Shown: one piece after another, positions 1 through 64,000 of the stretch
Layout of the letters: every line of letters starts with the position of its first letter
Position numbering within the stretch: the first letter of the stretch is position 1
Source of the DNA: Thioalkalivibrio thiocyanodenitrificans ARhD 1
GTDB taxonomy: Bacteria > Pseudomonadota > Gammaproteobacteria > Ectothiorhodospirales > Ectothiorhodospiraceae
Length of the DNA: 64,000 nt
NCBI RefSeq assembly: GCF_000378965.1
Contig: NZ_KB900536.1
Coordinates: 1,189,583 to 1,253,582, forward strand
Direction of reading: 5' to 3'
The notes under the pieces: model-generated
Seen by the model: the letters and a program-made list of their open reading frames with translations, nothing else
What the model was told of the DNA's origin: nothing
Database searches by the model: none
Translations under genes and position numbers: made by a program

Positions 1-566
1 GTAAAGGCCGCGGGCAATGCCAGGATCTCCATGCCCTGGTCCAGCATCTCGCGAAACAGTTCCGGGAAGCGCAGGTCATAACACACGGCGATGCCCAGCC
101 GCCCGAACGGCGTCTCCACCACCACCGCCCGGTCCCCCGGGGCAGTGGTCTCGGATTCATTGTAGGACTCCTCGCCTTCCGGAAGTTGTACGTCGAACAG
201 GTGGATCTTGTCGTAGCGGACCACACGCTCCCCCAGGTCGCTGAACAGCAGGCTGGAGCCGAACACCCGGTTGGGATCGTCACTGGCAATGGGAATCGTG
301 CCGCCCACCAGCCATAACCCGTGACGCTGCGCCTGTTCCGCGAGGAACGCCTGAAGCGGCCCTCGCCCATCCTCCTCGGCCTCGGCGAGCTTGTCCGCCT
401 CGGTCATGCCCATGAGTGCGAAATTCTCCGGAAGGACCACCAGGCGCGCACCGGCGGCAGCGGCCTCCGAGATGAGGCGCCCTGCCTCGGAGAGGTTGGC
501 GATCACGTTGGGGCCCGAGGCCATCTGTATGGCAGCCACGCGGGTCACTGGGGTATCGCTTTGCAT
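1..566 (-). CDS. Carbon-nitrogen hydrolase (nitrilase superfamily), C-terminus outside window
   Basis: Amidohydrolase of the Nit/omega-amidase type, probably cytoplasmic and acting on small amides such as deaminated glutathione or omega-amides; the substrate is inferred from the subfamily only. The catalytic triad is visible: Glu47 in VVLPENFA, Lys in YDKIHLFD and Cys in the motif CYDLRFPE. The ATG at 566 follows the small gene at 594-932 by 27 bp, so the two are probably co-transcribed. The 3' end lies left of position 1. A nitrilase-family gene next to yhdP is a common gammaproteobacterial arrangement, often followed by tldD, which would lie outside this window. Confidence 0.9.
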   Translation of the reverse strand, partial: MQSDTPVTRVAAIQMASGPNVIANLSEAGRLISEAAAAGARLVVLPENFALMGMTEADKLAEAEEDGRGPLQAFLAEQAQRHGLWLVGGTIPIASDDPNRVFGSSLLFSDLGERVVRYDKIHLFDVQLPEGEESYNESETTAPGDRAVVVETPFGRLGIAVCYDLRFPELFREMLDQGMEILALPAAF

Positions 567-593
567 GGCATCAGGCTTCACCGGTCAGGGGTT

Positions 594-932
594 TCAGGGA
601 CGGATCACCAGGTCGAGCTGCTCGTGCACCGATGTGTCCCCTTCCACATGGATGCGCAGCGAGGGGACACCCAGGGCCACCAGCCAGTCGCGCAGTTCCG
701 CCGCCCAGAACTCACCCTGTTCGCTCTCCGGGTGGCGAATGGTCAGGCGACGATCTTCGCCACCCTGCAGGGTGGCCACGGCCTCGCGCAGGGGCGTGAG
801 CCGAATCAGGTACTCGGCGCTGCGCGGCGTCGACCAGGTCTCGGCATCCACCACGAGCACGGTCTGTGCGGCGGCCGGGCCGGCGGCAAACAGGAGGGCC
901 AGACAGAGGATCCGAAGCGGCTTCATCAACAT
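594..932 (-). CDS. Small secreted protein of unknown function
   Basis: A 112-residue protein I cannot assign to a family. It begins MLMKPLRILCLALLF and has a typical Sec signal peptide ending in AAAQ, so a periplasmic location is likely. The mature part is about 90 residues, without cysteines and with alternating acidic and hydrophobic stretches. An upstream in-frame start at 980 would add 16 residues ahead of the signal peptide and is less likely; the next ATG at 926 is an alternative. It sits between yhdP and the nitrilase-family gene on the same strand, suggesting co-transcription. The segment just upstream contains TATAGT, a possible -10 element. Confidence 0.6.
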   Translation of the reverse strand: MLMKPLRILCLALLFAAGPAAAQTVLVVDAETWSTPRSAEYLIRLTPLREAVATLQGGEDRRLTIRHPESEQGEFWAAELRDWLVALGVPSLRIHVEGDTSVHEQLDLVIRP

Positions 933-992
933 GACACCACTATACCAACCGGCATCGTGATCGCCTATCCGGCTGTGCAAACCCGCAAGGCC

Positions 993-3900
993 CTATCCCG
1001 GCAGGTCGTCGCCCGCCGGCCTGGCCAGGGTCTCCACGACCGGATCCTGCCATGTGCCGGTGACTCGGTATTCCACCCGGGCCGCCGCATCGATGCCGCG
1101 GCCCATGCCGAGGACACGGTCGAGGATGAACACCGCGGCACCGGCCATGGGGCCACCGAGCAGGGCACCTGCCACCGGCAGGGCGCCGCCCACCCTGGGC
1201 GTCACGACGATGCGCTGGTCGTGATCCCGCGCGACGATGCCGGTACGGCCCTCGATCTCCACGTTGGCCGCCACGCCCTGGATGCGCAGATCGGAGGTGT
1301 AGGCGTCGCTGCCCACCAGATGGATCGTGCCCTCCAGTTTGTCGAACAGGAAACCCCGCTGGAACACGTCGCGAAAATCCAGGGCGAGCCGGCGGGGCAG
1401 CATGTTCAGGCTGAACAGTCCCAGCAGCCGCCCCGCCCCCGGATCCATCTCGACCAGGCGCCCGTCGATTATGTCCACGCGCCCGTCACCCTGGAGGCCA
1501 TCCCATGTGAAATGCGTGGGTGCATCGGGCCAGCGCACCTGACCCTCCATCTTCCCCTCTCCCTGATCGAAGCCGTGCTGAAACCCCAGATCAGTGAGCA
1601 TCAGCCCCAGATGAGAGGTTCTCAGATCGTAACGCAGCCGGGTCTGATGCCGGTCCGGGGCCGCGATGCGCCAATCCCCGGTGATACGCAGGCTGGCATG
1701 ACCGCCTGCACTGCCCGCCTGCAGGTGGTGAACCTGTATGCCGTCACGCACGGGGGTGGCTTCAATGCGCAGGTCGGTGAATCTGCGTCCGTCATGCACG
1801 AGTTCCTGTATGCCACCCCGCAGCCCGGGCATTGTGCGGGGGTCCAGGCGGGGCAACCCGGATGCAACCCCTCCAGCAGGCGCCGCCATCCGGTCCAGAT
1901 CCACCCGCTCCATGTTGAACGTCAGCGGGGCGACCCCCCGAAGCTCCCGGGGGATCTGCAGCTCGCCCCGCAGCGCCGCCGAATCCACCCGGACCTGCCA
2001 GCGTTCGCGGCCGCGCAACGCGCTCAGATGGACATCCCGGACCACCCGTGCACCGCTGATCACCTCACCCGCATGGAGATCGATCGCGCTGACACGGCTC
2101 CCGGGAGGCGGTTCGGCGGCATCGGCCGGGTGCGCTTCGGCCACCGCGTGCCATGCATCCAGGTTGACGCGCTCCATGCGCCCCGCGATACGAAGGCCCT
2201 CCTCCGGCATGCGGGCATCCCCTGCATTGAAGCGCAGTTCACCGCTCAAACCGTCATTGTCCGGTTGCAGCACGCCCGACAGGATGGTGCCGTAACGCAG
2301 GTGCACGGGGTCCCGCGTCGGCCCGAGCGGGACCTCCAGGTGCAGGGGCACCCGGACTCCCGACGTCTTGGCAAGGGGCTCGGGCAGTTCCGAGGTCACC
2401 CCCTCAAGCATGGACTCCAGACGCAAACGGGGGCTTCCGGTCCCATCGATCGGCGCCGTGAACTCGCCGCTCCAGTGTGACCGGCCACGCAGGTGAGGCC
2501 TCAGATAGTTCGGCAGATGCGCCGCAAGCGCCGCCACCGGCTGCATGCCCTCCGCGCGCACCGTGAGCGGCCCGCCGTCCGGCATGCTCGCATCCAGGGA
2601 CAGGGATTCGTCATTGAAGCGAGCCTGCACCTGCTCTGCAGTCACCGTAGCCTCGGTGAAGGCCACCCGACCCGTCACCCGGGTGAAATCCACCGGCTGC
2701 GTCTCCAGGCGCAGCCGGTTGCCATCCAGTTCCACCGCACCGGAGACGCGCGTGGCGGCCGGACCGCCGCCGCCCCGGTGCAGCGGCATGGTCAGGGCCA
2801 GGTCCAGACGGCTGTCGCCTTCGGCACGGGTGTCATCCAGCAGGCCGTCCAGGCCGCTCACCAGGGGGCTCTCCCGCACGTAGCGCAGCATGTCGGACAG
2901 GGGTCCCCGCGCCTGCCCCCGCACCTCCAGTTCCGCGGCCCGGTAATCGGCAATGCGCACATCGGCGTCACTGATGCGCGCATCGAGCAGCCGTCCGGAG
3001 GCGTTTTCCGCGCGCATGCCCCGGTCATCGAAGATCAACTCGCCGGCCACCTCCCGCAATGCCGACCAGCCGGGCTGGTAATCCAGCACACCGTCGCTCA
3101 CCCGGGCGCGGACTTCGAAGATGTCGTCATCGCCCTCCAGAGGGAACTTCCTGAACGGGCCGCTGAACACGAGCCGCCCGTCCAGCACCCGGCCGTCCAC
3201 AATACTGCGGCTCAGCCACCGGTAGGTGGGTTCCGGCATGATGCCCACCGGCAGATACCGCGCGGCGCGGCTGCCGTCGCCATCAGCGAATTCCACCTCC
3301 AGATCCATGCGTGGCTCCGGCCCCAGATCAAGGACCAGGCGGCCTCCGGCCCGCACATCCTCGTTGTGCACGTGCAGATCCTCACTGGTCACCCGATAGC
3401 CGTCCCCGTGCCGTGTCCAGTCGACGGTACCCCTGACCGCAGACGCCCACAGGCTGTCCGCGAACAGCCGGGGGACATCCACGCGCATGTGGCGGCTGTT
3501 CAGACTGACCTCCCCGCCATCGTGGTAGACACTGAAATCGCCGCTCAGGCCGTGAAAGCCGGGCAGGCGTTCGTGGGGCTCCACCGCAAGCTCCCGGAAC
3601 GCGCCGGTGGCGGCGAACTGCGGCTCTCCGATCTCCGGCAACTGCCCATGAAATCGCACCCGGGGCAGTTCGCCCGCGGGCCGGAGCCCCGCAAGCAGGG
3701 AGCGCTGCCCGACATCAAGGATGTCCTGGGAGAGAACCAGCGGCAGGAGATGATCCACCCGGACACCCTCCGCTTCTCCCCAGAAGCGCCGTGTACCCTC
3801 CACCTCCTCGTGGAAGAGTGACAATCCCATGCGCACGGACGGGCGGCCGGCATGCTGCAGCTGCAGCCGATGCAGCCTGAGCTGCCAACGCCCGCTGCCG

Positions 3901-4925
3901 CGTTGTTCCCAGAGGGCATCGACGGCCAGCCTGTCCAGGCGAACCGGTTCCGGCGCCGGTTCGTTCTCCTCCTGCCCCGGCGGTGCCAGACGCAGATCCG
4001 CCGCCTGCACCCGCGCACGCACCCGATCCGGCCGTCCGGCGGCGATGCGGCTCCACATCTCCATGTCCACCACGCCGGACTGCACGTTGATCCTTCGCGC
4101 CAGGGCGTCGTCGGGCAGGGCGTCGATCACGATCCCCTGCCCCCGCACGTGCACCTGACCCCGCCAGCTCTCCAGGACCTCCGGGTCGCCCGTCACGTCC
4201 ACACCGACGGTCAGATCCCGCCCCAGTTCCGGGGGAAGGAACACCTGACCGGCCAGGCGCAGGGTATCCGCGCCCACCGCCACGCCCAGATTCAGGTCGT
4301 CGAAGCGGTAGTCCAGGTCCATCACCCGGTCGGTGTAGCGCAGGCGGCTGGACTGCAGCCGGAAGGTGGTTCCGGCCAGCATCTCCAGCACCCGGGCGCC
4401 GCCGTCCCGGACCGGCGTTTCGTTGTCCGCCGCCACCGTGCCGGCGCCCGACACCCGGAACAGCCCGTCGGCATCCCGGACAACATGCACGTCCGCGCCC
4501 AGCACGCGGACCGAGTGGAAGCGCCACTGGCGCTGCCACAGGCTGTGCCACAGGCGCACGCCCAGATCGAGCCGATCCAACTGCAGCAGCGGCGGACCCG
4601 ACTCATCCCCGAAGATGGCCACCTGATCCAGGTGTATCCGCGGACCCAGCAGGTGCCAGCCCGCATTCAGCGCGCCGATCTCCACCCTGTAACCCAGACG
4701 ATCCCCCAGTTCGAAGGCCACCTGCTCCCGGTAGTCGGCCGCCATGGGCAGGGCAAGGCGCAGGGTCGTGACCAGCACCGCCAGGAGGATCAGGCCGCCT
4801 GCCGTGATCCAGATAGCCGCGGCCTTCAACCGGCTGAGCCCGCCGCGCCACGCCACGCGCCAGCCCCCCGCCCGCTCGCGCGGCGTGCCTCCGGTCTCCT
4901 GATGCCTTGACTCACTATCCCGCAT
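993..4925 (-). CDS. yhdP: YhdP-family AsmA-like envelope protein
   Basis: A 1310-residue AsmA-like protein, close to the 1266 residues of E. coli YhdP. One N-terminal membrane segment at about residues 36-58 is followed by a very long beta-rich periplasmic region, ending in the conserved C-terminal AsmA-type domain (around GLFSLNMLPRRLALDFRDVF). E. coli YhdP, with TamB and YdbH, moves phospholipids from inner to outer membrane; that role is transferred by family and gene order. It lies directly after rng and maf, the same order as in E. coli. Long open frames on the opposite strand are GC-driven shadows. Confidence 0.92.
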   Translation of the reverse strand: MRDSESRHQETGGTPRERAGGWRVAWRGGLSRLKAAAIWITAGGLILLAVLVTTLRLALPMAADYREQVAFELGDRLGYRVEIGALNAGWHLLGPRIHLDQVAIFGDESGPPLLQLDRLDLGVRLWHSLWQRQWRFHSVRVLGADVHVVRDADGLFRVSGAGTVAADNETPVRDGGARVLEMLAGTTFRLQSSRLRYTDRVMDLDYRFDDLNLGVAVGADTLRLAGQVFLPPELGRDLTVGVDVTGDPEVLESWRGQVHVRGQGIVIDALPDDALARRINVQSGVVDMEMWSRIAAGRPDRVRARVQAADLRLAPPGQEENEPAPEPVRLDRLAVDALWEQRGSGRWQLRLHRLQLQHAGRPSVRMGLSLFHEEVEGTRRFWGEAEGVRVDHLLPLVLSQDILDVGQRSLLAGLRPAGELPRVRFHGQLPEIGEPQFAATGAFRELAVEPHERLPGFHGLSGDFSVYHDGGEVSLNSRHMRVDVPRLFADSLWASAVRGTVDWTRHGDGYRVTSEDLHVHNEDVRAGGRLVLDLGPEPRMDLEVEFADGDGSRAARYLPVGIMPEPTYRWLSRSIVDGRVLDGRLVFSGPFRKFPLEGDDDIFEVRARVSDGVLDYQPGWSALREVAGELIFDDRGMRAENASGRLLDARISDADVRIADYRAAELEVRGQARGPLSDMLRYVRESPLVSGLDGLLDDTRAEGDSRLDLALTMPLHRGGGGPAATRVSGAVELDGNRLRLETQPVDFTRVTGRVAFTEATVTAEQVQARFNDESLSLDASMPDGGPLTVRAEGMQPVAALAAHLPNYLRPHLRGRSHWSGEFTAPIDGTGSPRLRLESMLEGVTSELPEPLAKTSGVRVPLHLEVPLGPTRDPVHLRYGTILSGVLQPDNDGLSGELRFNAGDARMPEEGLRIAGRMERVNLDAWHAVAEAHPADAAEPPPGSRVSAIDLHAGEVISGARVVRDVHLSALRGRERWQVRVDSAALRGELQIPRELRGVAPLTFNMERVDLDRMAAPAGGVASGLPRLDPRTMPGLRGGIQELVHDGRRFTDLRIEATPVRDGIQVHHLQAGSAGGHASLRITGDWRIAAPDRHQTRLRYDLRTSHLGLMLTDLGFQHGFDQGEGKMEGQVRWPDAPTHFTWDGLQGDGRVDIIDGRLVEMDPGAGRLLGLFSLNMLPRRLALDFRDVFQRGFLFDKLEGTIHLVGSDAYTSDLRIQGVAANVEIEGRTGIVARDHDQRIVVTPRVGGALPVAGALLGGPMAGAAVFILDRVLGMGRGIDAAARVEYRVTGTWQDPVVETLARPAGDDLPG

Positions 4926-5097
4926 ATCTCACCACACCCGGGGATGCGCGCCGATTCGCCCGCAGTGACACGGTGTACCCGCCCCGGCAGCCAGGTCTGT
5001 GCCCGCACCATATGGCCCCGCGGCCCAGCGTACCCGCTTCGTTCAGCGGCAAGAAATGCAGGTTGGACATGCCGAATCGTGAATCCCTGTCACCCGG

Positions 5098-6576
5098 TCA
5101 GAGCAGCACCACGTCGAACTGCTCCTGGGTATAGAGACTCTCCACCTGGAAACGAATGGGAATGCCGATGAATTCCTGCAACTGCGCGACGCTGGCGGAT
5201 TCCTCGTCCAGCAGCAGGTCCACCACCGTCTGGGACGCCAGCACCAGCAGCTCCTTGGCGTCGAACTGGCGTGCCTCCCGCATGATCTCGCGGAACATCT
5301 CGTAGCAGACGGTCTCGGCGGACTTGAGATAGCCCCGTCCCGTACACATCGGGCAGGGCTCGCACAGCAGCCTCTCCAGACTCTCGCGCGTGCGCTTTCG
5401 GGTCATCTCCACCAGCCCCAGGGGAGAGACCTCGCAGAGCTGGCTCTTGGCGTGATCCTTCTCGAGCGCCTTCTCCAGCGCACGGAACACCTGGCGCTTG
5501 TGTTCCTCCTGGAGCATGTCGATGAAGTCGATGATGATGATGCCGCCCAGGTTGCGAAGCCGCAGTTGCCGTACGATGGCCTGGGCTGCCTCCAGGTTCG
5601 TCTTGAAGATCGTCTCTTCCAGGTTGCGATGCCCCACGAACCCGCCGGTGTTGATATCGATCGTGGTCATGGCCTCGGTCTGGTCAAAGATGAGGTAGCC
5701 GCCGGATTTCAGCTCCACCTTTCGCTCCAGCGCCTTCTGGATCTCATCCTCCACGTTGTAGAGATCGAAGATGGGCCGCTCGCCGGGATAATGCTCGATG
5801 CGCGGCATCAGTTCGGGCACGTACGTCTCTGCAAACTCCAGCACCTTCTGTGCCGTCTCCCGAGAGTCGATACGGATCTTCTCCAACTCCACGCCCACCA
5901 TGTCGCGAAGAATGCGCACGGCCAGCGGCAGATCCATGTAGACCTCGGAACCCGGCGGCACCGAAGCGGCCCGTTCGCTGATGGAGTGCCAGAGCTTGTG
6001 CAGGAAACCCACATCATTGCGCATGGACTCCTCGCTGGCCACATCAGCCGCAGTGCGCACGATGAATCCGTGCCCCTCCCCCTCCTCGGCCAGGATGCCC
6101 TCCATGAAGCCCTTCAGCCGGGCACGGTCCGTCTCGTCCTCGATACGAGTGGATACACCCACGTTCGGGTTGTTGGGCATGAGCACCAGGTACCGGGAAG
6201 GCACGGTGATGTACGTGGTCAGGCGCGCACCCTTGGTACCGATGGGATCCTTGATCACCTGAACCAGGATATCCTGCCCTTCACGCAGCAGCCGCTGGAT
6301 GGGCTCGGTCGGCTTGCTCTCGCCGTAGGGCAGTTCCTCACGCTCCACCGGCGCCACGTCCGATGCGTGCAGGAAGGCGGCCCGTTCCAGTCCGATGTCC
6401 ACGAAGGCGGCGTCCATGCCCGGCAGCACACGGCTCACCCGGCCCTTGTAGATGTTGCCCACGAGACCACGCCGGCGGGCGCGTTCCATGTTCAACTCCA
6501 CCAGTACGCCGTTCTCCACCAGGGCAACTCGGGTCTCCTGGGGGGTGACGTTCATCAGTATCTCGGTACCCATCAT
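5098..6576 (-). CDS. rng: Ribonuclease G
   Basis: Endoribonuclease of the RNase E/G family, acting on the 16S rRNA 5' end and on mRNA. The start at 6576 (MMGTEILMNVTPQETRVALV) matches the conserved N-terminus; an in-frame extension upstream would run into maf and lacks family similarity. Visible parts: the S1 domain beginning GNIYKGRVSRVLPGMDAAFVDIG, the metal-binding catalytic acidic residues in TIDINTGGFVG and IIIDFIDM, and the zinc-link CPMC near the C-terminus. About 492 residues with no long C-terminal scaffold, so RNase G rather than RNase E. It follows maf by 25 bp. Confidence 0.96.
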   Translation of the reverse strand: MMGTEILMNVTPQETRVALVENGVLVELNMERARRRGLVGNIYKGRVSRVLPGMDAAFVDIGLERAAFLHASDVAPVEREELPYGESKPTEPIQRLLREGQDILVQVIKDPIGTKGARLTTYITVPSRYLVLMPNNPNVGVSTRIEDETDRARLKGFMEGILAEEGEGHGFIVRTAADVASEESMRNDVGFLHKLWHSISERAASVPPGSEVYMDLPLAVRILRDMVGVELEKIRIDSRETAQKVLEFAETYVPELMPRIEHYPGERPIFDLYNVEDEIQKALERKVELKSGGYLIFDQTEAMTTIDINTGGFVGHRNLEETIFKTNLEAAQAIVRQLRLRNLGGIIIIDFIDMLQEEHKRQVFRALEKALEKDHAKSQLCEVSPLGLVEMTRKRTRESLERLLCEPCPMCTGRGYLKSAETVCYEMFREIMREARQFDAKELLVLASQTVVDLLLDEESASVAQLQEFIGIPIRFQVESLYTQEQFDVVLL

Positions 6577-6601
6577 CGGTTCTGGTCCCTTTCCCGGCCG
6601 A

Positions 6602-7177
6602 TCAGCGTCGCCCCCCATGGGCCACGCCGAATGCCTCCAGTAATTGTCCGGTCTCGTACAGGGGCAACCCCACCACACCGGTGTAGCTGCCCTCAAGATG
6701 TTCAACGAACAGCGCTCCCAGTCCCTGGATGCCGTAGGCGCCGGCCTTGTCGGCAGGCTCGCCGCTGTCCCAGTACACGCCGATCTCGCGCGGTGCCAGG
6801 GTGCGAAACCGCACCCGCGTCACGGAGAGGCGTACCGCCTCGCGCTCCCCGTGCACCAGCGCCACGGCGGAGAACACGCGATGCGTTCTGCCCGACAGTC
6901 GCCCCAGCGTATCCATGGCATCGTCCCGGTCGACGGGCTTGCCCAGTATGGCCCCATCCAGGCTCACCACGGTATCGGCCCCCAGCACCGGCTGTCCCCC
7001 ACTCTGGGCCCTCCATCCCGCCCGCGCCTTCTCAAGCGCCATGCGCTGTGCGAAGTCCTCGGGCGCCTCACCGTCGAGAGGAGTCTCGTCCACGTCCACC
7101 GGATACACCCGGTAACTGACGCCGATCTGTTCCAGGAGTTCGCGGCGGCGGGGAGAGGAGGAAGCCAGGATAAGCAT
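6602..7177 (-). CDS. maf: Maf nucleoside triphosphate pyrophosphatase
   Basis: A 191-residue Maf-family pyrophosphatase that hydrolyses non-canonical or excess NTPs. The N-terminal [11 protein letters not shown] loop, the ADTVV catalytic region and the [11 protein letters not shown] segment are present. The position next to rng matches E. coli yhdE, the dTTP/UTP-specific branch, so that specificity is the best guess. The start has AGGA about 8 bases upstream. Between it and rlmH lies a fold-back repeat. Confidence 0.95.
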
Positions 7178-7232
7178 GGGAGTTCCTGGATGAACTTGGG
7201 CTGAACAAGGCTAAGGCGGAACCGGGGCGCCG

Positions 7233-7379
7233 GAAGTGCGAAGTGTGAATTGGGAAGTGAGAAGTGAATGACCGGAACGGCCAGAAGCTGGACAAGGCCA
7301 CCGCTTTCCTATTCGCACTCCCCAGTTCCCACTTCGCACTTCATTTCCCCCTTCCCAATTCACACTGCCCACTTCATTC
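7233..7379. repeat. Fold-back low-complexity element A (rlmH/maf gap)
   Basis: Almost the whole gap is built from variants of GAAGTG and GAATTGGG on the left and their complements on the right. A 16-nt stretch at 7242-7257 (AGTGTGAATTGGGAAG) has a perfect inverted copy at 7351-7366. The right arm is longer than the left and reaches the rlmH stop codon, which is part of the repeat word TGAATGAAGTG. The middle, about 7270-7300, is ordinary sequence. Confidence 0.85.
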
Positions 7380-7844
7380 ACGATGGTACGGGTGCCCCCG
7401 CAACAGGCTCCACGCCCGGTAGATCTGCTCGGCGACGATCACGCGCACCAGTGGGTGCGGAAACGTGAGCGGTGACAGAGACCAGACGAGATCGGCGCGA
7501 GCGCGGCAGGCAGCGGTCAGGCCCTCGGGACCGCCCACCAGCAACGCGACATCCCGGCCGGCATGCATCCAGTCGTCCAGGCATTTCGACAGTTCGGCAG
7601 TGGAAAAAGTGCGTCCCCGTTCGTCCAGCGCAACGACCTGGCAGTCCTTCGGGATCGCATCCAGCATGCGGGCACCCTCCGCCTCCGCGATGCGGGCGAG
7701 ATCCGCGTTCCTGCCGCGCCTGTTGGCCGGGATCTCCTTCAGATGCAGGCTGCACTCGCCGGGCAGGCGCCCGGCATATTCCCGGTAGGCCTCGACAACC
7801 CAGGCGGGCATGCGTTCACCCACCGCCAGGAGATGGATGCGCAT
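7374..7844 (-). CDS. rlmH: 23S rRNA pseudouridine-1915 N3-methyltransferase
   Basis: SPOUT-class methyltransferase that methylates pseudouridine 1915 of 23S rRNA in assembled 70S ribosomes. The 156-residue length is standard. The SAM-binding knot motifs VALLVGGPEGL and LSPLTFPHPLVRVIVAEQIYRAW and the C-terminal HPYHRE are intact. It follows rsfS, the usual order. The stop codon lies within the outer edge of element A. Confidence 0.97.
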   Translation of the reverse strand: MRIHLLAVGERMPAWVVEAYREYAGRLPGECSLHLKEIPANRRGRNADLARIAEAEGARMLDAIPKDCQVVALDERGRTFSTAELSKCLDDWMHAGRDVALLVGGPEGLTAACRARADLVWSLSPLTFPHPLVRVIVAEQIYRAWSLLRGHPYHRE

Positions 7845-7910
7845 TAGTACCCCGTGTCGCCCGCTGGTTGCACGTCAGGGCCCCGCACGGCCACGCTGGA
7901 CTGCAGGATA

Positions 7911-7930
7911 TTTGCGGGACACGACACTAA
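7911..7930 (-). repeat. Shared 20-nt motif, copy 1
   Basis: Read on the minus strand this is TTAGTGTCGTGTCCCGCAAA. An 18/20 match occurs at 51183-51202 on the plus strand. Both copies lie upstream of a gene in the same relative orientation (66 nt before rlmH, 44 nt before the racemase). This copy overlaps the rsfS stop codon. A 15-nt exact match is not by itself improbable in 64 kb, so this is tentative. Confidence 0.35.
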
Positions 7931-8304
7931 CCCCGCAGCCGCTTGACCTTGCTGACCGGCTCGGATGCCTCGGCGGCCGGGGCATCGGTGAGCCAGAGCT
8001 TCTCCAGGTTGTAGAAGTCACGCACGCGGGGCAGCATCACGTGCACCACCACGTCGTTGAGATCCACCAGCACCCATTCGTTGTCCCCTTCCCCCTCGGT
8101 GCCCAACGGCATCACACCCGCCGCCTTGGCCTGGATGGCCACGTTGTCGGCAAGCGCTTTCACGTGCCGGTCCGAGGTGCCGCTGGCGATCACCATCATG
8201 TCGGTGATGGTGGTCTTGCCACGCACATCGATGACCTTGATATCCTGGCCCTTGAGGTCCTCCAGGGCCTTGATCACCAACCCGGTGAGTGCTTCAGTCT
8301 GCAT
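7927..8304 (-). CDS. rsfS: Ribosomal silencing factor RsfS
   Basis: A 125-residue member of the RsfS/Iojap family, which binds uL14 on the 50S subunit and blocks subunit joining in starvation. Motifs: [33 protein letters not shown] and the [14 protein letters not shown] strand. The ATG at 8304 fits the family N-terminus ([19 protein letters not shown]); upstream in-frame codons overlap nadD and are rejected. It sits between nadD and rlmH as in most gammaproteobacteria. Confidence 0.96.
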
Positions 8305-8330
8305 GTCTACCCCGTATACGGATGGCGGTT

Positions 8331-8987
8331 TCAGGCAAGGCGCGTGGCCTCGTCCCGGGCATGTGTCACGTAAAGCCCGTGCATGCGGATGTACTCGAGC
8401 ACGCTGTCGGGCATGAGATAACGCGGGCTTTCGCCCCTGCGCAGCATGGCACGGATGGCGGTGCCCGAAAGATCCAGTGGCGTCACCGGATGGAAGAACA
8501 CCGCGCCCGCGGGCCGGCGGCGCAGATCGTCCGGATCCCGGGTGGCGGCCCGGGTGAGCGGGTCGCCGGGGCCACGGGGGGCAGCGCTGCCGGGCCGGTG
8601 CACCACCAGGATGTGGGCGAGCGTGAGAATGTCCTGCCAGCGATGCCAGGAGGCAAGCCCCGCAAAGGCATCCATCCCCATCATCAGGCACAGCGGAACG
8701 TCGGTGCCCAGTTCCGCGCGCAGGCTCTCCAGGGTGTCGACGCTGTAGGACGGGCCTTCCCGGTCCAGCTCACGCCGGTCCACACAGAATCCCGGCTGAC
8801 CCTCGATTGCGCGCTCCACCATGGCGAGACGGTGTTCCACCGGGGCCTCCGGCGCATGGCGATGCGGCGGGATGCGGCAGGGCACGAAACGCACCTCGTC
8901 CATATGCAGCTGCTCCATCACCTCCAGCGCGGGGCGCAGATGCCCGAAATGAACGGGGTCGAAGGTGCCGCCGAGGATCCCGATCAT
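8331..8987 (-). CDS. nadD: Nicotinate-nucleotide adenylyltransferase
   Basis: Forms nicotinate adenine dinucleotide from NaMN and ATP in NAD synthesis. The N-terminus [16 protein letters not shown] contains the nucleotidyltransferase motif; the C-terminus has [20 protein letters not shown]. 218 residues. Chosen start: ATG at 8987. There is no recognisable ribosome-binding site, because the upstream 20 bases belong to the pyrimidine arm of element B. An in-frame GTG at 9041 would add 18 residues encoded by the repeat. Confidence 0.95.
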
Positions 8988-8994
8988 GAAGGAC

Positions 8995-9058
8995 GTGGCA
9001 AGTGGCAAGTGGCAAGTGGCGAGGAAAGCAGTCCTTGCCACTTGCCACTTGCCACTTG
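8995..9058. repeat. Fold-back element B (proA/nadD gap), unit CAAGTGG
   Basis: Three tandem CAAGTGG units plus C (8999-9020) face a perfect 22-nt inverted copy at 9037-9058 across a 16-nt loop, with a further partial unit outside the left arm. It fills nearly all of the space between the proA stop and the nadD start. The same words occur in element H at 54002-54146. Confidence 0.95.
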
Positions 9059-9068
9059 AGACTGGGCG

Positions 9069-10358
9069 TCAGCCCCGTACATGCCCGTCTCCCAGCACGA
9101 CGTACTTCAGCGTGGTGAGGCCCTCCAGACCCACCGGCCCGCGCGCATGGAGCTTGTCCGTGCTGATGCCGATCTCGGCGCCGAGGCCGTATTCGAATCC
9201 GTCGGCGAAACGGGTGGAGGCATTGACCATCACGGAACTGGAGTCCACCTCACGCAGGAAACGACGGGCGCGGGTGTAGTCCTCGGTGACGATGCTGTCG
9301 GTATGGTGGGAGCCGTAGGTGTTGATGTGCTCGATGGCGGCATCGAGACCGTCCACCACCCGTACCGCCAGCACGGGGGCGAGGTACTCCTCGCTCCAGT
9401 CCTGCTCGGTGGCCTCCTTGATGCCGGAGAGAATGGCGCGACTGGCCTCGCAACCGCGAAGCTCCACGCCCTTGTCGGCAAACGCGTCCCCCAGCCGCGG
9501 CAGGATACGTTCGGCCACACCGCGGCTCACCAGCAGGGTCTCCATGGTGTTGCAGGTGCCGTAACGCTGGGTCTTGGCATTGACGGCCACGCGCACGGCC
9601 TTGTCGGGATCGGCACCGTCATCCACGTATACGTGGCACACGCCGTCCAGATGCTTGATGACGGGGATGAGCGACTCCTCGCTCACCCGGGCGATGAGCC
9701 CCTTTCCGCCCCGGGGCACGATCACGTCCACGGAGTCCTTGAGCCTGAGCAGCGCACCCACGGCGGCCCGGTCGGTGGTGGCCACCACCTGCACCGCGTC
9801 CATGGGCAGACCCGCCCGTTCCAGGCCGTCACGTATGCAGTCGGCCAGGGCCCCGTTTGAATGGAAGGCCTCGGAGCCGCCGCGCAGGATACAGGCGTTG
9901 CCGGACTTCAGGCACAACCCTGCCGCATCCACGGTCACGTTGGGGCGGGATTCGTAGATGATGCCAATGACCCCCAGGGGCACGCGCATGCGCCCCACCT
10001 GGATGCCGCTGGGCCGGTAGTTGAGATCGGAGATGGCCCCCACCGGATCGGCGAGCGCGGCGATCTGACGAAGGCCCTCGGCCATCACCGCGATCCGCTC
10101 CGGCGTGAATGCAAGGCGGTCCAGCAGGGCATCATCGAGACCGTTCTGCTGCCCGGCCTCCAGATCCTTGCGGTTCTCCGCCATCAGCGCCGCGGCGCGG
10201 GCCTCGATGATCTCCGCCATCCCCAGAAGGGCCGCGTCCTTCACGCCGGTCTCCGCCCGGGCAAGCGCACGCGAGGCCGCCCGGGCACGCCGCCCCATCT
10301 CCACCATGTGAAGCTCGATATCACCCACCACGTTGTCCGCCACAGCGTTCATGGACAT
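9069..10358 (-). CDS. proA: Gamma-glutamyl phosphate reductase
   Basis: Second step of proline synthesis: NADPH-dependent reduction of gamma-glutamyl phosphate to the semialdehyde. 429 residues with the active-site Cys269 in [14 protein letters not shown], the [20 protein letters not shown] segment and the C-terminal [17 protein letters not shown]. The start at 10358 has GGAGAA upstream. proA beside nadD also occurs in other gammaproteobacteria. No proB is visible in the window. Confidence 0.97.
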
Positions 10359-10384
10359 GCTTCTCCTGTCCGGGCATGAGGGCC

Positions 10385-11434
10385 TTACGCCTCCCGCATG
10401 CCGCGTCTCGCATCCCGGGGCGGGCCCTCGAACAGGACCCGGCCCGCAATGCCTGCCGTCAATTGTAACAACTCGTCCCAGGCGCTGCCCGGTGCCTGAC
10501 CCTTGATGGTCCGGTCCACCAAAGCACAGCGTGACAGCAGGGCCCGCCAGCCCCCCACCGGGTGCCGGGAAAGGGCCTTCCTGACCAGTGGCTGGCGGCG
10601 CGACCAGACACCCTTCATGGCCTGGGCAGGGGCAGTGCCCGCGTGGACTTTTTCCGAAATATCCGCCAGTTGCCGGACCTCCCGGGTCAATGCCCAGAGG
10701 ATCAGCACCGCCTCCACGCCTTCGCCGCGCAGACCGTTGAGTACATGCACCGCTCGGGTGACATCGCCGGTCAGGGCCGCGTCGGCCAGGTCGTAGATGG
10801 TATATCGGGCCGCGTCACTGACCGATTCCAGCACCCCGTCCGCGTCCAGCGGTCCCGCGCCCCGCAGCAGGGCGAGTTTTTCCACCTCCTGTGCGGCCGC
10901 CATCAGGTTGCCTTCCATCCGTTCCGCCAACAGGCGCACCGCCGGCCCGTCGGGCTGCAATCCCCGGGCGCGCAGTCGACGGGTGATCCAGCCGGCTGTT
11001 TCCGACAGGGACAGGGGCCAGACCTGTATCATCACCCCGGCCCGCTCCAGGGCCTTGACCCACTTGCTGTTCTGGACGCCGCGATCCAGCTTGCCGGCAT
11101 GCACCATGAGCAGGGTGTCCTCGGCGGGCCGCCCCGCAAAGGCTTCCAGCACCCGGCTCCCCTGGGGGCCCGGCTTGCCGGTGGGCAGCCGCACCTCCAG
11201 GATGCGCTGCTCGGCGAACAGCGACAGGCTGTCCGAGGCCGCCTCGACCTGCCCCCAGTCGAAACCCTTCTCGACGGTGAATACCTCGCGCTCGGTGAAC
11301 CCCCGGGCCCTGGCAGCGGCGCGCACCGCGTCCGCCGCCTCCATGAGCTGCAGGGGCTCGTCGCCCGCGAACAGATACACGGGGGCGAGGCCCTCTTCCA
11401 GGTGACGCGCCAACTGTTCGGGTTTCAGCCGCAT
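10385..11434 (-). CDS. holA: DNA polymerase III delta subunit
   Basis: Subunit of the clamp loader that opens the beta clamp. 349 residues, the family's normal length, with N-terminal [20 protein letters not shown] and the [12 protein letters not shown] region of the C-terminal collar domain. It follows lptE across element C and lies in the leuS-lptE-holA order typical of gammaproteobacteria. No purine-rich ribosome-binding site is seen before the ATG; those bases are close to the pyrimidine arm of element C. Confidence 0.95.
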
Positions 11435-11454
11435 ACGGATCAGGTTGAATGATC

Positions 11455-11617
11455 AATGGACAGGATTGACAGGATTCTTCAGGATTTACAGATGTTGAAA
11501 ACCAAAAAATACCAGACAGGTCGTACAGGAGTCTGATGGATCATTTTCTTGATCCGGTCTGCTCGATTCTGTTCTTCATTCTGTGAATCCTGAAAAATCC
11601 TGTTAATCCTGTCCATT
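11455..11617. repeat. Fold-back element C (lptE/holA gap), unit ACAGGATT
   Basis: The left arm at 11455-11492 and the right arm at 11580-11617 are inverted copies matching at 35 of 38 positions. The arm is built of the words GGACAGGATT, GACAGGATT, TTCAGGATT and TACAGA. The AT-richer loop (11493-11579) also holds fragments of the same words. I recall arms of this type from unrelated bacterial genomes, but could not check. Confidence 0.95.
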
Positions 11618-11626
11618 CCAGGGAAG

Positions 11627-15203
<3,577 letters not shown>

Positions 15204-15251
15204 TCCCGGAGCAATCCGCAGGGCGTGGACCGGCGGCCGCCTTGGTGAAAC

Positions 15252-16325
15252 TTAGAGGCTGACCCCCGCAGCGTCGAACCAGTGGATCGCCTGGACGTCC
15301 ACGGAGACGTCCAGGTTCTCACCGCGCTGACAGCGCACCTGCCCGGCCACCCGCGCCGCACACAGGACCGTGCCGGCCGCACCCGCGTCCAGGAAGTACA
15401 CCAGCGTCTCGTGCCCCAGTGATTCCAGGGCTTCCACCCGCAGTTTCAGGGCCGCCGACCGTTCGGCCGAGGCCAGGGCGAAATGCTCCGGGCGCAACCC
15501 GGCGTGACTGGCGCCCGCCGGCGCCCCGGCGGGCAGATCCAGCCACTGTCCGGCCAGTTGCATCTGTACTCGGCCGCCTGCCGTTTGCATACGCAGGGGA
15601 AAAATATTCATGGACGGGTTGCCCAGGAAGCCGGCCACGAAGCGGTTGGCGGGCCGCCGGTACAGGGTCAGGGGCTCGGCCACCTGCTGCAGCCGCCCCG
15701 CGTCCATCACCGCCACCCGCTGGCCGAGGGTCATGGCCTCCACCTGGTCGTGGGTGACATAGAGGGTGGTGGTGCCCAGGCGCTGCTGCAGCGCGGCGAT
15801 CTCGGTGCGGACCTGCACCCGCAGGCGGGCGTCCAGGTTGGAGAGGGGCTCGTCCATCAGGAACACGGCCGGCTCGCGCACGATCGCCCGTCCCATGGCC
15901 ACCCGCTGGCGCTGGCCGCCGGAGAGTTCCCCGGGCCGGCGCTCCAGCAGATCCCCCAGCCCCAGGGTCGCGGCCGCCTCCCGCACGCGGCGGTCGATCT
16001 CGGCACGCTTCAGACCGCGCATGCGCAGCGGAAAGGCCAGGTTGTCGCGCACCCGCATGTGGGGATAGAGGGCATAGTTCTGAAACACCATGGCCACGTT
16101 GCGGGCCTGCGGCGAAAGCGCGTTCACCACCCGTCCGTCCATGAGGATCTCCCCGGCACTCGCCTCCTCCAGCCCCGCCAGCATGCGCATCAGCGTCGAC
16201 TTGCCGCACCCCGAGGGCCCGAGCAGCACCAGGAACTCCCCGTCCCGGATGGAGAGATCCAGCCCCGGGATCACCGCGTTCCCGTCGAATGCCTTCCTGA
16301 CCCCCCTGAACTCAACCGAAGACAT
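15252..16325 (-). CDS. CUT1-type ABC importer ATPase (MalK/UgpC-like)
   Basis: ATP-binding subunit of a sugar or glycerol-phosphate type importer. 357 residues: Walker A GPSGCGKST at 36-44, signature LSGGQ at 134-138, Walker B FLMDEP around 155-160, then the TOBE regulatory domain typical of MalK/UgpC (about 240-350). It lies after two permeases and a solute-binding protein on the same strand, separated from the second permease by about 100 bp containing a TTCATCC tandem repeat. Substrate cannot be deduced. GAGGAGG precedes the ATG. Confidence 0.93.
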   Translation of the reverse strand: MSSVEFRGVRKAFDGNAVIPGLDLSIRDGEFLVLLGPSGCGKSTLMRMLAGLEEASAGEILMDGRVVNALSPQARNVAMVFQNYALYPHMRVRDNLAFPLRMRGLKRAEIDRRVREAAATLGLGDLLERRPGELSGGQRQRVAMGRAIVREPAVFLMDEPLSNLDARLRVQVRTEIAALQQRLGTTTLYVTHDQVEAMTLGQRVAVMDAGRLQQVAEPLTLYRRPANRFVAGFLGNPSMNIFPLRMQTAGGRVQMQLAGQWLDLPAGAPAGASHAGLRPEHFALASAERSAALKLRVEALESLGHETLVYFLDAGAAGTVLCAARVAGQVRCQRGENLDVSVDVQAIHWFDAAGVSL

Positions 16326-16375
16326 CGGCCCTCCTCTATCCCACTCCCCAATTCCCGATTCTCACATCCCGAACG

Positions 16376-16417
16376 TTCATCCTTCATCCTTCATCCTTCA
16401 TCCTTCATCCTTCATCC
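16376..16417. repeat. Tandem repeat E, six copies of TTCATCC
   Basis: Six perfect 7-nt units followed by TTCC, in the gap between the second permease gene and the ATPase gene. On the transcribed (minus) strand it reads GGATGAA repeated. No inverted partner arm is present, although GAATTGGGGAGTGGGA-like words, as in element A, follow on the minus strand. It may be a single-armed member of the fold-back group. Confidence 0.95.
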
Positions 16418-16427
16418 TTCCAAAGGC

Positions 16428-17267
16428 TCACCCCTTCACCCCCGCCCACGCCACCCCCTGCACGAAGCCGCGCTGGAACACCACGAACACCACCAGCACC
16501 GGCAGCACCATGAGCACGCCGAAGGCGAGGATGTCGCCCCAGGCGAGCGGCGGCAGGGTGTAGAAGGTGGCGATGCCGAGCGGCAGGGGACGCACCTGCT
16601 CCGAGGTGGTCATGAGAAGCGGCCACAGGTACATGCCCCAGTGGAACAGGAAGGTGACGATGGCGACGCTGGCGAAGGCGGCCCGGCTGTTGGGAATGAC
16701 GATGGTGAGAAAGGTGCGCAGCACGCCCGCCCCGTCGATGCGGGCCGCCTCCTCCAGTTCCCGGGGCAGGCCCAGGAAGAAGCTGTAGAAGAGGTAGATG
16801 GCGAGGGGGTTGGCCACGAACGGGATGGCCTGCACCAGGTGGTCATCGCGCCAGCCCAGCCACGAGACCTGGTAGAAGAGCGGAATGGCGATGGCCTCGA
16901 AGGGGATCACCAGCAGCGCCAGCACCAGCGCGAGTACTGCATTTCTTCCCCACCAGCGCAGGCGCGCCAGGGCGTACCCCGCGAAGGCGTTCACCGCGAG
17001 GCCGAGCCCGACGATGAGCCCGTTGATGATCAGCGAGCTCGCCATGTAGCTGGCAAACGGCACCCGCTCGAATACCGAGCGGTAGTTCTCCAGGCTGGCC
17101 GACTCCGGGACGAAGGCGCGCAGCGTGCCCGCCTCCGCCAGCACCAGCGCATCGGGCTTGACGCTGCCCGCCAGCATGAACAGCACGGGTCCGAAGAACA
17201 GCGCCGTGCAGGCCAGCAGCAGGACATAGGCCAGCACCATGCGCACCACGAGACCGGGGCGGCTCAT
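16428..17267 (-). CDS. ABC importer inner-membrane permease (MalG-like)
   Basis: Second permease of the CUT1 importer. 279 residues starting MSRPGLVVRMVLAYVLLL, with about six membrane segments and the EAA coupling loop ELEEAARIDGAGVLRTFLTIVIP. ATG at 17267 overlaps the stop of the first permease (ATGA), indicating translational coupling; a longer in-frame opening upstream belongs to an overlapping frame of the first permease. Confidence 0.93.
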   Translation of the reverse strand: MSRPGLVVRMVLAYVLLLACTALFFGPVLFMLAGSVKPDALVLAEAGTLRAFVPESASLENYRSVFERVPFASYMASSLIINGLIVGLGLAVNAFAGYALARLRWWGRNAVLALVLALLVIPFEAIAIPLFYQVSWLGWRDDHLVQAIPFVANPLAIYLFYSFFLGLPRELEEAARIDGAGVLRTFLTIVIPNSRAAFASVAIVTFLFHWGMYLWPLLMTTSEQVRPLPLGIATFYTLPPLAWGDILAFGVLMVLPVLVVFVVFQRGFVQGVAWAGVKG

Positions 17268-18160
17268 TGCACCTCCCCCCGCTGACGCATCAGGCCGCGC
17301 TGCAGCAGCGTAATGCCCAGCACGATCACGAAGAACACCACGCTCATGGCCGCGCCAAGGGCAACCTGTCCCTGGTCGAAGGCGGTGCGCACCACCTCGT
17401 GGATCACCGTGGTGGAGGCATCCCGGGGACCGCCGCGGGTCATGATGCGTACCTGGTCGAATACCCGGAAGGAGAGGATGGTGGTGACGATCAGCACGAA
17501 GATCAGGGGGTTGCGCAGTCCGGGCAGTGTCACATGCAGGAACCGGCGCATGGGCCCCGCCCCGTCCACGGCGGCCGCCTCGTAGAGTTGGCGGGGGATC
17601 GCCTGCAGTCCCGCCAGCAGGATCACCATCTGGAAACCCGCCCCCTGCCAGATGGAAGTGACCATGATGGCAGGCAGCGCCCAGGCCGGATCGTTGAGAA
17701 AATCCCGGGGCGCCCAGGCCCCGAGGCTGAGTGTCGCCAGCACCGCATTCAGCAGCCCGTCCGGGCCCGGGGCGAAGATCAGCACCCACACCACCGCCAC
17801 CAGCGACAGTGGAAACACCACCGGCATGAAGAACAGGGTGCGGAACAGCAGCCGCCCCTGGAAGCGGCGGTTGAGCAGCAGGGCCAGCGCCAGGCCCAGA
17901 GCGGTCTGCACCGGCACCACCACCAGGGCGAACAGGACATTGTTCGCCAGGCCGCGGCGGAACCCCGGCTCGTCGAAGGCGAGCCGGTAGTTCTCCCAGC
18001 CGACATACTCCAGCGGCAGGGGGGAGCCCATGCGCAGGCTCGTGAAGGAGAGCACCACGGCGAGTGCGAAGGGCAGCAGGATGAAGACCCCCAGGCCAGC
18101 CAGGGCAGGCGTCACCAGCCACCAGGCGATCCGGGCCTCGCTGCGCCGCCACGGGCTCAC
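17264..18160 (-). CDS. ABC importer inner-membrane permease (MalF/UgpA-like)
   Basis: First permease of the same importer. 298 residues, six predicted membrane segments, and the EAA loop QLYEAAAVDGAGPMRRFLHVTLPGL. The start overlaps the end of the solute-binding gene by 4 bp and the end overlaps the next permease, so SBP, permease and permease form a tightly coupled operon with the ATPase downstream. Confidence 0.93.
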   Translation of the reverse strand: MSPWRRSEARIAWWLVTPALAGLGVFILLPFALAVVLSFTSLRMGSPLPLEYVGWENYRLAFDEPGFRRGLANNVLFALVVVPVQTALGLALALLLNRRFQGRLLFRTLFFMPVVFPLSLVAVVWVLIFAPGPDGLLNAVLATLSLGAWAPRDFLNDPAWALPAIMVTSIWQGAGFQMVILLAGLQAIPRQLYEAAAVDGAGPMRRFLHVTLPGLRNPLIFVLIVTTILSFRVFDQVRIMTRGGPRDASTTVIHEVVRTAFDQGQVALGAAMSVVFFVIVLGITLLQRGLMRQRGEVQ

Positions 18161-19476
18161 AGCGGCATCTCCCCCGCCGCGGCCGACGCGCGTTCAACGT
18201 CCGGATAGAAGCGGTTCGCCACCAACTCCCGGTCGATGTGCCGGGCCGCCCGGACAAGCGTCTGTTCCACCGGCGCCCCATGGCGGATGTCCCGGAAGGC
18301 CCGGCTGAAGGCGGCGGTAATCACCGGGTAGGCGGGGGTGCGCGGACGCGGTACCGCGTAGCCCTCCTGCAGTTGCCGCACGAACAGATGCAGGGGGCCG
18401 CCGGGGCCATAGTCCGGCGATTCGGCCACCGCACGACGCGTGCCCGGTACCGCGCCGTTGGCGCGGGTCATCTCCAGCACCTGCCGGGGCTCAAGGAGAA
18501 AGGCCAGCAATGCCGCGGCCAGTTCCGGCTCCCGGGCCTCACGGGTGATCGCCCATTGCCAGGAACCCTGGCCGGTCACCAGACGCGGACCGAGGCGCGG
18601 CAAAGGCAGGAGCAGCAGGTCCCCTCCCAGGGCCTCCCGGTAGGCGGGATGATTCCAGTGTCCGCCCCAGGCGAGCGGCACACGGCCCTGAACGAAGGCG
18701 GCGTCGTCCAGATTGGGGTCCACGTAATCCGATTCGATCCAGTGCTGGATCTCGCCCATGGCGCGCACGGCGGCCGGGGCGTCCAGGGCGCCCGAGGCAC
18801 CCGCGCCGTTCTCCCGGTGCACCAGGTCCGCCCCCGCCGACTGGATCAGGGGCGAGAATGCGTAGGTGAACCATTCGTCCGGGTAGTTGAGCTTGAGGTC
18901 CAGCACGCGGCTGTCCGGCGAAGAAGCGGCGAGCCTTTCGAGCACCGATCGGAACTCGTCGCCGTCCCAGGCGTCTTCCGGCCCCGCCGGGATGCGCACC
19001 CCGGCCCGCGCCAGGGCGCGACGGTCCGCCCACAGGCCGAGCCCCGAATCGAACACGCCTGCGCCGTAGAGCCGGCCGCGCCAGGTTCCCTGGGTGATCA
19101 GGGAAGGCAGCAGGTCGTCGCGAACGGCCTCGGGCAATAGGTCATCCAGTGGGCGCAGCCGCCGCTGCCACGCGTAGTTGTAAAGATAAGGTCCATCCAG
19201 CTCCAGCAGATCCGGCAGGCGGCCTGCCAGGGACGCCGCCTGCACCTGGCCGTTGTAGGACCCCTCAGGAATGAAGGTGAGCCGCACCGCCACACGCGGA
19301 TTGCGCGCCTCGAAGCGGCGCAGCTGCGCTTCCAGGGTGACGCGCTCCGCCTCGCGGCCCGCATGGGCCCATACATGCAGTTCGCGGACACCGTCGGCGG
19401 CCGGAGGGCGGTCGATGCAGCCGGCGATGACCGCCACGGCCAGAAACAGCATGATGAACCCGAGCGATTGCCTCAT
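18157..19476 (-). CDS. ABC importer extracellular solute-binding lipoprotein
   Basis: Captures the substrate for the CUT1 importer. 439 residues; lipoprotein signal with lipobox VIAGC (Cys20), then a family-1 solute-binding fold (LEAQLRRFEARNPRVAVRLTFIP; WNHPAYREALGGDLLLLPLP). First gene of the operon. Its start codon (19474-19476) lies within a 9-bp stem formed with 19493-19501, and the first seven codons belong to a 112-bp dispersed repeat also found at 31928-32039. Confidence 0.9.
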   Translation of the reverse strand: MRQSLGFIMLFLAVAVIAGCIDRPPAADGVRELHVWAHAGREAERVTLEAQLRRFEARNPRVAVRLTFIPEGSYNGQVQAASLAGRLPDLLELDGPYLYNYAWQRRLRPLDDLLPEAVRDDLLPSLITQGTWRGRLYGAGVFDSGLGLWADRRALARAGVRIPAGPEDAWDGDEFRSVLERLAASSPDSRVLDLKLNYPDEWFTYAFSPLIQSAGADLVHRENGAGASGALDAPAAVRAMGEIQHWIESDYVDPNLDDAAFVQGRVPLAWGGHWNHPAYREALGGDLLLLPLPRLGPRLVTGQGSWQWAITREAREPELAAALLAFLLEPRQVLEMTRANGAVPGTRRAVAESPDYGPGGPLHLFVRQLQEGYAVPRPRTPAYPVITAAFSRAFRDIRHGAPVEQTLVRAARHIDRELVANRFYPDVERASAAAGEMPL

Positions 19477-19570
19477 CCCTTCAGATTAGACCGGATGAGG
19501 CCATTGGCCACCGGGAGCCGGAAAATCAGGAGGGGCAAGCATGAAGCCGCATGCGGGCGATGCAGTCAAT
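19459..19570. repeat. 112-bp dispersed repeat, copy 1
   Basis: Ungapped match, 92 of 112 positions, to 31928-32039 in the same orientation. This copy covers the first codons and the leader of the solute-binding gene. Inside it, 19470-19478 and 19493-19501 form a perfect 9-bp stem (GCCTCATCC / GGATGAGGC) with a 14-nt loop; on the transcript the loop contains GAAGG and the 3' stem contains the ATG. Confidence 0.85.
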
Positions 19571-19708
19571 CCTGCTGCGGCGTCAGCGTCGCAGGCGGAC
19601 CGTCAATGACCGCTGACAGGTGACGGTCGGACGGGGCCACGATGCTTCTCGTGGCATCGGGAACAGACGCAGCCACCTGCTCCCCGAAAACACGACCGTT
19701 GCGGTGGT

Positions 19709-22546
19709 TCATGACCTGTCCGTCAACAGGTTACCCAGGACCCTCGCCCGTTGCTCATCAACGACCTTCGGCATCGTTTCCGCCATGAAAAGCCCGAGTT
19801 CCATGGGGCGCGCAATCCCGTAACCCTGCATGTACTCGATGCCCATGTCGCGCAGCATCACCTCGATTTCCGGGTTCTCCATGGACTCGGCGACCATCGG
19901 CAGGTCCATGGCGCGCGCCACCGTATGGGTTGCCTGCACCATGGCGGCATGCCGCTCGTCGGTGGGCATATCGCGCACGAAGCCGCCGCCCATCTTGATG
20001 AAGTCGATGGGCAGGTCGCGAAGATAGGCGAATGAGGACAGGCCCGTGCCAAAGTCGTCGAGCGCCACCTTGCAGCCCATGGAACGCAGGCGGGTCAGCA
20101 GATCGTGCGCCACCTTGAAGTTGCCGATGGTTGCGGTTTCGGTGACCTCGAAGCAGACGCGCCCGGGCGCGATGGCGTGCTCACCGAACTGCTGCTCGAT
20201 GAATTCGGCGGTGCCGGGATTGCCGAGCGACGGGCCGGACAGATTGATGGAGTACAGCGGGCCATCGTCGTCGCCGGCGTCAGTCCGCGCCGCCAGTGCG
20301 GCAAGTGTGCGGGAAATCACCCACCGGTCGATCATTCCCATCAGCCCGTAACGCTCGGCGGCGGGGATGAACACTCCGGGGCCGACGACCACGGTGTCCG
20401 CCTGATGCAGGCGCAGCAGGATCTCCACCGCGAACAGCGACCGATCGGCCACCCGGACGATGGGCTGGCAGTAGAGCTCGAATTCGTCCCCCTCCAGGGC
20501 GTGCTGCAGGCGGGACAACCACATCATGTCCGTTTGATATCTGCTCATGTGGTGGTCGTCGGGCTCGTAGAGATGAACCTGGTTGCGGCCCTTCTCCTTG
20601 GCCGTGAAACACGCGGCGTCCGCCAGGGCCAAAAGCTGGGCGGGCGACTGATGAGGATCGGTGACGGGCACCACACCGATGCTGAGCGTCACGGCAAAGA
20701 TGTGTCCGTCATAGCGAAAGCGTATCCCCTCGGCCTCACGGCGCAGGCGCTCGGCCACCTCCACCGCCTTCCCGGGCGGACAGCCGTGGATCAGCACACC
20801 GAACTCATCCCCTCCCAGACGGGCAAGGAGATCGGTGCCGCTGATACACCGTTTGAGCGCACCGACCAGTTCCTTGATCAGGTGATCCCCCGCGGGATGG
20901 CCGCAGGTGTCGTTCACGACTCTGAACTGATCGATATCGAGATAGCAGATGGCAAAGTGGGCATCATCGTCCGCAATGTGCGAGACCAGCGCATGAACGC
21001 AGCGCTCGAACGCACCCCGGTTGATCAGGCCCGTCACACTGTCGTGGGTGCCGTGGTAGGAGAGCAGGTGCTGTTCGGACCAGGCATTGAGCAGATCGTA
21101 GAAGACCGTCACCGTTCCGGCGATACCGCCTTCCGGATCGTGGATGGGCGCCGTGGAGTGGAATACGGCAACCTCGGTACCATCTCGGCGCACCATGAGG
21201 TTGTCGTCACTGCCGGCGATGATTCGGCCGCTATCCATGCAGGCCGCCACCACCGATGCCGGCGCCTCGCTGGTGTAGCGGTTCTCCAGGCGAAAGATCC
21301 GCTCGAATGACTCGCCCCGGGCCTCGGCGGACGACCATCCTGTCATGGCCTCCGCGGCCGAGTTGAGGGATTCGATGCGCCCGGCCCCATCCGTGGTGAT
21401 CACGCCGTCACCGATGGAGCCGAGCGTGATCTCCGCAAGACGCTGCTGCTCGAACAATTTCACCACGATGCGGCGAACCCGTGCGGCGGTGAGAACCGCT
21501 ATGCCGCCCACGAGGACCACCATGATCACCGAGACCGCCATATCACGCCGGATCCGGTGTGCGACGGGATGCAGCGCCTCCTCCACCGCCAGGCTGATCG
21601 CATCCGAAACGTCGATCACGGAGTCGATGGCATGGGTTGAGCGCTCCACCCATTCGCTGCCCGACATCGGATATCGCCCGCTTTCGAGGGCCCGGTGGAC
21701 AGCCCTTCGATCCTCGGCGAGGCCTTCCTGGAACTGCTCCTGCATGGCCGAGAAGGCGCGGGTGACGGCCGAGGGAAAGGCATTTCTGCTCAGGTACTGT
21801 TCGAGTTCGGCGGTGTAATGATCGATCATCAGCGAGAGGTGACGTGCCTGCGCAAGGGCCGAGGCGGGCAGCGGCCGGCCCGCGCTGATGAAGAAGGCCA
21901 GCAGACCGCGCTCCCGGCCCGAGTACTCGCTCAGCATCCAGGAGAGTTCGCGCGCCCTGCGTGCGTGTTCGACGGTCAGCAGTTCCCGTGGCATCGGTGT
22001 CGAGACGGCCATACCCACCGTGTAGGCGGCGGCGATGGTGTCGGTTGCCGCGTCGAACCACTGCTCGTGCTCCACCCCGTCCGGGGGCTCCGTACCGGTA
22101 TCAATGCGGTCGCGCAGATCGAGGACCCGGCCGTAGTCCGTTCGAAGCCGGTCCGTACTGTCGGAGAGGAAACGGTCACTGGAAAGACCGGAGGGCAGCG
22201 ACCCGATCCGGTCATGGAGGCGATCCCATCGGCTGTCGGTGACACTTCGGACCGCCTGCAGCCGCAGCCTGAGCGTGTCGCGCTCATGGGACGGGGTGCC
22301 CAGAAGCGCCATGGTGAAACCGCGCTCCCGGGCCAGGGCCGTGGCGAAACCGATGGTCTCGGTACTGAGACGTTCCGCCGCCTGCACCACCTGCATGTCG
22401 CGGTATTCGTGATGGACCACCACCGCCATGCGGCCCGCGAAGCTGAGCACGGCCACCACCAGGAAACCCAGCGCGACCAGGATGAGCCGCTGTTGTCTGA
22501 GCGTCCCGTCCTGCATCCGGCTCATGGATGGCCTGTCCACGGTCAT
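19709..22546 (-). CDS. NIT-PAS-GGDEF-EAL cyclic-di-GMP signalling protein
   Basis: Inner-membrane sensor predicted to make and/or break c-di-GMP. 945 residues: membrane segment about 20-42, a periplasmic region resembling the NIT nitrate/nitrite-sensing domain (ALARERGFTMALLG), second membrane segment about 340-360, PAS about 370-490, GGDEF with an intact motif at 578-582, EAL domain from about 690. The EAL motif reads EIL with Glu708 kept; DDFGTG, the Glu of VAES and the Gln of QGYGIA remain, but the usual KID is KMG, so phosphodiesterase activity is uncertain. Monocistronic, with a 310-bp gap upstream. Confidence 0.9.
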   Translation of the reverse strand: MTVDRPSMSRMQDGTLRQQRLILVALGFLVVAVLSFAGRMAVVVHHEYRDMQVVQAAERLSTETIGFATALARERGFTMALLGTPSHERDTLRLRLQAVRSVTDSRWDRLHDRIGSLPSGLSSDRFLSDSTDRLRTDYGRVLDLRDRIDTGTEPPDGVEHEQWFDAATDTIAAAYTVGMAVSTPMPRELLTVEHARRARELSWMLSEYSGRERGLLAFFISAGRPLPASALAQARHLSLMIDHYTAELEQYLSRNAFPSAVTRAFSAMQEQFQEGLAEDRRAVHRALESGRYPMSGSEWVERSTHAIDSVIDVSDAISLAVEEALHPVAHRIRRDMAVSVIMVVLVGGIAVLTAARVRRIVVKLFEQQRLAEITLGSIGDGVITTDGAGRIESLNSAAEAMTGWSSAEARGESFERIFRLENRYTSEAPASVVAACMDSGRIIAGSDDNLMVRRDGTEVAVFHSTAPIHDPEGGIAGTVTVFYDLLNAWSEQHLLSYHGTHDSVTGLINRGAFERCVHALVSHIADDDAHFAICYLDIDQFRVVNDTCGHPAGDHLIKELVGALKRCISGTDLLARLGGDEFGVLIHGCPPGKAVEVAERLRREAEGIRFRYDGHIFAVTLSIGVVPVTDPHQSPAQLLALADAACFTAKEKGRNQVHLYEPDDHHMSRYQTDMMWLSRLQHALEGDEFELYCQPIVRVADRSLFAVEILLRLHQADTVVVGPGVFIPAAERYGLMGMIDRWVISRTLAALAARTDAGDDDGPLYSINLSGPSLGNPGTAEFIEQQFGEHAIAPGRVCFEVTETATIGNFKVAHDLLTRLRSMGCKVALDDFGTGLSSFAYLRDLPIDFIKMGGGFVRDMPTDERHAAMVQATHTVARAMDLPMVAESMENPEIEVMLRDMGIEYMQGYGIARPMELGLFMAETMPKVVDEQRARVLGNLLTDRS

Positions 22547-22856
22547 CCGTGTCGCCGTCCGGATGCGGTCGGTTTATCCGGCCCATACGCCGTCCGCACG
22601 CATCGCGGGCAGTCAGGCGTCCGACTGGGGCTTCGGGGTGCAGAGGTCATTTGATGCACCTTCCACCTCCATGATGAGAGCACACGGGTTGCAGCCACAC
22701 GGCCGGCGGAGGAGACATCGTCATCCCGGGGACCCTCGAACTGACGGGCCATGATGTCCCCGCTCTCCGAACACAGCATAGCGTTGGCGTTCATCGTTTG
22801 ACGCATGGAACGGTACGAACGGGAGTCTCCACAGGAAACTTAGGGAAAATTTCCCG
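22547..22856. other. 310-bp gap without convincing gene
   Basis: Lies between the LuxR-type regulator and the NIT-PAS-GGDEF-EAL gene, both minus. Immediately after the regulator stop is a 13-nt dyad at 22843-22855 (GGGAAAATTTCCC). The rest shows no convincing reading frame; an 87-codon frame starting at 22806 has no signal or domain and overlaps the next gene's start. Probably the promoter region of the GGDEF-EAL gene. Confidence 0.5.
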
Positions 22857-23501
22857 TCACGGCGAGATCAGGCCGGTCCTGATGGCCAACAGCACCATCT
22901 CGGTGGTACTCGTGATGCCAAGCCGCGTCTTGATCCGGCTGATGTTGTTGGAGACGGTCTTCGTGCTCAGGTGGAGCTGCTCGGCAATCATGGCGGTATT
23001 CTTGCCTTCCGCCACGAGGCGCAGGATCTCGAACTCCCGGGGGGAGAGCGTGGAGAGCAGGTTTTCGGTGCCCTTCAGGTGCTCGAGCGCCACGTCCTGC
23101 GCAATGATCGGGCCGAGGTACAACTTGCCCCGCGCCACGCGATCGACCGCCTCGACGAGCACGTCGGCCCCGGCCTCCTTGAGAACGTAACCCAGTGCGC
23201 CCGCCTCCAGCACGCGCCGCACCAGCAGCGTGCTGCGGTGCATCGTGAACACCAGAATACGTGCCTTGGGATCACGGGCAACGATGCGCCGCACCACCTC
23301 CAGGCCGCTGATCCCGGGGAGCGACAGGTCGATCACCATCATGGTCGGGCGATGCTGCGCATAGAGCCGGCCGGCCGCCTCGCCGGAATCAGTTTCGGCG
23401 ACCACCCGCATGCCTGGTCTCGCCTCAAGCAGACGCCTGAGGCCGGCGCGCACCACGGCATGGTCCTCGACGAGCAGGATATCGACGGGCGAGGGGTTCA
23501 A
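22857..23501 (-). CDS. NarL/LuxR-family response regulator
   Basis: Two-component output protein of 214 residues: receiver domain with phospho-acceptor Asp58 (MVIDLSLPG) and the acidic pair in LVEDH, then a C-terminal LuxR helix-turn-helix (LSPREFEILRLVAEGKNTAMIAEQLHLSTKTVSNNISRI, residues about 150-205). Its ATG overlaps the stop of the kinase gene (ATGA), so kinase and regulator are an obvious cognate pair. Target genes are unknown; the next gene downstream is the NIT-PAS-GGDEF-EAL protein. Confidence 0.95.
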   Translation of the reverse strand: MNPSPVDILLVEDHAVVRAGLRRLLEARPGMRVVAETDSGEAAGRLYAQHRPTMMVIDLSLPGISGLEVVRRIVARDPKARILVFTMHRSTLLVRRVLEAGALGYVLKEAGADVLVEAVDRVARGKLYLGPIIAQDVALEHLKGTENLLSTLSPREFEILRLVAEGKNTAMIAEQLHLSTKTVSNNISRIKTRLGITSTTEMVLLAIRTGLISP

Positions 23502-25849
23502 CGGCGTTCACCGGTTGCGGCTGGAACCGCGTCGAGCGGCACCGACACGAGAATGCTCAGGCCATGACCAGGGCGCGAACACAGTTCGAACATACCGCCA
23601 TGGGATTCAACCCGTTCACGCATGCCCAGCACGCCGAGCCCCATACGCACCTCCGTCGGCTGGATGCCCACCCCGTCGTCACGCACCAGGAGATGAATCC
23701 GACCTCCGGGTTGGGTGCATACCGGTGCATGCAAGGGGGCATGGGTGCCGGGCTCTCCTGCCCCGGGCGCGCCCTCGGCCGCACTCGGTTCCGGAGGTTC
23801 GTGGGCCAGACAGATCCGGATCTCACCGGCACGGGCGTACTTGGCGATATTGGTCAGTGATTCCTGCACGATACGGTAGAGATCAAGCGCCAGATGCTCG
23901 TCAAGCCCCTCGAATCCGGCTTCCGGGGCGCTGAATTCGCAGCGCACCAGGGGATTACGGCGCCCCCAGTCGCCGATCTCCTGGCGCAGTGCGTCGATCA
24001 GGCCAAGCTGGTCGAGTTCCAGGGGGTGCAGGCGCCGGGTGACGGCCCGCGCCCAGGACTGGGCGCGGGCTGTGAGGTCCATGATATCGCCAGCCGCAGC
24101 CGCCACGGTATCCGTATCCGCATCAGGGGCCAGAATGGATTCCGCGTCGAGCCGCACAGCCGTCAGCAGCTGGCCCAGTTCGTCGTGCAGCTCCCGCGCC
24201 AGACGCTTGCGCTCGTGCTCCCGTGCGGCGATCACGTTGCGGGCCAGCCAGCGGTTCTCCTCGAGGACGCGGTGCAACTGCCGCTGGGTGACCTGCTGGT
24301 CCGTGATGTCCCGACCCACGCCCCGGAAACCGAGGAAACGCCCCTCCGCGTCAAGGCGCGGCCGGCCGGTCAGCGACAGGTATCGCGGCCGCCCGGCTTC
24401 CGGCCGCCAGTGGATGGTCAGGTCGTGAAACGGCCGGTGGTTCTCCAGGGCCGCGAGGAACTCCCGCCACTCGGGTGTATCGACGACACCCTGGCTGCGA
24501 TGGCAGTCCTCGCAGGACTTGCCGATTGCGCCGAACGGATCGACGCCCAGCAGTTCTCGGGCGTTGGGCGAGAGATAGATAAGCCGCAGATCGGGCCCCA
24601 GTTCCCACAGCCAGTCGGCGGCGATGTCCGTGAATTCACGCAGGCGCGCCTCGCTGGCCTCCAGCCGGGCCCGGTCGGCATCGCTCGCCGTGATATCCAG
24701 CACCGTGCCCAGCAGCTCCGTGATCTGGCCGTGGCGGTCCATCAGCACCTCCCCCCGGCTGTGTACCACGCGCAGGGAACCGTCGCGGGCGGTCAGATGG
24801 TGCCTGAACTCAAACTCCCGCGCGAAACCATCCAGGGCAACCCGCAAGGTCGTCATCAGCCCGGGGCGTTCTTCGCGTGGCACGCGCCTCAGCAGGGCGC
24901 GGTAACTGGCCGTTTCACCCGGCGGGTCGCCCAGCAGGTGCCACAGCTCCTCGGACCAGCGGAAACCGCGCATGCGGCGATCCCACACCCAGTAACCGAG
25001 GTGAGCGATGCGCTGAGCCGCCTTGAGTATCGAGCCCGTGCGACGCTCGGCATTGCGCGCCCGTACCCGCTCGGTCACGTCGCGAAACACGCCCAGCAGG
25101 CATGTCTGTCCCTCCAGTGCGATCCGGGACGAAGAAATGTCCGCCACGAACACGGTGCCGTCGCGGCGCAGCACGGGTATTTCCGTGCTGAAATGCGTCA
25201 GTCCGGCGGCATGGTCCCGGAAGGCATCCAGCACCCAGTTCCGGTCCCGGGGAGGATGCATGTCGGCGATGTCAAGGGTGAGCAGTTCCTCCCGGGGCCT
25301 TCCCAGCATGCGGGACATGGCTTCGTTGGCAAAAACCAGTTGACGACTGTCCGGGTCAACCACCACCAGGCCGTCGGTGGCGGCATCGACGATGGTGCGA
25401 AGGCGCCGTTCGGAGGCCCTGAGCCTGTCTTCGGCGGCACGTTGCGCCGTGATATCCGTGATATACGCCTCGAACCCCGTCAGGCGCCCGTCGGCATCAT
25501 AGAGCCCCACCAGGTCGATCAGCGCTATGATCGCTTCCCGCAAACCGGCGCGGCGCAGCCGGAACGGCTCATGGTGCGGATAGGTGAGCTGATGAAGCCT
25601 GCCAACCAGATCCTCGGCCTGGCCCGGGTCCTCGAACAGATCCGCGAATGCCGGTGTATTCGGTGCATTGCCGTCGGGCAGCCCGAACAGGCGCCGGGCC
25701 GCCGGATTGGCGTAGACCATGCGTTGCCGGTGATCGAACTGGACCAGGGCCTCGTGCATGCGCGTCAGGCGCCGGACGAGAGTCTTGCGGCAATCGGAGT
25801 CTGAGCCGGCAGGCCTCGCCTTGCGGTTCCGGCTCAACTCAGCGGGCAT
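23498..25849 (-). CDS. Multi-PAS sensor histidine kinase (HisKA_3 type)
   Basis: A 783-residue cytoplasmic kinase; no membrane segment is seen. About four PAS/PAC modules (residues 25-140, 145-265, 275-390, 405-525) precede a dimerisation/phospho-acceptor helix EHERKRLARELHDELGQ with His555, then an HATPase domain (N box TNIAKYARAGEI, G box DDGVGI and GLGVLGMRERV). This is the NarX/UhpB-like class that partners LuxR-type regulators. The fourth PAS carries CEDCH, but I see no haem- or flavin-binding signature that fixes the ligand. Confidence 0.94.
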   Translation of the reverse strand: MPAELSRNRKARPAGSDSDCRKTLVRRLTRMHEALVQFDHRQRMVYANPAARRLFGLPDGNAPNTPAFADLFEDPGQAEDLVGRLHQLTYPHHEPFRLRRAGLREAIIALIDLVGLYDADGRLTGFEAYITDITAQRAAEDRLRASERRLRTIVDAATDGLVVVDPDSRQLVFANEAMSRMLGRPREELLTLDIADMHPPRDRNWVLDAFRDHAAGLTHFSTEIPVLRRDGTVFVADISSSRIALEGQTCLLGVFRDVTERVRARNAERRTGSILKAAQRIAHLGYWVWDRRMRGFRWSEELWHLLGDPPGETASYRALLRRVPREERPGLMTTLRVALDGFAREFEFRHHLTARDGSLRVVHSRGEVLMDRHGQITELLGTVLDITASDADRARLEASEARLREFTDIAADWLWELGPDLRLIYLSPNARELLGVDPFGAIGKSCEDCHRSQGVVDTPEWREFLAALENHRPFHDLTIHWRPEAGRPRYLSLTGRPRLDAEGRFLGFRGVGRDITDQQVTQRQLHRVLEENRWLARNVIAAREHERKRLARELHDELGQLLTAVRLDAESILAPDADTDTVAAAAGDIMDLTARAQSWARAVTRRLHPLELDQLGLIDALRQEIGDWGRRNPLVRCEFSAPEAGFEGLDEHLALDLYRIVQESLTNIAKYARAGEIRICLAHEPPEPSAAEGAPGAGEPGTHAPLHAPVCTQPGGRIHLLVRDDGVGIQPTEVRMGLGVLGMRERVESHGGMFELCSRPGHGLSILVSVPLDAVPAATGERR

Positions 25850-26575
25850 GGGATCGTCTGCTCTGGTTCAAGACGGGTACGGATTCCTGCGTACGCGATC
25901 GTAATATGCCCCCGACCGCCCCGCCGGTGCCAAGGCGCGAGGCGACAAACATCAAGGCACCACGTGACACCGGGTGAAGCGGACCGGCACAGGCGTGCAA
26001 CCGGGGGCCGCTCCGGTGCCTTTGACCTTGTATACCATGTGGTCTGTGGAAGCGGACACAGTGCTCGGTGTCCAATGCACGGATCCCTTCCCCCTTCACC
26101 ACGCACGGCATGTGGATCATTTTCTCATGCAATCAATCAATTGAAAGGCATGCCGGGAAAGACTCCCGCCCTGCACCCGACGGGTTCCCGGAAATGGCCT
26201 TGAGCCCCCCCGACCAGGAACGCTGCACCCGGTGATGGCCCTATACTCCGGCTCATCGCCATTCCCCCTGATCCGCTCAAGGCGCCTTGTTTCCGGAGCA
26301 GTCGGGCACCGTGTGTCATCAGGCCTCTGAACTTCGTGGGCGGTTTGCGCGTCACGGGCGCGGATCTCCCGGTTCCCGGACACGCCGGTTGCGTGTCCGG
26401 CCTGGCGGACAAGCCGTATGACGGTGTGCATGGAGGTGTGCATGGAAGTGGACCTTGCATCGGTGCGGGTCGGTGCCGGCTTACACAAATAATCCTGTTT
26501 AATGACTATCATAAATTTAATTTGGCATTAAGACCATATCGCTAAGTACATTGACAGGTTCAGGGGGGGCATTAC
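25850..26575. other. 726-bp divergent intergenic region
   Basis: The longest non-coding stretch in the window, between the histidine kinase (minus) and the globin-coupled protein (plus). Open frames here lack start signals and protein-like composition. It holds a 12-nt tandem duplication (GGTGTGCATGGA at 26423-26434 and 26435-26446) and an AT-rich stretch at about 26485-26545, unusual for this genome and probably the promoter of the plus-strand gene. A run of seven G at 26563-26569 takes the place of a ribosome-binding site. Confidence 0.55.
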
Positions 26576-28813
26576 ATGTCTGCAAAATCCTCCGGTGATG
26601 AGGCGGGTTCAGCGCGTGTGCGCGTATATTCGGATCAGACCATTCATGAGGCGTTCGCGCAGTTTCTGGGCATCACGGAGCAGGATCAGCGGCTGCTGGT
26701 CAGGTACCACGAGGTGCTGATCGGGGAGAGCGAGCGTTTTGCCGAGATCTTCTACGATTACCTGCTGAGCTACCCGATCACTGCGCAGATCCTGGCCCGA
26801 TACCAGAAGGACGGCGGCGAGCTGCGCGCGCTGATCAACTCCCAGCTGGGTCACCTGTGGCAATTGCTCTCCGGTCGCGTGGACCGGGAGTCGGCCCGCC
26901 GTCTGGCCCATATCGGTGATGTGCATTACGGCTTTGGCGTGGAGCCGGTGTGGGTGATGGGGGCCTACCTGCTGTACTGGGATCACCTGCGTGCGCGCCT
27001 GGCGGATATCCCGGAGCCCGAGTGCACCGCCCTGGAGAACGCGGTGACGAAGTTCCTGTTCCGCGACATGGGGCTGATGCTCGAGGGCTACTGGGATGCG
27101 ACCGTGCGCCAGGTGCAGGACGAGCGCAACAAGGCGCAGGCGCTGCGCGAGCAGATCACCAGTCTGCTGGCGAATCTGCCCCAGGTGCTGTGGTCGGTGG
27201 ACGTGGTGCGCAACGAGCCGCTGTACGTGAGCCCCAGCAGCAGGCGGATCTGCGACATGGACGTGGACACACCGATTCCCTGTCTGAACTGGACCGTGGC
27301 GGAGGACCGCGAGGCGGTGCGCCAGGCCTGGCGCGAGGCGCTGGCGGGGCGTCAGGTAGAGGTGGAGAGCCGGGTCAGGGCGCCGGACGGGGAGTTGCGC
27401 TGGTTCCGGCGCGTGTTTCACCCCTTCACCGACGAGAGCGGTCGCGTGGTGCGCATCGACGGGCTCATGGAGGATGCCACCGATGCCAAGCACAACCTGG
27501 AACGCCTGAATGTGCTGGCCACCACCGACAGTCTCACGGGGCTGTCGAACCGCACGGTGCTGCTCGACCGGCTCGAGCGGGCGATTGCCGCGGCCGGGCG
27601 CGGGCGGGTGCCCCGGCAGGTGGCGCTGATGCTCATGGACCTGGACCAGTTCAAGGAGATCAACGACACCCTGGGCCATCCGGTGGGCGACGAGGTCCTG
27701 CGCAGGGTGGGGGCGCGTCTCTCGGAGAAGCTGCGCGACTCCGACACGCTTGCGCGCCTGGGCGGCGACGAGTTCGCGGTCCTGCTGCCGGAGATGGAGC
27801 ATGCCCGGGACACCGCCGAGAAGGTGGCGGGCAAGCTGCTTGACTGTTTCAACGAGCCGTTCTGCATTGCCAATCAGAATCTCTATCTGGGGGCGAGCAT
27901 CGGCATTGCCATGTTCCCGGAGCATGGCGAGAGCGTGGACAGTCTGATGAGCCGCGCCGATGTGGCCATGTACGAGGTCAAGCGTGCCGGGCTCGGTTAC
28001 GGTTTCTACGACGCAGGCACCAACCCCCACACCACGAAGCGGCTCAGGCTCGCGGCGGAGCTGCGCGGCGCGCTCGAGCGCGATGAGCTGCGCCTGCACT
28101 ATCAGCCCAAGGTGGATCTCGCCTCGGGCAGGGTCAGCGGGGTGGAGGCGCTGGTGCGCTGGGCGCATCCGCGGCGCGGTCTGATGTATCCGGAGGAGTT
28201 CCTGCCCACGGCCCTGCGCACGGGGCTGATCCACCCCATGACCGACTGGGTGCTGCGCGAGGCGCTGACACAGTGCATGGCCTGGCGCGCCGAGGGCCTT
28301 GGCCTGCGCGTGGCGGTCAACGTCGACGATACGCTGTCGTTTCACCACTGCGATCTCGCCGAGCGCATCGGGGCGCTGCTTGAGGAGATCGGCGCGCCCG
28401 CCGACTGCCTGGAGATCGAGCTCACGGAGAATCTGCTGGCGAGCGACATCGCCACCAGCTCGGCGGTGCTCGAGCGCTTGGCGAACCTGGGTGTCAGGAT
28501 CGCCATCGACGACTACGGCACGGGCTACTCCTCGCTGGCCTATCTGAAGCAACTGCCGCTGCATACGCTCAAGATCGACAAGTCGTTCGTGATCGACATG
28601 TGTCAGGACGAGAACGACGCGGTGATCGTGCGCTCCACCGTGGATCTGGCCCATAACCTGGGCTACACGGTGGTGGCCGAGGGCGTGGAGGACGAGGAGG
28701 TGCTCCAGCTACTGGAGATCCTTGGCTGTGACAGCGCCCAGGGCTATCACATCGCCCGCCCCATGGCCGCCGACGCGCTGGCCGGCTGGCTCCGGGACCG
28801 GGCCCGGAACTGA
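26576..28813 (+). CDS. Globin-coupled PAS-GGDEF-EAL c-di-GMP enzyme
   Basis: Predicted soluble oxygen- or gas-responsive c-di-GMP enzyme. 745 residues: N-terminal sensor globin (about 25-185) with AHIGDVHYGFGV, in which His117 is the likely proximal haem ligand; a PAS domain (about 195-305); GGDEF intact at 396-400; EAL with Glu524 in GVEALVRW and DDYGTGYSS, KIDKSFV and AEGVED all conserved. Both catalytic halves look intact. Arrangement resembles E. coli DosC for the globin part, with an added EAL. The OmpR-type regulator starts 15 bp downstream, so co-transcription is likely. Strong SD-like G-run 6 nt before the ATG. Confidence 0.94.
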   Translation: MSAKSSGDEAGSARVRVYSDQTIHEAFAQFLGITEQDQRLLVRYHEVLIGESERFAEIFYDYLLSYPITAQILARYQKDGGELRALINSQLGHLWQLLSGRVDRESARRLAHIGDVHYGFGVEPVWVMGAYLLYWDHLRARLADIPEPECTALENAVTKFLFRDMGLMLEGYWDATVRQVQDERNKAQALREQITSLLANLPQVLWSVDVVRNEPLYVSPSSRRICDMDVDTPIPCLNWTVAEDREAVRQAWREALAGRQVEVESRVRAPDGELRWFRRVFHPFTDESGRVVRIDGLMEDATDAKHNLERLNVLATTDSLTGLSNRTVLLDRLERAIAAAGRGRVPRQVALMLMDLDQFKEINDTLGHPVGDEVLRRVGARLSEKLRDSDTLARLGGDEFAVLLPEMEHARDTAEKVAGKLLDCFNEPFCIANQNLYLGASIGIAMFPEHGESVDSLMSRADVAMYEVKRAGLGYGFYDAGTNPHTTKRLRLAAELRGALERDELRLHYQPKVDLASGRVSGVEALVRWAHPRRGLMYPEEFLPTALRTGLIHPMTDWVLREALTQCMAWRAEGLGLRVAVNVDDTLSFHHCDLAERIGALLEEIGAPADCLEIELTENLLASDIATSSAVLERLANLGVRIAIDDYGTGYSSLAYLKQLPLHTLKIDKSFVIDMCQDENDAVIVRSTVDLAHNLGYTVVAEGVEDEEVLQLLEILGCDSAQGYHIARPMAADALAGWLRDRARN

Positions 28814-28828
28814 GCCCGGGGCAGACGT

Positions 28829-29551
28829 ATGCGACAACAACCACCGCACCGCCTGCTGTTGGTCGAAGCTGACGCAGGGCTGCGCATTCAGATGCGGATT
28901 TGCCTTGCCGACATGGGATACCAAGTCGTCGAGGCGGGCAGCGTCGATGCCTTTTGGCGCTGCATGCGATCCCATTCCGTAGACCTGGTGTTGCTGGATC
29001 TCTCCCTGCCCGACGGGGATGGCCTGGACCTGTTGGACCGACTGAATTTCATGCCGGTTCATACACCGGTGTTCGTGATCTCGGCCCGGGACGACACAGT
29101 CAGCCGATTGACCGCTCTGGAGCGTATGGCCAGCGACTTCATCACCAAACCGTTTGATATCCGCGAACTACAGCTTCGTATCCGGAATTTCCTTCTTCTG
29201 TACGACCAAACCAGCAATCACCGCCGACCACCAATCGCACACCGCCTGGGAGGCTGGACCATCGTACCCGAGACCCGCACCCTCACCCACGACAATGGCG
29301 CCACGGCTTCGCTCACCGCGGGCGAGGCAGAACTGCTTCGCGCCCTCCTGTGCTCCAACGGTGCGGTCCTGTCCCGCAACACGCTTCTTGACACCCTGAA
29401 CCGGAGTCTAGGGCGGGCGAGTCCGGAATCCCTGACCGTACTGATCTCCCGATTGCGAGGAAAACTCGCGGCCGGCGAGCAAGAAGAGGATCGGATCGTG
29501 ACCGTGCACGGTGTCGGGTACCGGCTGCAGCTTTCACTGCCGGGCAGATGA
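28829..29551 (+). CDS. OmpR/PhoB-family response regulator, orphan
   Basis: 240 residues: receiver with Asp57 (VLLDLSLPDGDGLD) and a C-terminal winged helix (LTAGEAELLRALL; VHGVGYRLQ). The N-terminal acidic pocket reads VEAD where VEDD is usual, leaving one acidic residue fewer but still Glu13 and Asp15. No kinase is adjacent; the neighbours are the globin-coupled GGDEF-EAL gene 15 bp upstream and the IPTL-CTERM protein downstream, making either a possible functional partner. Confidence 0.93.
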   Translation: MRQQPPHRLLLVEADAGLRIQMRICLADMGYQVVEAGSVDAFWRCMRSHSVDLVLLDLSLPDGDGLDLLDRLNFMPVHTPVFVISARDDTVSRLTALERMASDFITKPFDIRELQLRIRNFLLLYDQTSNHRRPPIAHRLGGWTIVPETRTLTHDNGATASLTAGEAELLRALLCSNGAVLSRNTLLDTLNRSLGRASPESLTVLISRLRGKLAAGEQEEDRIVTVHGVGYRLQLSLPGR

Positions 29552-29673
29552 CGCCCGCCCGGGGCGTGACCTCTCGAAGCCCCCATTTACCACTTGTTAA
29601 TGAATTGTTCTCTTCTTGTTCAGGAATGCGCTCCGGGTACTTGCTATCTTGGGCGCGACCATCCGGAGGGGCG

Positions 29674-29688
29674 GGCCGCATTGCGGCC
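29674..29688 (+). promoter_or_regulatory. Leader hairpin before the IPTL-CTERM gene
   Basis: GGCCGC and GCGGCC around a 3-nt loop form a 6-bp stem about 55 bp upstream of the start at 29744. TGCTATCTT shortly before it (around 29642) resembles an extended -10 element. No good -35 is seen. Both assignments are tentative. Confidence 0.3.
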
Positions 29689-29743
29689 GGTGGGCTTGCG
29701 GATCGGAAATCGAGCTGATGAATCGGGATAAGGGAGAACGCGG

Positions 29744-31693
29744 ATGTTTCAGGCATGCAGAGGGCAGTGCGGGGGAATTCCTGTAACCGGACTTGGGGCA
29801 GGCCCCAAGCGGGCTGGCCGAGGGGGCGTCTTTGCGGTGCTACTGCTGGCCGGGTTGTGCATGATGACTGCACCGGCACAGGCCGATCCACCGCCGGAGG
29901 GGCAGGGCGATTTCCGGGTTCAGAACTACGCGACCGGGACGGGTAACGGGAACTATGTATACCGTGGTTATCTCTTCAAGCCCGCGCGAGACGTGGTTGT
30001 CACCGGCATGTGGGGAGGGTTTGGGCCAAATTGTAGCGAGTTTGGCGGTGCGATATACAACGCCACGTTGACCGGTGGCGGCACGGTGACAGTCCCGGAA
30101 TTCAACATAGGCAGCATCGTACGGGAAGTTCGCTTCACGGACGGCATTGCCAACACGCCTGAGTTTCGGCCCTTCCTGACCAACATCACCTCGGGTGACC
30201 CGGATCCAGCCACCCTGTCGGCGGACAACTACTACGTGATAGCTCAGGGCCGCATCGTCGGTGGCAGCGGTTGTCATTTCAACTCCGGTTCCCTCGATTT
30301 TGAAAATCTGTTGCTTGGAAGCGCCATCATCGATGAGTGGTATCCACAGCAAGATGCTCAATACAACATCAGCGGAACGGGGGAGCCATCGATTAACGTC
30401 GGCAAGACAATAAGTTGGACGGACACCATTCGCATTTTGGTCGGCTTTCGCTATGAAACCGACGTTGCCCAGGCTGACCTGTCCGGAGTCAGCACCACCG
30501 CTTTCCAGCTCGATGGGACCAACAATGTTGTGGTCAATGGGTTGTTGAGTGATAGCGGCCTGCAGTCCAATGATCAGGAACTCACGCTCTATTTCGAGTG
30601 GTCAACCAGTTCTGACTTCAGTGGATCGACCCTGACCCCCGCCGAGCCGTTCACCATCACCGGACCGGCGCAGGATGTACCCTTCGGCGTGACTTTGAGT
30701 GGTCTGGCCAACGGAACGACCTATCATGTTCGGGCGGTGGCCATCAGTGAGGCCGGACGGGTCGATGCCAATGCCCTTTCCTTTACCGTGGGATCGATGG
30801 ATGAAGGCTTTGAAGTCCAGGCAACTGCGTCACTCGGTGGTTCAGTAACGCCGGCAACCCGTGCCGTCGAAAGCGGGAACACAACGACCTTCTTTGCCCA
30901 GCCCAGCCAGTATTTTACGCCCCTGGAAGATGTGGGTGGCACCTGCCCGCAAGGCAGCTGGGACGGCAACACCTACACGACCGGTGAAATCACTGAGGCT
31001 TGTAATGTGGAGATCAATTTTGCATCGCATGGAAGTTGTGGACCTGCGACGGAAACCAATAGCCTGATGGCCCCGACAGCCGGTCTATGTGCTAACGGCA
31101 CTGCTTCTGCAGTTCTCAGTGCCGATGGTGTACATAGCTGGACTTGTGATGGCACAGGAGGCGGTGAAACCGCCATGTGCTCCACCTCAGGGCAAGACGG
31201 TAGCCCGGCCGGCCCGGGAGTGGGTGACGACAGCGGTACAGTGACATTGACAAGTACGGGTCCGGAGTGCGTCGTCAATCAGGCGGAAGTTGTAAGTCCT
31301 CCGCCAGAGTTACCTCAAGGGTACAACATGCCTTTTGGGCTGGTTGACTTCACAGTATCAGGTTGCAGCGGGGGGGCCGTAACCATCCAAACAACCTATT
31401 CCGGTAGCGTTGAGGGGATGGTTTACTGGAAGTATATCAACGATGACTGGGTGGTCATGCCTGCGGACATCTCGGGCAATACCATTACTTTCACCGTCGA
31501 GGATAACGGGCCGTTCGATGCCGATCCGGCCGAAGGCGTCATTAGGGACCCGAGCGGCCCGGGTCTGCCCCTGTCGGGCCCAGGGTCGGGTGTGACGAGT
31601 ATACCTACCCTCTCCCAGTGGGGGCTGTTCCTGATGACCGGTTTGCTGGCCCTGATGGCATTGTGGGGGCTGCGCCGCCGCCAGCCGGTGTGA
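29744..31693 (+). CDS. Secreted IPTL-CTERM protein with choice-of-anchor U domain
   Basis: A 649-residue exported protein, function unknown. A long signal peptide ends PAQA|DPPP. Then come an uncharacterised N-terminal domain (to about 235), a fibronectin-III-like segment (about 240-350), a bacterial repeat segment (FEVQATASLGGSVTPA, about 353-428), a Cys-rich module (CGPATETN to MCSTSG), and a choice-of-anchor U-like region (LPQGYNMPFGLVDFTVSGC to FDADPAEGVIRDPSG). The C-terminus is a textbook IPTL-CTERM sorting signal: IPTLSQWG at 620-627, a hydrophobic helix, then LRRRQPV. Exosortase H is encoded 530 bp downstream, so it is the expected processing enzyme. Confidence 0.93.
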   Translation: MFQACRGQCGGIPVTGLGAGPKRAGRGGVFAVLLLAGLCMMTAPAQADPPPEGQGDFRVQNYATGTGNGNYVYRGYLFKPARDVVVTGMWGGFGPNCSEFGGAIYNATLTGGGTVTVPEFNIGSIVREVRFTDGIANTPEFRPFLTNITSGDPDPATLSADNYYVIAQGRIVGGSGCHFNSGSLDFENLLLGSAIIDEWYPQQDAQYNISGTGEPSINVGKTISWTDTIRILVGFRYETDVAQADLSGVSTTAFQLDGTNNVVVNGLLSDSGLQSNDQELTLYFEWSTSSDFSGSTLTPAEPFTITGPAQDVPFGVTLSGLANGTTYHVRAVAISEAGRVDANALSFTVGSMDEGFEVQATASLGGSVTPATRAVESGNTTTFFAQPSQYFTPLEDVGGTCPQGSWDGNTYTTGEITEACNVEINFASHGSCGPATETNSLMAPTAGLCANGTASAVLSADGVHSWTCDGTGGGETAMCSTSGQDGSPAGPGVGDDSGTVTLTSTGPECVVNQAEVVSPPPELPQGYNMPFGLVDFTVSGCSGGAVTIQTTYSGSVEGMVYWKYINDDWVVMPADISGNTITFTVEDNGPFDADPAEGVIRDPSGPGLPLSGPGSGVTSIPTLSQWGLFLMTGLLALMALWGLRRRQPV

Positions 31694-31698
31694 GAGAA

Positions 31699-31733
31699 CC
31701 GGGGGCCGCGCGCCAACACCGCGCGGCCCCCGG
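31699..31733 (+). terminator. Terminator-like hairpin after the IPTL-CTERM gene
   Basis: A perfect 14-bp GC-only stem (CCGGGGGCCGCGCG / CGCGCGGCCCCCGG) with a 7-nt loop starts 6 bp after the stop codon. The following bases (GCTGGCTTGG) have no T-run, so intrinsic termination may be partial. Confidence 0.75.
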
Positions 31734-31927
31734 GCTGGCTTGGGGCGGGTGCAGTGCCGCACGCACGCGCATTGAATCTCCCGGCAAGTGGAACCCGCCG
31801 ACACCACCCGACTGGGGCCCTGAATCCCAGGGCTTTGGGGGACTATCCATACGCGCCCTATCGGCGGTGGAACAGAGTTCCGGAGTCTCGTCCTTTCCCC
31901 ATGAGCACCCCGAAACCCCGATGTGAT

Positions 31928-32039
31928 CCCGAGCGATTGCCTCACCCCTTCAGATTTGTCCGGATGGGGCCATTGGCTACCGGGAACACGAAGGTCAGGA
32001 GGGGTAAGATCGAAACCGCACGCGGATGATGCGGCCAAT
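31928..32039. repeat. 112-bp dispersed repeat, copy 2
   Basis: 92/112 identical, without gaps, to 19459-19570. Here it is not attached to a gene; the bases equivalent to the start codon of the solute-binding gene read GTG on the minus strand, and the reading frame beyond differs. The stem of copy 1 is kept only partly (two changed pairs). Confidence 0.85.
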
Positions 32040-32225
32040 GAGAATGTACATGGTGGAAACGATGCCTGTACCCTTGTATCAGAATCTTTACCCTGACCCG
32101 AAACCCGTCTACGGTACAGGGAAGTCGGGGTGCCGGCGCGTGAGGTGATCGAGATGTCCATGCCCGGAACCGGCAAAAACCGTTGTCGTGGGATCGCCCC
32201 CCCGAGGCCTTCCGGATCATAGCGA

Positions 32226-32720
32226 ATGCTGCGTTTCTTCCTCGTATTCCTCGTCCTGCAGGGCGTACTGTTCACCGTGGAGCTTCTGCGGCCCGTGCAG
32301 CGGGCGGTGATTGTTCCCTTTACCGAGTTCCTCGCCCTTCTCTCGGGGTGGCTCATCAAGCTCTTCGACAGCCAGGTCGTCACGTATGGTGTCGTGATCC
32401 AGAGCACGGCCAATTCCTTCGGCGTGGAGATCGCGGCGGGCTGCAACGGCGTGGAGGCGACCATCATCCTGGTGGCGGCCATCCTCGCCTTTCCCGCGCC
32501 CTGGAAATACAAGCTGATCGGTATCGCCTCGGGCTTCCTGGCCATCCAGGGGCTGAATCTGGTGCGCATCATCTCGCTGTTCTATCTGGGCCAATGGAAC
32601 ATGACGGCCTTCGAGTGGGCACATCTGTACGTCTGGCAGGCGCTGATCATGCTCGATGCACTGATCGTGTGGCTGGTGTGGATTCGCATGATGCCGGAGC
32701 GTGCCGCCCATGCCCTCTGA
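32226..32720 (+). CDS. xrtH: Exosortase H
   Basis: Multi-pass membrane transpeptidase of the exosortase/archaeosortase superfamily, predicted to cleave IPTLxxWG-CTERM signals. 164 residues, four to five hydrophobic segments. The three catalytic positions are in place: Cys73 in AAGCNGVEA, Arg114 in NLVRI and His133 in WAHLYVW. The short length and the nearby IPTL-CTERM substrate support exosortase H rather than the longer EpsH type. Its end overlaps the next gene by about 11 bp. Confidence 0.93.
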   Translation: MLRFFLVFLVLQGVLFTVELLRPVQRAVIVPFTEFLALLSGWLIKLFDSQVVTYGVVIQSTANSFGVEIAAGCNGVEATIILVAAILAFPAPWKYKLIGIASGFLAIQGLNLVRIISLFYLGQWNMTAFEWAHLYVWQALIMLDALIVWLVWIRMMPERAAHAL

Positions 32721-33285
32721 TCCGTTGCGCGGATTCCTCCTGAGGACACTGGTCTGGCTGCCGATCTGCTTCTTTGCCTGGTACTATCTTGCGAACCTGC
32801 TGATCTGGCCCCTGGTTCCACTGGCTGATCTGGTCCTGGGTGCTGCCCTGCCCGGGGTCCTGGAGGCCGTCCAATTGGGGCCGCGCGAGATCCAGTTCCT
32901 GACGCATCTCGAGGTCACGGCGCCGGACGGCCGCGTCGGCACCATCGCGTTCAGCATCAATCCGCTCATGTACGCCTACAATCTGCCGCTGCTCGCGGCC
33001 CTGATGATCGCGGCCGGCGAGACGCATTTCTCGTGGACCAGACTGCTGATCAGCTACGTTGCGCTGTTGCCGTTCCAGCTCTGGGGCGTGAGCTTCGATT
33101 TCGTCAAGACCGTCACCTTTGACGTCGGACCCGAGGTCTCCGCGCAGATCGGCATCACCGGCTGGGGGCTCGAAGCCGTCGCGCTCGGCTATCAGTTCGG
33201 ATACCTCATGATGCCGGTGATCTCGGCCACGGCGGTCTGGATCCTGCTGAACCGCCGCTTCATAAACTCGCTGCTCGTGCGGTAG
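32710..33285 (+). CDS. Exosortase H-associated membrane protein
   Basis: A 191-residue membrane protein with about four hydrophobic segments and a central soluble loop (LGPREIQFLTHLEVTAPDGRVG). A partner of this kind is regularly encoded directly after exosortase H; its biochemical role is unknown. The ATG at 32710 lies inside xrtH, so the pair is translationally coupled; an in-frame GTG at 32701 is an alternative start. Convergent with dctM. Confidence 0.85.
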   Translation: MPSDPLRGFLLRTLVWLPICFFAWYYLANLLIWPLVPLADLVLGAALPGVLEAVQLGPREIQFLTHLEVTAPDGRVGTIAFSINPLMYAYNLPLLAALMIAAGETHFSWTRLLISYVALLPFQLWGVSFDFVKTVTFDVGPEVSAQIGITGWGLEAVALGYQFGYLMMPVISATAVWILLNRRFINSLLVR

Positions 33286-33341
33286 GGACAGGCCGGTCAG
33301 CCCACCGGATGCGGGCCGCCCCCATGACCCGCCGCCTCGCC

Positions 33342-34649
33342 TCAGTTGATCAGGAACAGGGACAAGCCGGGTACAAACGCGAGCACCAGCGCCACAATGA
33401 GCATGGCCAGCACGAACGGAAAGGCCTTTGCGGCGATTGAGAGCACCGGTTGCCCGGTGATCCCGGAGATGACAAACAGGTTCAGCCCCAGCGGCGGCGT
33501 GATGAATCCGATACCCAGAGAGGTCACCATGAAGATGCAGAAATGGATCGGATGCATGCCGATCTCCTGGGCCAGAGGCAGCATGATCGGGGCCAGGATA
33601 ACGATATTGGGGGTGCTCTCCATGACCAGCCCGGCCAGGATGAACACGCCGAGCATCATCAGGATGATCAGCACCGGATTCTCGGTCAGCGCCGTCACCG
33701 AGGCGATCAGACTCTGGGGCACGTCGTTGATGGCAAGCACCTGCGCGAGCGGCAGTGCCACCGCGATGATCGGCACGATCACTCCGCAGACCTTGGCCGA
33801 GCCCTCCAGCGTGCCCGGGAAATCCTTGAGCCTGAACGTGCCCTGAAACAGACCGATGGCGATGGTGGTCACCACCGCCACTGCGGCGGCCTCGGTGGGC
33901 GTGAAGATCCCCGAATAGATACCGCCGAAGATGATGCCCGGCACGAGCAGCGCATAGCGCCCGTCCCAGATCGTCCATAGCCAGTGCCGGAAATCGAACC
34001 GGCGGCTGACATGCTCATAGCCGTTCAGCCGGTTCATGATGGCGTTGGTGATCATGATGGACGTCATCACCAGCACCCCGGGCACGATGGCGGCGAGGAA
34101 CAGCGTCGAGGTGGAGATGCCGAGCACCATGCCGATGATGATGTAGGCAATGGACGGCGGGATGAGGATGCCGGTGCAGGCCCCCGCGGCAACCAGCGCG
34201 CAGGCATACCCCGGTGCGTAGCCCCGCTCGATCAGACTTTTTATGGTGATACGGCCCACGGCCGCCGCGCCGGCGGCATCGGACCCCGAGACGCAGGCGA
34301 AGAACCCGCAGCCCAGCACGGTGGAGGTTCCGAGCCCGGACCGGGTGCTGCCCATGGTCGCCTCGGCGATCCTCAGCAGCTTCAGTGACAGGCCGGTGCG
34401 CACGAGCACGTCGCCGGTCAGCACGAACAGCGGAATGGCGATCAACGCGAATGCGTCGAGGCCGTGGAACACCGACTCGCCGATGAGTTCCACAGGCAGG
34501 GTCCCGGTAACCACCAGGATGAGAAGCGCCGTGACGCCAAGTGATACCCAGACGGGTACCGCGAGGGCGAACATCACCAGCATCAGCAACAGCGGACCGA
34601 GCACCTCCCAACCCAACTCCGAACTGCCAAACGCCTCCGGTATGTACAT
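33342..34649 (-). CDS. TRAP transporter large permease (DctM type)
   Basis: Transport subunit of a sodium-driven tripartite importer for organic acids. 435 residues, about 12 membrane segments, with the family features GSDAAGAAAVG, LIPPSIAYIIIG and FITPPLGLNLFVISGITG. It is the last gene of dctP-dctQ-dctM, starting 10 bp after dctQ. Substrate cannot be told from sequence alone. Confidence 0.95.
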   Translation of the reverse strand: MYIPEAFGSSELGWEVLGPLLLMLVMFALAVPVWVSLGVTALLILVVTGTLPVELIGESVFHGLDAFALIAIPLFVLTGDVLVRTGLSLKLLRIAEATMGSTRSGLGTSTVLGCGFFACVSGSDAAGAAAVGRITIKSLIERGYAPGYACALVAAGACTGILIPPSIAYIIIGMVLGISTSTLFLAAIVPGVLVMTSIMITNAIMNRLNGYEHVSRRFDFRHWLWTIWDGRYALLVPGIIFGGIYSGIFTPTEAAAVAVVTTIAIGLFQGTFRLKDFPGTLEGSAKVCGVIVPIIAVALPLAQVLAINDVPQSLIASVTALTENPVLIILMMLGVFILAGLVMESTPNIVILAPIMLPLAQEIGMHPIHFCIFMVTSLGIGFITPPLGLNLFVISGITGQPVLSIAAKAFPFVLAMLIVALVLAFVPGLSLFLIN

Positions 34650-34659
34650 GTGAACCGCC

Positions 34660-35175
34660 CTAATCGAAGAGCTGCCGCGTGGGGCGTGGGGGCCGCCCGG
34701 CGCGCAGGTCCGAGATATCGACGATGAGAGACTGAACGACGCGGATCAGCAGCAACCCGAATCCGAACGGCACCGCGAACAGCACCCACGCCCGCAGGAC
34801 CCGGAGGCCGTCGGTCACCGACCCGTACTGGATCGAACTCATGAACGGAGCGATGGAGAGGTAGAGGATCACCGCCGCCAGTACACCCATCAGGATGTCG
34901 CCCATCAGGATGATCGCCGTGCGGACCCGCGGGGGCAGGAAGGTGAGCAGCACATCGATACGGATATGCGCCCTGTCGCGGACGGCCGCCGCCGCCCCGA
35001 TCCACACCAGGTAGATAAAGGCGTAGCGCGCGGTCTCCTCGCCCCAGATGGACGAGAAATCGAGCAGGAAGCGGCGCAGGACCTCGATGAAGATGACCGC
35101 AACGATGTAGATGTAGAAAACCAGGAGCAGCCAGCGTTCGCCATCCCGGTCAATGGTGGCAAGGAATCTTTTCAT
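34660..35175 (-). CDS. TRAP transporter small permease (DctQ type)
   Basis: Four-segment membrane subunit that pairs with DctM. 171 residues; the segments at about 18-38, 50-68, 90-110 and 130-150 with the SSIWGEETARYAFIYLVWIGAA motif are typical. ATG at 35175. It is separated from the solute-binding gene by a strong hairpin. Confidence 0.92.
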   Translation of the reverse strand: MKRFLATIDRDGERWLLLVFYIYIVAVIFIEVLRRFLLDFSSIWGEETARYAFIYLVWIGAAAAVRDRAHIRIDVLLTFLPPRVRTAIILMGDILMGVLAAVILYLSIAPFMSSIQYGSVTDGLRVLRAWVLFAVPFGFGLLLIRVVQSLIVDISDLRAGRPPRPTRQLFD

Positions 35176-35206
35176 TCGGGTTCCGCGGGTTGACGGCCGG
35201 CAGTGA

Positions 35207-35246
35207 CGGGAGGTCGCGGACAGGATTGCCTGTCCGCGACCTCCCG
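35207..35246 (-). terminator. Hairpin between dctP and dctQ
   Basis: A perfect 18-bp stem (35207-35224 with 35229-35246) and a 4-nt loop ATTG, 16 bp after the dctP stop. There is no T-run on the minus strand. Probably a partial terminator or a 3'-end stabiliser that gives more binding protein than permease, as often seen in binding-protein operons. Confidence 0.75.
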
Positions 35247-35262
35247 CGTGATCACCGGGCGA

Positions 35263-36426
35263 TCAGACGTCGTGCACGTAGAACCGGGACCGGGTCTGGG
35301 CCGCTTCACGCATGCGTTCAAAGCTGTCCAGCGAACCCGCAAGCTTCTTCTTGATGTCATCCCACTCTGGACGCTGGGCACCGCAGGCTTCGACCCACTG
35401 GGCGAGCTCGTCTTCAGTGGGCGTATAGAACTGGACACCGGACGCCGCCATCTCCGCCATGGCATAGGCGCGCGAGGCGGGCACCTGCGCCAGGTTCTGC
35501 TGGAAGGTCATCTCGCTGGCGAAATCAATGCCTTCCTGCACATCGGCGGGCAGGCCGCGGAACCACTCCAGGTTGCAGGAGTAAACCTGGGAGTCGGGCA
35601 CCGGCTTGTTGAAGGTGATCCAGGAGAGGATGTCCTTGAAACCGTTGGAATACAGCGCCACCACCGCCGGATCCAGGGCGTCGGCCACGCCCTGCTGGAT
35701 GGCCGACGGCGTCTCCCCCCAGGCCACCGGGGTCGGATTGGCCCCTGCCAGCGTATAGAACTGCTGCAGAATCTCCGAGGCCGGCACGCGGAACTTCACG
35801 CCGCGCAGATCCGAGGGGGTCTTCAGCGGAGCGCTCTGCATACCCTTTCTCGCAGCCACGGTACGCGGATCGAGCACCAGGTAGAGGAGGATCTTGAAGC
35901 CGCGCTCCTCGGCCTTGGTATGCACCACGCTCTTCCAGGCGTCAGACGTTACCAGGTTGACGAACTCCTGGTTATAGCCGCACCAGTAGGGAATGTTGAT
36001 CAGATCCACCTCGGGCGCGAACGGAGAGAAATTCGAGATGGAATGTTGTGCGGCCTGGATGGTGTTGCTCTGGACACCCTGTGCCAGTGCCGATCCCATG
36101 CCCAACTGGCCCGCCGGGGCGAGGCGCACGTAGACATGCCCGTTGGTGGCATTCTGGATGTTTTCCTTGAGATTGAGCTGCATCAGCGGGTACCAGCGGG
36201 TGGCGCCGATGCGGTACTCGGTGGCAAGTGTCATGCGGACCTGCGCGGCACGTTCCCGTTCACGCTCCTCCTGGGCGGTCTGCGCCGCGGCAGGGCTCGC
36301 CAACAGCCCGCCGGCCCCGGCCACCACCGCCGCGGTAAACCCGTATTTGCCGCACAGCTCGAAGAATCGCCGGCGCTCCAGCGACTCCGGTGTATCCTGC
36401 TCAGTACGATTCCTGTTTTTTGTCAT
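35263..36426 (-). CDS. TRAP transporter solute-binding protein (DctP family), Tat-like signal
   Basis: Periplasmic substrate receptor. 387 residues from MTKNRNRTEQDTPESLERRR; the N-terminus RRRFFELCGKYGFTAAVVAGAGG looks like a twin-arginine signal, rather than the Sec signal common in the family. Conserved DctP features: LAPAGQLGMGSALAQGVQ, KTPSDLRGVKFRVPAS and VAWGETPSAIQQGVADALD. First of the three transporter subunits; its start overlaps the end of a small membrane protein gene. Confidence 0.92.
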   Translation of the reverse strand: MTKNRNRTEQDTPESLERRRFFELCGKYGFTAAVVAGAGGLLASPAAAQTAQEERERERAAQVRMTLATEYRIGATRWYPLMQLNLKENIQNATNGHVYVRLAPAGQLGMGSALAQGVQSNTIQAAQHSISNFSPFAPEVDLINIPYWCGYNQEFVNLVTSDAWKSVVHTKAEERGFKILLYLVLDPRTVAARKGMQSAPLKTPSDLRGVKFRVPASEILQQFYTLAGANPTPVAWGETPSAIQQGVADALDPAVVALYSNGFKDILSWITFNKPVPDSQVYSCNLEWFRGLPADVQEGIDFASEMTFQQNLAQVPASRAYAMAEMAASGVQFYTPTEDELAQWVEACGAQRPEWDDIKKKLAGSLDSFERMREAAQTRSRFYVHDV

Positions 36427-36700
36427 GACTACCGTCCTCCTCCAGGGGTTGCGGATCCGGTGGCTTGGCACCGGCCTGCCGTTCCGCCGCAAGCGCGGCG
36501 ATCACGAAAAAGGTGGCTGAGCCGAAAAGAAGCAGAAACTCGGGTACCCGGGCAAGGCGAAGGCCGGGATCCCAGCCGAAGGCGGGCGCGAACCGTCCGT
36601 ACAGGACATTGAGAAGAAACGTCAGGATAGCGAGGAAACTCGCCGTAAGCGCCAGGGCGACGAGCCATGAGCGCGCCCGATAATGTCCGTCGGATCCCAT
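36401..36700 (-). CDS. Small two-segment membrane protein ahead of the TRAP genes
   Basis: About 99 residues (MGSDGHYRARSWLVALALTA...), with two hydrophobic segments (about 12-32 and 53-72) and a hydrophilic Lys/Asp-rich tail. No family recognised. It overlaps the start of the solute-binding gene by 26 bp, implying translational coupling, so it may be a fourth component or regulator of this TRAP system. A start 24 bp further upstream is also possible. Confidence 0.6.
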   Translation of the reverse strand: MGSDGHYRARSWLVALALTASFLAILTFLLNVLYGRFAPAFGWDPGLRLARVPEFLLLFGSATFFVIAALAAERQAGAKPPDPQPLEEDGSHDKKQESY

Positions 36701-37032
36701 CTGGTCTCTACACCACGGGTTCAAACCGGCATCCGTTCACCGGCGCCCGGATGCCGGATCCGCAGGACAAGACGTGGATGCATTTGAACAAGGCCCAAGA
36801 TCGCAATTATTTTAGAATAAGGAATGTTGCGTATCAAAAATGGGGTTGATCTCCATCTTATAGTCGGTATCGGAGACTCGCGCAAGTCATGCGGCGGGAG
36901 ATGATCGAGGACCGGCGCCGGAAGCACGAGGGTCTGCCCCAATGCTGCCAATCCGTCCGTCGGAACGCACCGCCCAACCGGAATCACCCCATCGCGCCGC
37001 CGCCTCAGCCAGGGGCATCCGAGGCGTCCGCA
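36701..37032. other. 332-bp gap, probable TRAP promoter region
   Basis: Between the VTT-family gene and the TRAP operon, both minus. AT-rich bases around 36783-36840 (on plus GCAATTATTTTAGAATAAGG) stand out against the GC-rich surroundings and are a plausible promoter for the TRAP operon. No reading frame there is convincing. Confidence 0.45.
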
Positions 37033-37710
37033 TCAGGGGTTCACGAGCCAGTTCCATACCCGGTGCGTGACAATCCAGGCGCCCACGGCAATCACGGCCG
37101 CAGCCACCATCAATATCGCCGCCTCACCGGCGGTGGGCATGCGCCCCAGCTGCAGCAGGACGTGCGTCGCGGCGACCACCACGACCGTGGGCGGGACAAT
37201 TCCGATGGCCGTGCCAAGAAGAAAGTGCCGGAACCTGATGTGTGTGGTCCCCGCGGCCAAATTGATGATCGTCTGGGAGACAATCGGGACCATGTTGATG
37301 ACGATCATGCTGACGACACCGCGCTTGGCCAGGGATCGGCTCAGCTGTTTCATGCGGATCCCGGACAGCCGCCGAACCGGACGCCGCCCGAGGTAGCGTC
37401 CGATCATGTATCCGATCACCGCCCCCAGGAGGGTGCCCAGGTAGACGACCGCGAAACCCAGCCAGGGTCCCAGTGCGATGACGCCGACAGGCACGAGCAG
37501 CAGCTGCGGGATGGCCAGCTGCTGGCCGACAACGACGCCCGCGAGAATCGCCCAGGGAAGCCACGGCCTGTCCGCGAACCGCCCGGCCATCTCCTGCAGC
37601 CGCGCCGGCTGCCAATTGTCGTCGCTCGCAATCATCCCCCACATCAGGGCCAGCGCCAGCAGCACGATCAGGACTGCCAGCAGAATAACGGCTCGAAGAC
37701 GAACAGACAT
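37033..37710 (-). CDS. VTT-domain (TVP38/TMEM64-like) membrane protein
   Basis: DedA-superfamily type membrane protein of about 225 residues. N-terminal membrane segment, then the VTT domain (LAIPQLLLVPVGVIALGPWLGFAV; GTLLGAVIGYMIGRYLG; INMVPIVSQTIINLAAGTTHIRFRHFLLGTAIGIVPPT). Members are proposed to be lipid scramblases or transporters; the specific role here is unknown. ATG at 37710 follows GAAGGGCGGG; an in-frame TTG at 37728 is less likely. Confidence 0.88.
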   Translation of the reverse strand: MSVRLRAVILLAVLIVLLALALMWGMIASDDNWQPARLQEMAGRFADRPWLPWAILAGVVVGQQLAIPQLLLVPVGVIALGPWLGFAVVYLGTLLGAVIGYMIGRYLGRRPVRRLSGIRMKQLSRSLAKRGVVSMIVINMVPIVSQTIINLAAGTTHIRFRHFLLGTAIGIVPPTVVVVAATHVLLQLGRMPTAGEAAILMVAAAVIAVGAWIVTHRVWNWLVNP

Positions 37711-37842
37711 GGCGAACCCGCCCTTCAATAGCGAGAAGAGATTTCCCTTGCCCTCACCGAACCCCCGGGCACGATGCGGACACCCTCCGTGGATCGCCTG
37801 ATCGGGACGGGGCCAGTGCCCACAGCGGATCCGCGGAACGCC

Positions 37843-38454
37843 TCATTGCCGACACAGCCGGTACCAGTGCTCGTCCGGCCTCATGATCATTTGCAGCACC
37901 TTCGGCAATCGAAAATGAGACGCTTCCACATGAGTGATCTTCCATCCGGGAAACGCGCCCTCGATCTCTTCACGGGTGGCACCGCGGATCAACGGCCTGA
38001 CGCGCCTGGGCCAGACCAGCAGCATCACCGTGGCATCCGGTGCGGCGAGCGCGTCGATCTCACGGCCCATCGCCTGCTGTCGATCCGTATCAAAATCGTG
38101 AAAGGTACCCGTGTCGAGCACCAACCGGAACCCCGCCCCGACACCGGAGGCACGCAACGCGGTGACATCGCCCTCGACGAGCCTCATCTCCACGCCGGCC
38201 TGCCGGATGCGCTCCCGTGCGCGATCCAGGGCCTTTGCAACATTGTCTATTCCGGTTACCTGCCATCCGCGTCTCGCCAACTGGATACCCCATACCCCAC
38301 TCCCGGTACCCAGGTCGAGTGCGGGGCCGAAGGGAGGGGTCCGTCCGCTCTCCTCGCGTTCCATCAGTTCGCAGAATCTGTTGACGAACGCCGGATCGGC
38401 GGCGGCGTCCTCCCACGGGTGGAACCCGACCGAGTAGGCAAACTGGTAGTTCAT
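37843..38454 (-). CDS. Class I SAM-dependent methyltransferase
   Basis: 203 residues with Rossmann-fold motif I ALDLGTGSGVWGIQLARRG, motif II VTGIDNVAKALDRARERI and the post-motif LVLDTGTFHDF. Substrate unknown; small-molecule methylation is most likely from length and layout. It stands apart from its neighbours, with gaps of over 100 bp on both sides. Confidence 0.88.
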   Translation of the reverse strand: MNYQFAYSVGFHPWEDAAADPAFVNRFCELMEREESGRTPPFGPALDLGTGSGVWGIQLARRGWQVTGIDNVAKALDRARERIRQAGVEMRLVEGDVTALRASGVGAGFRLVLDTGTFHDFDTDRQQAMGREIDALAAPDATVMLLVWPRRVRPLIRGATREEIEGAFPGWKITHVEASHFRLPKVLQMIMRPDEHWYRLCRQ

Positions 38455-38761
38455 GGCGACCTCCTGTGCAATTCGTTATCAGGGAATCACACGGTCCACG
38501 AGCACCAACTCGCAGCTCAATCCATAGATTAGATGGAATCCTCGTCACTCGCACCGCCCGGAACGGGCATGCCGCATCACGCATTGCGCACCTGCAGCAT
38601 ACCCCTGCGGACGGCACCCGGAAGCCGGGTGGCGCGGGATCGTCAAGGTCGCAGCAATCCATCGGCGGTGGGGGGGGGTACAACGGTCACGTCACGGAAC
38701 GACAGCGGCCTGCATGCGGATCCGGGCAAGCCGCTGGCTCCAGGTCGAGGAATACTTGGGC
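38455..38761. other. 307-bp gap with a nine-G tract
   Basis: No supported gene. The only feature I see is a homopolymer of nine G at 38670-38678. The gap separates the universal stress protein from the methyltransferase on the minus strand and should contain the promoter of the latter. Confidence 0.45.
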
Positions 38762-39229
38762 TCAGCGAATGACCAGTACCGGGCACTTGGCATGATGCAG
38801 CACACGCTGGGTGGTACTGCCCATCAGGATCTCCTTGACCTGGGAAAGTCCCCGGCGTCCCATGATGATCATGCCGCCCGTGACACCGCCGGCATGATCG
38901 AGAATCGCCTTGGCCGGCTCGCCTGCGATGGTCTTCTCCTCCACCGATACTGATGTCTCGCCGATGGCCTTGCGTGCGGCGTCGAAGGCGGTCTTTGAGT
39001 AGCTGTTGCGCAGCTTCTCGAATCCCTCCGGCGAGAAGTGCTCCAGGTCCTTTCGGCTGGCCCCTTCTCCGGGCCAGCCGAACATGTCGAGCGGCGATTC
39101 CGGAAAGGCAAAGAGCAGGCGCACGGGCACCCCCAGCTTGTCAGCCAGCCGGACAGCGTAGGTGGCGGCGGCATTGGCGTTCCGCGACCCGTCCACGGGC
39201 ACCAGTAGAATATCGGGCAAATCGGTCAT
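38762..39229 (-). CDS. Universal stress protein, UspA family
   Basis: 155 residues. Starts MTDLPDILLVPVDGS and ends with the ATP-binding signature GRRGLSQVKEILMGST followed by VLHHAKCPVLVIR, so it belongs to the nucleotide-binding branch. Role inferred: stress survival. The longer in-frame opening upstream reads through the ABC-2 permease in another frame and is rejected. Confidence 0.94.
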   Translation of the reverse strand: MTDLPDILLVPVDGSRNANAAATYAVRLADKLGVPVRLLFAFPESPLDMFGWPGEGASRKDLEHFSPEGFEKLRNSYSKTAFDAARKAIGETSVSVEEKTIAGEPAKAILDHAGGVTGGMIIMGRRGLSQVKEILMGSTTQRVLHHAKCPVLVIR

Positions 39230-39378
39230 ATCGGTCTCCAGAGTCGGTAAATGACTGTGCATTCCAGCCGGGGCAATCAGTGCAGGGCTGAGTTTAGCCC
39301 ATGACATGCGCTTGAGGGTTGACCCAGCGCATCCTTGTCCCGTTCCGGTGAAGCAAGGCGCGGCGCGCCGATCCCGGT

Positions 39379-40155
39379 TCAACTCTTGAGCCGATACCCC
39401 GTGCGGAAGATCCCCCACACCAGCAGGAGCCCAAGCCCGATCAGGCCGGACACCACGGCAAGACTGATCCCCATGGACACGTCGCCGCTGCCATGGAAAG
39501 TCCAGCGAAATCCGCTGATCACATAGACAACCGGGTTGAACAGGCTTACCGTGCGCCAGGCGCCCGGCAGCATGTCGATGGAGTAGAAGGCACCGCCCAG
39601 GAAGGTGAGTGGCGTGACAATCAGCATGGGCACGAACTGCAGTTCCTCGAAACCCCGGGCCCAGATGCCGATAATGAAGCCCGCCAGGCTGAATGCCACC
39701 GCGACCAGTACCAGGTAGAAGAGCATCCAGCCCGGGTACAGCACCTGGACCGGCATGAACAGACTTGCCGTGAGCAGAATCAGCAGTCCGAGCAGGACCG
39801 ACTTGGTGGCCGCCGCCCCCACGTATGCCAGCACGATCTCCACCGCAGAGACCGGTGCGGAAAGCAGTTCGTAGATGGTCCCGGTGAACTTCGGCATGTG
39901 AATGCCGAAAGATGCATTGTTGAGACTCTCCGTGAACACGGTCAGCATGATCAGACCGGGCACGATGAAGGCTCCGTAGGTCACTCCATCCACCTCGCCC
40001 ATCCGCCCGCCGATCGCGGCGCCGAACACGACGAAGTAAAGCACCGTGGTGATCACGGGGGTGGCGAGGCTCTGCCAAAGCGTACGAGCGAAACGCGTCA
40101 TCTCGAAGCGGTAGATAGCCCGCACGCCATGGATATTGAACTGCGTGGCGTTCAT
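39379..40155 (-). CDS. ABC-2 type exporter permease (YadH-like)
   Basis: 258 residues, six membrane segments, ABC-2 family motifs [22 protein letters not shown] and the [24 protein letters not shown] signature. The start overlaps the ATPase gene end by 4 bp (ATGA), so both make one exporter similar to E. coli YadG/YadH. Substrate unknown. Confidence 0.93.
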
Positions 40156-41174
40156 TTTCTCTCACTCACCAGATTGACAAAGATCTCCTCAAGGGAACTC
40201 TGCCGTGTATTGAGGTCGCGGAACTCGATGCCCAGTTCACCCATACTGCGCAGCAGGGCCGGGATACAGGCCTGTTCCTCGTCGGCGCCGAACGTAAGCT
40301 CGAGCTCGCTGCCGTCGTTGTTCAGCGTCAGGTCCCAACCGGCCAGCGTCGCGGGAATGCTCGGGAGCGGCGACTGCAGATGCAGGGTCAGCTGCTTCTT
40401 GCCGAGTTTTGCCATCAGGGCCTGTTTGTCCTCCACCAGGATCAGCTTGCCCTTGTGGATCACCCCCACCCGCTCGGCCATCTCCTCGGCCTCTTCAATG
40501 TAGTGCGTGGTGAGAATTACGGTGACACCGGTGTCGCGCAGTCTGCGCACCAGCGCCCACATGTCACGGCGCAGTTCCACATCGACGCCTGCGGTGGGCT
40601 CGTCCAGGAACAGCACGGCCGGCTCGTGGGCCAGCGCCTTGGCGATCAGCACCCGCCGCTTCATGCCGCCGGAGAGCGTCATGATCTCCTCGTTACGCTT
40701 GTCCCACAGGGACAGGTCACGCAGCACCCGCTCCAGGTACGCAGCATCGGGTGCGAGCCCGAAGAGCCCACGGCTGAACCGGACCGTATCCCACACGGTC
40801 TCGAACATGTCCGTGTGCAATTCCTGGGGCACCAGTCCGACCATGGAACGCGTGATGCGATACTCCCGAATGATGTCGTGGCCGCCAACGAGGATACGGC
40901 CCGCGCTAGGATTGACGATGCCGCAGACGATACTGATCAGCGTCGTCTTGCCGGCGCCGTTGGGGCCGAGAAGCGCGAAGATCTCGCCGCGGCGGATCTC
41001 GAGATCGATGCCGCTGAGGGCCCGCAGGCCGGAGCCGTAGATCTTGTCGAGGCCGCGCACCGAGATGACGGGTTGCGTGTCCCCGGCCGATGCCTCCGGC
41101 ACGCGCACGCCCGACAGGGCACCCTGCTCGCTCACCCGATCCTCCTTGCTCCGAAATGCGTCTCGCAATGCCAT
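40152..41174 (-). CDS. ABC-2 type exporter ATPase (YadG-like)
   Basis: About 340 residues: Walker [10 protein letters not shown], signature LSGGMKRR, Walker [14 protein letters not shown]-loop [10 protein letters not shown]-terminal domain of about 90 residues follows. The ATG at 41174 ([10 protein letters not shown]) is chosen; further starts upstream at 41192 and 41222 are in frame, and the ABC core begins only about 35 residues in, so the true start is uncertain. Confidence 0.92.
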
Positions 41175-41234
41175 TGTGTCAGCTTCCGTCATGAAAATCC
41201 GGTACGGCGCCCCGGCACTCAAGGACGTCTTCTA

Positions 41235-41303
41235 TCGCAAGGCCGCGAAGCACGCAAAGAAGAGCCTTCAACGAATACCGTTGCGTGCCTCGCGGCTTTG
41301 CGA
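41235..41303. repeat. Fold-back element G2 (unit CGCAAAG / CGCGAAG)
   Basis: The left arm at 41235-41257 and right arm at 41281-41303 are inverted copies with 21/23 matches and a 23-nt loop. Words: TCGCAA, GGCCGCGAAG, CACGCAAAG. The words match the single-armed element at 52784-52813. It lies in the gap between the YadG-like gene and the efflux outer-membrane gene; no other feature is seen in that gap. Confidence 0.88.
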
Positions 41304-41402
41304 GAGATCTGGCACGGTGTCCGCTCAGACCCGCCCGTGCGAGCACCGAGTTGCCGAGCCGGCGCCGGGGTAACGCACGACACCGCCTGTACCGCAGCGC
41401 TA

Positions 41403-42803
41403 TCAGCTCTCCCAGCCGCCCGCAAGCGAACGATAAAGCGCCACCAGCGCCACCGCCGCGCGAGTCCTGCCATGGGCCAGTCGCGCCTCGGCCTCCAGTT
41501 GCGCCCGCTCGGCATCCAGCACCTGAAGAAAATCCACCGCACCGGCCTCGAAGCGAAGCCGCGCCAGCCCGGCCGCTTCCGACCCCGCGGCGGCCGCGGC
41601 CTCCAGATACGCCTGCTCCTGCCGCGCGTGTGCATAACGCACCATGGAGCTTTCGGTCTCCTCGAGCGCCAGCAGGACAGTCTGCCGATAGTGGACCAGA
41701 TGCGCCCCGGCATCGGCATCCGCCGCCGCGATGCGTGCGCGCACCCGACCGGCATCCAGGAAGGTCCAGTCCACGCCCAGCGCAACGATGCGGGTCTCGC
41801 TGTCGCGCTGGAACAGATTGCCGAGATCCGCCGCCTGGGTCCCGATCAGGGCGCCCAGGGTAAAGCGCGGAAAGAGGTCCGCAGTGGCGATCCCGACCCG
41901 TTCCGTGGCGGCCGCCAGCCGGCGCTCGGCAGAGCGCACGTCGGGGCGCCTGCGCAGCACCTCCCCGGGCGTGCCCACCGGAACACGGTCGGGCAGCGCG
42001 GGCATGGGCGCCGATCGGGACAGTGTCCCGGCGAGCGCACCCGGTTCCCGGCCGGTGAGCACCGCCAGCCGGTGCGCGGTCACGGCCACCTCGCCGTCCA
42101 GCACAGGGATGAGCGCCAGGGTGCCCTGGAGCTGCGCGCGGGCGCGGGCCACATCCAGGTCGGTGCCGCGCCCGGCCTCCAGCCGCGCCTCCACGAGGCC
42201 AAGACTGCGGCGCTGATTGGCGGCATTGCCCCGCGCCACGGCCAGCTGCTGCTGCAGGCCGCGCAGCTCGAAATAGCCCCGCGCCACTTCACCCACCACC
42301 GCCACCTGCACCGCCGAGAGGTCCGCACGCCCGGCCTCGGCAAGGGCCTGCTGCGCCTGCGCGCCCCGGCGCAGTCGACCGAAGAAATCGAGCTCCCAGG
42401 CGGCTCGAACCCCCAGATCGTAGCTTTCGAAGTCGCGCTGGTTGCGGGACACGTCCGGCATCTGGTCGGCGCTTGCGCGCACATCCGCCGCCTGCGCGGT
42501 GGCGGTCACACCGGGTCGTCGCTCGAGGCGGGCATGGCGTTCGAACGCCCGTGCCTGCTCGTAGCGCGCGGCGGCGATCTGCACGTCATGATTGGACGAC
42601 AGCGCATCCTCCACCAGGGTCGTCAGGACGGGATCGGCGAAGCTCCGCCAGAAACGGGCCTCGCCCTCTCCCGCCGGGAATACACCGCCCTCGGCCCGCG
42701 TAAAGCCGGCGGGCTCCGCCGCTTCCGGGCGCACGTAGTCCGGTCCCGCGGCACAGGCGGACAAGAGCACCGCGAGGCCGACCGGCAGCATGCGCCTATG
42801 CAT
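41403..42803 (-). CDS. RND efflux outer-membrane channel lipoprotein (OprM/NodT type)
   Basis: TolC-like exit duct. 466 residues; lipobox LLSAC (Cys17), then the family start GPDYVRPE and two outer-membrane efflux repeats. The ATG at 42803 overlaps the end of the RND pump gene by 8 bp. Third gene of MFP-pump-channel. Substrates are unknown; aromatic drugs or solvents are typical of this family. Confidence 0.94.
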   Translation of the reverse strand: MHRRMLPVGLAVLLSACAAGPDYVRPEAAEPAGFTRAEGGVFPAGEGEARFWRSFADPVLTTLVEDALSSNHDVQIAAARYEQARAFERHARLERRPGVTATAQAADVRASADQMPDVSRNQRDFESYDLGVRAAWELDFFGRLRRGAQAQQALAEAGRADLSAVQVAVVGEVARGYFELRGLQQQLAVARGNAANQRRSLGLVEARLEAGRGTDLDVARARAQLQGTLALIPVLDGEVAVTAHRLAVLTGREPGALAGTLSRSAPMPALPDRVPVGTPGEVLRRRPDVRSAERRLAAATERVGIATADLFPRFTLGALIGTQAADLGNLFQRDSETRIVALGVDWTFLDAGRVRARIAAADADAGAHLVHYRQTVLLALEETESSMVRYAHARQEQAYLEAAAAAGSEAAGLARLRFEAGAVDFLQVLDAERAQLEAEARLAHGRTRAAVALVALYRSLAGGWES

Positions 42804-45800
42804 GGTTCTCTTCCGGCAGTTGTATGTCATGGCGGCGCAGCCGCTCGGCGAGCCGACGCAGGGCCACGTAGAACACCGGGGTCAGGAACAGACCGAAAGC
42901 GGTCACGCCGATCATGCCCGCGAACACCGCGATGCCCAGCGCGTTGCGGATCTCGGCACCGGCGCCGGTAGCCAGCACCAGCGGCACCACCGCGGCAGTG
43001 AAGGTGATGGAGGTCATGATGATGGGCCGCAGGCGCAGCCTGCACGACTCCAGCGCCGCTTCCAGGATGCCCATGCCCTGGCGCTCCAGGTCCCGGGCAA
43101 ACTCCACGATGAGGATGGCATTCTTGCAGGCCAGCCCCATGAGCAACACCAGCCCCACCTGCACGAACAGGTTGTTGTCGCCGCCGGTCATCCACACTCC
43201 GAGCAGCGCCGAGAGCACGCACATGGGGACGATCAGGATCACGGCCAGCGGCAGCGTCCAGCTCTCATAGAGGGCCGCGAGCGCGAGAAAGGCCAGCAGC
43301 ACGGCGAGCGCCACCGCGATCACCGCCGCGTTGCCCTGGTTCACCTGCTGGTAGCTGAGATCGGTCCACTCGAAGCCGATGCCTGCCGGCAGCACCGAGG
43401 GCGCGATGGCCTCCACCACCGCCAGCGCCTGCGCCGAGGAGAGCCTGCGCGGATCGGCCTCGCCCATCAGGTCCGCGGCCGGGTGGCCGTTGTAGCGCAG
43501 CACCGGGTCCGGTCCGTAGGTCTGGTCGATGCGCACCATGCTGGCGATGGGCACCATCTCGCCGCGCGCGTTGCGCGTGCGCAGCCGCCCGATGTCCTCG
43601 GCGTCGGTACGAAAGTCCGCGTCGGCCTGGGCGATCACCTGCCAGGTGCGTCCGAAGCGGTTGAAGTCGTTCACGTAGGCCGAGCCGAGATAAACCTGCA
43701 GCGTCTCGAAGAGATCCGTGAGCTCCACGCCCTGGGCCTTGGCCTTGGCACGATCCACATGGGCGTCGAGCTGCGGCACGTTGGACTGGTAGGAACTGAA
43801 CGGGAACCCCATCCCGGGCACCTGCGCGAGCGCGCCGGAGAGGTTGTTCACCGCGTGCTGCAACTCGCCGTGGCCGAGCCCGGCACGATCCTGCACGAAC
43901 AACGAGTAGCCGGAGCCGGTGCCGATGCCAAGCACCGCGGGCGGCTGGAAGGCGAAGGCGAAGCCTTCCTGGATGCCCGAGAACTTCATATTCAGTTCAG
44001 CGGCGATCGCCTCGGCACTGCGACTTCGGGACCTGAAATCCTCGAGGCCGAAGAAGACCGTGCCGGCATTGGGCGTGTTGTTGAAATGCATGGGATTGAG
44101 GCCCGGAAAGGCCACGGCGCTCGCCACGCCCTCGGTCTCCAGGGCGAGCCGGCTCATACGGCCGACCACCGCGTCCGTGCGATCCAGGGAGGCGCCCTCG
44201 GGGAGCTTCACGGCGCCGATGAGATAGAGCTTGTCCTGGGTCGGAATGAAGCCGCCCGGCACCGCCTGGAACATGAGCCCCGTGGCGGCGAGCAGCCCAG
44301 CATAGACCACGAACACGGCGCCGCGGCGTCTCAGCGAACGCGTCACCGATCTCTGATAGCCGTCGGCGCTCGCGCCGAAGAAGCGGTTGAAGGGACGGAA
44401 CACCCAGCCGAACAGTCCGTCGATGATGCGCGTGAGCAGGTCCTTCGGCGCGTCGTGGGGCCTGAGCAGCGCGGCGGCCAGGGCCGGCGAGAGGGTCAGC
44501 GAGTTGAAGCCGGAGATCACCGTGGCCACGGCGATGGTCACCGCGAACTGGCGGTAGAACTCGCCGGTCACGCCCTCCAGGAAGGCCATCGGCACGAACA
44601 CGGCGCACAGCACCAGGGTGATGGCAATGATCGGCCCGCTCACCTCGCGCATGGCCTGATGCGCGGCGGCGAGCGGCCTGAGCCCCTCGGCGATGTGGCG
44701 CTCCACGTTCTCCACCACCACGATGGCGTCATCCACCACGATGCCCACGGCGAGCACCAGGGCGAAGAGCGTGAGCGTGTTTATGGAGAATCCCAGCAGG
44801 AGCAGCACGGCGAAGGTGCCGACAATGGACACGGGCACGGCCAGCATCGGAATCAGCGAGGCGCGCCACGTCTGCAGGAACAGGGTGACCACCAGCACCA
44901 CCAGCACCACGGCCTCGAGCAGCGTATAGACGACGGCCCGGATGGACTCGCGCACAAACACCGTGGGGTCGTAGACCACCTCGTAGGCGACCCCCTCCGG
45001 AAACTGTTCCGAGAGTTCCGCCATCGCCTCGCGCACCCGGTTCGACACGTCGATGGCGTTGGAACCAGGCGCCTGGAACAGGCCGATGGCCACCGCCTGG
45101 TCGTTGTTCAGCAGCGAGCGCAGCGCGTACTCCGAGGCACCCAGCTCGATGCGGGCGATGTCGGCGAGCCGCGTGAGCCGCCCGTCCTCGCCGGTCTTGA
45201 TCACGATCGCCCCGAACTCCTCCTCGCTGACGAGCCGTCCCCGGGCGTTGATGGAGACCAGAAAATCCGAGGCCTGGGGCATGGGCGGCGCGCCGAGCTG
45301 CCCGGCCGAAACCTGCACGTTCTGCTCGCGGATCGCGCGCAGGATATCGCCCGCCATGAGCCCGCGCGCGGCGGCTCGGTCGGGGTCGATCCACACGCGC
45401 ATGGCGTAGTCGCCCGCGCCCCAGAGCAGGGCCTGCCCCACGCCCGGCAAGCGGGCGAGTTCGTCGCGCACGCGCATGGTGCCGTAGTTGCGCAGGTAGA
45501 CGCTGTCGTAGCGCCCGTCGGGCGAGGTGAGATGCACCACCATGGTGAGGTCCGAAGACATCTTGTCCGCGGTCACGCCCATTCGGCGCACGTCCTCGGG
45601 CAGGCGCGGCAGCGCCTGGTTCACGCGGTTCTGGACATGCACCTGGGCGATGTCCGGATCGGTGCCGGGGCGGAAGGTAATGGTCATCCATAGCACGCCG
45701 TCGCTGCCCGCCACCGACTTCATGTACATCATGTTCTCGACGCCGGTGATGGCCTCCTCCAGCGGCGCCGCCACCGTATCCGCAATCTCCTGGGGATTGG

Positions 45801-45960
45801 CGCCCGGGTACACGGCGCGCACCGAGACCGTCGGCGGCACCACGTCGGGATACTCGCTGAGCGGCAGCAGCGGGATGGCGATGATGCCCGCCACCAGGAT
45901 CACGATGGACAGCACACCCGCGAAGATGGGTCTGTCCACGAAGAATCTTGCGAAATTCAT
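42796..45960 (-). CDS. RND multidrug efflux pump, HAE1 family
   Basis: Proton-driven inner-membrane pump, 1054 residues from MNFARFFVDRPIFAGV. The proton-relay Asp pair in transmembrane helix 4 is present (GIVVDDAIVVVENVERH), as are the HAE1 segments PTVSVRAVYPGANPQEIADTVA and KNAILIVEFARDL. It is flanked by its membrane fusion and outer-membrane genes. A long open frame on the opposite strand is a GC-driven shadow. Confidence 0.96.
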   Translation of the reverse strand: MNFARFFVDRPIFAGVLSIVILVAGIIAIPLLPLSEYPDVVPPTVSVRAVYPGANPQEIADTVAAPLEEAITGVENMMYMKSVAGSDGVLWMTITFRPGTDPDIAQVHVQNRVNQALPRLPEDVRRMGVTADKMSSDLTMVVHLTSPDGRYDSVYLRNYGTMRVRDELARLPGVGQALLWGAGDYAMRVWIDPDRAAARGLMAGDILRAIREQNVQVSAGQLGAPPMPQASDFLVSINARGRLVSEEEFGAIVIKTGEDGRLTRLADIARIELGASEYALRSLLNNDQAVAIGLFQAPGSNAIDVSNRVREAMAELSEQFPEGVAYEVVYDPTVFVRESIRAVVYTLLEAVVLVVLVVTLFLQTWRASLIPMLAVPVSIVGTFAVLLLLGFSINTLTLFALVLAVGIVVDDAIVVVENVERHIAEGLRPLAAAHQAMREVSGPIIAITLVLCAVFVPMAFLEGVTGEFYRQFAVTIAVATVISGFNSLTLSPALAAALLRPHDAPKDLLTRIIDGLFGWVFRPFNRFFGASADGYQRSVTRSLRRRGAVFVVYAGLLAATGLMFQAVPGGFIPTQDKLYLIGAVKLPEGASLDRTDAVVGRMSRLALETEGVASAVAFPGLNPMHFNNTPNAGTVFFGLEDFRSRSRSAEAIAAELNMKFSGIQEGFAFAFQPPAVLGIGTGSGYSLFVQDRAGLGHGELQHAVNNLSGALAQVPGMGFPFSSYQSNVPQLDAHVDRAKAKAQGVELTDLFETLQVYLGSAYVNDFNRFGRTWQVIAQADADFRTDAEDIGRLRTRNARGEMVPIASMVRIDQTYGPDPVLRYNGHPAADLMGEADPRRLSSAQALAVVEAIAPSVLPAGIGFEWTDLSYQQVNQGNAAVIAVALAVLLAFLALAALYESWTLPLAVILIVPMCVLSALLGVWMTGGDNNLFVQVGLVLLMGLACKNAILIVEFARDLERQGMGILEAALESCRLRLRPIIMTSITFTAAVVPLVLATGAGAEIRNALGIAVFAGMIGVTAFGLFLTPVFYVALRRLAERLRRHDIQLPEENHA

Positions 45961-45988
45961 GCGTTCCTTCCTCCCCGCCCCTGCACCT

Positions 45989-47158
45989 TCACTGTTGCGC
46001 CTGCGCATCCGGCGCGATCGCCGGCGGATCGCCCATGGCGATCACCTGCGCCTGCACCGGCATGCCCGGGAAGAAGACCCGCTGCACACCGTGCACCAGA
46101 ACCCGGTCGCCGGGCTCGAGCCCGGATTCCACCACGCGCAGCCCCTCCACCATCCGCCCGATGCGCACATCCCGGCGTAGTGCGCGGCTGTCCTCACCCA
46201 GCACATACACATACTTGCGGTCCTGGTCGGTGAGGATCGCCTTGTCGTCCACCAGCAGGGCATGGAACGTGCCGCTGCCGGGCAGCCGCACCCGTGCGAA
46301 CAGGCCCGGCGTGAACACACCCTCGTGGTTGGAGAGCAGTGCCCGGCCGCGGATCGTTCCGGTGTTCGGATCCAGGTGGTTGTCCATGAAATCCAGCACC
46401 CCCTCGTGGGGGAAATCACGGTCACCGGCCAGCGCCACGTGCACGGGATGCGCGCCGTTCGATCGCTCCCCGTTGCGTTCCATGGCCTGGTAGCGCAGGT
46501 AGGCGCGCTCGTCGCCGTCGAAGTACACATGCACCGGGTCCAGCGAAACGATGGTGGTCAATCGTGTGACGTCCGCCTGCGCCAGATTGCCGGCGGTGAT
46601 CCGTGCGCGCCCCGCCCGTCCGGAAATAGGAGCACGCACCTCCGTAAATTCCAGGTCGAGTGCGGCCGTATCCAGCGCGGCACGCGCGGCACGCACGTTG
46701 GCCTCGGCCTGGCGGGCCGCTGCCTGGCGCTGATCATGCTCCTCGGCCGAGATCGCCCGGGATTCGGCGAGCCTGCCGGCACGGGCCAGTTCGCTGCGCG
46801 CGAGCGCCGCCTGAGCCTCGGCACGGGCCAGTTCCGCGCGCGCCTGTTCAAAAGCGGCCCGATAGGGCCGCTGGTCGATGGTGAACAGGACATCGCCCTT
46901 CTCCACCACGCCACCTTCCTCGTAATCGACCCGTTCGATGTAGCCGCTCACACGGGGGCGCAGGTCCACGGCCTCGGCGGCCTCGATGCGTCCGGTGAAC
47001 TCGTCCCAGTGGACCACATCGCGAAGCAGCACCTCGGCGACACTCACCGCGGGTGGCGGTGGCGTGCTGTCCGGTTGGGCGGCACTCTCGCAGCCCGGAA
47101 GCATGCCAACCAGAGCCGCCGTTGCGACGGCCACGAATCCGTTCCTGATCCTCATCAT
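45989..47158 (-). CDS. RND periplasmic adaptor (membrane fusion) lipoprotein
   Basis: Links pump and channel. 389 residues; signal peptide with probable lipobox LPGC (Cys23), lipoyl half-motifs (VDLRPRVSGYIERVDYEEG; ISGRAGRARITAGNLAQ) around a coiled-coil of Ala/Glu/Arg repeats (about 100-165), then beta-barrel and membrane-proximal domains. Two adjacent ATGs, at 47158 and 47155; the first is used. First gene of the efflux operon, divergent from the LysR regulator. Confidence 0.94.
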   Translation of the reverse strand: MMRIRNGFVAVATAALVGMLPGCESAAQPDSTPPPPAVSVAEVLLRDVVHWDEFTGRIEAAEAVDLRPRVSGYIERVDYEEGGVVEKGDVLFTIDQRPYRAAFEQARAELARAEAQAALARSELARAGRLAESRAISAEEHDQRQAAARQAEANVRAARAALDTAALDLEFTEVRAPISGRAGRARITAGNLAQADVTRLTTIVSLDPVHVYFDGDERAYLRYQAMERNGERSNGAHPVHVALAGDRDFPHEGVLDFMDNHLDPNTGTIRGRALLSNHEGVFTPGLFARVRLPGSGTFHALLVDDKAILTDQDRKYVYVLGEDSRALRRDVRIGRMVEGLRVVESGLEPGDRVLVHGVQRVFFPGMPVQAQVIAMGDPPAIAPDAQAQQ

Positions 47159-47650
47159 GTTGCCTCCGCCGCCCCGCACGGGCGACACGCTTTTTGCCAA
47201 GTCGAATGGTATGGACGTGGCTGTGCTGTGCCCGGCCACCCTTCGCGATTCATAAAGACACACCACATGAACGGCTTTCCTGTCGTTCCAGCGAGGCGTG
47301 CAGACTACGGCGCGCGACGCTTCGCGACTAGCCGGCAATTGCGGGAATCTCTGTTCCATCTGTGGCACAATCACTCGCTTATCACAGGAGTGGGGCAGTG
47401 TCCGCCGCGTCCGTGTCCGTGCCTGTTTTCCCGCGGCCCCAGGACCGCCTCCATGCCGGCCCGTCCCGAGCGATCGCGAAGCATGCACCGCCGGGGAGCG
47501 GCACGTAAGTGTCGAAATGGACACAAACGGGACGATCCCGCCATTGCGGTCACAATTCGGGCAATGGCGACCCGGCCGAATGACTTTCCCGGGAAAACCG
47601 GTATCGGTTGTGGCACAATTCCCAGTCGTCCGACGCGGGCGGAAATCGAC
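47159..47650. promoter_or_regulatory. Efflux operon / LysR divergent control region (492 bp)
   Basis: Non-coding region between the divergently transcribed adaptor gene and the LysR gene. It contains the 11-mer TGTGGCACAAT twice: 47361-47371 and 47609-47619. The second is part of a perfect dyad TTGTGGCACAA at 47608-47618, and a weaker relative (TTGCGGTCACAA) lies near 47543. These are candidate operators for the LysR protein; no other structure was seen. Confidence 0.55.
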
Positions 47651-48601
47651 ATGCAGCGGGATCTGAACGAAACGCTGGTCTTCGTGAAAGTGGTGCAGCA
47701 CGGCAGCATCACCGCCGCCGCACGCGCCCTCGATCTGCCCAAGACCACCGTCAGCCGAAAACTGCGCACCCTGGAAGACCGCCTCGGTGCACGGCTTCTC
47801 AATCGCACCACCCGCAGTCTCGCGCTCACCGAGGCGGGCACCGTCTACTTCGAGCACAGCCGGAAGATCGCGGCGGAACTGGAAGAGGCCGAAAGCGCGG
47901 TCCACCAGCTCGAGGGCGACCCGCGCGGCTGGTTGAGCGTGACGGCCCCCTACTCCCTGGGCACCGGCCTCCTGGCACCGATCCTCCATGAGTTCCGCGC
48001 GCGTTACCCGGACGTGCACGTCGAGATCGTCCTGAGCAACGACATTCTCGACCTTGTCTCCGAAGGGATCGACGTCGCACTCCGTATCGGTGACCTCCCG
48101 GACTCGACACTGGTCGCGCGACGGCTGGTCACCTGGCCGACCCAGGTGTTCGCCACCGGGGGCTATCTCGAGCGCTTCGGTGAGCCCCTGGTGCCCGAGG
48201 ACCTGCTGGACCATCAGGCACTGGCCCTTCCCACCCACCGCAACAGCCACGGCTTCCGCTGGCGACTCGATGACGGCACCGGGGAGAAGGACTTCGAGGT
48301 GAAACCGGTGGTCGTCGCGAACGATCCGGAGATGCTGCTGCCGCTGCTGGCAGCCGATCAGGGCCTGATGCTGGTCAGCGAGATGATGGTCAACTGCTAC
48401 CTTCGGGGCGCGAGCGTGCGTCCCGTCCTCGATTCATGGCGCGGCCCAGAGGTGAGCCTGAGCGCCGTCTACGTGGGCGGCCGGGTGCTGTCACCCCGGG
48501 TGCGCGCATTCGTGGATTTCGTCGCCGAACAGATGCACCTGCGGTGCATGTCCGTGGCATGTACCGCATTGGGCACGGATTGTGATGCCCCCGCGGCCTG
48601 A
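47651..48601 (+). CDS. LysR-family transcriptional regulator
   Basis: 316 residues. N-terminal winged helix-turn-helix ETLVFVKVVQHGSITAAARALDLPKTTVSRKLRTLEDRLG and a LysR substrate-binding domain similar to the aromatic/AaeR-PecT group (VTAPYSLGTGLLAPILHEFRARYPDVHVE). Divergent from the RND operon and therefore its likely regulator. The ATG at 47651 matches the family start (MQRDLNETLVF). Confidence 0.95.
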   Translation: MQRDLNETLVFVKVVQHGSITAAARALDLPKTTVSRKLRTLEDRLGARLLNRTTRSLALTEAGTVYFEHSRKIAAELEEAESAVHQLEGDPRGWLSVTAPYSLGTGLLAPILHEFRARYPDVHVEIVLSNDILDLVSEGIDVALRIGDLPDSTLVARRLVTWPTQVFATGGYLERFGEPLVPEDLLDHQALALPTHRNSHGFRWRLDDGTGEKDFEVKPVVVANDPEMLLPLLAADQGLMLVSEMMVNCYLRGASVRPVLDSWRGPEVSLSAVYVGGRVLSPRVRAFVDFVAEQMHLRCMSVACTALGTDCDAPAA

Positions 48602-48665
48602 GCCGCGCAACAGGCGAAACTGAAACCGGGAACACCGCAGCGCGGGGACGCGAGGCGATCCTGAT

Positions 48666-49961
48666 TCAGGACCCGTCGCCATGGGCACGCGTGTTGTCCT
48701 GGCGAACACAGGCCGCAGCACGCCGCAGCAGGAGCTTGCGCTCCGGGGCATTTCGAGTCAGCGCCGCGGCACGCTCGAACTCCACGCGCGCCTCGGCAAA
48801 TCGGCCCAGTCTATCCAGCAGGTCACCGCGCACCCCGGGAAGCAGGTGGTAGCGCTTCAGGGAAGGCTCATCCACCAGGGCGTCGACCAGTTCGAGTCCG
48901 GATGCCGGGCCAAAGGCCATCGACACCGCGACCGCCCGATTCAGTTCCACGACCGGGGATGGCATGAGCTGGACGAGGGCATCGTACAATGCCGCGATCC
49001 GCCCCCAGTCCGTCTCCCCGGCGGTGCGTGCCTGCGCGTGGCAGGCCGCAATGGCCGCCTGCAATGCGTATGGCCCCATGGCGCCGCCAAGCGCTTTGGC
49101 CCGTTCCAGCGCAGCGAGCCCGCGACCGATCAGGAGCCGGTCCCAGAGACTGCGATCCTGGTCGAGCAGCAGTACGGGGTCGCCCGACGCGTCAACCCGC
49201 GCGCGCAGGCGCGATGCCTGGATCTCCATCAGTGCCACGAGTCCGTGCACTTCCGGCTCGCGCGGCGCAAGCTCGGCCAGGATGCGCCCGAGCCGCAGCG
49301 CCTCCTCGCACAAGGCCGGGCGCACCCAGTCATCGCCGGAAGTGGCGGAGTAACCCTCATTGAAGATCAGGTAGATCACTTCCAGCACCGACGCCAGCCG
49401 GGCGGCGAGTTCGGGCCCGCGCGGCACCTCGAAGGGCACATGGGCCGCACTCAGGCTGCGCTTGGCGCGAACGATGCGTTGCGCCACGGTGGGCTCCGGA
49501 ACGAGGAAGGCGCGCGCGATCTCGTCGGTGCTCAACCCGCCCAGCAGCTTGAGCGTGAGCGCGACGCGCGCATCGGTCGAGAGCACCGGGTGACAGGCCG
49601 TAAAGATCAGGCGCAACAGATCGTCACCGACCGGATCGTCCAGCGCGGCATCCGCTTCCTCCGGGTCCGGCGCGTGGGCAAGCGCCAGTTCGTGACCGAT
49701 CTGCTCGTGCTTGATGGCCAGCCGCCTGTTGCGGCGAAAATGATCGATTGCGCGATACTTCGCCGCGGCCATGAGCCAGGCGCCCGGGTGATCCGGGATG
49801 CCCGATTTCGGCCAGTTCTCGAGCGCGGCAACGAGTGCATCCTGCGCCAGTTCCTCGGCAAGGCCCACGTCGCCGGTCATCCGCGCGAGTCCGGCGATCA
49901 GCCGCGCGGATTCCATGCGCCAGGCGGCCTCGACAGTGCGGTGGACGTCCGGCCCGGTCAT
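48666..49961 (-). CDS. ECF42-type RNA polymerase sigma factor
   Basis: 431 residues. Sigma region 2 (RLIAGLARMTGDVGLAEELAQDALVAALENWP; AWLMAAAKYRAIDHFRR) and region 4 (LGGLSTDEIARAFLVPEPTVAQRIVRAKRSL) are followed by a long helical C-terminal extension with TPR-like repeats, the hallmark of the ECF42 group. The next gene upstream encodes a YCII-domain protein, the usual ECF42 partner. There is no anti-sigma gene, as expected for this group. Start at 49961 (MTGPDVHRTVEAAWR). Confidence 0.92.
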   Translation of the reverse strand: MTGPDVHRTVEAAWRMESARLIAGLARMTGDVGLAEELAQDALVAALENWPKSGIPDHPGAWLMAAAKYRAIDHFRRNRRLAIKHEQIGHELALAHAPDPEEADAALDDPVGDDLLRLIFTACHPVLSTDARVALTLKLLGGLSTDEIARAFLVPEPTVAQRIVRAKRSLSAAHVPFEVPRGPELAARLASVLEVIYLIFNEGYSATSGDDWVRPALCEEALRLGRILAELAPREPEVHGLVALMEIQASRLRARVDASGDPVLLLDQDRSLWDRLLIGRGLAALERAKALGGAMGPYALQAAIAACHAQARTAGETDWGRIAALYDALVQLMPSPVVELNRAVAVSMAFGPASGLELVDALVDEPSLKRYHLLPGVRGDLLDRLGRFAEARVEFERAAALTRNAPERKLLLRRAAACVRQDNTRAHGDGS

Positions 49962-49983
49962 CGCGGCCGGACGGCCTGTCCGC

Positions 49984-50337
49984 TCAGGTGAAGCATGGTC
50001 CCAGCTCGCGGACTTCGACGGTGGCCCACTCGGCTGCCGGGCACTGGGCGGCGATCTCCAGCGCCAGATCCCTGTCATCGCAATCCAGCAGGAAGAAGCC
50101 GCCGACTATCTCCTTGGCCTCGGCGAACGGCCCGTCGATGTGCGTGCGCTTGCCGTCGCGCACCTGCACGCGCACGCCGTCGGCATCCGAGCGCAGTGAC
50201 TGGGCGTTGAGCAGCAGGCCACGCTCCTTGAGCGAGTCGGCGAAGCGCAGCATGATGTCATAGAGCTCGCGGCCCTCCTGCTCGCTGCGCGAGGCGCGCT
50301 GGCCCACCGGTTCCACAATCAGCAGCATGTATGGCAT
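49984..50337 (-). CDS. YCII-domain (DGPF) protein linked to ECF42 sigma
   Basis: 117 residues from MPYMLLIVEP, with the conserved DGPFAEAKEIVGGF motif of the YCII/DGPF group. Encoded 22 bp upstream of the sigma factor. Such proteins accompany ECF42 factors throughout bacteria; their biochemical role is not established. An extended start at 50385 is possible. Confidence 0.9.
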   Translation of the reverse strand: MPYMLLIVEPVGQRASRSEQEGRELYDIMLRFADSLKERGLLLNAQSLRSDADGVRVQVRDGKRTHIDGPFAEAKEIVGGFFLLDCDDRDLALEIAAQCPAAEWATVEVRELGPCFT

Positions 50338-50558
50338 GACGATCCTCGCTGTTCGGTCCGCGCCGGCCTGTGCGTGGCGGGACATGCAGGCCGATGGCGG
50401 ACAATGACGCTGCCCAGGCGCCAGGACCGGGTTTCCCGCAGATCCATTCTAGTCCGCCCCCCGCCCGGCTTGAAGCGCGTACTCCCCGGAGACTGCGTCG
50501 AATGCGACGTCCGTCCGCAAATCGAGGCTCCGGCAATCAATGCCCCGTCACCTTGAGT

Positions 50559-50972
50559 TCACGGCGAGACATTGATCATCCAGGCGACGCCGAAGCGGTC
50601 GGTCAGCATGCCGAAGCGTGGCGACCAGAAGGTTCTGTCGAGCGGCATCTGCACTTCTCCGCCATCGGCCAGTGCCGCGAACATCCGGTCCGCCGTGGAC
50701 GCGTCCGGCACGCTGATCGACAGCGAGAAACCGCCGAACGCCCGCGGATGCGGGCTGCAATCATCGGAGGCCATGATCACCGCATCACCGATGCGCAGGC
50801 TCGCATGCATGATCCTGTCGTCCATCCCGGGCGGGATCATGCCGGGAGGCGGGGGTTCGGGATTCTCCCGGTAGCGCATGAGCATGTCCACGTGCGCGCC
50901 GAGGGCACGCCTGTAGAACTCGACGGCTTCCTCGCACCGGCCGTCGAAGAACAGATAGGGCTGAATTTCCAT
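50559..50972 (-). CDS. VOC-superfamily (PhnB/glyoxalase-like) protein
   Basis: 137 residues with two beta-alpha-beta-beta-beta halves of the vicinal oxygen chelate fold (MEIQPYLFFDGRCEEAVEFYRRALGA; FWSPRFGMLTDRFGVAWMIN). PhnB-like proteins of this size are common members of ECF42-YCII gene groups, which fits its position upstream of the YCII gene. Substrate unknown. Confidence 0.9.
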   Translation of the reverse strand: MEIQPYLFFDGRCEEAVEFYRRALGAHVDMLMRYRENPEPPPPGMIPPGMDDRIMHASLRIGDAVIMASDDCSPHPRAFGGFSLSISVPDASTADRMFAALADGGEVQMPLDRTFWSPRFGMLTDRFGVAWMINVSP

Positions 50973-51182
50973 GGGTTCCTCCCGTTGGCAGGCCGGCGTT
51001 CGGGCCGGCGGCGTTTGCGGCCCGGCATCCGCACGTACGGGGCTTCAACCGGGTCAAGCTCTGTCCGTACGTCGAACGGGCAGGGGAAGAATCGACATCC
51101 GGCGGGAAACCGGTCCGGCAAGCGGCCCGAGGCACCCAACCCCGTCCGCCGGCATGTGGGCCTGACCGGGATCATGTGTATT

Positions 51183-51202
51183 CTAGTGTCGTGTCCCGTA
51201 AA
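51183..51202 (+). repeat. Shared 20-nt motif, copy 2
   Basis: CTAGTGTCGTGTCCCGTAAA, 18/20 identical to the minus-strand motif at 7911-7930. It lies 44 nt upstream of the racemase start. Confidence 0.35.
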
Positions 51203-51205
51203 CCA

Positions 51206-51221
51206 CCGGCAGGCCTGCCGG
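51206..51221. promoter_or_regulatory. 16-bp palindrome before the racemase gene
   Basis: CCGGCAGGCCTGCCGG is a perfect 16-bp palindrome 25 bp upstream of the start codon. It could be an operator or simply a leader hairpin. Confidence 0.4.
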
Positions 51222-51246
51222 CCGGGAGTTGCAGACGGAGGTACCT

Positions 51247-51945
51247 GTGAGCGGCAAGATCGTGGGAATCATGGGGGGCATGGGCCCGGAGGCCACCGTG
51301 GACCTGATGGCGAGGGTCATCAGGGGCACACCGGCCGAAGATGACATCGACCATATCCGCATGGTTGTCGACAACAACCCCAAGGTGCCCTCACGCATCA
51401 GGGCCCTGCTCGACGGCGGAGGCGAGAGTCCGGTCCACTGTCTGCAGGACATGGCCCGACGGCTGGCCGCCTGGGGCGTGGACTTTCTGGCCATGCCCTG
51501 CAACACCGCCCACTATTTCCACAAGGAGATCCAGGACGCCGTGTCCATTCCGGTTCTGGACATGATCAGCCTGGCCGTGGCGAGGGCCGCTGACAGCAAT
51601 CCCAACGTTGAGTCCGTGGGCCTGCTCGCTTCCACCGCGACGGTCAATCTCGACATCTACGGACCGGCGGCCGCCCAAAGGGGTCTGGCACTCCTGACTC
51701 CGACACCCGCTGTTCAGGCCGACCTGATGGCCGCCATTCGGCGGATCAAGACAGGCAGGTACGGCGAAGAAACGGTAGCGGCGCTGCAAGACGCCGCGGA
51801 AACCCTGGTACAGGGGGGTGCCGGTGCCCTGCTGGTCGCATGCACGGAGTTGTCCGTCCTCTCGCACCGCATCCGGGCCGGCTGCCCCGTACTGGACTCC
51901 GCCCAGATCCTGGCCGAGGCCATCGTCAGGGAAGCCAACCGGTGA
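51247..51945 (+). CDS. Aspartate/glutamate racemase family protein
   Basis: Cofactor-independent amino-acid racemase fold, 232 residues. The family N-terminus KIVGIMGGMGPEATVDLMARVI and both catalytic cysteines are present (MPCNTAHYF and VACTELSVL), so activity is likely; aspartate is the usual substrate of this YgeA-like group. GTG start at 51247, preceded by GGAGG at 51237-51241; an upstream TTG lacks such a site. Confidence 0.93.
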   Translation: MSGKIVGIMGGMGPEATVDLMARVIRGTPAEDDIDHIRMVVDNNPKVPSRIRALLDGGGESPVHCLQDMARRLAAWGVDFLAMPCNTAHYFHKEIQDAVSIPVLDMISLAVARAADSNPNVESVGLLASTATVNLDIYGPAAAQRGLALLTPTPAVQADLMAAIRRIKTGRYGEETVAALQDAAETLVQGGAGALLVACTELSVLSHRIRAGCPVLDSAQILAEAIVREANR

Positions 51946-52113
51946 CTGGCGGAGATGATGACAGGATGGCGCACCTGGGGCGCGCAATCACAGGCCATTC
52001 AGCCTGATCCCGCTCAACCCTTCGCCCGAATCCCGTGGCGATCGGCTGCCGGACTTGATAGCCTCCACCTTAGCGATATCCGCCGCCCGGCACCCACGCT
52101 TGGAGGAGTCCCC

Positions 52114-52638
52114 ATGAGCGAACAGAAGCAGGAAGAGAACACCAAGGACCGCCTTGCCCACGCCTATGACCGCATGCTGGAGCGTGTGCGCCACACGCTG
52201 GACACGGCCGAAAAGAGGGTGGCACCGACCCTGGAGCATGCCCTGAAGGACGCGCGGGAACGGGCGGTGGAACTGGGCGAGATTACGCGCGAGGAAGCGG
52301 ACAAGGTGGCGGATTACGTGCGGCAGGACCTGCACGACATGGCGGAGTATCTCAACGAGACCAGCAGGGACTACCGCGAGTGGTTCCGCATGGACCTCCA
52401 GCTCATCGAGGCGAAGATCATGGACATGCTGGGGTCGATTGCCGACCGTACGCGCGTGGAGATCGCGGAGATCGCGGCCCGGGCCGCGGTGCGGGAACGG
52501 CATACCGGCGAGATCGCCGGTCCGGGGGTGCTGGCATGCACCGGCTGCGGTGAGGAACTGCACTTCAAGACCAGCGGGCACATCCCACCCTGCCCCAAGT
52601 GCCGGAACACCACCTTCCGGCGTATTCGGGGGGAGTGA
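52114..52638 (+). CDS. Zinc-ribbon protein, YbeL-like (DUF1451)
   Basis: 174 residues: a long helical, charged N-terminal part (about 1-140) and a C-terminal zinc ribbon with CTGC and CPKC. Resembles E. coli YbeL, function unknown. Well-placed GGAGGAG precedes the ATG at 52114. Transcribed toward dsrS; followed by two repeat elements. Confidence 0.85.
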   Translation: MSEQKQEENTKDRLAHAYDRMLERVRHTLDTAEKRVAPTLEHALKDARERAVELGEITREEADKVADYVRQDLHDMAEYLNETSRDYREWFRMDLQLIEAKIMDMLGSIADRTRVEIAEIAARAAVRERHTGEIAGPGVLACTGCGEELHFKTSGHIPPCPKCRNTTFRRIRGE

Positions 52639-52665
52639 AAGGCGAACCGTTGCCGGAAAAAACTA

Positions 52666-52754
52666 CGTAGGTTGGGGTGAGCGGAGCGAACCCCAACGGC
52701 CGTGGCGAGACCGATGGCCAATGTTGGGGTTCGCTCCGCTTACCCCAACCTACG
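52666..52754. repeat. Fold-back element F (GTAGGTTGGGG type)
   Basis: Left arm 52666-52697 and right arm 52723-52754 are inverted copies, 31/32 matching, with a 25-nt loop. Each arm is itself a smaller palindrome (GTTGGGG ... CCCCAAC around GAGCGGAGCGA). I recall related sequences from many bacteria. It lies between the convergent ends of the zinc-ribbon gene and dsrS, where it could act as a bidirectional terminator. Confidence 0.93.
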
Positions 52755-52783
52755 GCCGTTCTTGAATTCTGGACAGCTTTTCT

Positions 52784-52813
52784 CGGCGTGCTTTGCGCCT
52801 TTGCGAGAGAAAT
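52784..52813. repeat. Single-armed element G (CGCAAAG words)
   Basis: On the minus strand this reads TCTCGCAAAGGCGCAAAG followed by CACGCCGAG, the same word set as the arms at 41235-41303. Only this arm is clear. It lies just after the dsrS stop codon, in the 200-bp gap shared with element F. Confidence 0.7.
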
Positions 52814-52841
52814 ACTTTCTTCGTCAGCTTCGTGGCTCGGA

Positions 52842-53975
52842 TTACCGGCCGCGCAGACGACGCAGATGGGGCGTCAACGGCACGGTGACCGGCTCGATGC
52901 TGCTGCGCAGCGCGGGCCCCACGGAGTCGGATAGGCCGAAGATGGGGGCGATGAGTTGCTCGCCCACGCAGGCCAGCACCCGCAGGCTCTCCACCAGGGA
53001 GAGATCCTGTTCCGGCAAGCGGGCCTTGAGCGTCGCAAGTTCGCGGCACAGGCGGGGGTCGTTCAGGCAGTCCTCCGGCTGGGCGCAGTCCTCCAGCAGG
53101 GGGGCCATATCCCGGTAGCGTGCCTCGGGGGGCCTGATGGGGGCGAAGTAGTCCTCGATGGCCTCAAAGAGCTGGATCACAACCCCCTGATCGGCGCAAC
53201 GCCGGAACACCCCGTCTACCGTCTCCAGCCAGGCCTGCCCGCGGGGGCTCAGGAGGCGTGCCAGCAGGCCTGCATGTTCGTTCCCCTCCGCTGCCAGTTC
53301 CCCGAGCAGCCCCTCCAGGTCCGCGAAGCGGGGATGCGGCGCTTCTTCCAGGGGCAGGTCGTTCGGCAGGGTCTTGAGAAAGCCCACCCGGTACGCCGGC
53401 TTGCGTTGGCCCCGGGCCCAGAGCTGCTTGCGGGCGGCCTCGTCGATGAGCCCGGGTTGCAGGACCAGGCGTACGGATTCCACCATCTTCTGGGTGTCTT
53501 CTTCATACGGCAGGAATTCCACCAGGAAGTCCGCCAGCACCCGCCCCATCTCCCCCCTCGCCACCCGCTCGCGGGCCAGCATGGCCCGGGCGTGTTCCGG
53601 GGACTGGTCCACCCACCACGCATGGCGGGCGATCTCGTCGGTCAGCCCCTCCGCGTGCACCACGGCGGCCACCGCCTCGGGCTCACCGAGACGCAGCAGT
53701 TTGCCCAGACTGTCGGTGCGCGCGTGCCCCATGCGGGTCCAGCGGTGCATGAAGCGGGGGTAGCCATGGGGGGAACCCAGCACGTGGTTGGAGATCAGCT
53801 CGCGCACCTGGCGCAGGTACTTCTCATCCGGGCAGTTGGGATGGAGCTGCACCTTGGCCTCGCCCTTCCGGGTCAGTGCGACGACCTGCAGCTTGCCCTC
53901 GTCGATGCGCAACGCCCGCAACTCCTGGTTGAGGAGCACGTTCAGGCGCAGGCTGTCTTCCGGGCTCAGGTTCAT
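52842..53975 (-). CDS. dsrS: DsrS-like sulfur metabolism protein
   Basis: 377-residue soluble protein resembling DsrS of purple sulfur bacteria (NLSPEDSLRLNVLLNQELRALRIDE; LGSPHGYPRFMHRWTRMG; LGEPEAVAAVVHAEGL; FLPYEEDTQKMVESVRLVLQPGLI). DsrS closes the dsr cluster in Allochromatium vinosum and its function is unknown. No other dsr gene is next to it here; the upstream neighbours are a VWA/metallopeptidase gene and MoxR, separated by fold-back element H. Recognition is from memory of the family, not a search. Confidence 0.8.
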   Translation of the reverse strand: MNLSPEDSLRLNVLLNQELRALRIDEGKLQVVALTRKGEAKVQLHPNCPDEKYLRQVRELISNHVLGSPHGYPRFMHRWTRMGHARTDSLGKLLRLGEPEAVAAVVHAEGLTDEIARHAWWVDQSPEHARAMLARERVARGEMGRVLADFLVEFLPYEEDTQKMVESVRLVLQPGLIDEAARKQLWARGQRKPAYRVGFLKTLPNDLPLEEAPHPRFADLEGLLGELAAEGNEHAGLLARLLSPRGQAWLETVDGVFRRCADQGVVIQLFEAIEDYFAPIRPPEARYRDMAPLLEDCAQPEDCLNDPRLCRELATLKARLPEQDLSLVESLRVLACVGEQLIAPIFGLSDSVGPALRSSIEPVTVPLTPHLRRLRGR

Positions 53976-54001
53976 CTCATGAACCCTGCCAGTGGCGGGT
54001 A

Positions 54002-54146
54002 AGTGGCAAGTCTCAAGTGGTAAGTCTCAAGTGGCAAGAGCCCCAACCCCCGCCCGCAAGCGGGGCAGGCAGCACACCCGGTTCTTTCCCTCTCCCTCAG
54101 GGAGAGGGTGGTTTCCCTCGCCAGTTGCCACTTGAGACTTGCCACT
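54002..54146. repeat. Fold-back element H, nested (VWA/dsrS gap)
   Basis: Outer arms: AGTGGCAAGTCTCAAGTGG at 54002-54020 and its perfect inverted copy at 54128-54146; the left arm repeats further to about 54040. Nested inside is a second perfect hairpin, CCCTCTCCCT / AGGGAGAGGG at 54088-54108. The outer words match element B. It fills the gap between the two genes. Confidence 0.93.
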
Positions 54147-54150
54147 GCGT

Positions 54151-55425
54151 TCAGTTTAACTGGACGCGCTGCCCCCAGGGCACCGGGCTCTTTCCCTTGA
54201 CCAGCCACACCACGGGGAAATGCGGCGCTAGCGCCGGGAATTCTCCCTGGGCGTCGGTAAAATACACCAGCAGGTCCGGCTGGCGGTCCAGGGTGTCGAT
54301 CCAGTCGAACACGGGTCGGAAATCGGTGCCGCCGCCGCCCTTGAAGGACTCTGGCAGGCGAAGCGCCTCCCACGGCTCGAACACCCAGGGGCCGTCCGGA
54401 TTGAGCGCGTGGTCGCAGCTATGCAGCGAGACCCGGGCACGGATCTGGCCCTTGATGGCGTCCACCTCGGTGATGAAGTCGTTCATCTCCTGGTCGGACA
54501 CCGAGCCGCTGGTGTCCAGCACCACCACCATGTCCAGGTTGTGGCTGCGCAGGCTGGGCAGGATGGCCGGCTCGCCTCGCCTGGACGAGGGACGGTTGTA
54601 ACTGTAGTCGTCCCGGGCCTGGGCGCTCATGTAGCGGGCCAGCAGCATGCGCCACGGCAGTTGGGGCTGCAGCAGGTGGTCCACCAGGCGCGCCATGTCG
54701 CCGCTGAGCTTGCCCGCCTGCATCGCCTGCTGGGCGGCGCCGGCCAGACGCTGCCGCCACTGCACGGCCAACTCCTCGCGTTCCTGATGACTCAGGGGCG
54801 GCGGCGGCTGGCTGCCGCCCTGGTTCTCGTCGGTCTCGGTTTCCGGCCGGTCGCTCTCGTTGCGACCCTGCCCGCGATCCTGTTCCTCATCCTCGTTGCG
54901 GCTGCCGCCGTTGCCCTCGCCGGAATCCGGCGGCGGCTGTCTGCCCCTGCCGCGGCTCTGTTCCTCGGGCCGGTCGTACACATGCTGGTCCAGGGTGGAT
55001 TCGTTCTCGTTATCCTGGATGAAGGGGTAGATCTCCTCGGCGGACATGCCCTCGTAGCTGCGCTCGTAAAGCATCCCCGGCGGCGGGGTGAGGCCGTCGT
55101 TGATGAGAATGGGGTTGATGGCGTAGTCGCAGGCGATGTCCCACAGGTGCTTGACCCGGTGACCGCGCCGGGCGAAGTGGCCGAGTGCGCAGTGCAGGGC
55201 CTCGTGGGCCAGCATGAACTGGGTCTCTGCGAGATTGAGCCTGTCGATGTACTCGGCGTTGTAGTAGAGCTTGCGGGCGTCCACGGCCGTGGTCCTGCAC
55301 CAGTCGCCGGCGGCCTCCAGGGGCAGGCGCAGCACCAGCGCGCCCAGGAAGGGCTTGTCCAGGATCAGGCGCGTGCGCGCCGCCCCGAGCTTGGTTTCCA
55401 CGTCAGGCCTGGTCACGACTGTCAC
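54151..55425 (-). CDS. VWA-like protein with N-terminal HExxH metallopeptidase domain
   Basis: 424 residues. The N-terminal putative metallopeptidase domain carries HEALH at 74-78 (AHEALHCALGHFARRG), a middle acidic, Gln/Arg/Pro-rich linker (about 150-215), and a C-terminal VWA-like domain with the MIDAS motif DTSGS at about residue 300. Proteins of this type pair with MoxR ATPases as chaperone-like systems for metal or cofactor insertion; the client here is unknown, but DsrS is encoded next. GTG start at 55425, 11 bp after moxR; a second GTG at 55416 is possible. Confidence 0.9.
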   Translation of the reverse strand: MTVVTRPDVETKLGAARTRLILDKPFLGALVLRLPLEAAGDWCRTTAVDARKLYYNAEYIDRLNLAETQFMLAHEALHCALGHFARRGHRVKHLWDIACDYAINPILINDGLTPPPGMLYERSYEGMSAEEIYPFIQDNENESTLDQHVYDRPEEQSRGRGRQPPPDSGEGNGGSRNEDEEQDRGQGRNESDRPETETDENQGGSQPPPPLSHQEREELAVQWRQRLAGAAQQAMQAGKLSGDMARLVDHLLQPQLPWRMLLARYMSAQARDDYSYNRPSSRRGEPAILPSLRSHNLDMVVVLDTSGSVSDQEMNDFITEVDAIKGQIRARVSLHSCDHALNPDGPWVFEPWEALRLPESFKGGGGTDFRPVFDWIDTLDRQPDLLVYFTDAQGEFPALAPHFPVVWLVKGKSPVPWGQRVQLN

Positions 55426-55436
55426 TCCCCGCGACC

Positions 55437-56483
55437 TCAGTTCTCGTAGAGCATCAGGTCCGCCACCTCCGTGGCCCAGCGCCCGAACTCCGGCACCGAG
55501 AACAACGGTTCGCCCAGCGCCCGGTGCATGTCCATGATCATCATCACGCCCATCTCACGCTGGGGGAACACGCCGGCGTAGTTGAGGATATTGCCCCAGA
55601 CCACCGGCGCCTCCTCTGCCTCCTGCGCGCGAATCGCCCGACCCACCAGGGCGGCGGCCACGGCGTACTGCAGGTCGATCTCCCGGGGCGCCGGCAGGGC
55701 CTCCCCGGCCACGATGGCATCCAGGTCCGGCAGCTCCTCCAGATGCGCCAGGAAGGCGGCCAGCTCGATGCCCGCCGCCTGGCCCACGCAGGCCTGGAGC
55801 GCGCCCGAGAGCAGCTCGGGTTGCCCCTCGAACTTCTGCAGGGCCCGGTGGGCAAACTCCCAGGAACGGGGCGAAGGAAAGGCGACGGGGTTGTGGGCCG
55901 GATCGAAGTCGAACAGCAGGTCGGGGCGAAACCGGATGAAGGCGATGATGCGATCATCGATACCCGCGCCGTAGGCCCAGGCCGCCCAGTCGTCCACGTT
56001 CAGATCGACCTCGAAGTGCGAGAAGCGGTTGGCCAGCGGCGCGGGCATGGTGTAGGTCACACCCCGGTCTCCCTGGCGGTTGCCGGCGGCGAAGATGGCC
56101 CAGCCCGGCGGCACCTGGTAGTTGCCCAGGCGCCGGTCGAGGATCAGCTGGTAGGCGGCAGCCGAGACACTCGGGGGCGCCGAGGTGATCTCGTCCAGGA
56201 ACAGGATGCCCTCCGGGCCCTGGCGCTCGGCGTCGGGCAGCATGGCGGGGATCGCCCATTCCACCAGGTCGCCGTGCTTGAAAGGGATGCCGCGCAGGTC
56301 CGAGGGCTCCATCTGGGAGAGCCGGATATCGATCAGCGGCACACCGTGCTTCGCCGCCACCTGGGTGATCATCTGGGACTTGCCCACCCCCGGCGGGCCC
56401 CACAGCATTACGGGGGTGTGGTGCCCCGAACGGGTACTCTCGAACTCCCGGTCCAGCACTTGCAGCAACTGCGCGGGTCGCAT
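55437..56483 (-). CDS. MoxR-family AAA+ ATPase
   Basis: 348 residues: Walker A GPPGVGKS at 29-36, Walker B ILFLDE at about 93-98, sensor region WAIFAAGNRQGDRGVTYTMPAPLANRFSHFEV. Works with the downstream VWA-like protein as an ATP-driven assembly or activation factor (inference from the family pairing). The 208-bp gap upstream shows no gene; TTGCGG with TGTAAC about 16 bp downstream is a possible promoter on the minus strand. Confidence 0.94.
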   Translation of the reverse strand: MRPAQLLQVLDREFESTRSGHHTPVMLWGPPGVGKSQMITQVAAKHGVPLIDIRLSQMEPSDLRGIPFKHGDLVEWAIPAMLPDAERQGPEGILFLDEITSAPPSVSAAAYQLILDRRLGNYQVPPGWAIFAAGNRQGDRGVTYTMPAPLANRFSHFEVDLNVDDWAAWAYGAGIDDRIIAFIRFRPDLLFDFDPAHNPVAFPSPRSWEFAHRALQKFEGQPELLSGALQACVGQAAGIELAAFLAHLEELPDLDAIVAGEALPAPREIDLQYAVAAALVGRAIRAQEAEEAPVVWGNILNYAGVFPQREMGVMMIMDMHRALGEPLFSVPEFGRWATEVADLMLYEN

Positions 56484-56691
56484 ATCTCTCTCTCGGTTTT
56501 GCCTTCGGTTAACCTGCTGAGGTTACAGGATCGGGCCCTTGGACCGCAAAACGGAGGGTTATTCCGGGTGTGAGGGGGGGGCACCCTGACGGCTGCTCGA
56601 TGCACAACCCTTCCCGCCGGCCACGCGCGCACATGCGGACCGGAGATCCGCGCGGCATGGCGCCCGCGGGCGTGCCGTACGTCAGCGGTCA

Positions 56692-58227
56692 TCATCCCCG
56701 CGTTCTCCCTGTGTCCTCCATCACTTTCGGTGGCGGCGCCCGACGGCTGAGGAGCAGCAGGCCGAAGGTGAGCAGCAGGGCGGCTCCATTACCCCACCGG
56801 CCGAAGGGCGTGAGCCCCGACCGGAGCCGGGCCTCGGCGGTGAGCACATGGGTCTCGAACTGAGGCGAAGTGGCAATCAGTTCACCGCGATGACCGATGA
56901 CGGCGGAAACCCCCGTGTTGGTCGCCCGAAGCATGTCGCGGCCGGTCTCCAGCGAACGCATGCGGGCGATCTCGAGATGCTGATGGGGGGCGATGGAATC
57001 ACCGAACCAGGCATCGTTGCTCACGTTGACGAGCAACTGCGCCTCGGGCAGGGCCTGGATGACCTGTCCGCCGAAGGCATCCTCGTAGCACACCGAGGTA
57101 CCGACGATGATGCCGCCCACATCCAGCAGCGGACGACCGCTGCCGGGCGACAGGTCGGACATGGGTATGTCCAGGTAATCATCCAGCCACATCAGCAGGC
57201 CGCGCAGCGGCAGATACTCCCCGAAGGGCACGAGATGACGCTTGTGGTAGGCGGCGGGATGCCCGGTCACATGGACGATGCTGTTGTACATGTCCCCGGT
57301 GGCGAACCGGTACACGAAGATTCCCGTCACCAGCGCGCCGCCCGCGGCCTCCACCTCGGCGGCGATCTCCGTCATCGGCTCCTCAACCTCGTGGTAGAAG
57401 GTGGGAATGGCCGTTTCCGGCCACAGGACGATATCCGAACCCAGTGCCTGCCGGGTGAGCCCGCCATAAAGCTCCAGTGCCTCTTCCACCGCATCTGGCC
57501 CCCACTTTTCCTTCTGGTCCACGTTGCCCTGGACAAGACTCACGGTGATGGGCTCCCCGTCGACCCCGGTCCACTCGATACGGGCAAGACCGACGCCCAG
57601 CGCCCAGACGAGCGCCAGTGCCGCCAGCCCGCCGCCCAGCGTACGCAGTGACCATCGCACCACCATCCAGGCCAGCAACCCCGCCATGAGCGCCGCCGCC
57701 AGGCTGGCCCCGTACGCGCCCAGCACGGGCACATAGCCCGCCAGAGCCGTATCCACGTGGGCAGTGCCCAGCAGCAACCAGGGGAAGCCGGTGAGAAACC
57801 ATCCGCGCCACCATTCGAACAGCACCCATGCGGCGGGGAAACACACCGCGAGCGCCAGCCCCGGCAGACGCGGCCCGAAGCGGGCCAGCAAGTAGCCCAG
57901 CAGCGCGGGATAGAGCGCCAGGAAGGCGACGAACAACGCGGTGATGAACGCCGCAAGCGGGGCGATGGCCGCGCCGAACAGGTACAGGCTGTGGTAGATC
58001 CAGTGCACCCCCGCGCCGAACATGCCCAGACCGAACAGATACCCCAGCCAGGCAGCGCGACCCGGTGTCCGGTCCCACCAAAGCAGGAACAGCAACGCCG
58101 GGGCAAGGATGCTCAAGGGGCGAAGGGCATAGGGCGCGAACGCCAGCGCAAGCAGCACACCGGCCAGCAGGGCCAGTGCATCGGACAAACGGGGACGGGC
58201 CTCGAGAATGGCGATCACCGGGTTCAT
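56692..58227 (-). CDS. lnt: Apolipoprotein N-acyltransferase
   Basis: Adds the third acyl chain to lipoproteins in the inner membrane. 511 residues: about eight N-terminal membrane segments and a periplasmic nitrilase-like domain with the catalytic triad Glu271 (LWPETA), Lys329 (YHKRHLVPFGEY) and Cys380 (SVCYEDAF). Last gene of the miaB-phoH-ybeY-corC-lnt order. No ribosome-binding site is visible before the ATG at 58227, close to element I. Confidence 0.97.
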   Translation of the reverse strand: MNPVIAILEARPRLSDALALLAGVLLALAFAPYALRPLSILAPALLFLLWWDRTPGRAAWLGYLFGLGMFGAGVHWIYHSLYLFGAAIAPLAAFITALFVAFLALYPALLGYLLARFGPRLPGLALAVCFPAAWVLFEWWRGWFLTGFPWLLLGTAHVDTALAGYVPVLGAYGASLAAALMAGLLAWMVVRWSLRTLGGGLAALALVWALGVGLARIEWTGVDGEPITVSLVQGNVDQKEKWGPDAVEEALELYGGLTRQALGSDIVLWPETAIPTFYHEVEEPMTEIAAEVEAAGGALVTGIFVYRFATGDMYNSIVHVTGHPAAYHKRHLVPFGEYLPLRGLLMWLDDYLDIPMSDLSPGSGRPLLDVGGIIVGTSVCYEDAFGGQVIQALPEAQLLVNVSNDAWFGDSIAPHQHLEIARMRSLETGRDMLRATNTGVSAVIGHRGELIATSPQFETHVLTAEARLRSGLTPFGRWGNGAALLLTFGLLLLSRRAPPPKVMEDTGRTRG

Positions 58228-58251
58228 CGGGTCAGTGCGGGATGAAGGCGC

Positions 58252-58340
58252 GGTTCAAGGTTCAACGTTCAAAGTTCAAGGGGGTGGCGGGCCACTGGTT
58301 GTCCCTTTGAACCTTGAACCTTGACCCTTGAACCTTGAGT
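58252..58340. repeat. Fold-back element I (corC/lnt gap), unit GGTTCAA
   Basis: Left arm 58252-58280 (GGTTCAA, GGTTCAA, CGTTCAA, AGTTCAA) faces a longer right arm at 58305-58340 made of TTGAACC and TTGACCC words. The pairing is good but not perfect. The right arm ends directly at the corC stop codon. Confidence 0.92.
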
Positions 58341-59204
58341 TCACCCATCCGGCTGCTCCGTGTCCTCCCGCAGACGCATTTCCAGAAGGTGAACACGGCG
58401 GTTGTCGGCGCGCAGGACGCGCACGTGAAAGCGGTCGAAGTCCAGTTCGTCGCCGCGCTTGGGCACATGGCCGAAACGGTTGACCACCAGCCCGCCGATG
58501 GTGTCGAACTCCTCCTCGCTGTACTCCGCGGAGAAGTACTGATTGAACTCGTCGATGGGAGTGAGCGCCTTGACCGTGTAGCGGCCGCTGGGGTGACGCA
58601 TGATGTGCGTGAGATAATCCTCAATGTCGTGCTCATCATCGATCTCGCCGACGATCTGTTCCAGCACATCCTCGATGGTCACGAGCCCCGCCACGCCGCC
58701 ATACTCATCCACCACGATGGCCATGTGGTTGCGGCTGTTGCGGAATTCCTTGAGCAGCACGTTGAGGCGCTTGCTCTCCGGCACAAACACCGCCGGGCGC
58801 AGCACATCGCGCATGGCGAAGTCCTCCTGGGCGCCTTCGAGGAAATAGCGCAGGAGATCCTTGGCCAGAAGGACACCCAGCACCTCGTCCCGGCTGTCTC
58901 CGACGACCGGGAAACGGGAATGGGCGGAATCGGTGATGACCGGCAGGATGTCGTGCAGCGAAGCGTCGCTTTGCACCACGTCCATCTGCGGCCGGGGGAC
59001 CATGATGTCACGCACCTGCATCTCCGAGACCTGGAGCACGCCCTCGAGCATCCCCAGTGAATCGGGATCCAGGATCTCCCGCTGCTGTGCATTGCGCAGC
59101 AGTTCCACCAGCTGCCCCCGGTCCCGGGGCTCGCCGGTAAAAACAAGGCTCAGGCGTTCCAGCCAGGTGCGTAAGGGAGGTTCGTTGCGGGACTGGTCGT
59201 TCAT
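58341..59204 (-). CDS. corC: CorC/YbeX-family CBS-domain protein
   Basis: 287 residues: two CBS domains (VRDIMVPRPQMDVVQSDASLHDILPVI; FVPESKRLNVLLKEFRNSRNHMAIVVDEYGGVAGLVTIEDVLEQIVGEI) and a C-terminal CorC_HlyC domain. Linked to magnesium/cobalt efflux and, in the YbeX context, to ribosome metabolism. Position after ybeY is conserved. ATG at 59204; no ribosome-binding site is seen, and the preceding bases belong to element J. Confidence 0.95.
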   Translation of the reverse strand: MNDQSRNEPPLRTWLERLSLVFTGEPRDRGQLVELLRNAQQREILDPDSLGMLEGVLQVSEMQVRDIMVPRPQMDVVQSDASLHDILPVITDSAHSRFPVVGDSRDEVLGVLLAKDLLRYFLEGAQEDFAMRDVLRPAVFVPESKRLNVLLKEFRNSRNHMAIVVDEYGGVAGLVTIEDVLEQIVGEIDDEHDIEDYLTHIMRHPSGRYTVKALTPIDEFNQYFSAEYSEEEFDTIGGLVVNRFGHVPKRGDELDFDRFHVRVLRADNRRVHLLEMRLREDTEQPDG

Positions 59205-59213
59205 GAAGACGCT

Positions 59214-59306
59214 AGATACAAGACAGAGCGACGGGGCCAGACATTCGACTGGCAAAGGACCCGAACGTCCCTTCTCGCCTCTTGGATCTTGTATCTTGTC
59301 TCTTGC
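59214..59306. repeat. Fold-back element J (ybeY/corC gap), unit ACAAGAT
   Basis: AGATACAAGA at 59214-59223 has a perfect inverted copy at 59287-59296; the right arm extends further with TTGGATC, TTGTATC, TTGTCTC words to about 59306. The same words as element D within lptE. The loop is ordinary sequence. Confidence 0.85.
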
Positions 59307-59316
59307 TCATTTGTGC

Positions 59317-59763
59317 TCATTCATACGGATTGTCATAACCCAGCCTGTCCAGAATCATAATCTCAAGCGCCTCCATGCGCCTGGCATCGATCTCTTCAAC
59401 ATGGTCATAGCCCTGCAGATGCAACATGCCGTGCACCACCATGTGCGCCCAATGGGCCTCGGGCGTCTTGCCCTGTTCGGCGGCCTCGCGGGCCACCACG
59501 GGTGCGCAGATGACCAGATCCCCCAGGTGTGCTTCGTCGATACCCGGCGGCGCCTCGAAAGGAAACGACAGCACGTTGGTGGCACCCTCCTTGTGGCGGT
59601 ACGCCATGTTCATCCCGGCGCTCTCCGCCTCATCCACCAGCCGGATGACGACCGATACGTCCCGGCCCTGCGGCCGACACGCGGACGCCCAGCCCGCCAG
59701 CTTGCCGGCTTCAGGTACCCCGTCCGCCGTTGTGGCCGTCTGGATCTCCGGACGCAGGGTCAT
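59317..59763 (-). CDS. ybeY: Endoribonuclease YbeY
   Basis: Metal-dependent RNase in 16S rRNA 3'-end maturation and ribosome quality control. 148 residues; the zinc site H-x3-H-x5-H is intact in HGMLHLQGYDH. ATG at 59763 lies 10 bp after the phoH stop; an upstream ATG at 59796 would overlap phoH. Confidence 0.96.
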   Translation of the reverse strand: MTLRPEIQTATTADGVPEAGKLAGWASACRPQGRDVSVVIRLVDEAESAGMNMAYRHKEGATNVLSFPFEAPPGIDEAHLGDLVICAPVVAREAAEQGKTPEAHWAHMVVHGMLHLQGYDHVEEIDARRMEALEIMILDRLGYDNPYE

Positions 59764-59773
59764 GGGGTGACAC

Positions 59774-60772
59774 TCACTCGCCCGGTTTGTCTTCATCCGC
59801 CTCGTAGGCTTCGATAATCCGCTGCACCAGGGGGTGGCGGACCACGTCCCGGGCCGTGAAGAACGTAAAGCTCACCCCCTTTACCTCCTTGAGCACCTCG
59901 ATCACATGGCGCAGGCCGGACTGGCGGTGATGGGGCAGGTCCGTCTGGGTGACATCGCCGTTGACCACCGCCGTGGAACCGAAACCGATGCGGGTGAGGA
60001 ACATCTTCATCTGGTCGGTGGTGGTGTTCTGGGCCTCGTCCAGGATCACGAACGCATCGTTGAGGGTGCGTCCGCGCATGTAGGCGAGGGGCGCCACTTC
60101 GATGATATTGCGCTCCATGAGCTTGGCCACCGTGTCGAAACCCAGCATCTCGTAGAGGGCGTCATACATGGGTCGAAGATACGGGTCGATCTTCTGGGCC
60201 AGGTCGCCGGGCAGGAAACCCAGCCGCTCGCCCGCCTCCACCGCCGGGCGCACCAGCACCAGGCGCCGCACGCGATCGGTCTCCAGCGCCTCGCAGGCGG
60301 CGGCCACGGCCAGGTAGGTCTTGCCGGTCCCGGCCGGACCGATGCCGAAGTTCAGATCATGTGTGCGGATATTGCGCAGGTAGCGCATCTGATTCGCGCC
60401 CCGGCCGCGGATAATACCCCGACGCAGGTTCAGGGCCGCCTCCTCCGAACTGTCGTCTTCGGCACGCTCCAGCAGCCGGTCCACCCCGGCCTCCTGCAGG
60501 TGCAGGTGCACCCGCTGGGGCGAAAGGATCTCCCTGGCGGTAGCGCCATAGAGGTCCTTGAGCAGTTCCACGGCCGCCTGCGCGGGGCGGGCATCACCGA
60601 TCACGTTGAAGTGGCTGCCGCGGCTATTGATCTCCACGCCCAGACGCTGCTCCAGCAGGCGCAGGTGCTCATCGAACTGACCACACAGGTTGGCTAGCCG
60701 CAGGTTGTCGGCCGGGTCCAGGATCACTTCCAGGGTGACGGGCAGATCAGCAGGGTCGGGGGAGGAATTCAA
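59774..60772 (-). CDS. phoH: PhoH/YbeZ-family ATPase
   Basis: P-loop protein, partner of YbeY. About 332 residues: a divergent KH-like region (RLGVEINSRGSHFNVIG), Walker A GPAGTGKT, Walker B FVILDEAQNTT. The start is unclear: the frame is open to a TTG at 60832, but a perfect TATAAT lies at 60809-60814 on the minus strand, so a transcript starting near 60802 must begin translation later. The TTG at 60772 is the first suitable codon and gives an N-terminus close to E. coli YbeZ. Confidence 0.93.
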   Translation of the reverse strand: MNSSPDPADLPVTLEVILDPADNLRLANLCGQFDEHLRLLEQRLGVEINSRGSHFNVIGDARPAQAAVELLKDLYGATAREILSPQRVHLHLQEAGVDRLLERAEDDSSEEAALNLRRGIIRGRGANQMRYLRNIRTHDLNFGIGPAGTGKTYLAVAAACEALETDRVRRLVLVRPAVEAGERLGFLPGDLAQKIDPYLRPMYDALYEMLGFDTVAKLMERNIIEVAPLAYMRGRTLNDAFVILDEAQNTTTDQMKMFLTRIGFGSTAVVNGDVTQTDLPHHRQSGLRHVIEVLKEVKGVSFTFFTARDVVRHPLVQRIIEAYEADEDKPGE

Positions 60773-60808
60773 GAGGTCGGAGTACCGTAAGGTGAGGGCT
60801 ATGGAACA

Positions 60809-60814
60809 ATTATA
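60809..60814 (-). promoter_or_regulatory. Consensus -10 element upstream of phoH
   Basis: TATAAT on the minus strand, 36 bp before the chosen phoH start. TTGAAT words from the arm of element K lie 12 and 19 bp upstream; the latter could serve as a long-spaced -35, so the repeat may have supplied part of a promoter. Confidence 0.5.
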
Positions 60815-60824
60815 GAACGTCAGG

Positions 60825-60908
60825 GAATTCAAGATTCAACATTCAAGATTCAAAGGGGGAATCGCCCCCTCAACCCACCTTGAACATTGAATCCTGAATA
60901 TTGAATTC
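60825..60908. repeat. Fold-back element K (miaB/phoH gap), unit ATTCAAG
   Basis: Left arm 60825-60859 (GAATTCAAG, ATTCAAC, ATTCAAG, ATTCAAAGGGGG) faces an imperfect inverted arm at about 60872-60908; GGGGG and CCCCC close the inner loop at 60855-60869. The right arm is coding: it specifies the last 12 residues of MiaB and its stop. Confidence 0.92.
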
Positions 60909-62231
60909 GGCTTCAAGCCGACCCCTCAGGGAGTTGTTCAGGGCCTCGGTGATGTGCACCTCCACGAACCTGCCCGTCAGATCGGCGGGACCCTCGAAAT
61001 TCACCACCCGGTTATTGGCGGTGCGCCCGGCAAGCTGGTCAGGGTCCTTCCGCGAAGGCCCTTCCACCAGGATGCGCTCAACGCCGCCCACCATGGCCTC
61101 GCTGATGGCCCGGGCCATCTCGTTGATGCTTGCCTGCAGGCGGGCGAGGCGGACCTTTTTCACCGCCATGGGCACATCGTCCGGCAGGGAGGCAGCGGGC
61201 GTGCCGGGGCGGCGGCTGTAGATGAAGCTGAAAGACTGGTCGAAACCGATCTGCTCGATCAGCGCCATGGTGGCCTCGAAGTCCGCGTCGGTCTCCCCAG
61301 GGAAGCCGATGATGAAGTCCGAGGAGAGCGAAATATCGGGCCGCGCCTCGCGCAGGCGTCGGATCTTCGACTTGTACTCGATGACCGTGTGACCCCGCTT
61401 CATGGCCGCGAGAATCCGGTCCGAGCCGCTTTGCACGGGCAGATGCACGTGGCTCACCAGTTCGGGGACCTCGGCAAAGGCCTGGATCAGGCTGTCGGAG
61501 AATTCCACGGGATGGGAGGTGGTGAAACGGATGCGCTCGATGCCGTCCACGGCCGCCACATAGTGGATCAGCAGCGCCAGATCGGCCAGCTCACCGTCGT
61601 GCATGGGGCCCCGGTAGGCGTTGACGTTCTGCCCCAGCAGGGTGACCTCACGCACCCCCTGGGCGGCCAGCTGGACCACTTCCGTCAGCACATCGTCGAA
61701 GGGCCGGCTGATCTCCTCGCCCCGGGTGTAGGGCACCACGCAGAAGGTGCAGTACTTGGAACACCCCTCCATGATGGAGACGAAGGCGGTGGGCCCTTCG
61801 GCCCGGGGCTCGGGCAGGCGGTCGAACTTCTCGATCTCAGGGAAGGAGATGTCCACCACGGGCAGGCCCTGCAGGCGCGCCGAGCGCACCATTTCCGGCA
61901 GCCGGTGAAGGGTCTGCGGGCCGAACACCAGGTCCACGAACGGCGCCCGGATGCGCAGCGCCTCCCCTTCCTGGCTGGCCACGCAGCCGCCCACGCCGAT
62001 CACCACCCCGGGGCGCGCCTCCTTGAGCGCACGCCAGCGGCCCAGCAGGGAGAACACCTTCTCCTGGGCCTTTTCCCGGATGGAACAGGTGTTGAGCAGC
62101 AGCACGTCCGCCTGTTCCGGGTCATCGGTCAGCACCATACCCCCCGACTCACGCAGCACGTCCAGCATCTTGCCGGAGTCGTACTCGTTCATCTGACAAC
62201 CGTGGGTCTGGATGTATACCTTGCCGCTCAT
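60870..62231 (-). CDS. miaB: tRNA-2-methylthio-N6-dimethylallyladenosine synthase
   Basis: Radical-SAM methylthiotransferase acting on i6A37 of tRNA. 453 residues: the N-terminal cluster cysteines are Cys12, Cys49 and Cys83, radical-SAM CxxxCxxC Cys157/161/164 ([15 protein letters not shown]), and a C-terminal TRAM domain. Odd: the final [12 protein letters not shown] is encoded by the arm of fold-back element K. The ATG at 62231 has no visible ribosome-binding site; the bases upstream belong to element L. Confidence 0.97.
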
Positions 62232-62239
62232 GGGTATTT

Positions 62240-62318
62240 CGTGAGGAGTGAGAGGTGAGGAGTCAGGCGAGAGGGTTGGGGAAACCAACGCCTGTCGCTT
62301 CACGCCTATCGCCTCACG
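62240..62318. repeat. Fold-back element L (ssb/miaB gap), unit GTGAGG
   Basis: Left arm GTGAGGAGTGAGAGGTGAGG with further GGCGAGAGG words (62240-62270); right arm, read in reverse complement, GTGAGGCGATAGGCGTGAAG (about 62287-62317). The arms share word structure rather than an exact match, making this one of the least regular elements. Confidence 0.75.
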
Positions 62319-62319
62319 C

Positions 62320-62778
62320 TCAAAATGGAATCTCGTCGTCGAAGTCGGGCTCGGGCGACCGGGCGGGCGCCTGCTGGCCGCCGCCACCCTGACGGGACTG
62401 GGACGGGGCGTCGTCGTAGCTGCCGGTTCCGCCGCTGCCGCCGCGGCCACCCAGCATCTGCATGTCGTTGACCACGATCTCGGTGGTGAAGCGATCCTGG
62501 CCGTCCTGACCCTGCCACTTGCGAGTCTGCAGACGCCCCTCGACGTAGACCTGGGAACCCTTCTTGAGGTACTCGCCGGCAATCTCCGCCAGCCGACCGA
62601 AAAACACCAGCCGGTGCCATTCGGTCCTCTCCTGGCGCTCGCCGCTGCCCTTGTCTTTCCAGCTGTCGGTGGTCGCCAGGCTCACGTTGGCCACGGCGGT
62701 ACCGCTCGGACTGTACTTGACCTCCGGGTCGTTGCCCAGATTACCCACCAGTATGACCTTGTTGACGCCTCGTGCCAT
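62320..62778 (-). CDS. ssb: Single-stranded DNA-binding protein
   Basis: 152 residues: OB fold ([64 protein letters not shown]), a Gly/Gln-rich linker and the acidic tail tip DFDDEIPF that recruits partner proteins. The gene follows the MFS gene by about 90 bp on the same strand, a common gammaproteobacterial pairing. Confidence 0.98.
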
Positions 62779-62870
62779 GCGATTCGCTCCTGTGCCGGTT
62801 TGTCATGCCGGCGATCCTGCCGGCGGGGGGCCGAAGACCCAATGGGCAATTGTATCAGGACCGGCTCGGC

Positions 62871-64000
62871 TCAGGCCACGGAGAAACGCCTGAGGGCCGC
62901 CTCGTCCAGGGCATGGCGCTCCACCTTGAGGTAGGCCATGCCCTCCTCGGCGATCACCACCGCCTCGGACACCCCCCGGACGGCGGTGAGCTTCATGGCC
63001 AGCGTCTCGGCCTCATGCGGGCCCCTGGGGCCCACATGGAGCACGTAGCTGGACAGGTAACGGGGCCGGCGCATGCTGGCGGCCACCACCAGCCAGACCA
63101 GGACACCCGCGGCACCCAGCAGGAACACCCCGTGTATCCCCACTCGGGCGTGGAGCATGCCGCCCAGGACACCGCCCACGAAGATACCCATGAACTGGGT
63201 GCTGGAATACACGCCCATGGCCGTCCCCTTGCGGTCCGGGGGCGCCATCTTGGCGATCAGCGACGGCAGGCTGGCCTCCAGCAGGTTGAAGGCGGCAAAG
63301 AACACGCACAGTGCCGCCACCAGCCAGGCCATTGAACCACCGTTGGCAGCCAGCGCCAGCTGAGCCAGCCCCAGCACCGCAATGGCTCCCACGAAGACCG
63401 GCTTCATGCGCCGGTACTTCTCCGCGTAGATGATGAACGGCACCATGGCGAGGAATCCGGCGAGCAGCACCGGCAGGTAGACCCGCCAGTGGATGGCAGA
63501 CTCCAGGCCCAGGCCGTCGCGCAGCAACAAAGGCAGTACCACGAAGTTGGCGGTAAGCACCATGTGCAGCACAAAGATGCCCGCGTCCAGGCGCAGCAAC
63601 TGGGTATCGCGCAGGACGGTACCAAAGGATCCGGGCACCGCCTGGGTGTCCCGGTGCACCCGCGCAGCCACCGGCGTCGGCACCAGCATCAGGGTGATGC
63701 CGATGGCCAGCACCGCCAGCACCGCCGTCAGCCAGAAGATCCCGGAAACCCCGACCCAGCGATCCAGCACCGGGCCGCCGACCATGGCTACCGAGAAGGA
63801 CACGCCGATGGTGAGCCCGATGATGGCCATGACCTTGGTCCGGTGTTCCTCGCGGGTGAGGTCTGCGGCCAGGGCCAGCACCACGGCGGCAATAGCGCCG
63901 GCGCCCTGAAGCGCACGCCCGGCAATCACCCCGTAGATGGTGTCCGACACCGCCGCCACCACACTGCCCGCGGCGAACACCAGCAGCCCGGCCACCATCA
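62871..64000 (-). CDS. MFS transporter with C-terminal YAM-like domain (YajR-like), N-terminus outside window
   Basis: Major facilitator of which at least 376 residues are inside the window; the start lies beyond 64000. About ten membrane segments are visible, with the A-like motif GRALQGAGAIAA. The C-terminal 65 residues (YLSSYVLHVGPRGPHEAETLAMKLTAVRGVSEAVVIAEEGMAYLKVE) form a ferredoxin-like domain like the YAM domain of E. coli YajR. Substrate unknown. Position before ssb is conserved in gammaproteobacteria. Confidence 0.9.
   Translation of the reverse strand, partial: MVAGLLVFAAGSVVAAVSDTIYGVIAGRALQGAGAIAAVVLALAADLTREEHRTKVMAIIGLTIGVSFSVAMVGGPVLDRWVGVSGIFWLTAVLAVLAIGITLMLVPTPVAARVHRDTQAVPGSFGTVLRDTQLLRLDAGIFVLHMVLTANFVVLPLLLRDGLGLESAIHWRVYLPVLLAGFLAMVPFIIYAEKYRRMKPVFVGAIAVLGLAQLALAANGGSMAWLVAALCVFFAAFNLLEASLPSLIAKMAPPDRKGTAMGVYSSTQFMGIFVGGVLGGMLHARVGIHGVFLLGAAGVLVWLVVAASMRRPRYLSSYVLHVGPRGPHEAETLAMKLTAVRGVSEAVVIAEEGMAYLKVERHALDEAALRRFSVA

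Follow-up and report, generated by a model that had tools for sequence, protein, structure and literature searches.

The window considered here, that is, the whole 64,000-nucleotide stretch of the Thioalkalivibrio thiocyanodenitrificans ARhD 1 genome that was analysed, includes three genes following one another in the order moxR, a gene encoding a protein with a VWA-like domain (hereafter, the VWA gene) and dsrS (Table 1). The coordinates and strands of the ORFs bear out the preliminary description, in which the three were presented as co-directional and closely spaced. The gaps measure 11 bp between moxR and the VWA gene and 175 bp between the VWA gene and dsrS. The same genome (G000) contains its own dsr cluster, with dsrA (C1:1111036-1112241) and the dsrS locus (1242427) lying some 130 kb apart; the cited section of PMC5328954 likewise places dsrS of this species outside the dsr cluster.

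Table 1. Features of the moxR-VWA-dsrS region, in window positions.
Feature	Position	Strand	Length	Remarks
moxR-like AAA+ ATPase gene	55437..56483	-	348 aa	Pfam AAA/AAA_5
VWA gene (DUF2201 protein)	54151..55425	-	424 aa	Pfam DUF2201_N + DUF2201
VWA-dsrS gap	53976..54150	-		Carries a long element resembling a palindromic repeat; forms a very stable hairpin as RNA
dsrS	52842..53975	-	377 aa	Homologs in 106/369 genomes

The product of moxR matched both of its Pfam families above their cut-offs, and its ATPase motifs are intact. Residues G29, P31, G32, G34, K35 and S36 of Walker A (GPPGVGKS) and D97-E98 of Walker B, together with N135 and R153, are invariant in an alignment of 77 sequences, the query among them. 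Judging from the roles of such positions in the fold, we take N135 to be the sensor asparagine and R153 to be the arginine finger. The solved sequences nearest to the window MoxR are midasin, followed by NorQ and CbbQ. CbbQ_C, the C-terminal domain of the MoxR CGN (CbbQ/GvpN/NorQ) subfamily, does not figure among the 20 Pfam families listed at E<=1.

The VWA gene product presents the features of a MoxR-associated VWA partner, namely, a DUF2201_N domain (E 4.9e-48) and a VWA-like DUF2201 domain (E 1.6e-22) with a MIDAS. The N-terminal, zincin-like domain includes the sequence HEALHCALGH (residues 74-83), and the C-terminal VWA domain contains a full MIDAS (D304-S306-S308/T367/D391), the residues of which are kept in 81-82 of 82 aligned sequences, query included. 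The AF2 model of the protein is of moderate confidence (pLDDT 73), with a low-confidence middle region; its C-terminal domain resembles VWA domains (Z 11.6; best Foldseek E 1.7e-3).

Neither Pfam nor NCBIfam gave a match to the dsrS product at E<=1, and its identity rests on operon homology, on co-occurrence with dsrA and on the placement of dsrS in PMC5328954. The protein is homologous to the product of the gene that follows dsrN-dsrR and comes last in classical dsrABEFHCMKLJOPNRS operons, an order (dsrN-R-S) seen at loci L034, L133, L137, L163, L181, L192, L249, L250 and others, with the L249 and L250 proteins sharing 46% and 45% identity with the window protein, respectively. Allochromatium vinosum DsrS belongs to the same family, as matched by its position after dsrN-dsrR (Alvin_1263-1265, in the portion of PMC10892978 cited), whereas the window dsrS is found downstream of moxR-VWA and at a distance from the dsr cluster. 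The AF2 model (pLDDT 91) comprises a short N-terminal beta part and then a predicted helical solenoid. Residues 71-80 (GYPRFMHRWT), which rank with one other ten-residue block as the best conserved of the protein, are modelled as a loop of low confidence. Solved relatives were not found by sequence (best E 0.14) and Foldseek returned no matches at E<=0.001. The VIA-align matches were to importin, ARM and HEAT-like chains, and because their Z scores were 6.2 or less, only a generic helical-solenoid arrangement is assigned. DsrS was not found in plasmids or viral contigs. In 2011, the relevant part of PMC3368242 presented the function of DsrS as unresolved, and no later assignment was found in the literature searched.

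Among the 369 gammaproteobacterial genomes sampled, orthologs of dsrS, the VWA gene and moxR were detected in 106, 105 and 107, respectively. dsrS and the VWA gene were found together in 102 genomes, dsrS only in four, the VWA gene only in three and neither in 260. dsrA was present in 98 of the 106 dsrS genomes (91 over the cut-off, seven as partial matches). When the 119 dsrA-containing genomes of the class were considered, 94 contained dsrS and the pair, four dsrS only, three the pair only (MoxR or VWA) and 18 none of these genes. In the Fisher tests of co-occurrence, genomes were counted without correction for phylogeny. In the close relatives G015 and G033, dsrA is present and dsrS is missing, as are the MoxR and VWA orthologs, and in G081 and G188, dsrS and dsrA are present without the pair. 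A search for DsrS and the VWA protein in 45 dsrA genomes from other Pseudomonadota classes, where Dsr may be oxidative or reductive, detected each in 0/45 (G557, containing only fragments, was excluded). Typing of dsrA by alignment end was dropped, as that coordinate fails to separate the groups.

Adjacency of the pair and dsrS, for which the VWA gene had to lie on the strand of dsrS, no more than 1.5 kb upstream of it, and to be preceded by moxR, was seen at 52 of 103 dsrS loci, with a median gap of 37 bp and across 33 family labels (34 when that of the window is counted). Because the arrangement recurs in this many of the loci examined, it is not due to chance. At the other 51 loci, the pair is farther upstream in two, dsrN/dsrR precede dsrS in six, a contig end is too near in nine and dsrS is elsewhere in 34. 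By these counts, dsrS does not lie beside unrelated genes in most relatives, the outcome that the preliminary description had named as refuting its reading. In three genomes of one family (L158, L159 and L162), the genes are joined in a dsrL-J-O-P-N-R-moxR-VWA-dsrS cluster that shares its contig and strand with dsrA; HMM gene labels for these joined clusters were obtained for L158 only. At L169, the trio precedes dsrA (moxR-VWA-dsrS-dsrA). At 16 of the 52 pair-dsrS loci, no more than 33 kb separates dsrA and dsrS. Some contiguous genomes have the trio and dsrA wide apart (~130 kb in the window's genome, ~345 kb in G120 and ~530 kb in G167).

At 27 of the 103 loci, the siroheme synthase gene cysG lies on the strand of dsrS, no more than 1.5 kb downstream of it. 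This neighbourhood also holds DUF6866, a 195-aa family with no Pfam match, Sel1 and glutaredoxin. Because these other conserved genes share the neighbourhood, the presence of cysG beside dsrS, considered as direct evidence of siroheme maturation, was reduced to a hint; it may reflect an old housekeeping neighbourhood.

Co-occurrence, adjacency and joint clusters with dsr genes identify the trio as a partner of the Dsr system in gammaproteobacteria. The coupling originally put forward for the window, between DsrS and a MoxR-VWA pair, is well supported far beyond that genome: the genes tend to be present or absent together, they are repeatedly adjacent, and the pair is found in clusters with dsr genes. 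A strict reading, in which the trio is required for Dsr, is contradicted by the 18 of 119 dsrA genomes that lack all three genes; this count, the 0/45 in other classes and the non-essentiality of dsrS for sulfur oxidation, as given in the cited part of PMC5944118, disfavour an essential role.

MoxR-VWA pairs belong to a type of machine that activates enzymes or supplies them with metal. The linkage to dsrS and to the sulfite reductase genes points to an unrecognised helper for the sulfite reductase enzyme system, and moxR-VWA-dsrS probably constitutes a three-component helper that serves Dsr in gammaproteobacterial sulfur oxidisers. We infer that the three proteins form a complex, with a client and an activity as follows. 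MoxR would form an AAA+ ring acting on the VWA partner, as in NorQD and CbbQO, with the VWA MIDAS binding an acidic residue of the client, while DsrS, by virtue of its helical solenoid and very conserved flexible loop, would serve as adaptor selecting or holding that client. The client would most likely be a cofactor-rich Dsr part, with DsrAB (siro(haem)amide and Fe-S) being the first candidate and DsrMKJOP or DsrL the second. The likeliest action would be to remodel the client at the expense of ATP and thereby repair, activate or load it, a useful and non-essential contribution. More tentatively, the trio could be a dedicated, ATP-driven Dsr activase that inserts or repairs the siro(haem)amide-Fe-S centre of reverse-acting DsrAB or matures DsrMKJOP, with DsrS as adaptor. 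We know of no MoxR-VWA system serving a sulfite reductase, such that a dedicated Dsr activase, if real, would be the first; the few clients known for MoxR-VWA systems would then include a cofactor-rich sulfite reductase system. In the literature searched, no paper was found that links DsrS with a MoxR-VWA pair. The tie makes the long-open question of DsrS testable and raises that of a helper machine for the stored-sulfur-oxidising enzyme system of many marine, symbiotic and soda-lake bacteria.

Maturation of a sulfur-metabolism complex by the trio, at which the preliminary description had hinted, is plausible by analogy with NorQ-NorD, CbbQ-CbbO and RavA-ViaA. NorQ-NorD, needed for iron insertion into cNOR according to the cited parts of PMC9976466 and PMC13036017, likewise combines a MoxR ATPase with a C-terminal VWA domain containing a full MIDAS in paired genes tied to one redox metalloenzyme, and NorQ is among the solved sequences nearest to the window MoxR. 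By contrast, the window VWA partner has a DUF2201 zincin-like N-terminal domain, and the window set includes a third dedicated gene, dsrS, shows no link to nitric oxide reductase and has a putative client. CbbQ-CbbO, the Rubisco activase of PMC5385338, also pairs a MoxR protein with a MIDAS-containing VWA adaptor, and an activating or repairing function of a helpful but not strictly indispensable kind would suit the trio; there, however, the client is Rubisco, and the cited passages mention no DsrS-like partner. RavA-ViaA is a MoxR-VWA pair that modulates respiratory enzymes, although the portions of PMC3893208 and PMC10585395 cited mention no tie to sulfur genes.

It is unlikely that the trio, inherited along with the sulfur-oxidising way of life, is instead a general chaperone for the respiratory or carbon-fixation machinery of chemolithotrophs and serves a non-Dsr client. 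Such a role would suit the eight of 106 dsrS genomes in which no dsrA and only weak sirohaem-enzyme matches were detected (including G162, listed as 100% complete), the variety of MoxR-VWA clients described in the cited parts of PMC3893208 and PMC5385338, and the position of the window pair next to lnt and other housekeeping genes. Against this, the full trio occurs in 4/6 dsrA genomes and 0/14 others among the 20 genomes of genus g3 in the relatives set (G035 containing MoxR and VWA without dsrS and dsrA), and the joined dsr-moxR-VWA-dsrS clusters exist.

That the association mostly reflects shared ancestry, with genes that were near each other in an ancestral gammaproteobacterial sulfur oxidiser persisting without a functional tie, is less likely still. 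The p195-sel1-(moxR-VWA)-dsrS-grxC-cysG neighbourhood does recur both with and without the pair, and the co-occurrence counts ignore phylogeny. Yet nine of the 18 trio-less dsrA genomes belong to nine families in which the trio is present in another member (these are drafts, and some absences may be assembly gaps); where dsrS and the pair are apart, their presence still matches, with 31 of the 34 genomes where dsrS is elsewhere carrying the pair at a different site; and dsrS occurs in two contexts, dsrN-R-S and pair-S. Finally, an active zinc protease role for the DUF2201 protein, in which it would join MoxR and DsrS in the quality control of Dsr or sulfur-globule proteins or in their regulated proteolysis, is very improbable. 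Pfam does label the domain a putative metallopeptidase, and HExxH is present in the window protein and most aligned orthologs, but the first histidine is replaced by Q, K or R in 9/82 aligned sequences while the MIDAS is kept.

As for transcription signals, a scan detected no terminator-like site in the VWA-dsrS gap and no sigma-70-like promoter in positions 52600-56800, where the two terminator-like sites detected both lie within the VWA gene, a count not above that in shuffles. The gap, when folded as RNA, yields -97.3 kcal/mol (z -6.84). An exact 16-base part of its element is found in the same gap in two further members of the genus, as well as once upstream of dsrA in the window's genome.

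Examination of the window revealed moxR, a DUF2201-VWA gene (together, the pair) and dsrS (with the pair, the trio) to lie on the same strand, separated by 11 bp between moxR and the VWA gene and by 175 bp between the VWA gene and dsrS, such that the preliminary description of three co-directional genes with short gaps was borne out. The MoxR protein scored above the Pfam cut-offs for both AAA and AAA_5, and the VWA protein comprises DUF2201_N (putative metallopeptidase) and a DUF2201 VWA-like domain. DsrS returned no Pfam or NCBIfam match at E<=1.

Coordinates of the trio, its surroundings and related features (G, genome; L, locus; C1, contig 1)
Feature	Position	Strand	Basis or remark
moxR, then DUF2201-VWA gene, then dsrS	window 56483-52842	minus	ORF calls
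lnt			upstream neighbour of the trio in the window
DUF1451 protein and racemase		opposite to trio	past dsrS
Racemase	window 51229-51945	plus	cysteate racemase CuyB, 273.6 bits against an NCBIfam cut-off of 190
Palindromic repeat-like element	window 53976-54150		in the VWA-dsrS gap
Repeats resembling this element	window 8995-9055
dsrA of G000, the genome holding the window	G000:C1:1111036		profile search
Lipoate-protein ligase, geranylgeranyl-reductase-like flavoprotein and radical SAM protein	L176 8669-11994		adjoin one another, ~6 kb past dsrR of G000
DUF6866 protein and 195-aa family without Pfam match	L110 12271-14315, and counterparts	DUF6866 protein opposite	conserved dsrS neighbours in many genomes
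Second, unrelated VWA protein	L112 13158-14768		G343, right after dsrS-grxC-cysG

DsrS was identified by the operon position of its homologs, the A. vinosum sequence lying outside the comparison. Homologs of the window protein directly follow dsrR in classical operons at L249 (Candidatus Thiodiazotropha), L250 and L269 (Escarpia endosymbionts), L133, L137, L163, L181, L192 and L034. In the genome holding the window (3,746,647 bases, 3 contigs), the open frames after dsrA stand in the expected dsr order, dsrN and dsrR were located by similarity, and the names dsrB to dsrP are presumptive, being assigned from gene order rather than from profiles. The lipoate-protein ligase, flavoprotein and radical SAM genes beyond dsrR are reminiscent of a lipoate-assembly set belonging to another sulfur-oxidation pathway. 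The single copy of dsrS lies ~130 kb from the dsr cluster. The literature describes consecutive locus tags for A. vinosum dsrN, dsrR and dsrS (PMC10892978), and a dsrABEFHCMKLJOPNR cluster with dsrS located elsewhere in T. thiocyanodenitrificans (PMC5328954). Separation of dsrS from the cluster is already on record for two Thioalkalivibrio species (PMC5328954), and likewise for Sulfurifustis and Sulfuricaulis (PMC5024460).

The distribution of the trio was considered in a class sample of 369 gammaproteobacterial genomes. dsrS was found in 106 genomes, and dsrA, the marker for the Dsr (dissimilatory sulfite reductase) system, above cut-off in 112, with 7 partial matches also scored as present (119 dsrA genomes). 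VWA orthologs were detected in 105 genomes at E below 1e-60 (111 at E<=0.001) and MoxR orthologs in 107 by the same threshold (287 at E<=0.001, where low-scoring hits on other members of the AAA+ class predominate). The MoxR count takes in a contig-end fragment in G272 (E 1.0e-27, 63% identity) and leaves out G322 (E 2.3e-61, 40% identity); doubtful calls in G181 (VWA 38%, MoxR 54% identity, no dsrA) and G145 (MoxR fragment) were counted. dsrS and the VWA gene occurred together in 102 genomes and were both absent from 260, with dsrS alone in four (G081, G093, G188 and G243, the G093 and G243 matches being partial) and the VWA gene alone in three (G100, G181 and G213). For dsrS and dsrA, 98 genomes held both (dsrA above cut-off in 91), eight dsrS alone, 21 dsrA alone and 242 neither. 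Fisher tests on these co-occurrences were extreme, albeit with phylogeny ignored.

Among the 119 dsrA genomes, 94 carried dsrS and the pair, four dsrS alone, three MoxR or VWA alone (G100, G145 and G376) and 18 none. By the tool's family labels, dsrA occurred in 60 families, 54 also having dsrS and the pair and six having neither. Nine of the 18 genomes with none belong to these six trio-less families and nine to nine families in which another member carries the trio; as many genomes are drafts, single absences are soft. One genome listed as 100% complete (G162, L099) presents consecutive moxR-VWA-dsrS with no dsrA found above cut-off; in this genome the trio would either have persisted after the loss of Dsr or have another use.

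Within the relatives set (58 genomes, that of the window included), dsrS was found in 15 and dsrA above cut-off in 17, with all 15 dsrS genomes containing dsrA. In G015 and G033, the two genomes where dsrA occurs but dsrS does not, the MoxR and VWA orthologs are missing as well. As a counter-example, however, G035 retains MoxR and VWA without dsrS or dsrA; at this locus (L297, a Thioalkalivibrio relative), the VWA gene is 66% and moxR 83% identical. In the fragmented G001, dsrA and a contig-end dsrS fragment were found, and the MoxR ortholog search was negative. Across 45 genomes from other Pseudomonadota classes that carry dsrA (44 above cut-off, one partial; taken regardless of the direction in which Dsr operates), neither DsrS, sought by profile search, nor the VWA ortholog was detected, with three class genomes serving as controls for the DsrS profile being matched as expected. 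Given these absences and the co-occurrence within the class, the trio appears to be accessory to Dsr in gammaproteobacteria, and not a universal part of it.

Gene neighborhoods were mapped at 103 loci from the 106 dsrS genomes (the window itself, G228 and G243 were left out). At 52, spanning 33 family labels (34 once that of the window is added), a co-directional VWA gene preceded by moxR lies <=1.5 kb upstream of dsrS, the VWA-dsrS gap having a median of 37 bp and measuring <=200 bp in 42. At two loci the VWA gene, again co-directional, is more distant upstream, six have dsrN/dsrR immediately before dsrS, nine place dsrS <3 kb from a contig end, and 34 present other surroundings. The pair was found elsewhere in the genome for 31 of these 34, and for all six classical and all nine contig-end loci. 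Many of the 34 keep trio-type flanks (195-aa family, Sel1, dsrS, glutaredoxin, cysG) without the pair. One family contributes three genomes (G324, G218 and G078; L158, L159 and L162) in which dsrL-J-O-P-N-R-moxR-VWA-dsrS runs along a single strand, dsrA being located on that strand of the same contig. At L158, DsrO scored above the NCBIfam threshold, dsrN resembles CobB, and the Pfam domains of the pair are those seen in the window. In G123 (L169), moxR-VWA-dsrS is followed by dsrA, ~0.4 kb beyond the point where a partial match to dsrS stops. A hand-picked set of 34 genomes has dsrA within 33 kb of dsrS, and in 16 of these the locus is of the pair-dsrS type; this is a lower bound, as contigs are short. 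The distance is large in some contiguous genomes (~345 kb in G120, ~530 kb in G167). At 27 of the 103 loci, cysG, a siroheme synthase by Pfam, is co-directional with dsrS and lies <=1.5 kb downstream, a suggestive though not decisive pointer, since Dsr carries siroheme.

In MoxR, G34-K35, D97-E98, N135 and R153 were invariant in 77/77 aligned sequences. The VWA MIDAS residues D304, S306, S308 and D391 were kept in 82/82 and T367 in 81/82, whereas the first His of HExxH was substituted in 9/82; binding via the MIDAS thus looks, from these alignments, to be under tighter constraint than peptidase chemistry. For the VWA protein, AF2 gave a model of moderate confidence (pLDDT 73, low in the middle), the C-terminal domain of which aligns with VWA domains (Z 11.6; 127-142 residues superposed at an rmsd of 2.6-2.8 in the four best rows; top Foldseek E 1.7e-3). 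The high-confidence DsrS model (pLDDT 91) comprises a small N-terminal beta part and a helical solenoid, with no Foldseek match at E<=0.001 and only generic solenoids as structural neighbours (Z 6.2 or less). Of fixed ten-residue blocks, residues 71-80 are the most conserved (0.82; 91-100 next, 0.81) and have the lowest model confidence (pLDDT 54), a combination that would fit a loop folding upon a partner.

Precedent is offered by NorQD, where active cNOR requires the MIDAS, proposed to bind cNOR (PMC9976466), and where metal is proposed to be admitted when the ring twists the linker of NorD (PMC13036017), and by CbbQO, where Asp82 of the Rubisco large subunit interacts with the MIDAS (PMC5385338). 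By analogy, the pair would be an ATP-driven remodelling machine, with DsrS as its putative client adaptor. The client most likely lies within the Dsr system. The published statement that dsrS is non-essential (PMC5944118) and the existence of trio-less dsrA genomes favour a role in repairing, activating or finely maturing the client over a step that assembly cannot do without. The additional independent promoter described for A. vinosum dsrS (PMC3368242) fits with a gene usable apart from the dsr operon. In a search reaching few subscription papers, none was found joining DsrS with MoxR, MoxR with dsrA and sulfur oxidation, or the dsr operon with von Willebrand and AAA; because of that coverage, this absence is no proof. 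A. vinosum and MoxR together led to Rubisco reviews, and VWA and AAA in combination with dissimilatory sulfite reductase to a methanotrophy review.

The element in the VWA-dsrS gap of the window is predicted to form a very stable RNA structure (z -6.84). Sixteen bases of it recur without change in the same gap in two congeneric genomes (L025, L026), with one copy also upstream of the dsr cluster (L023).
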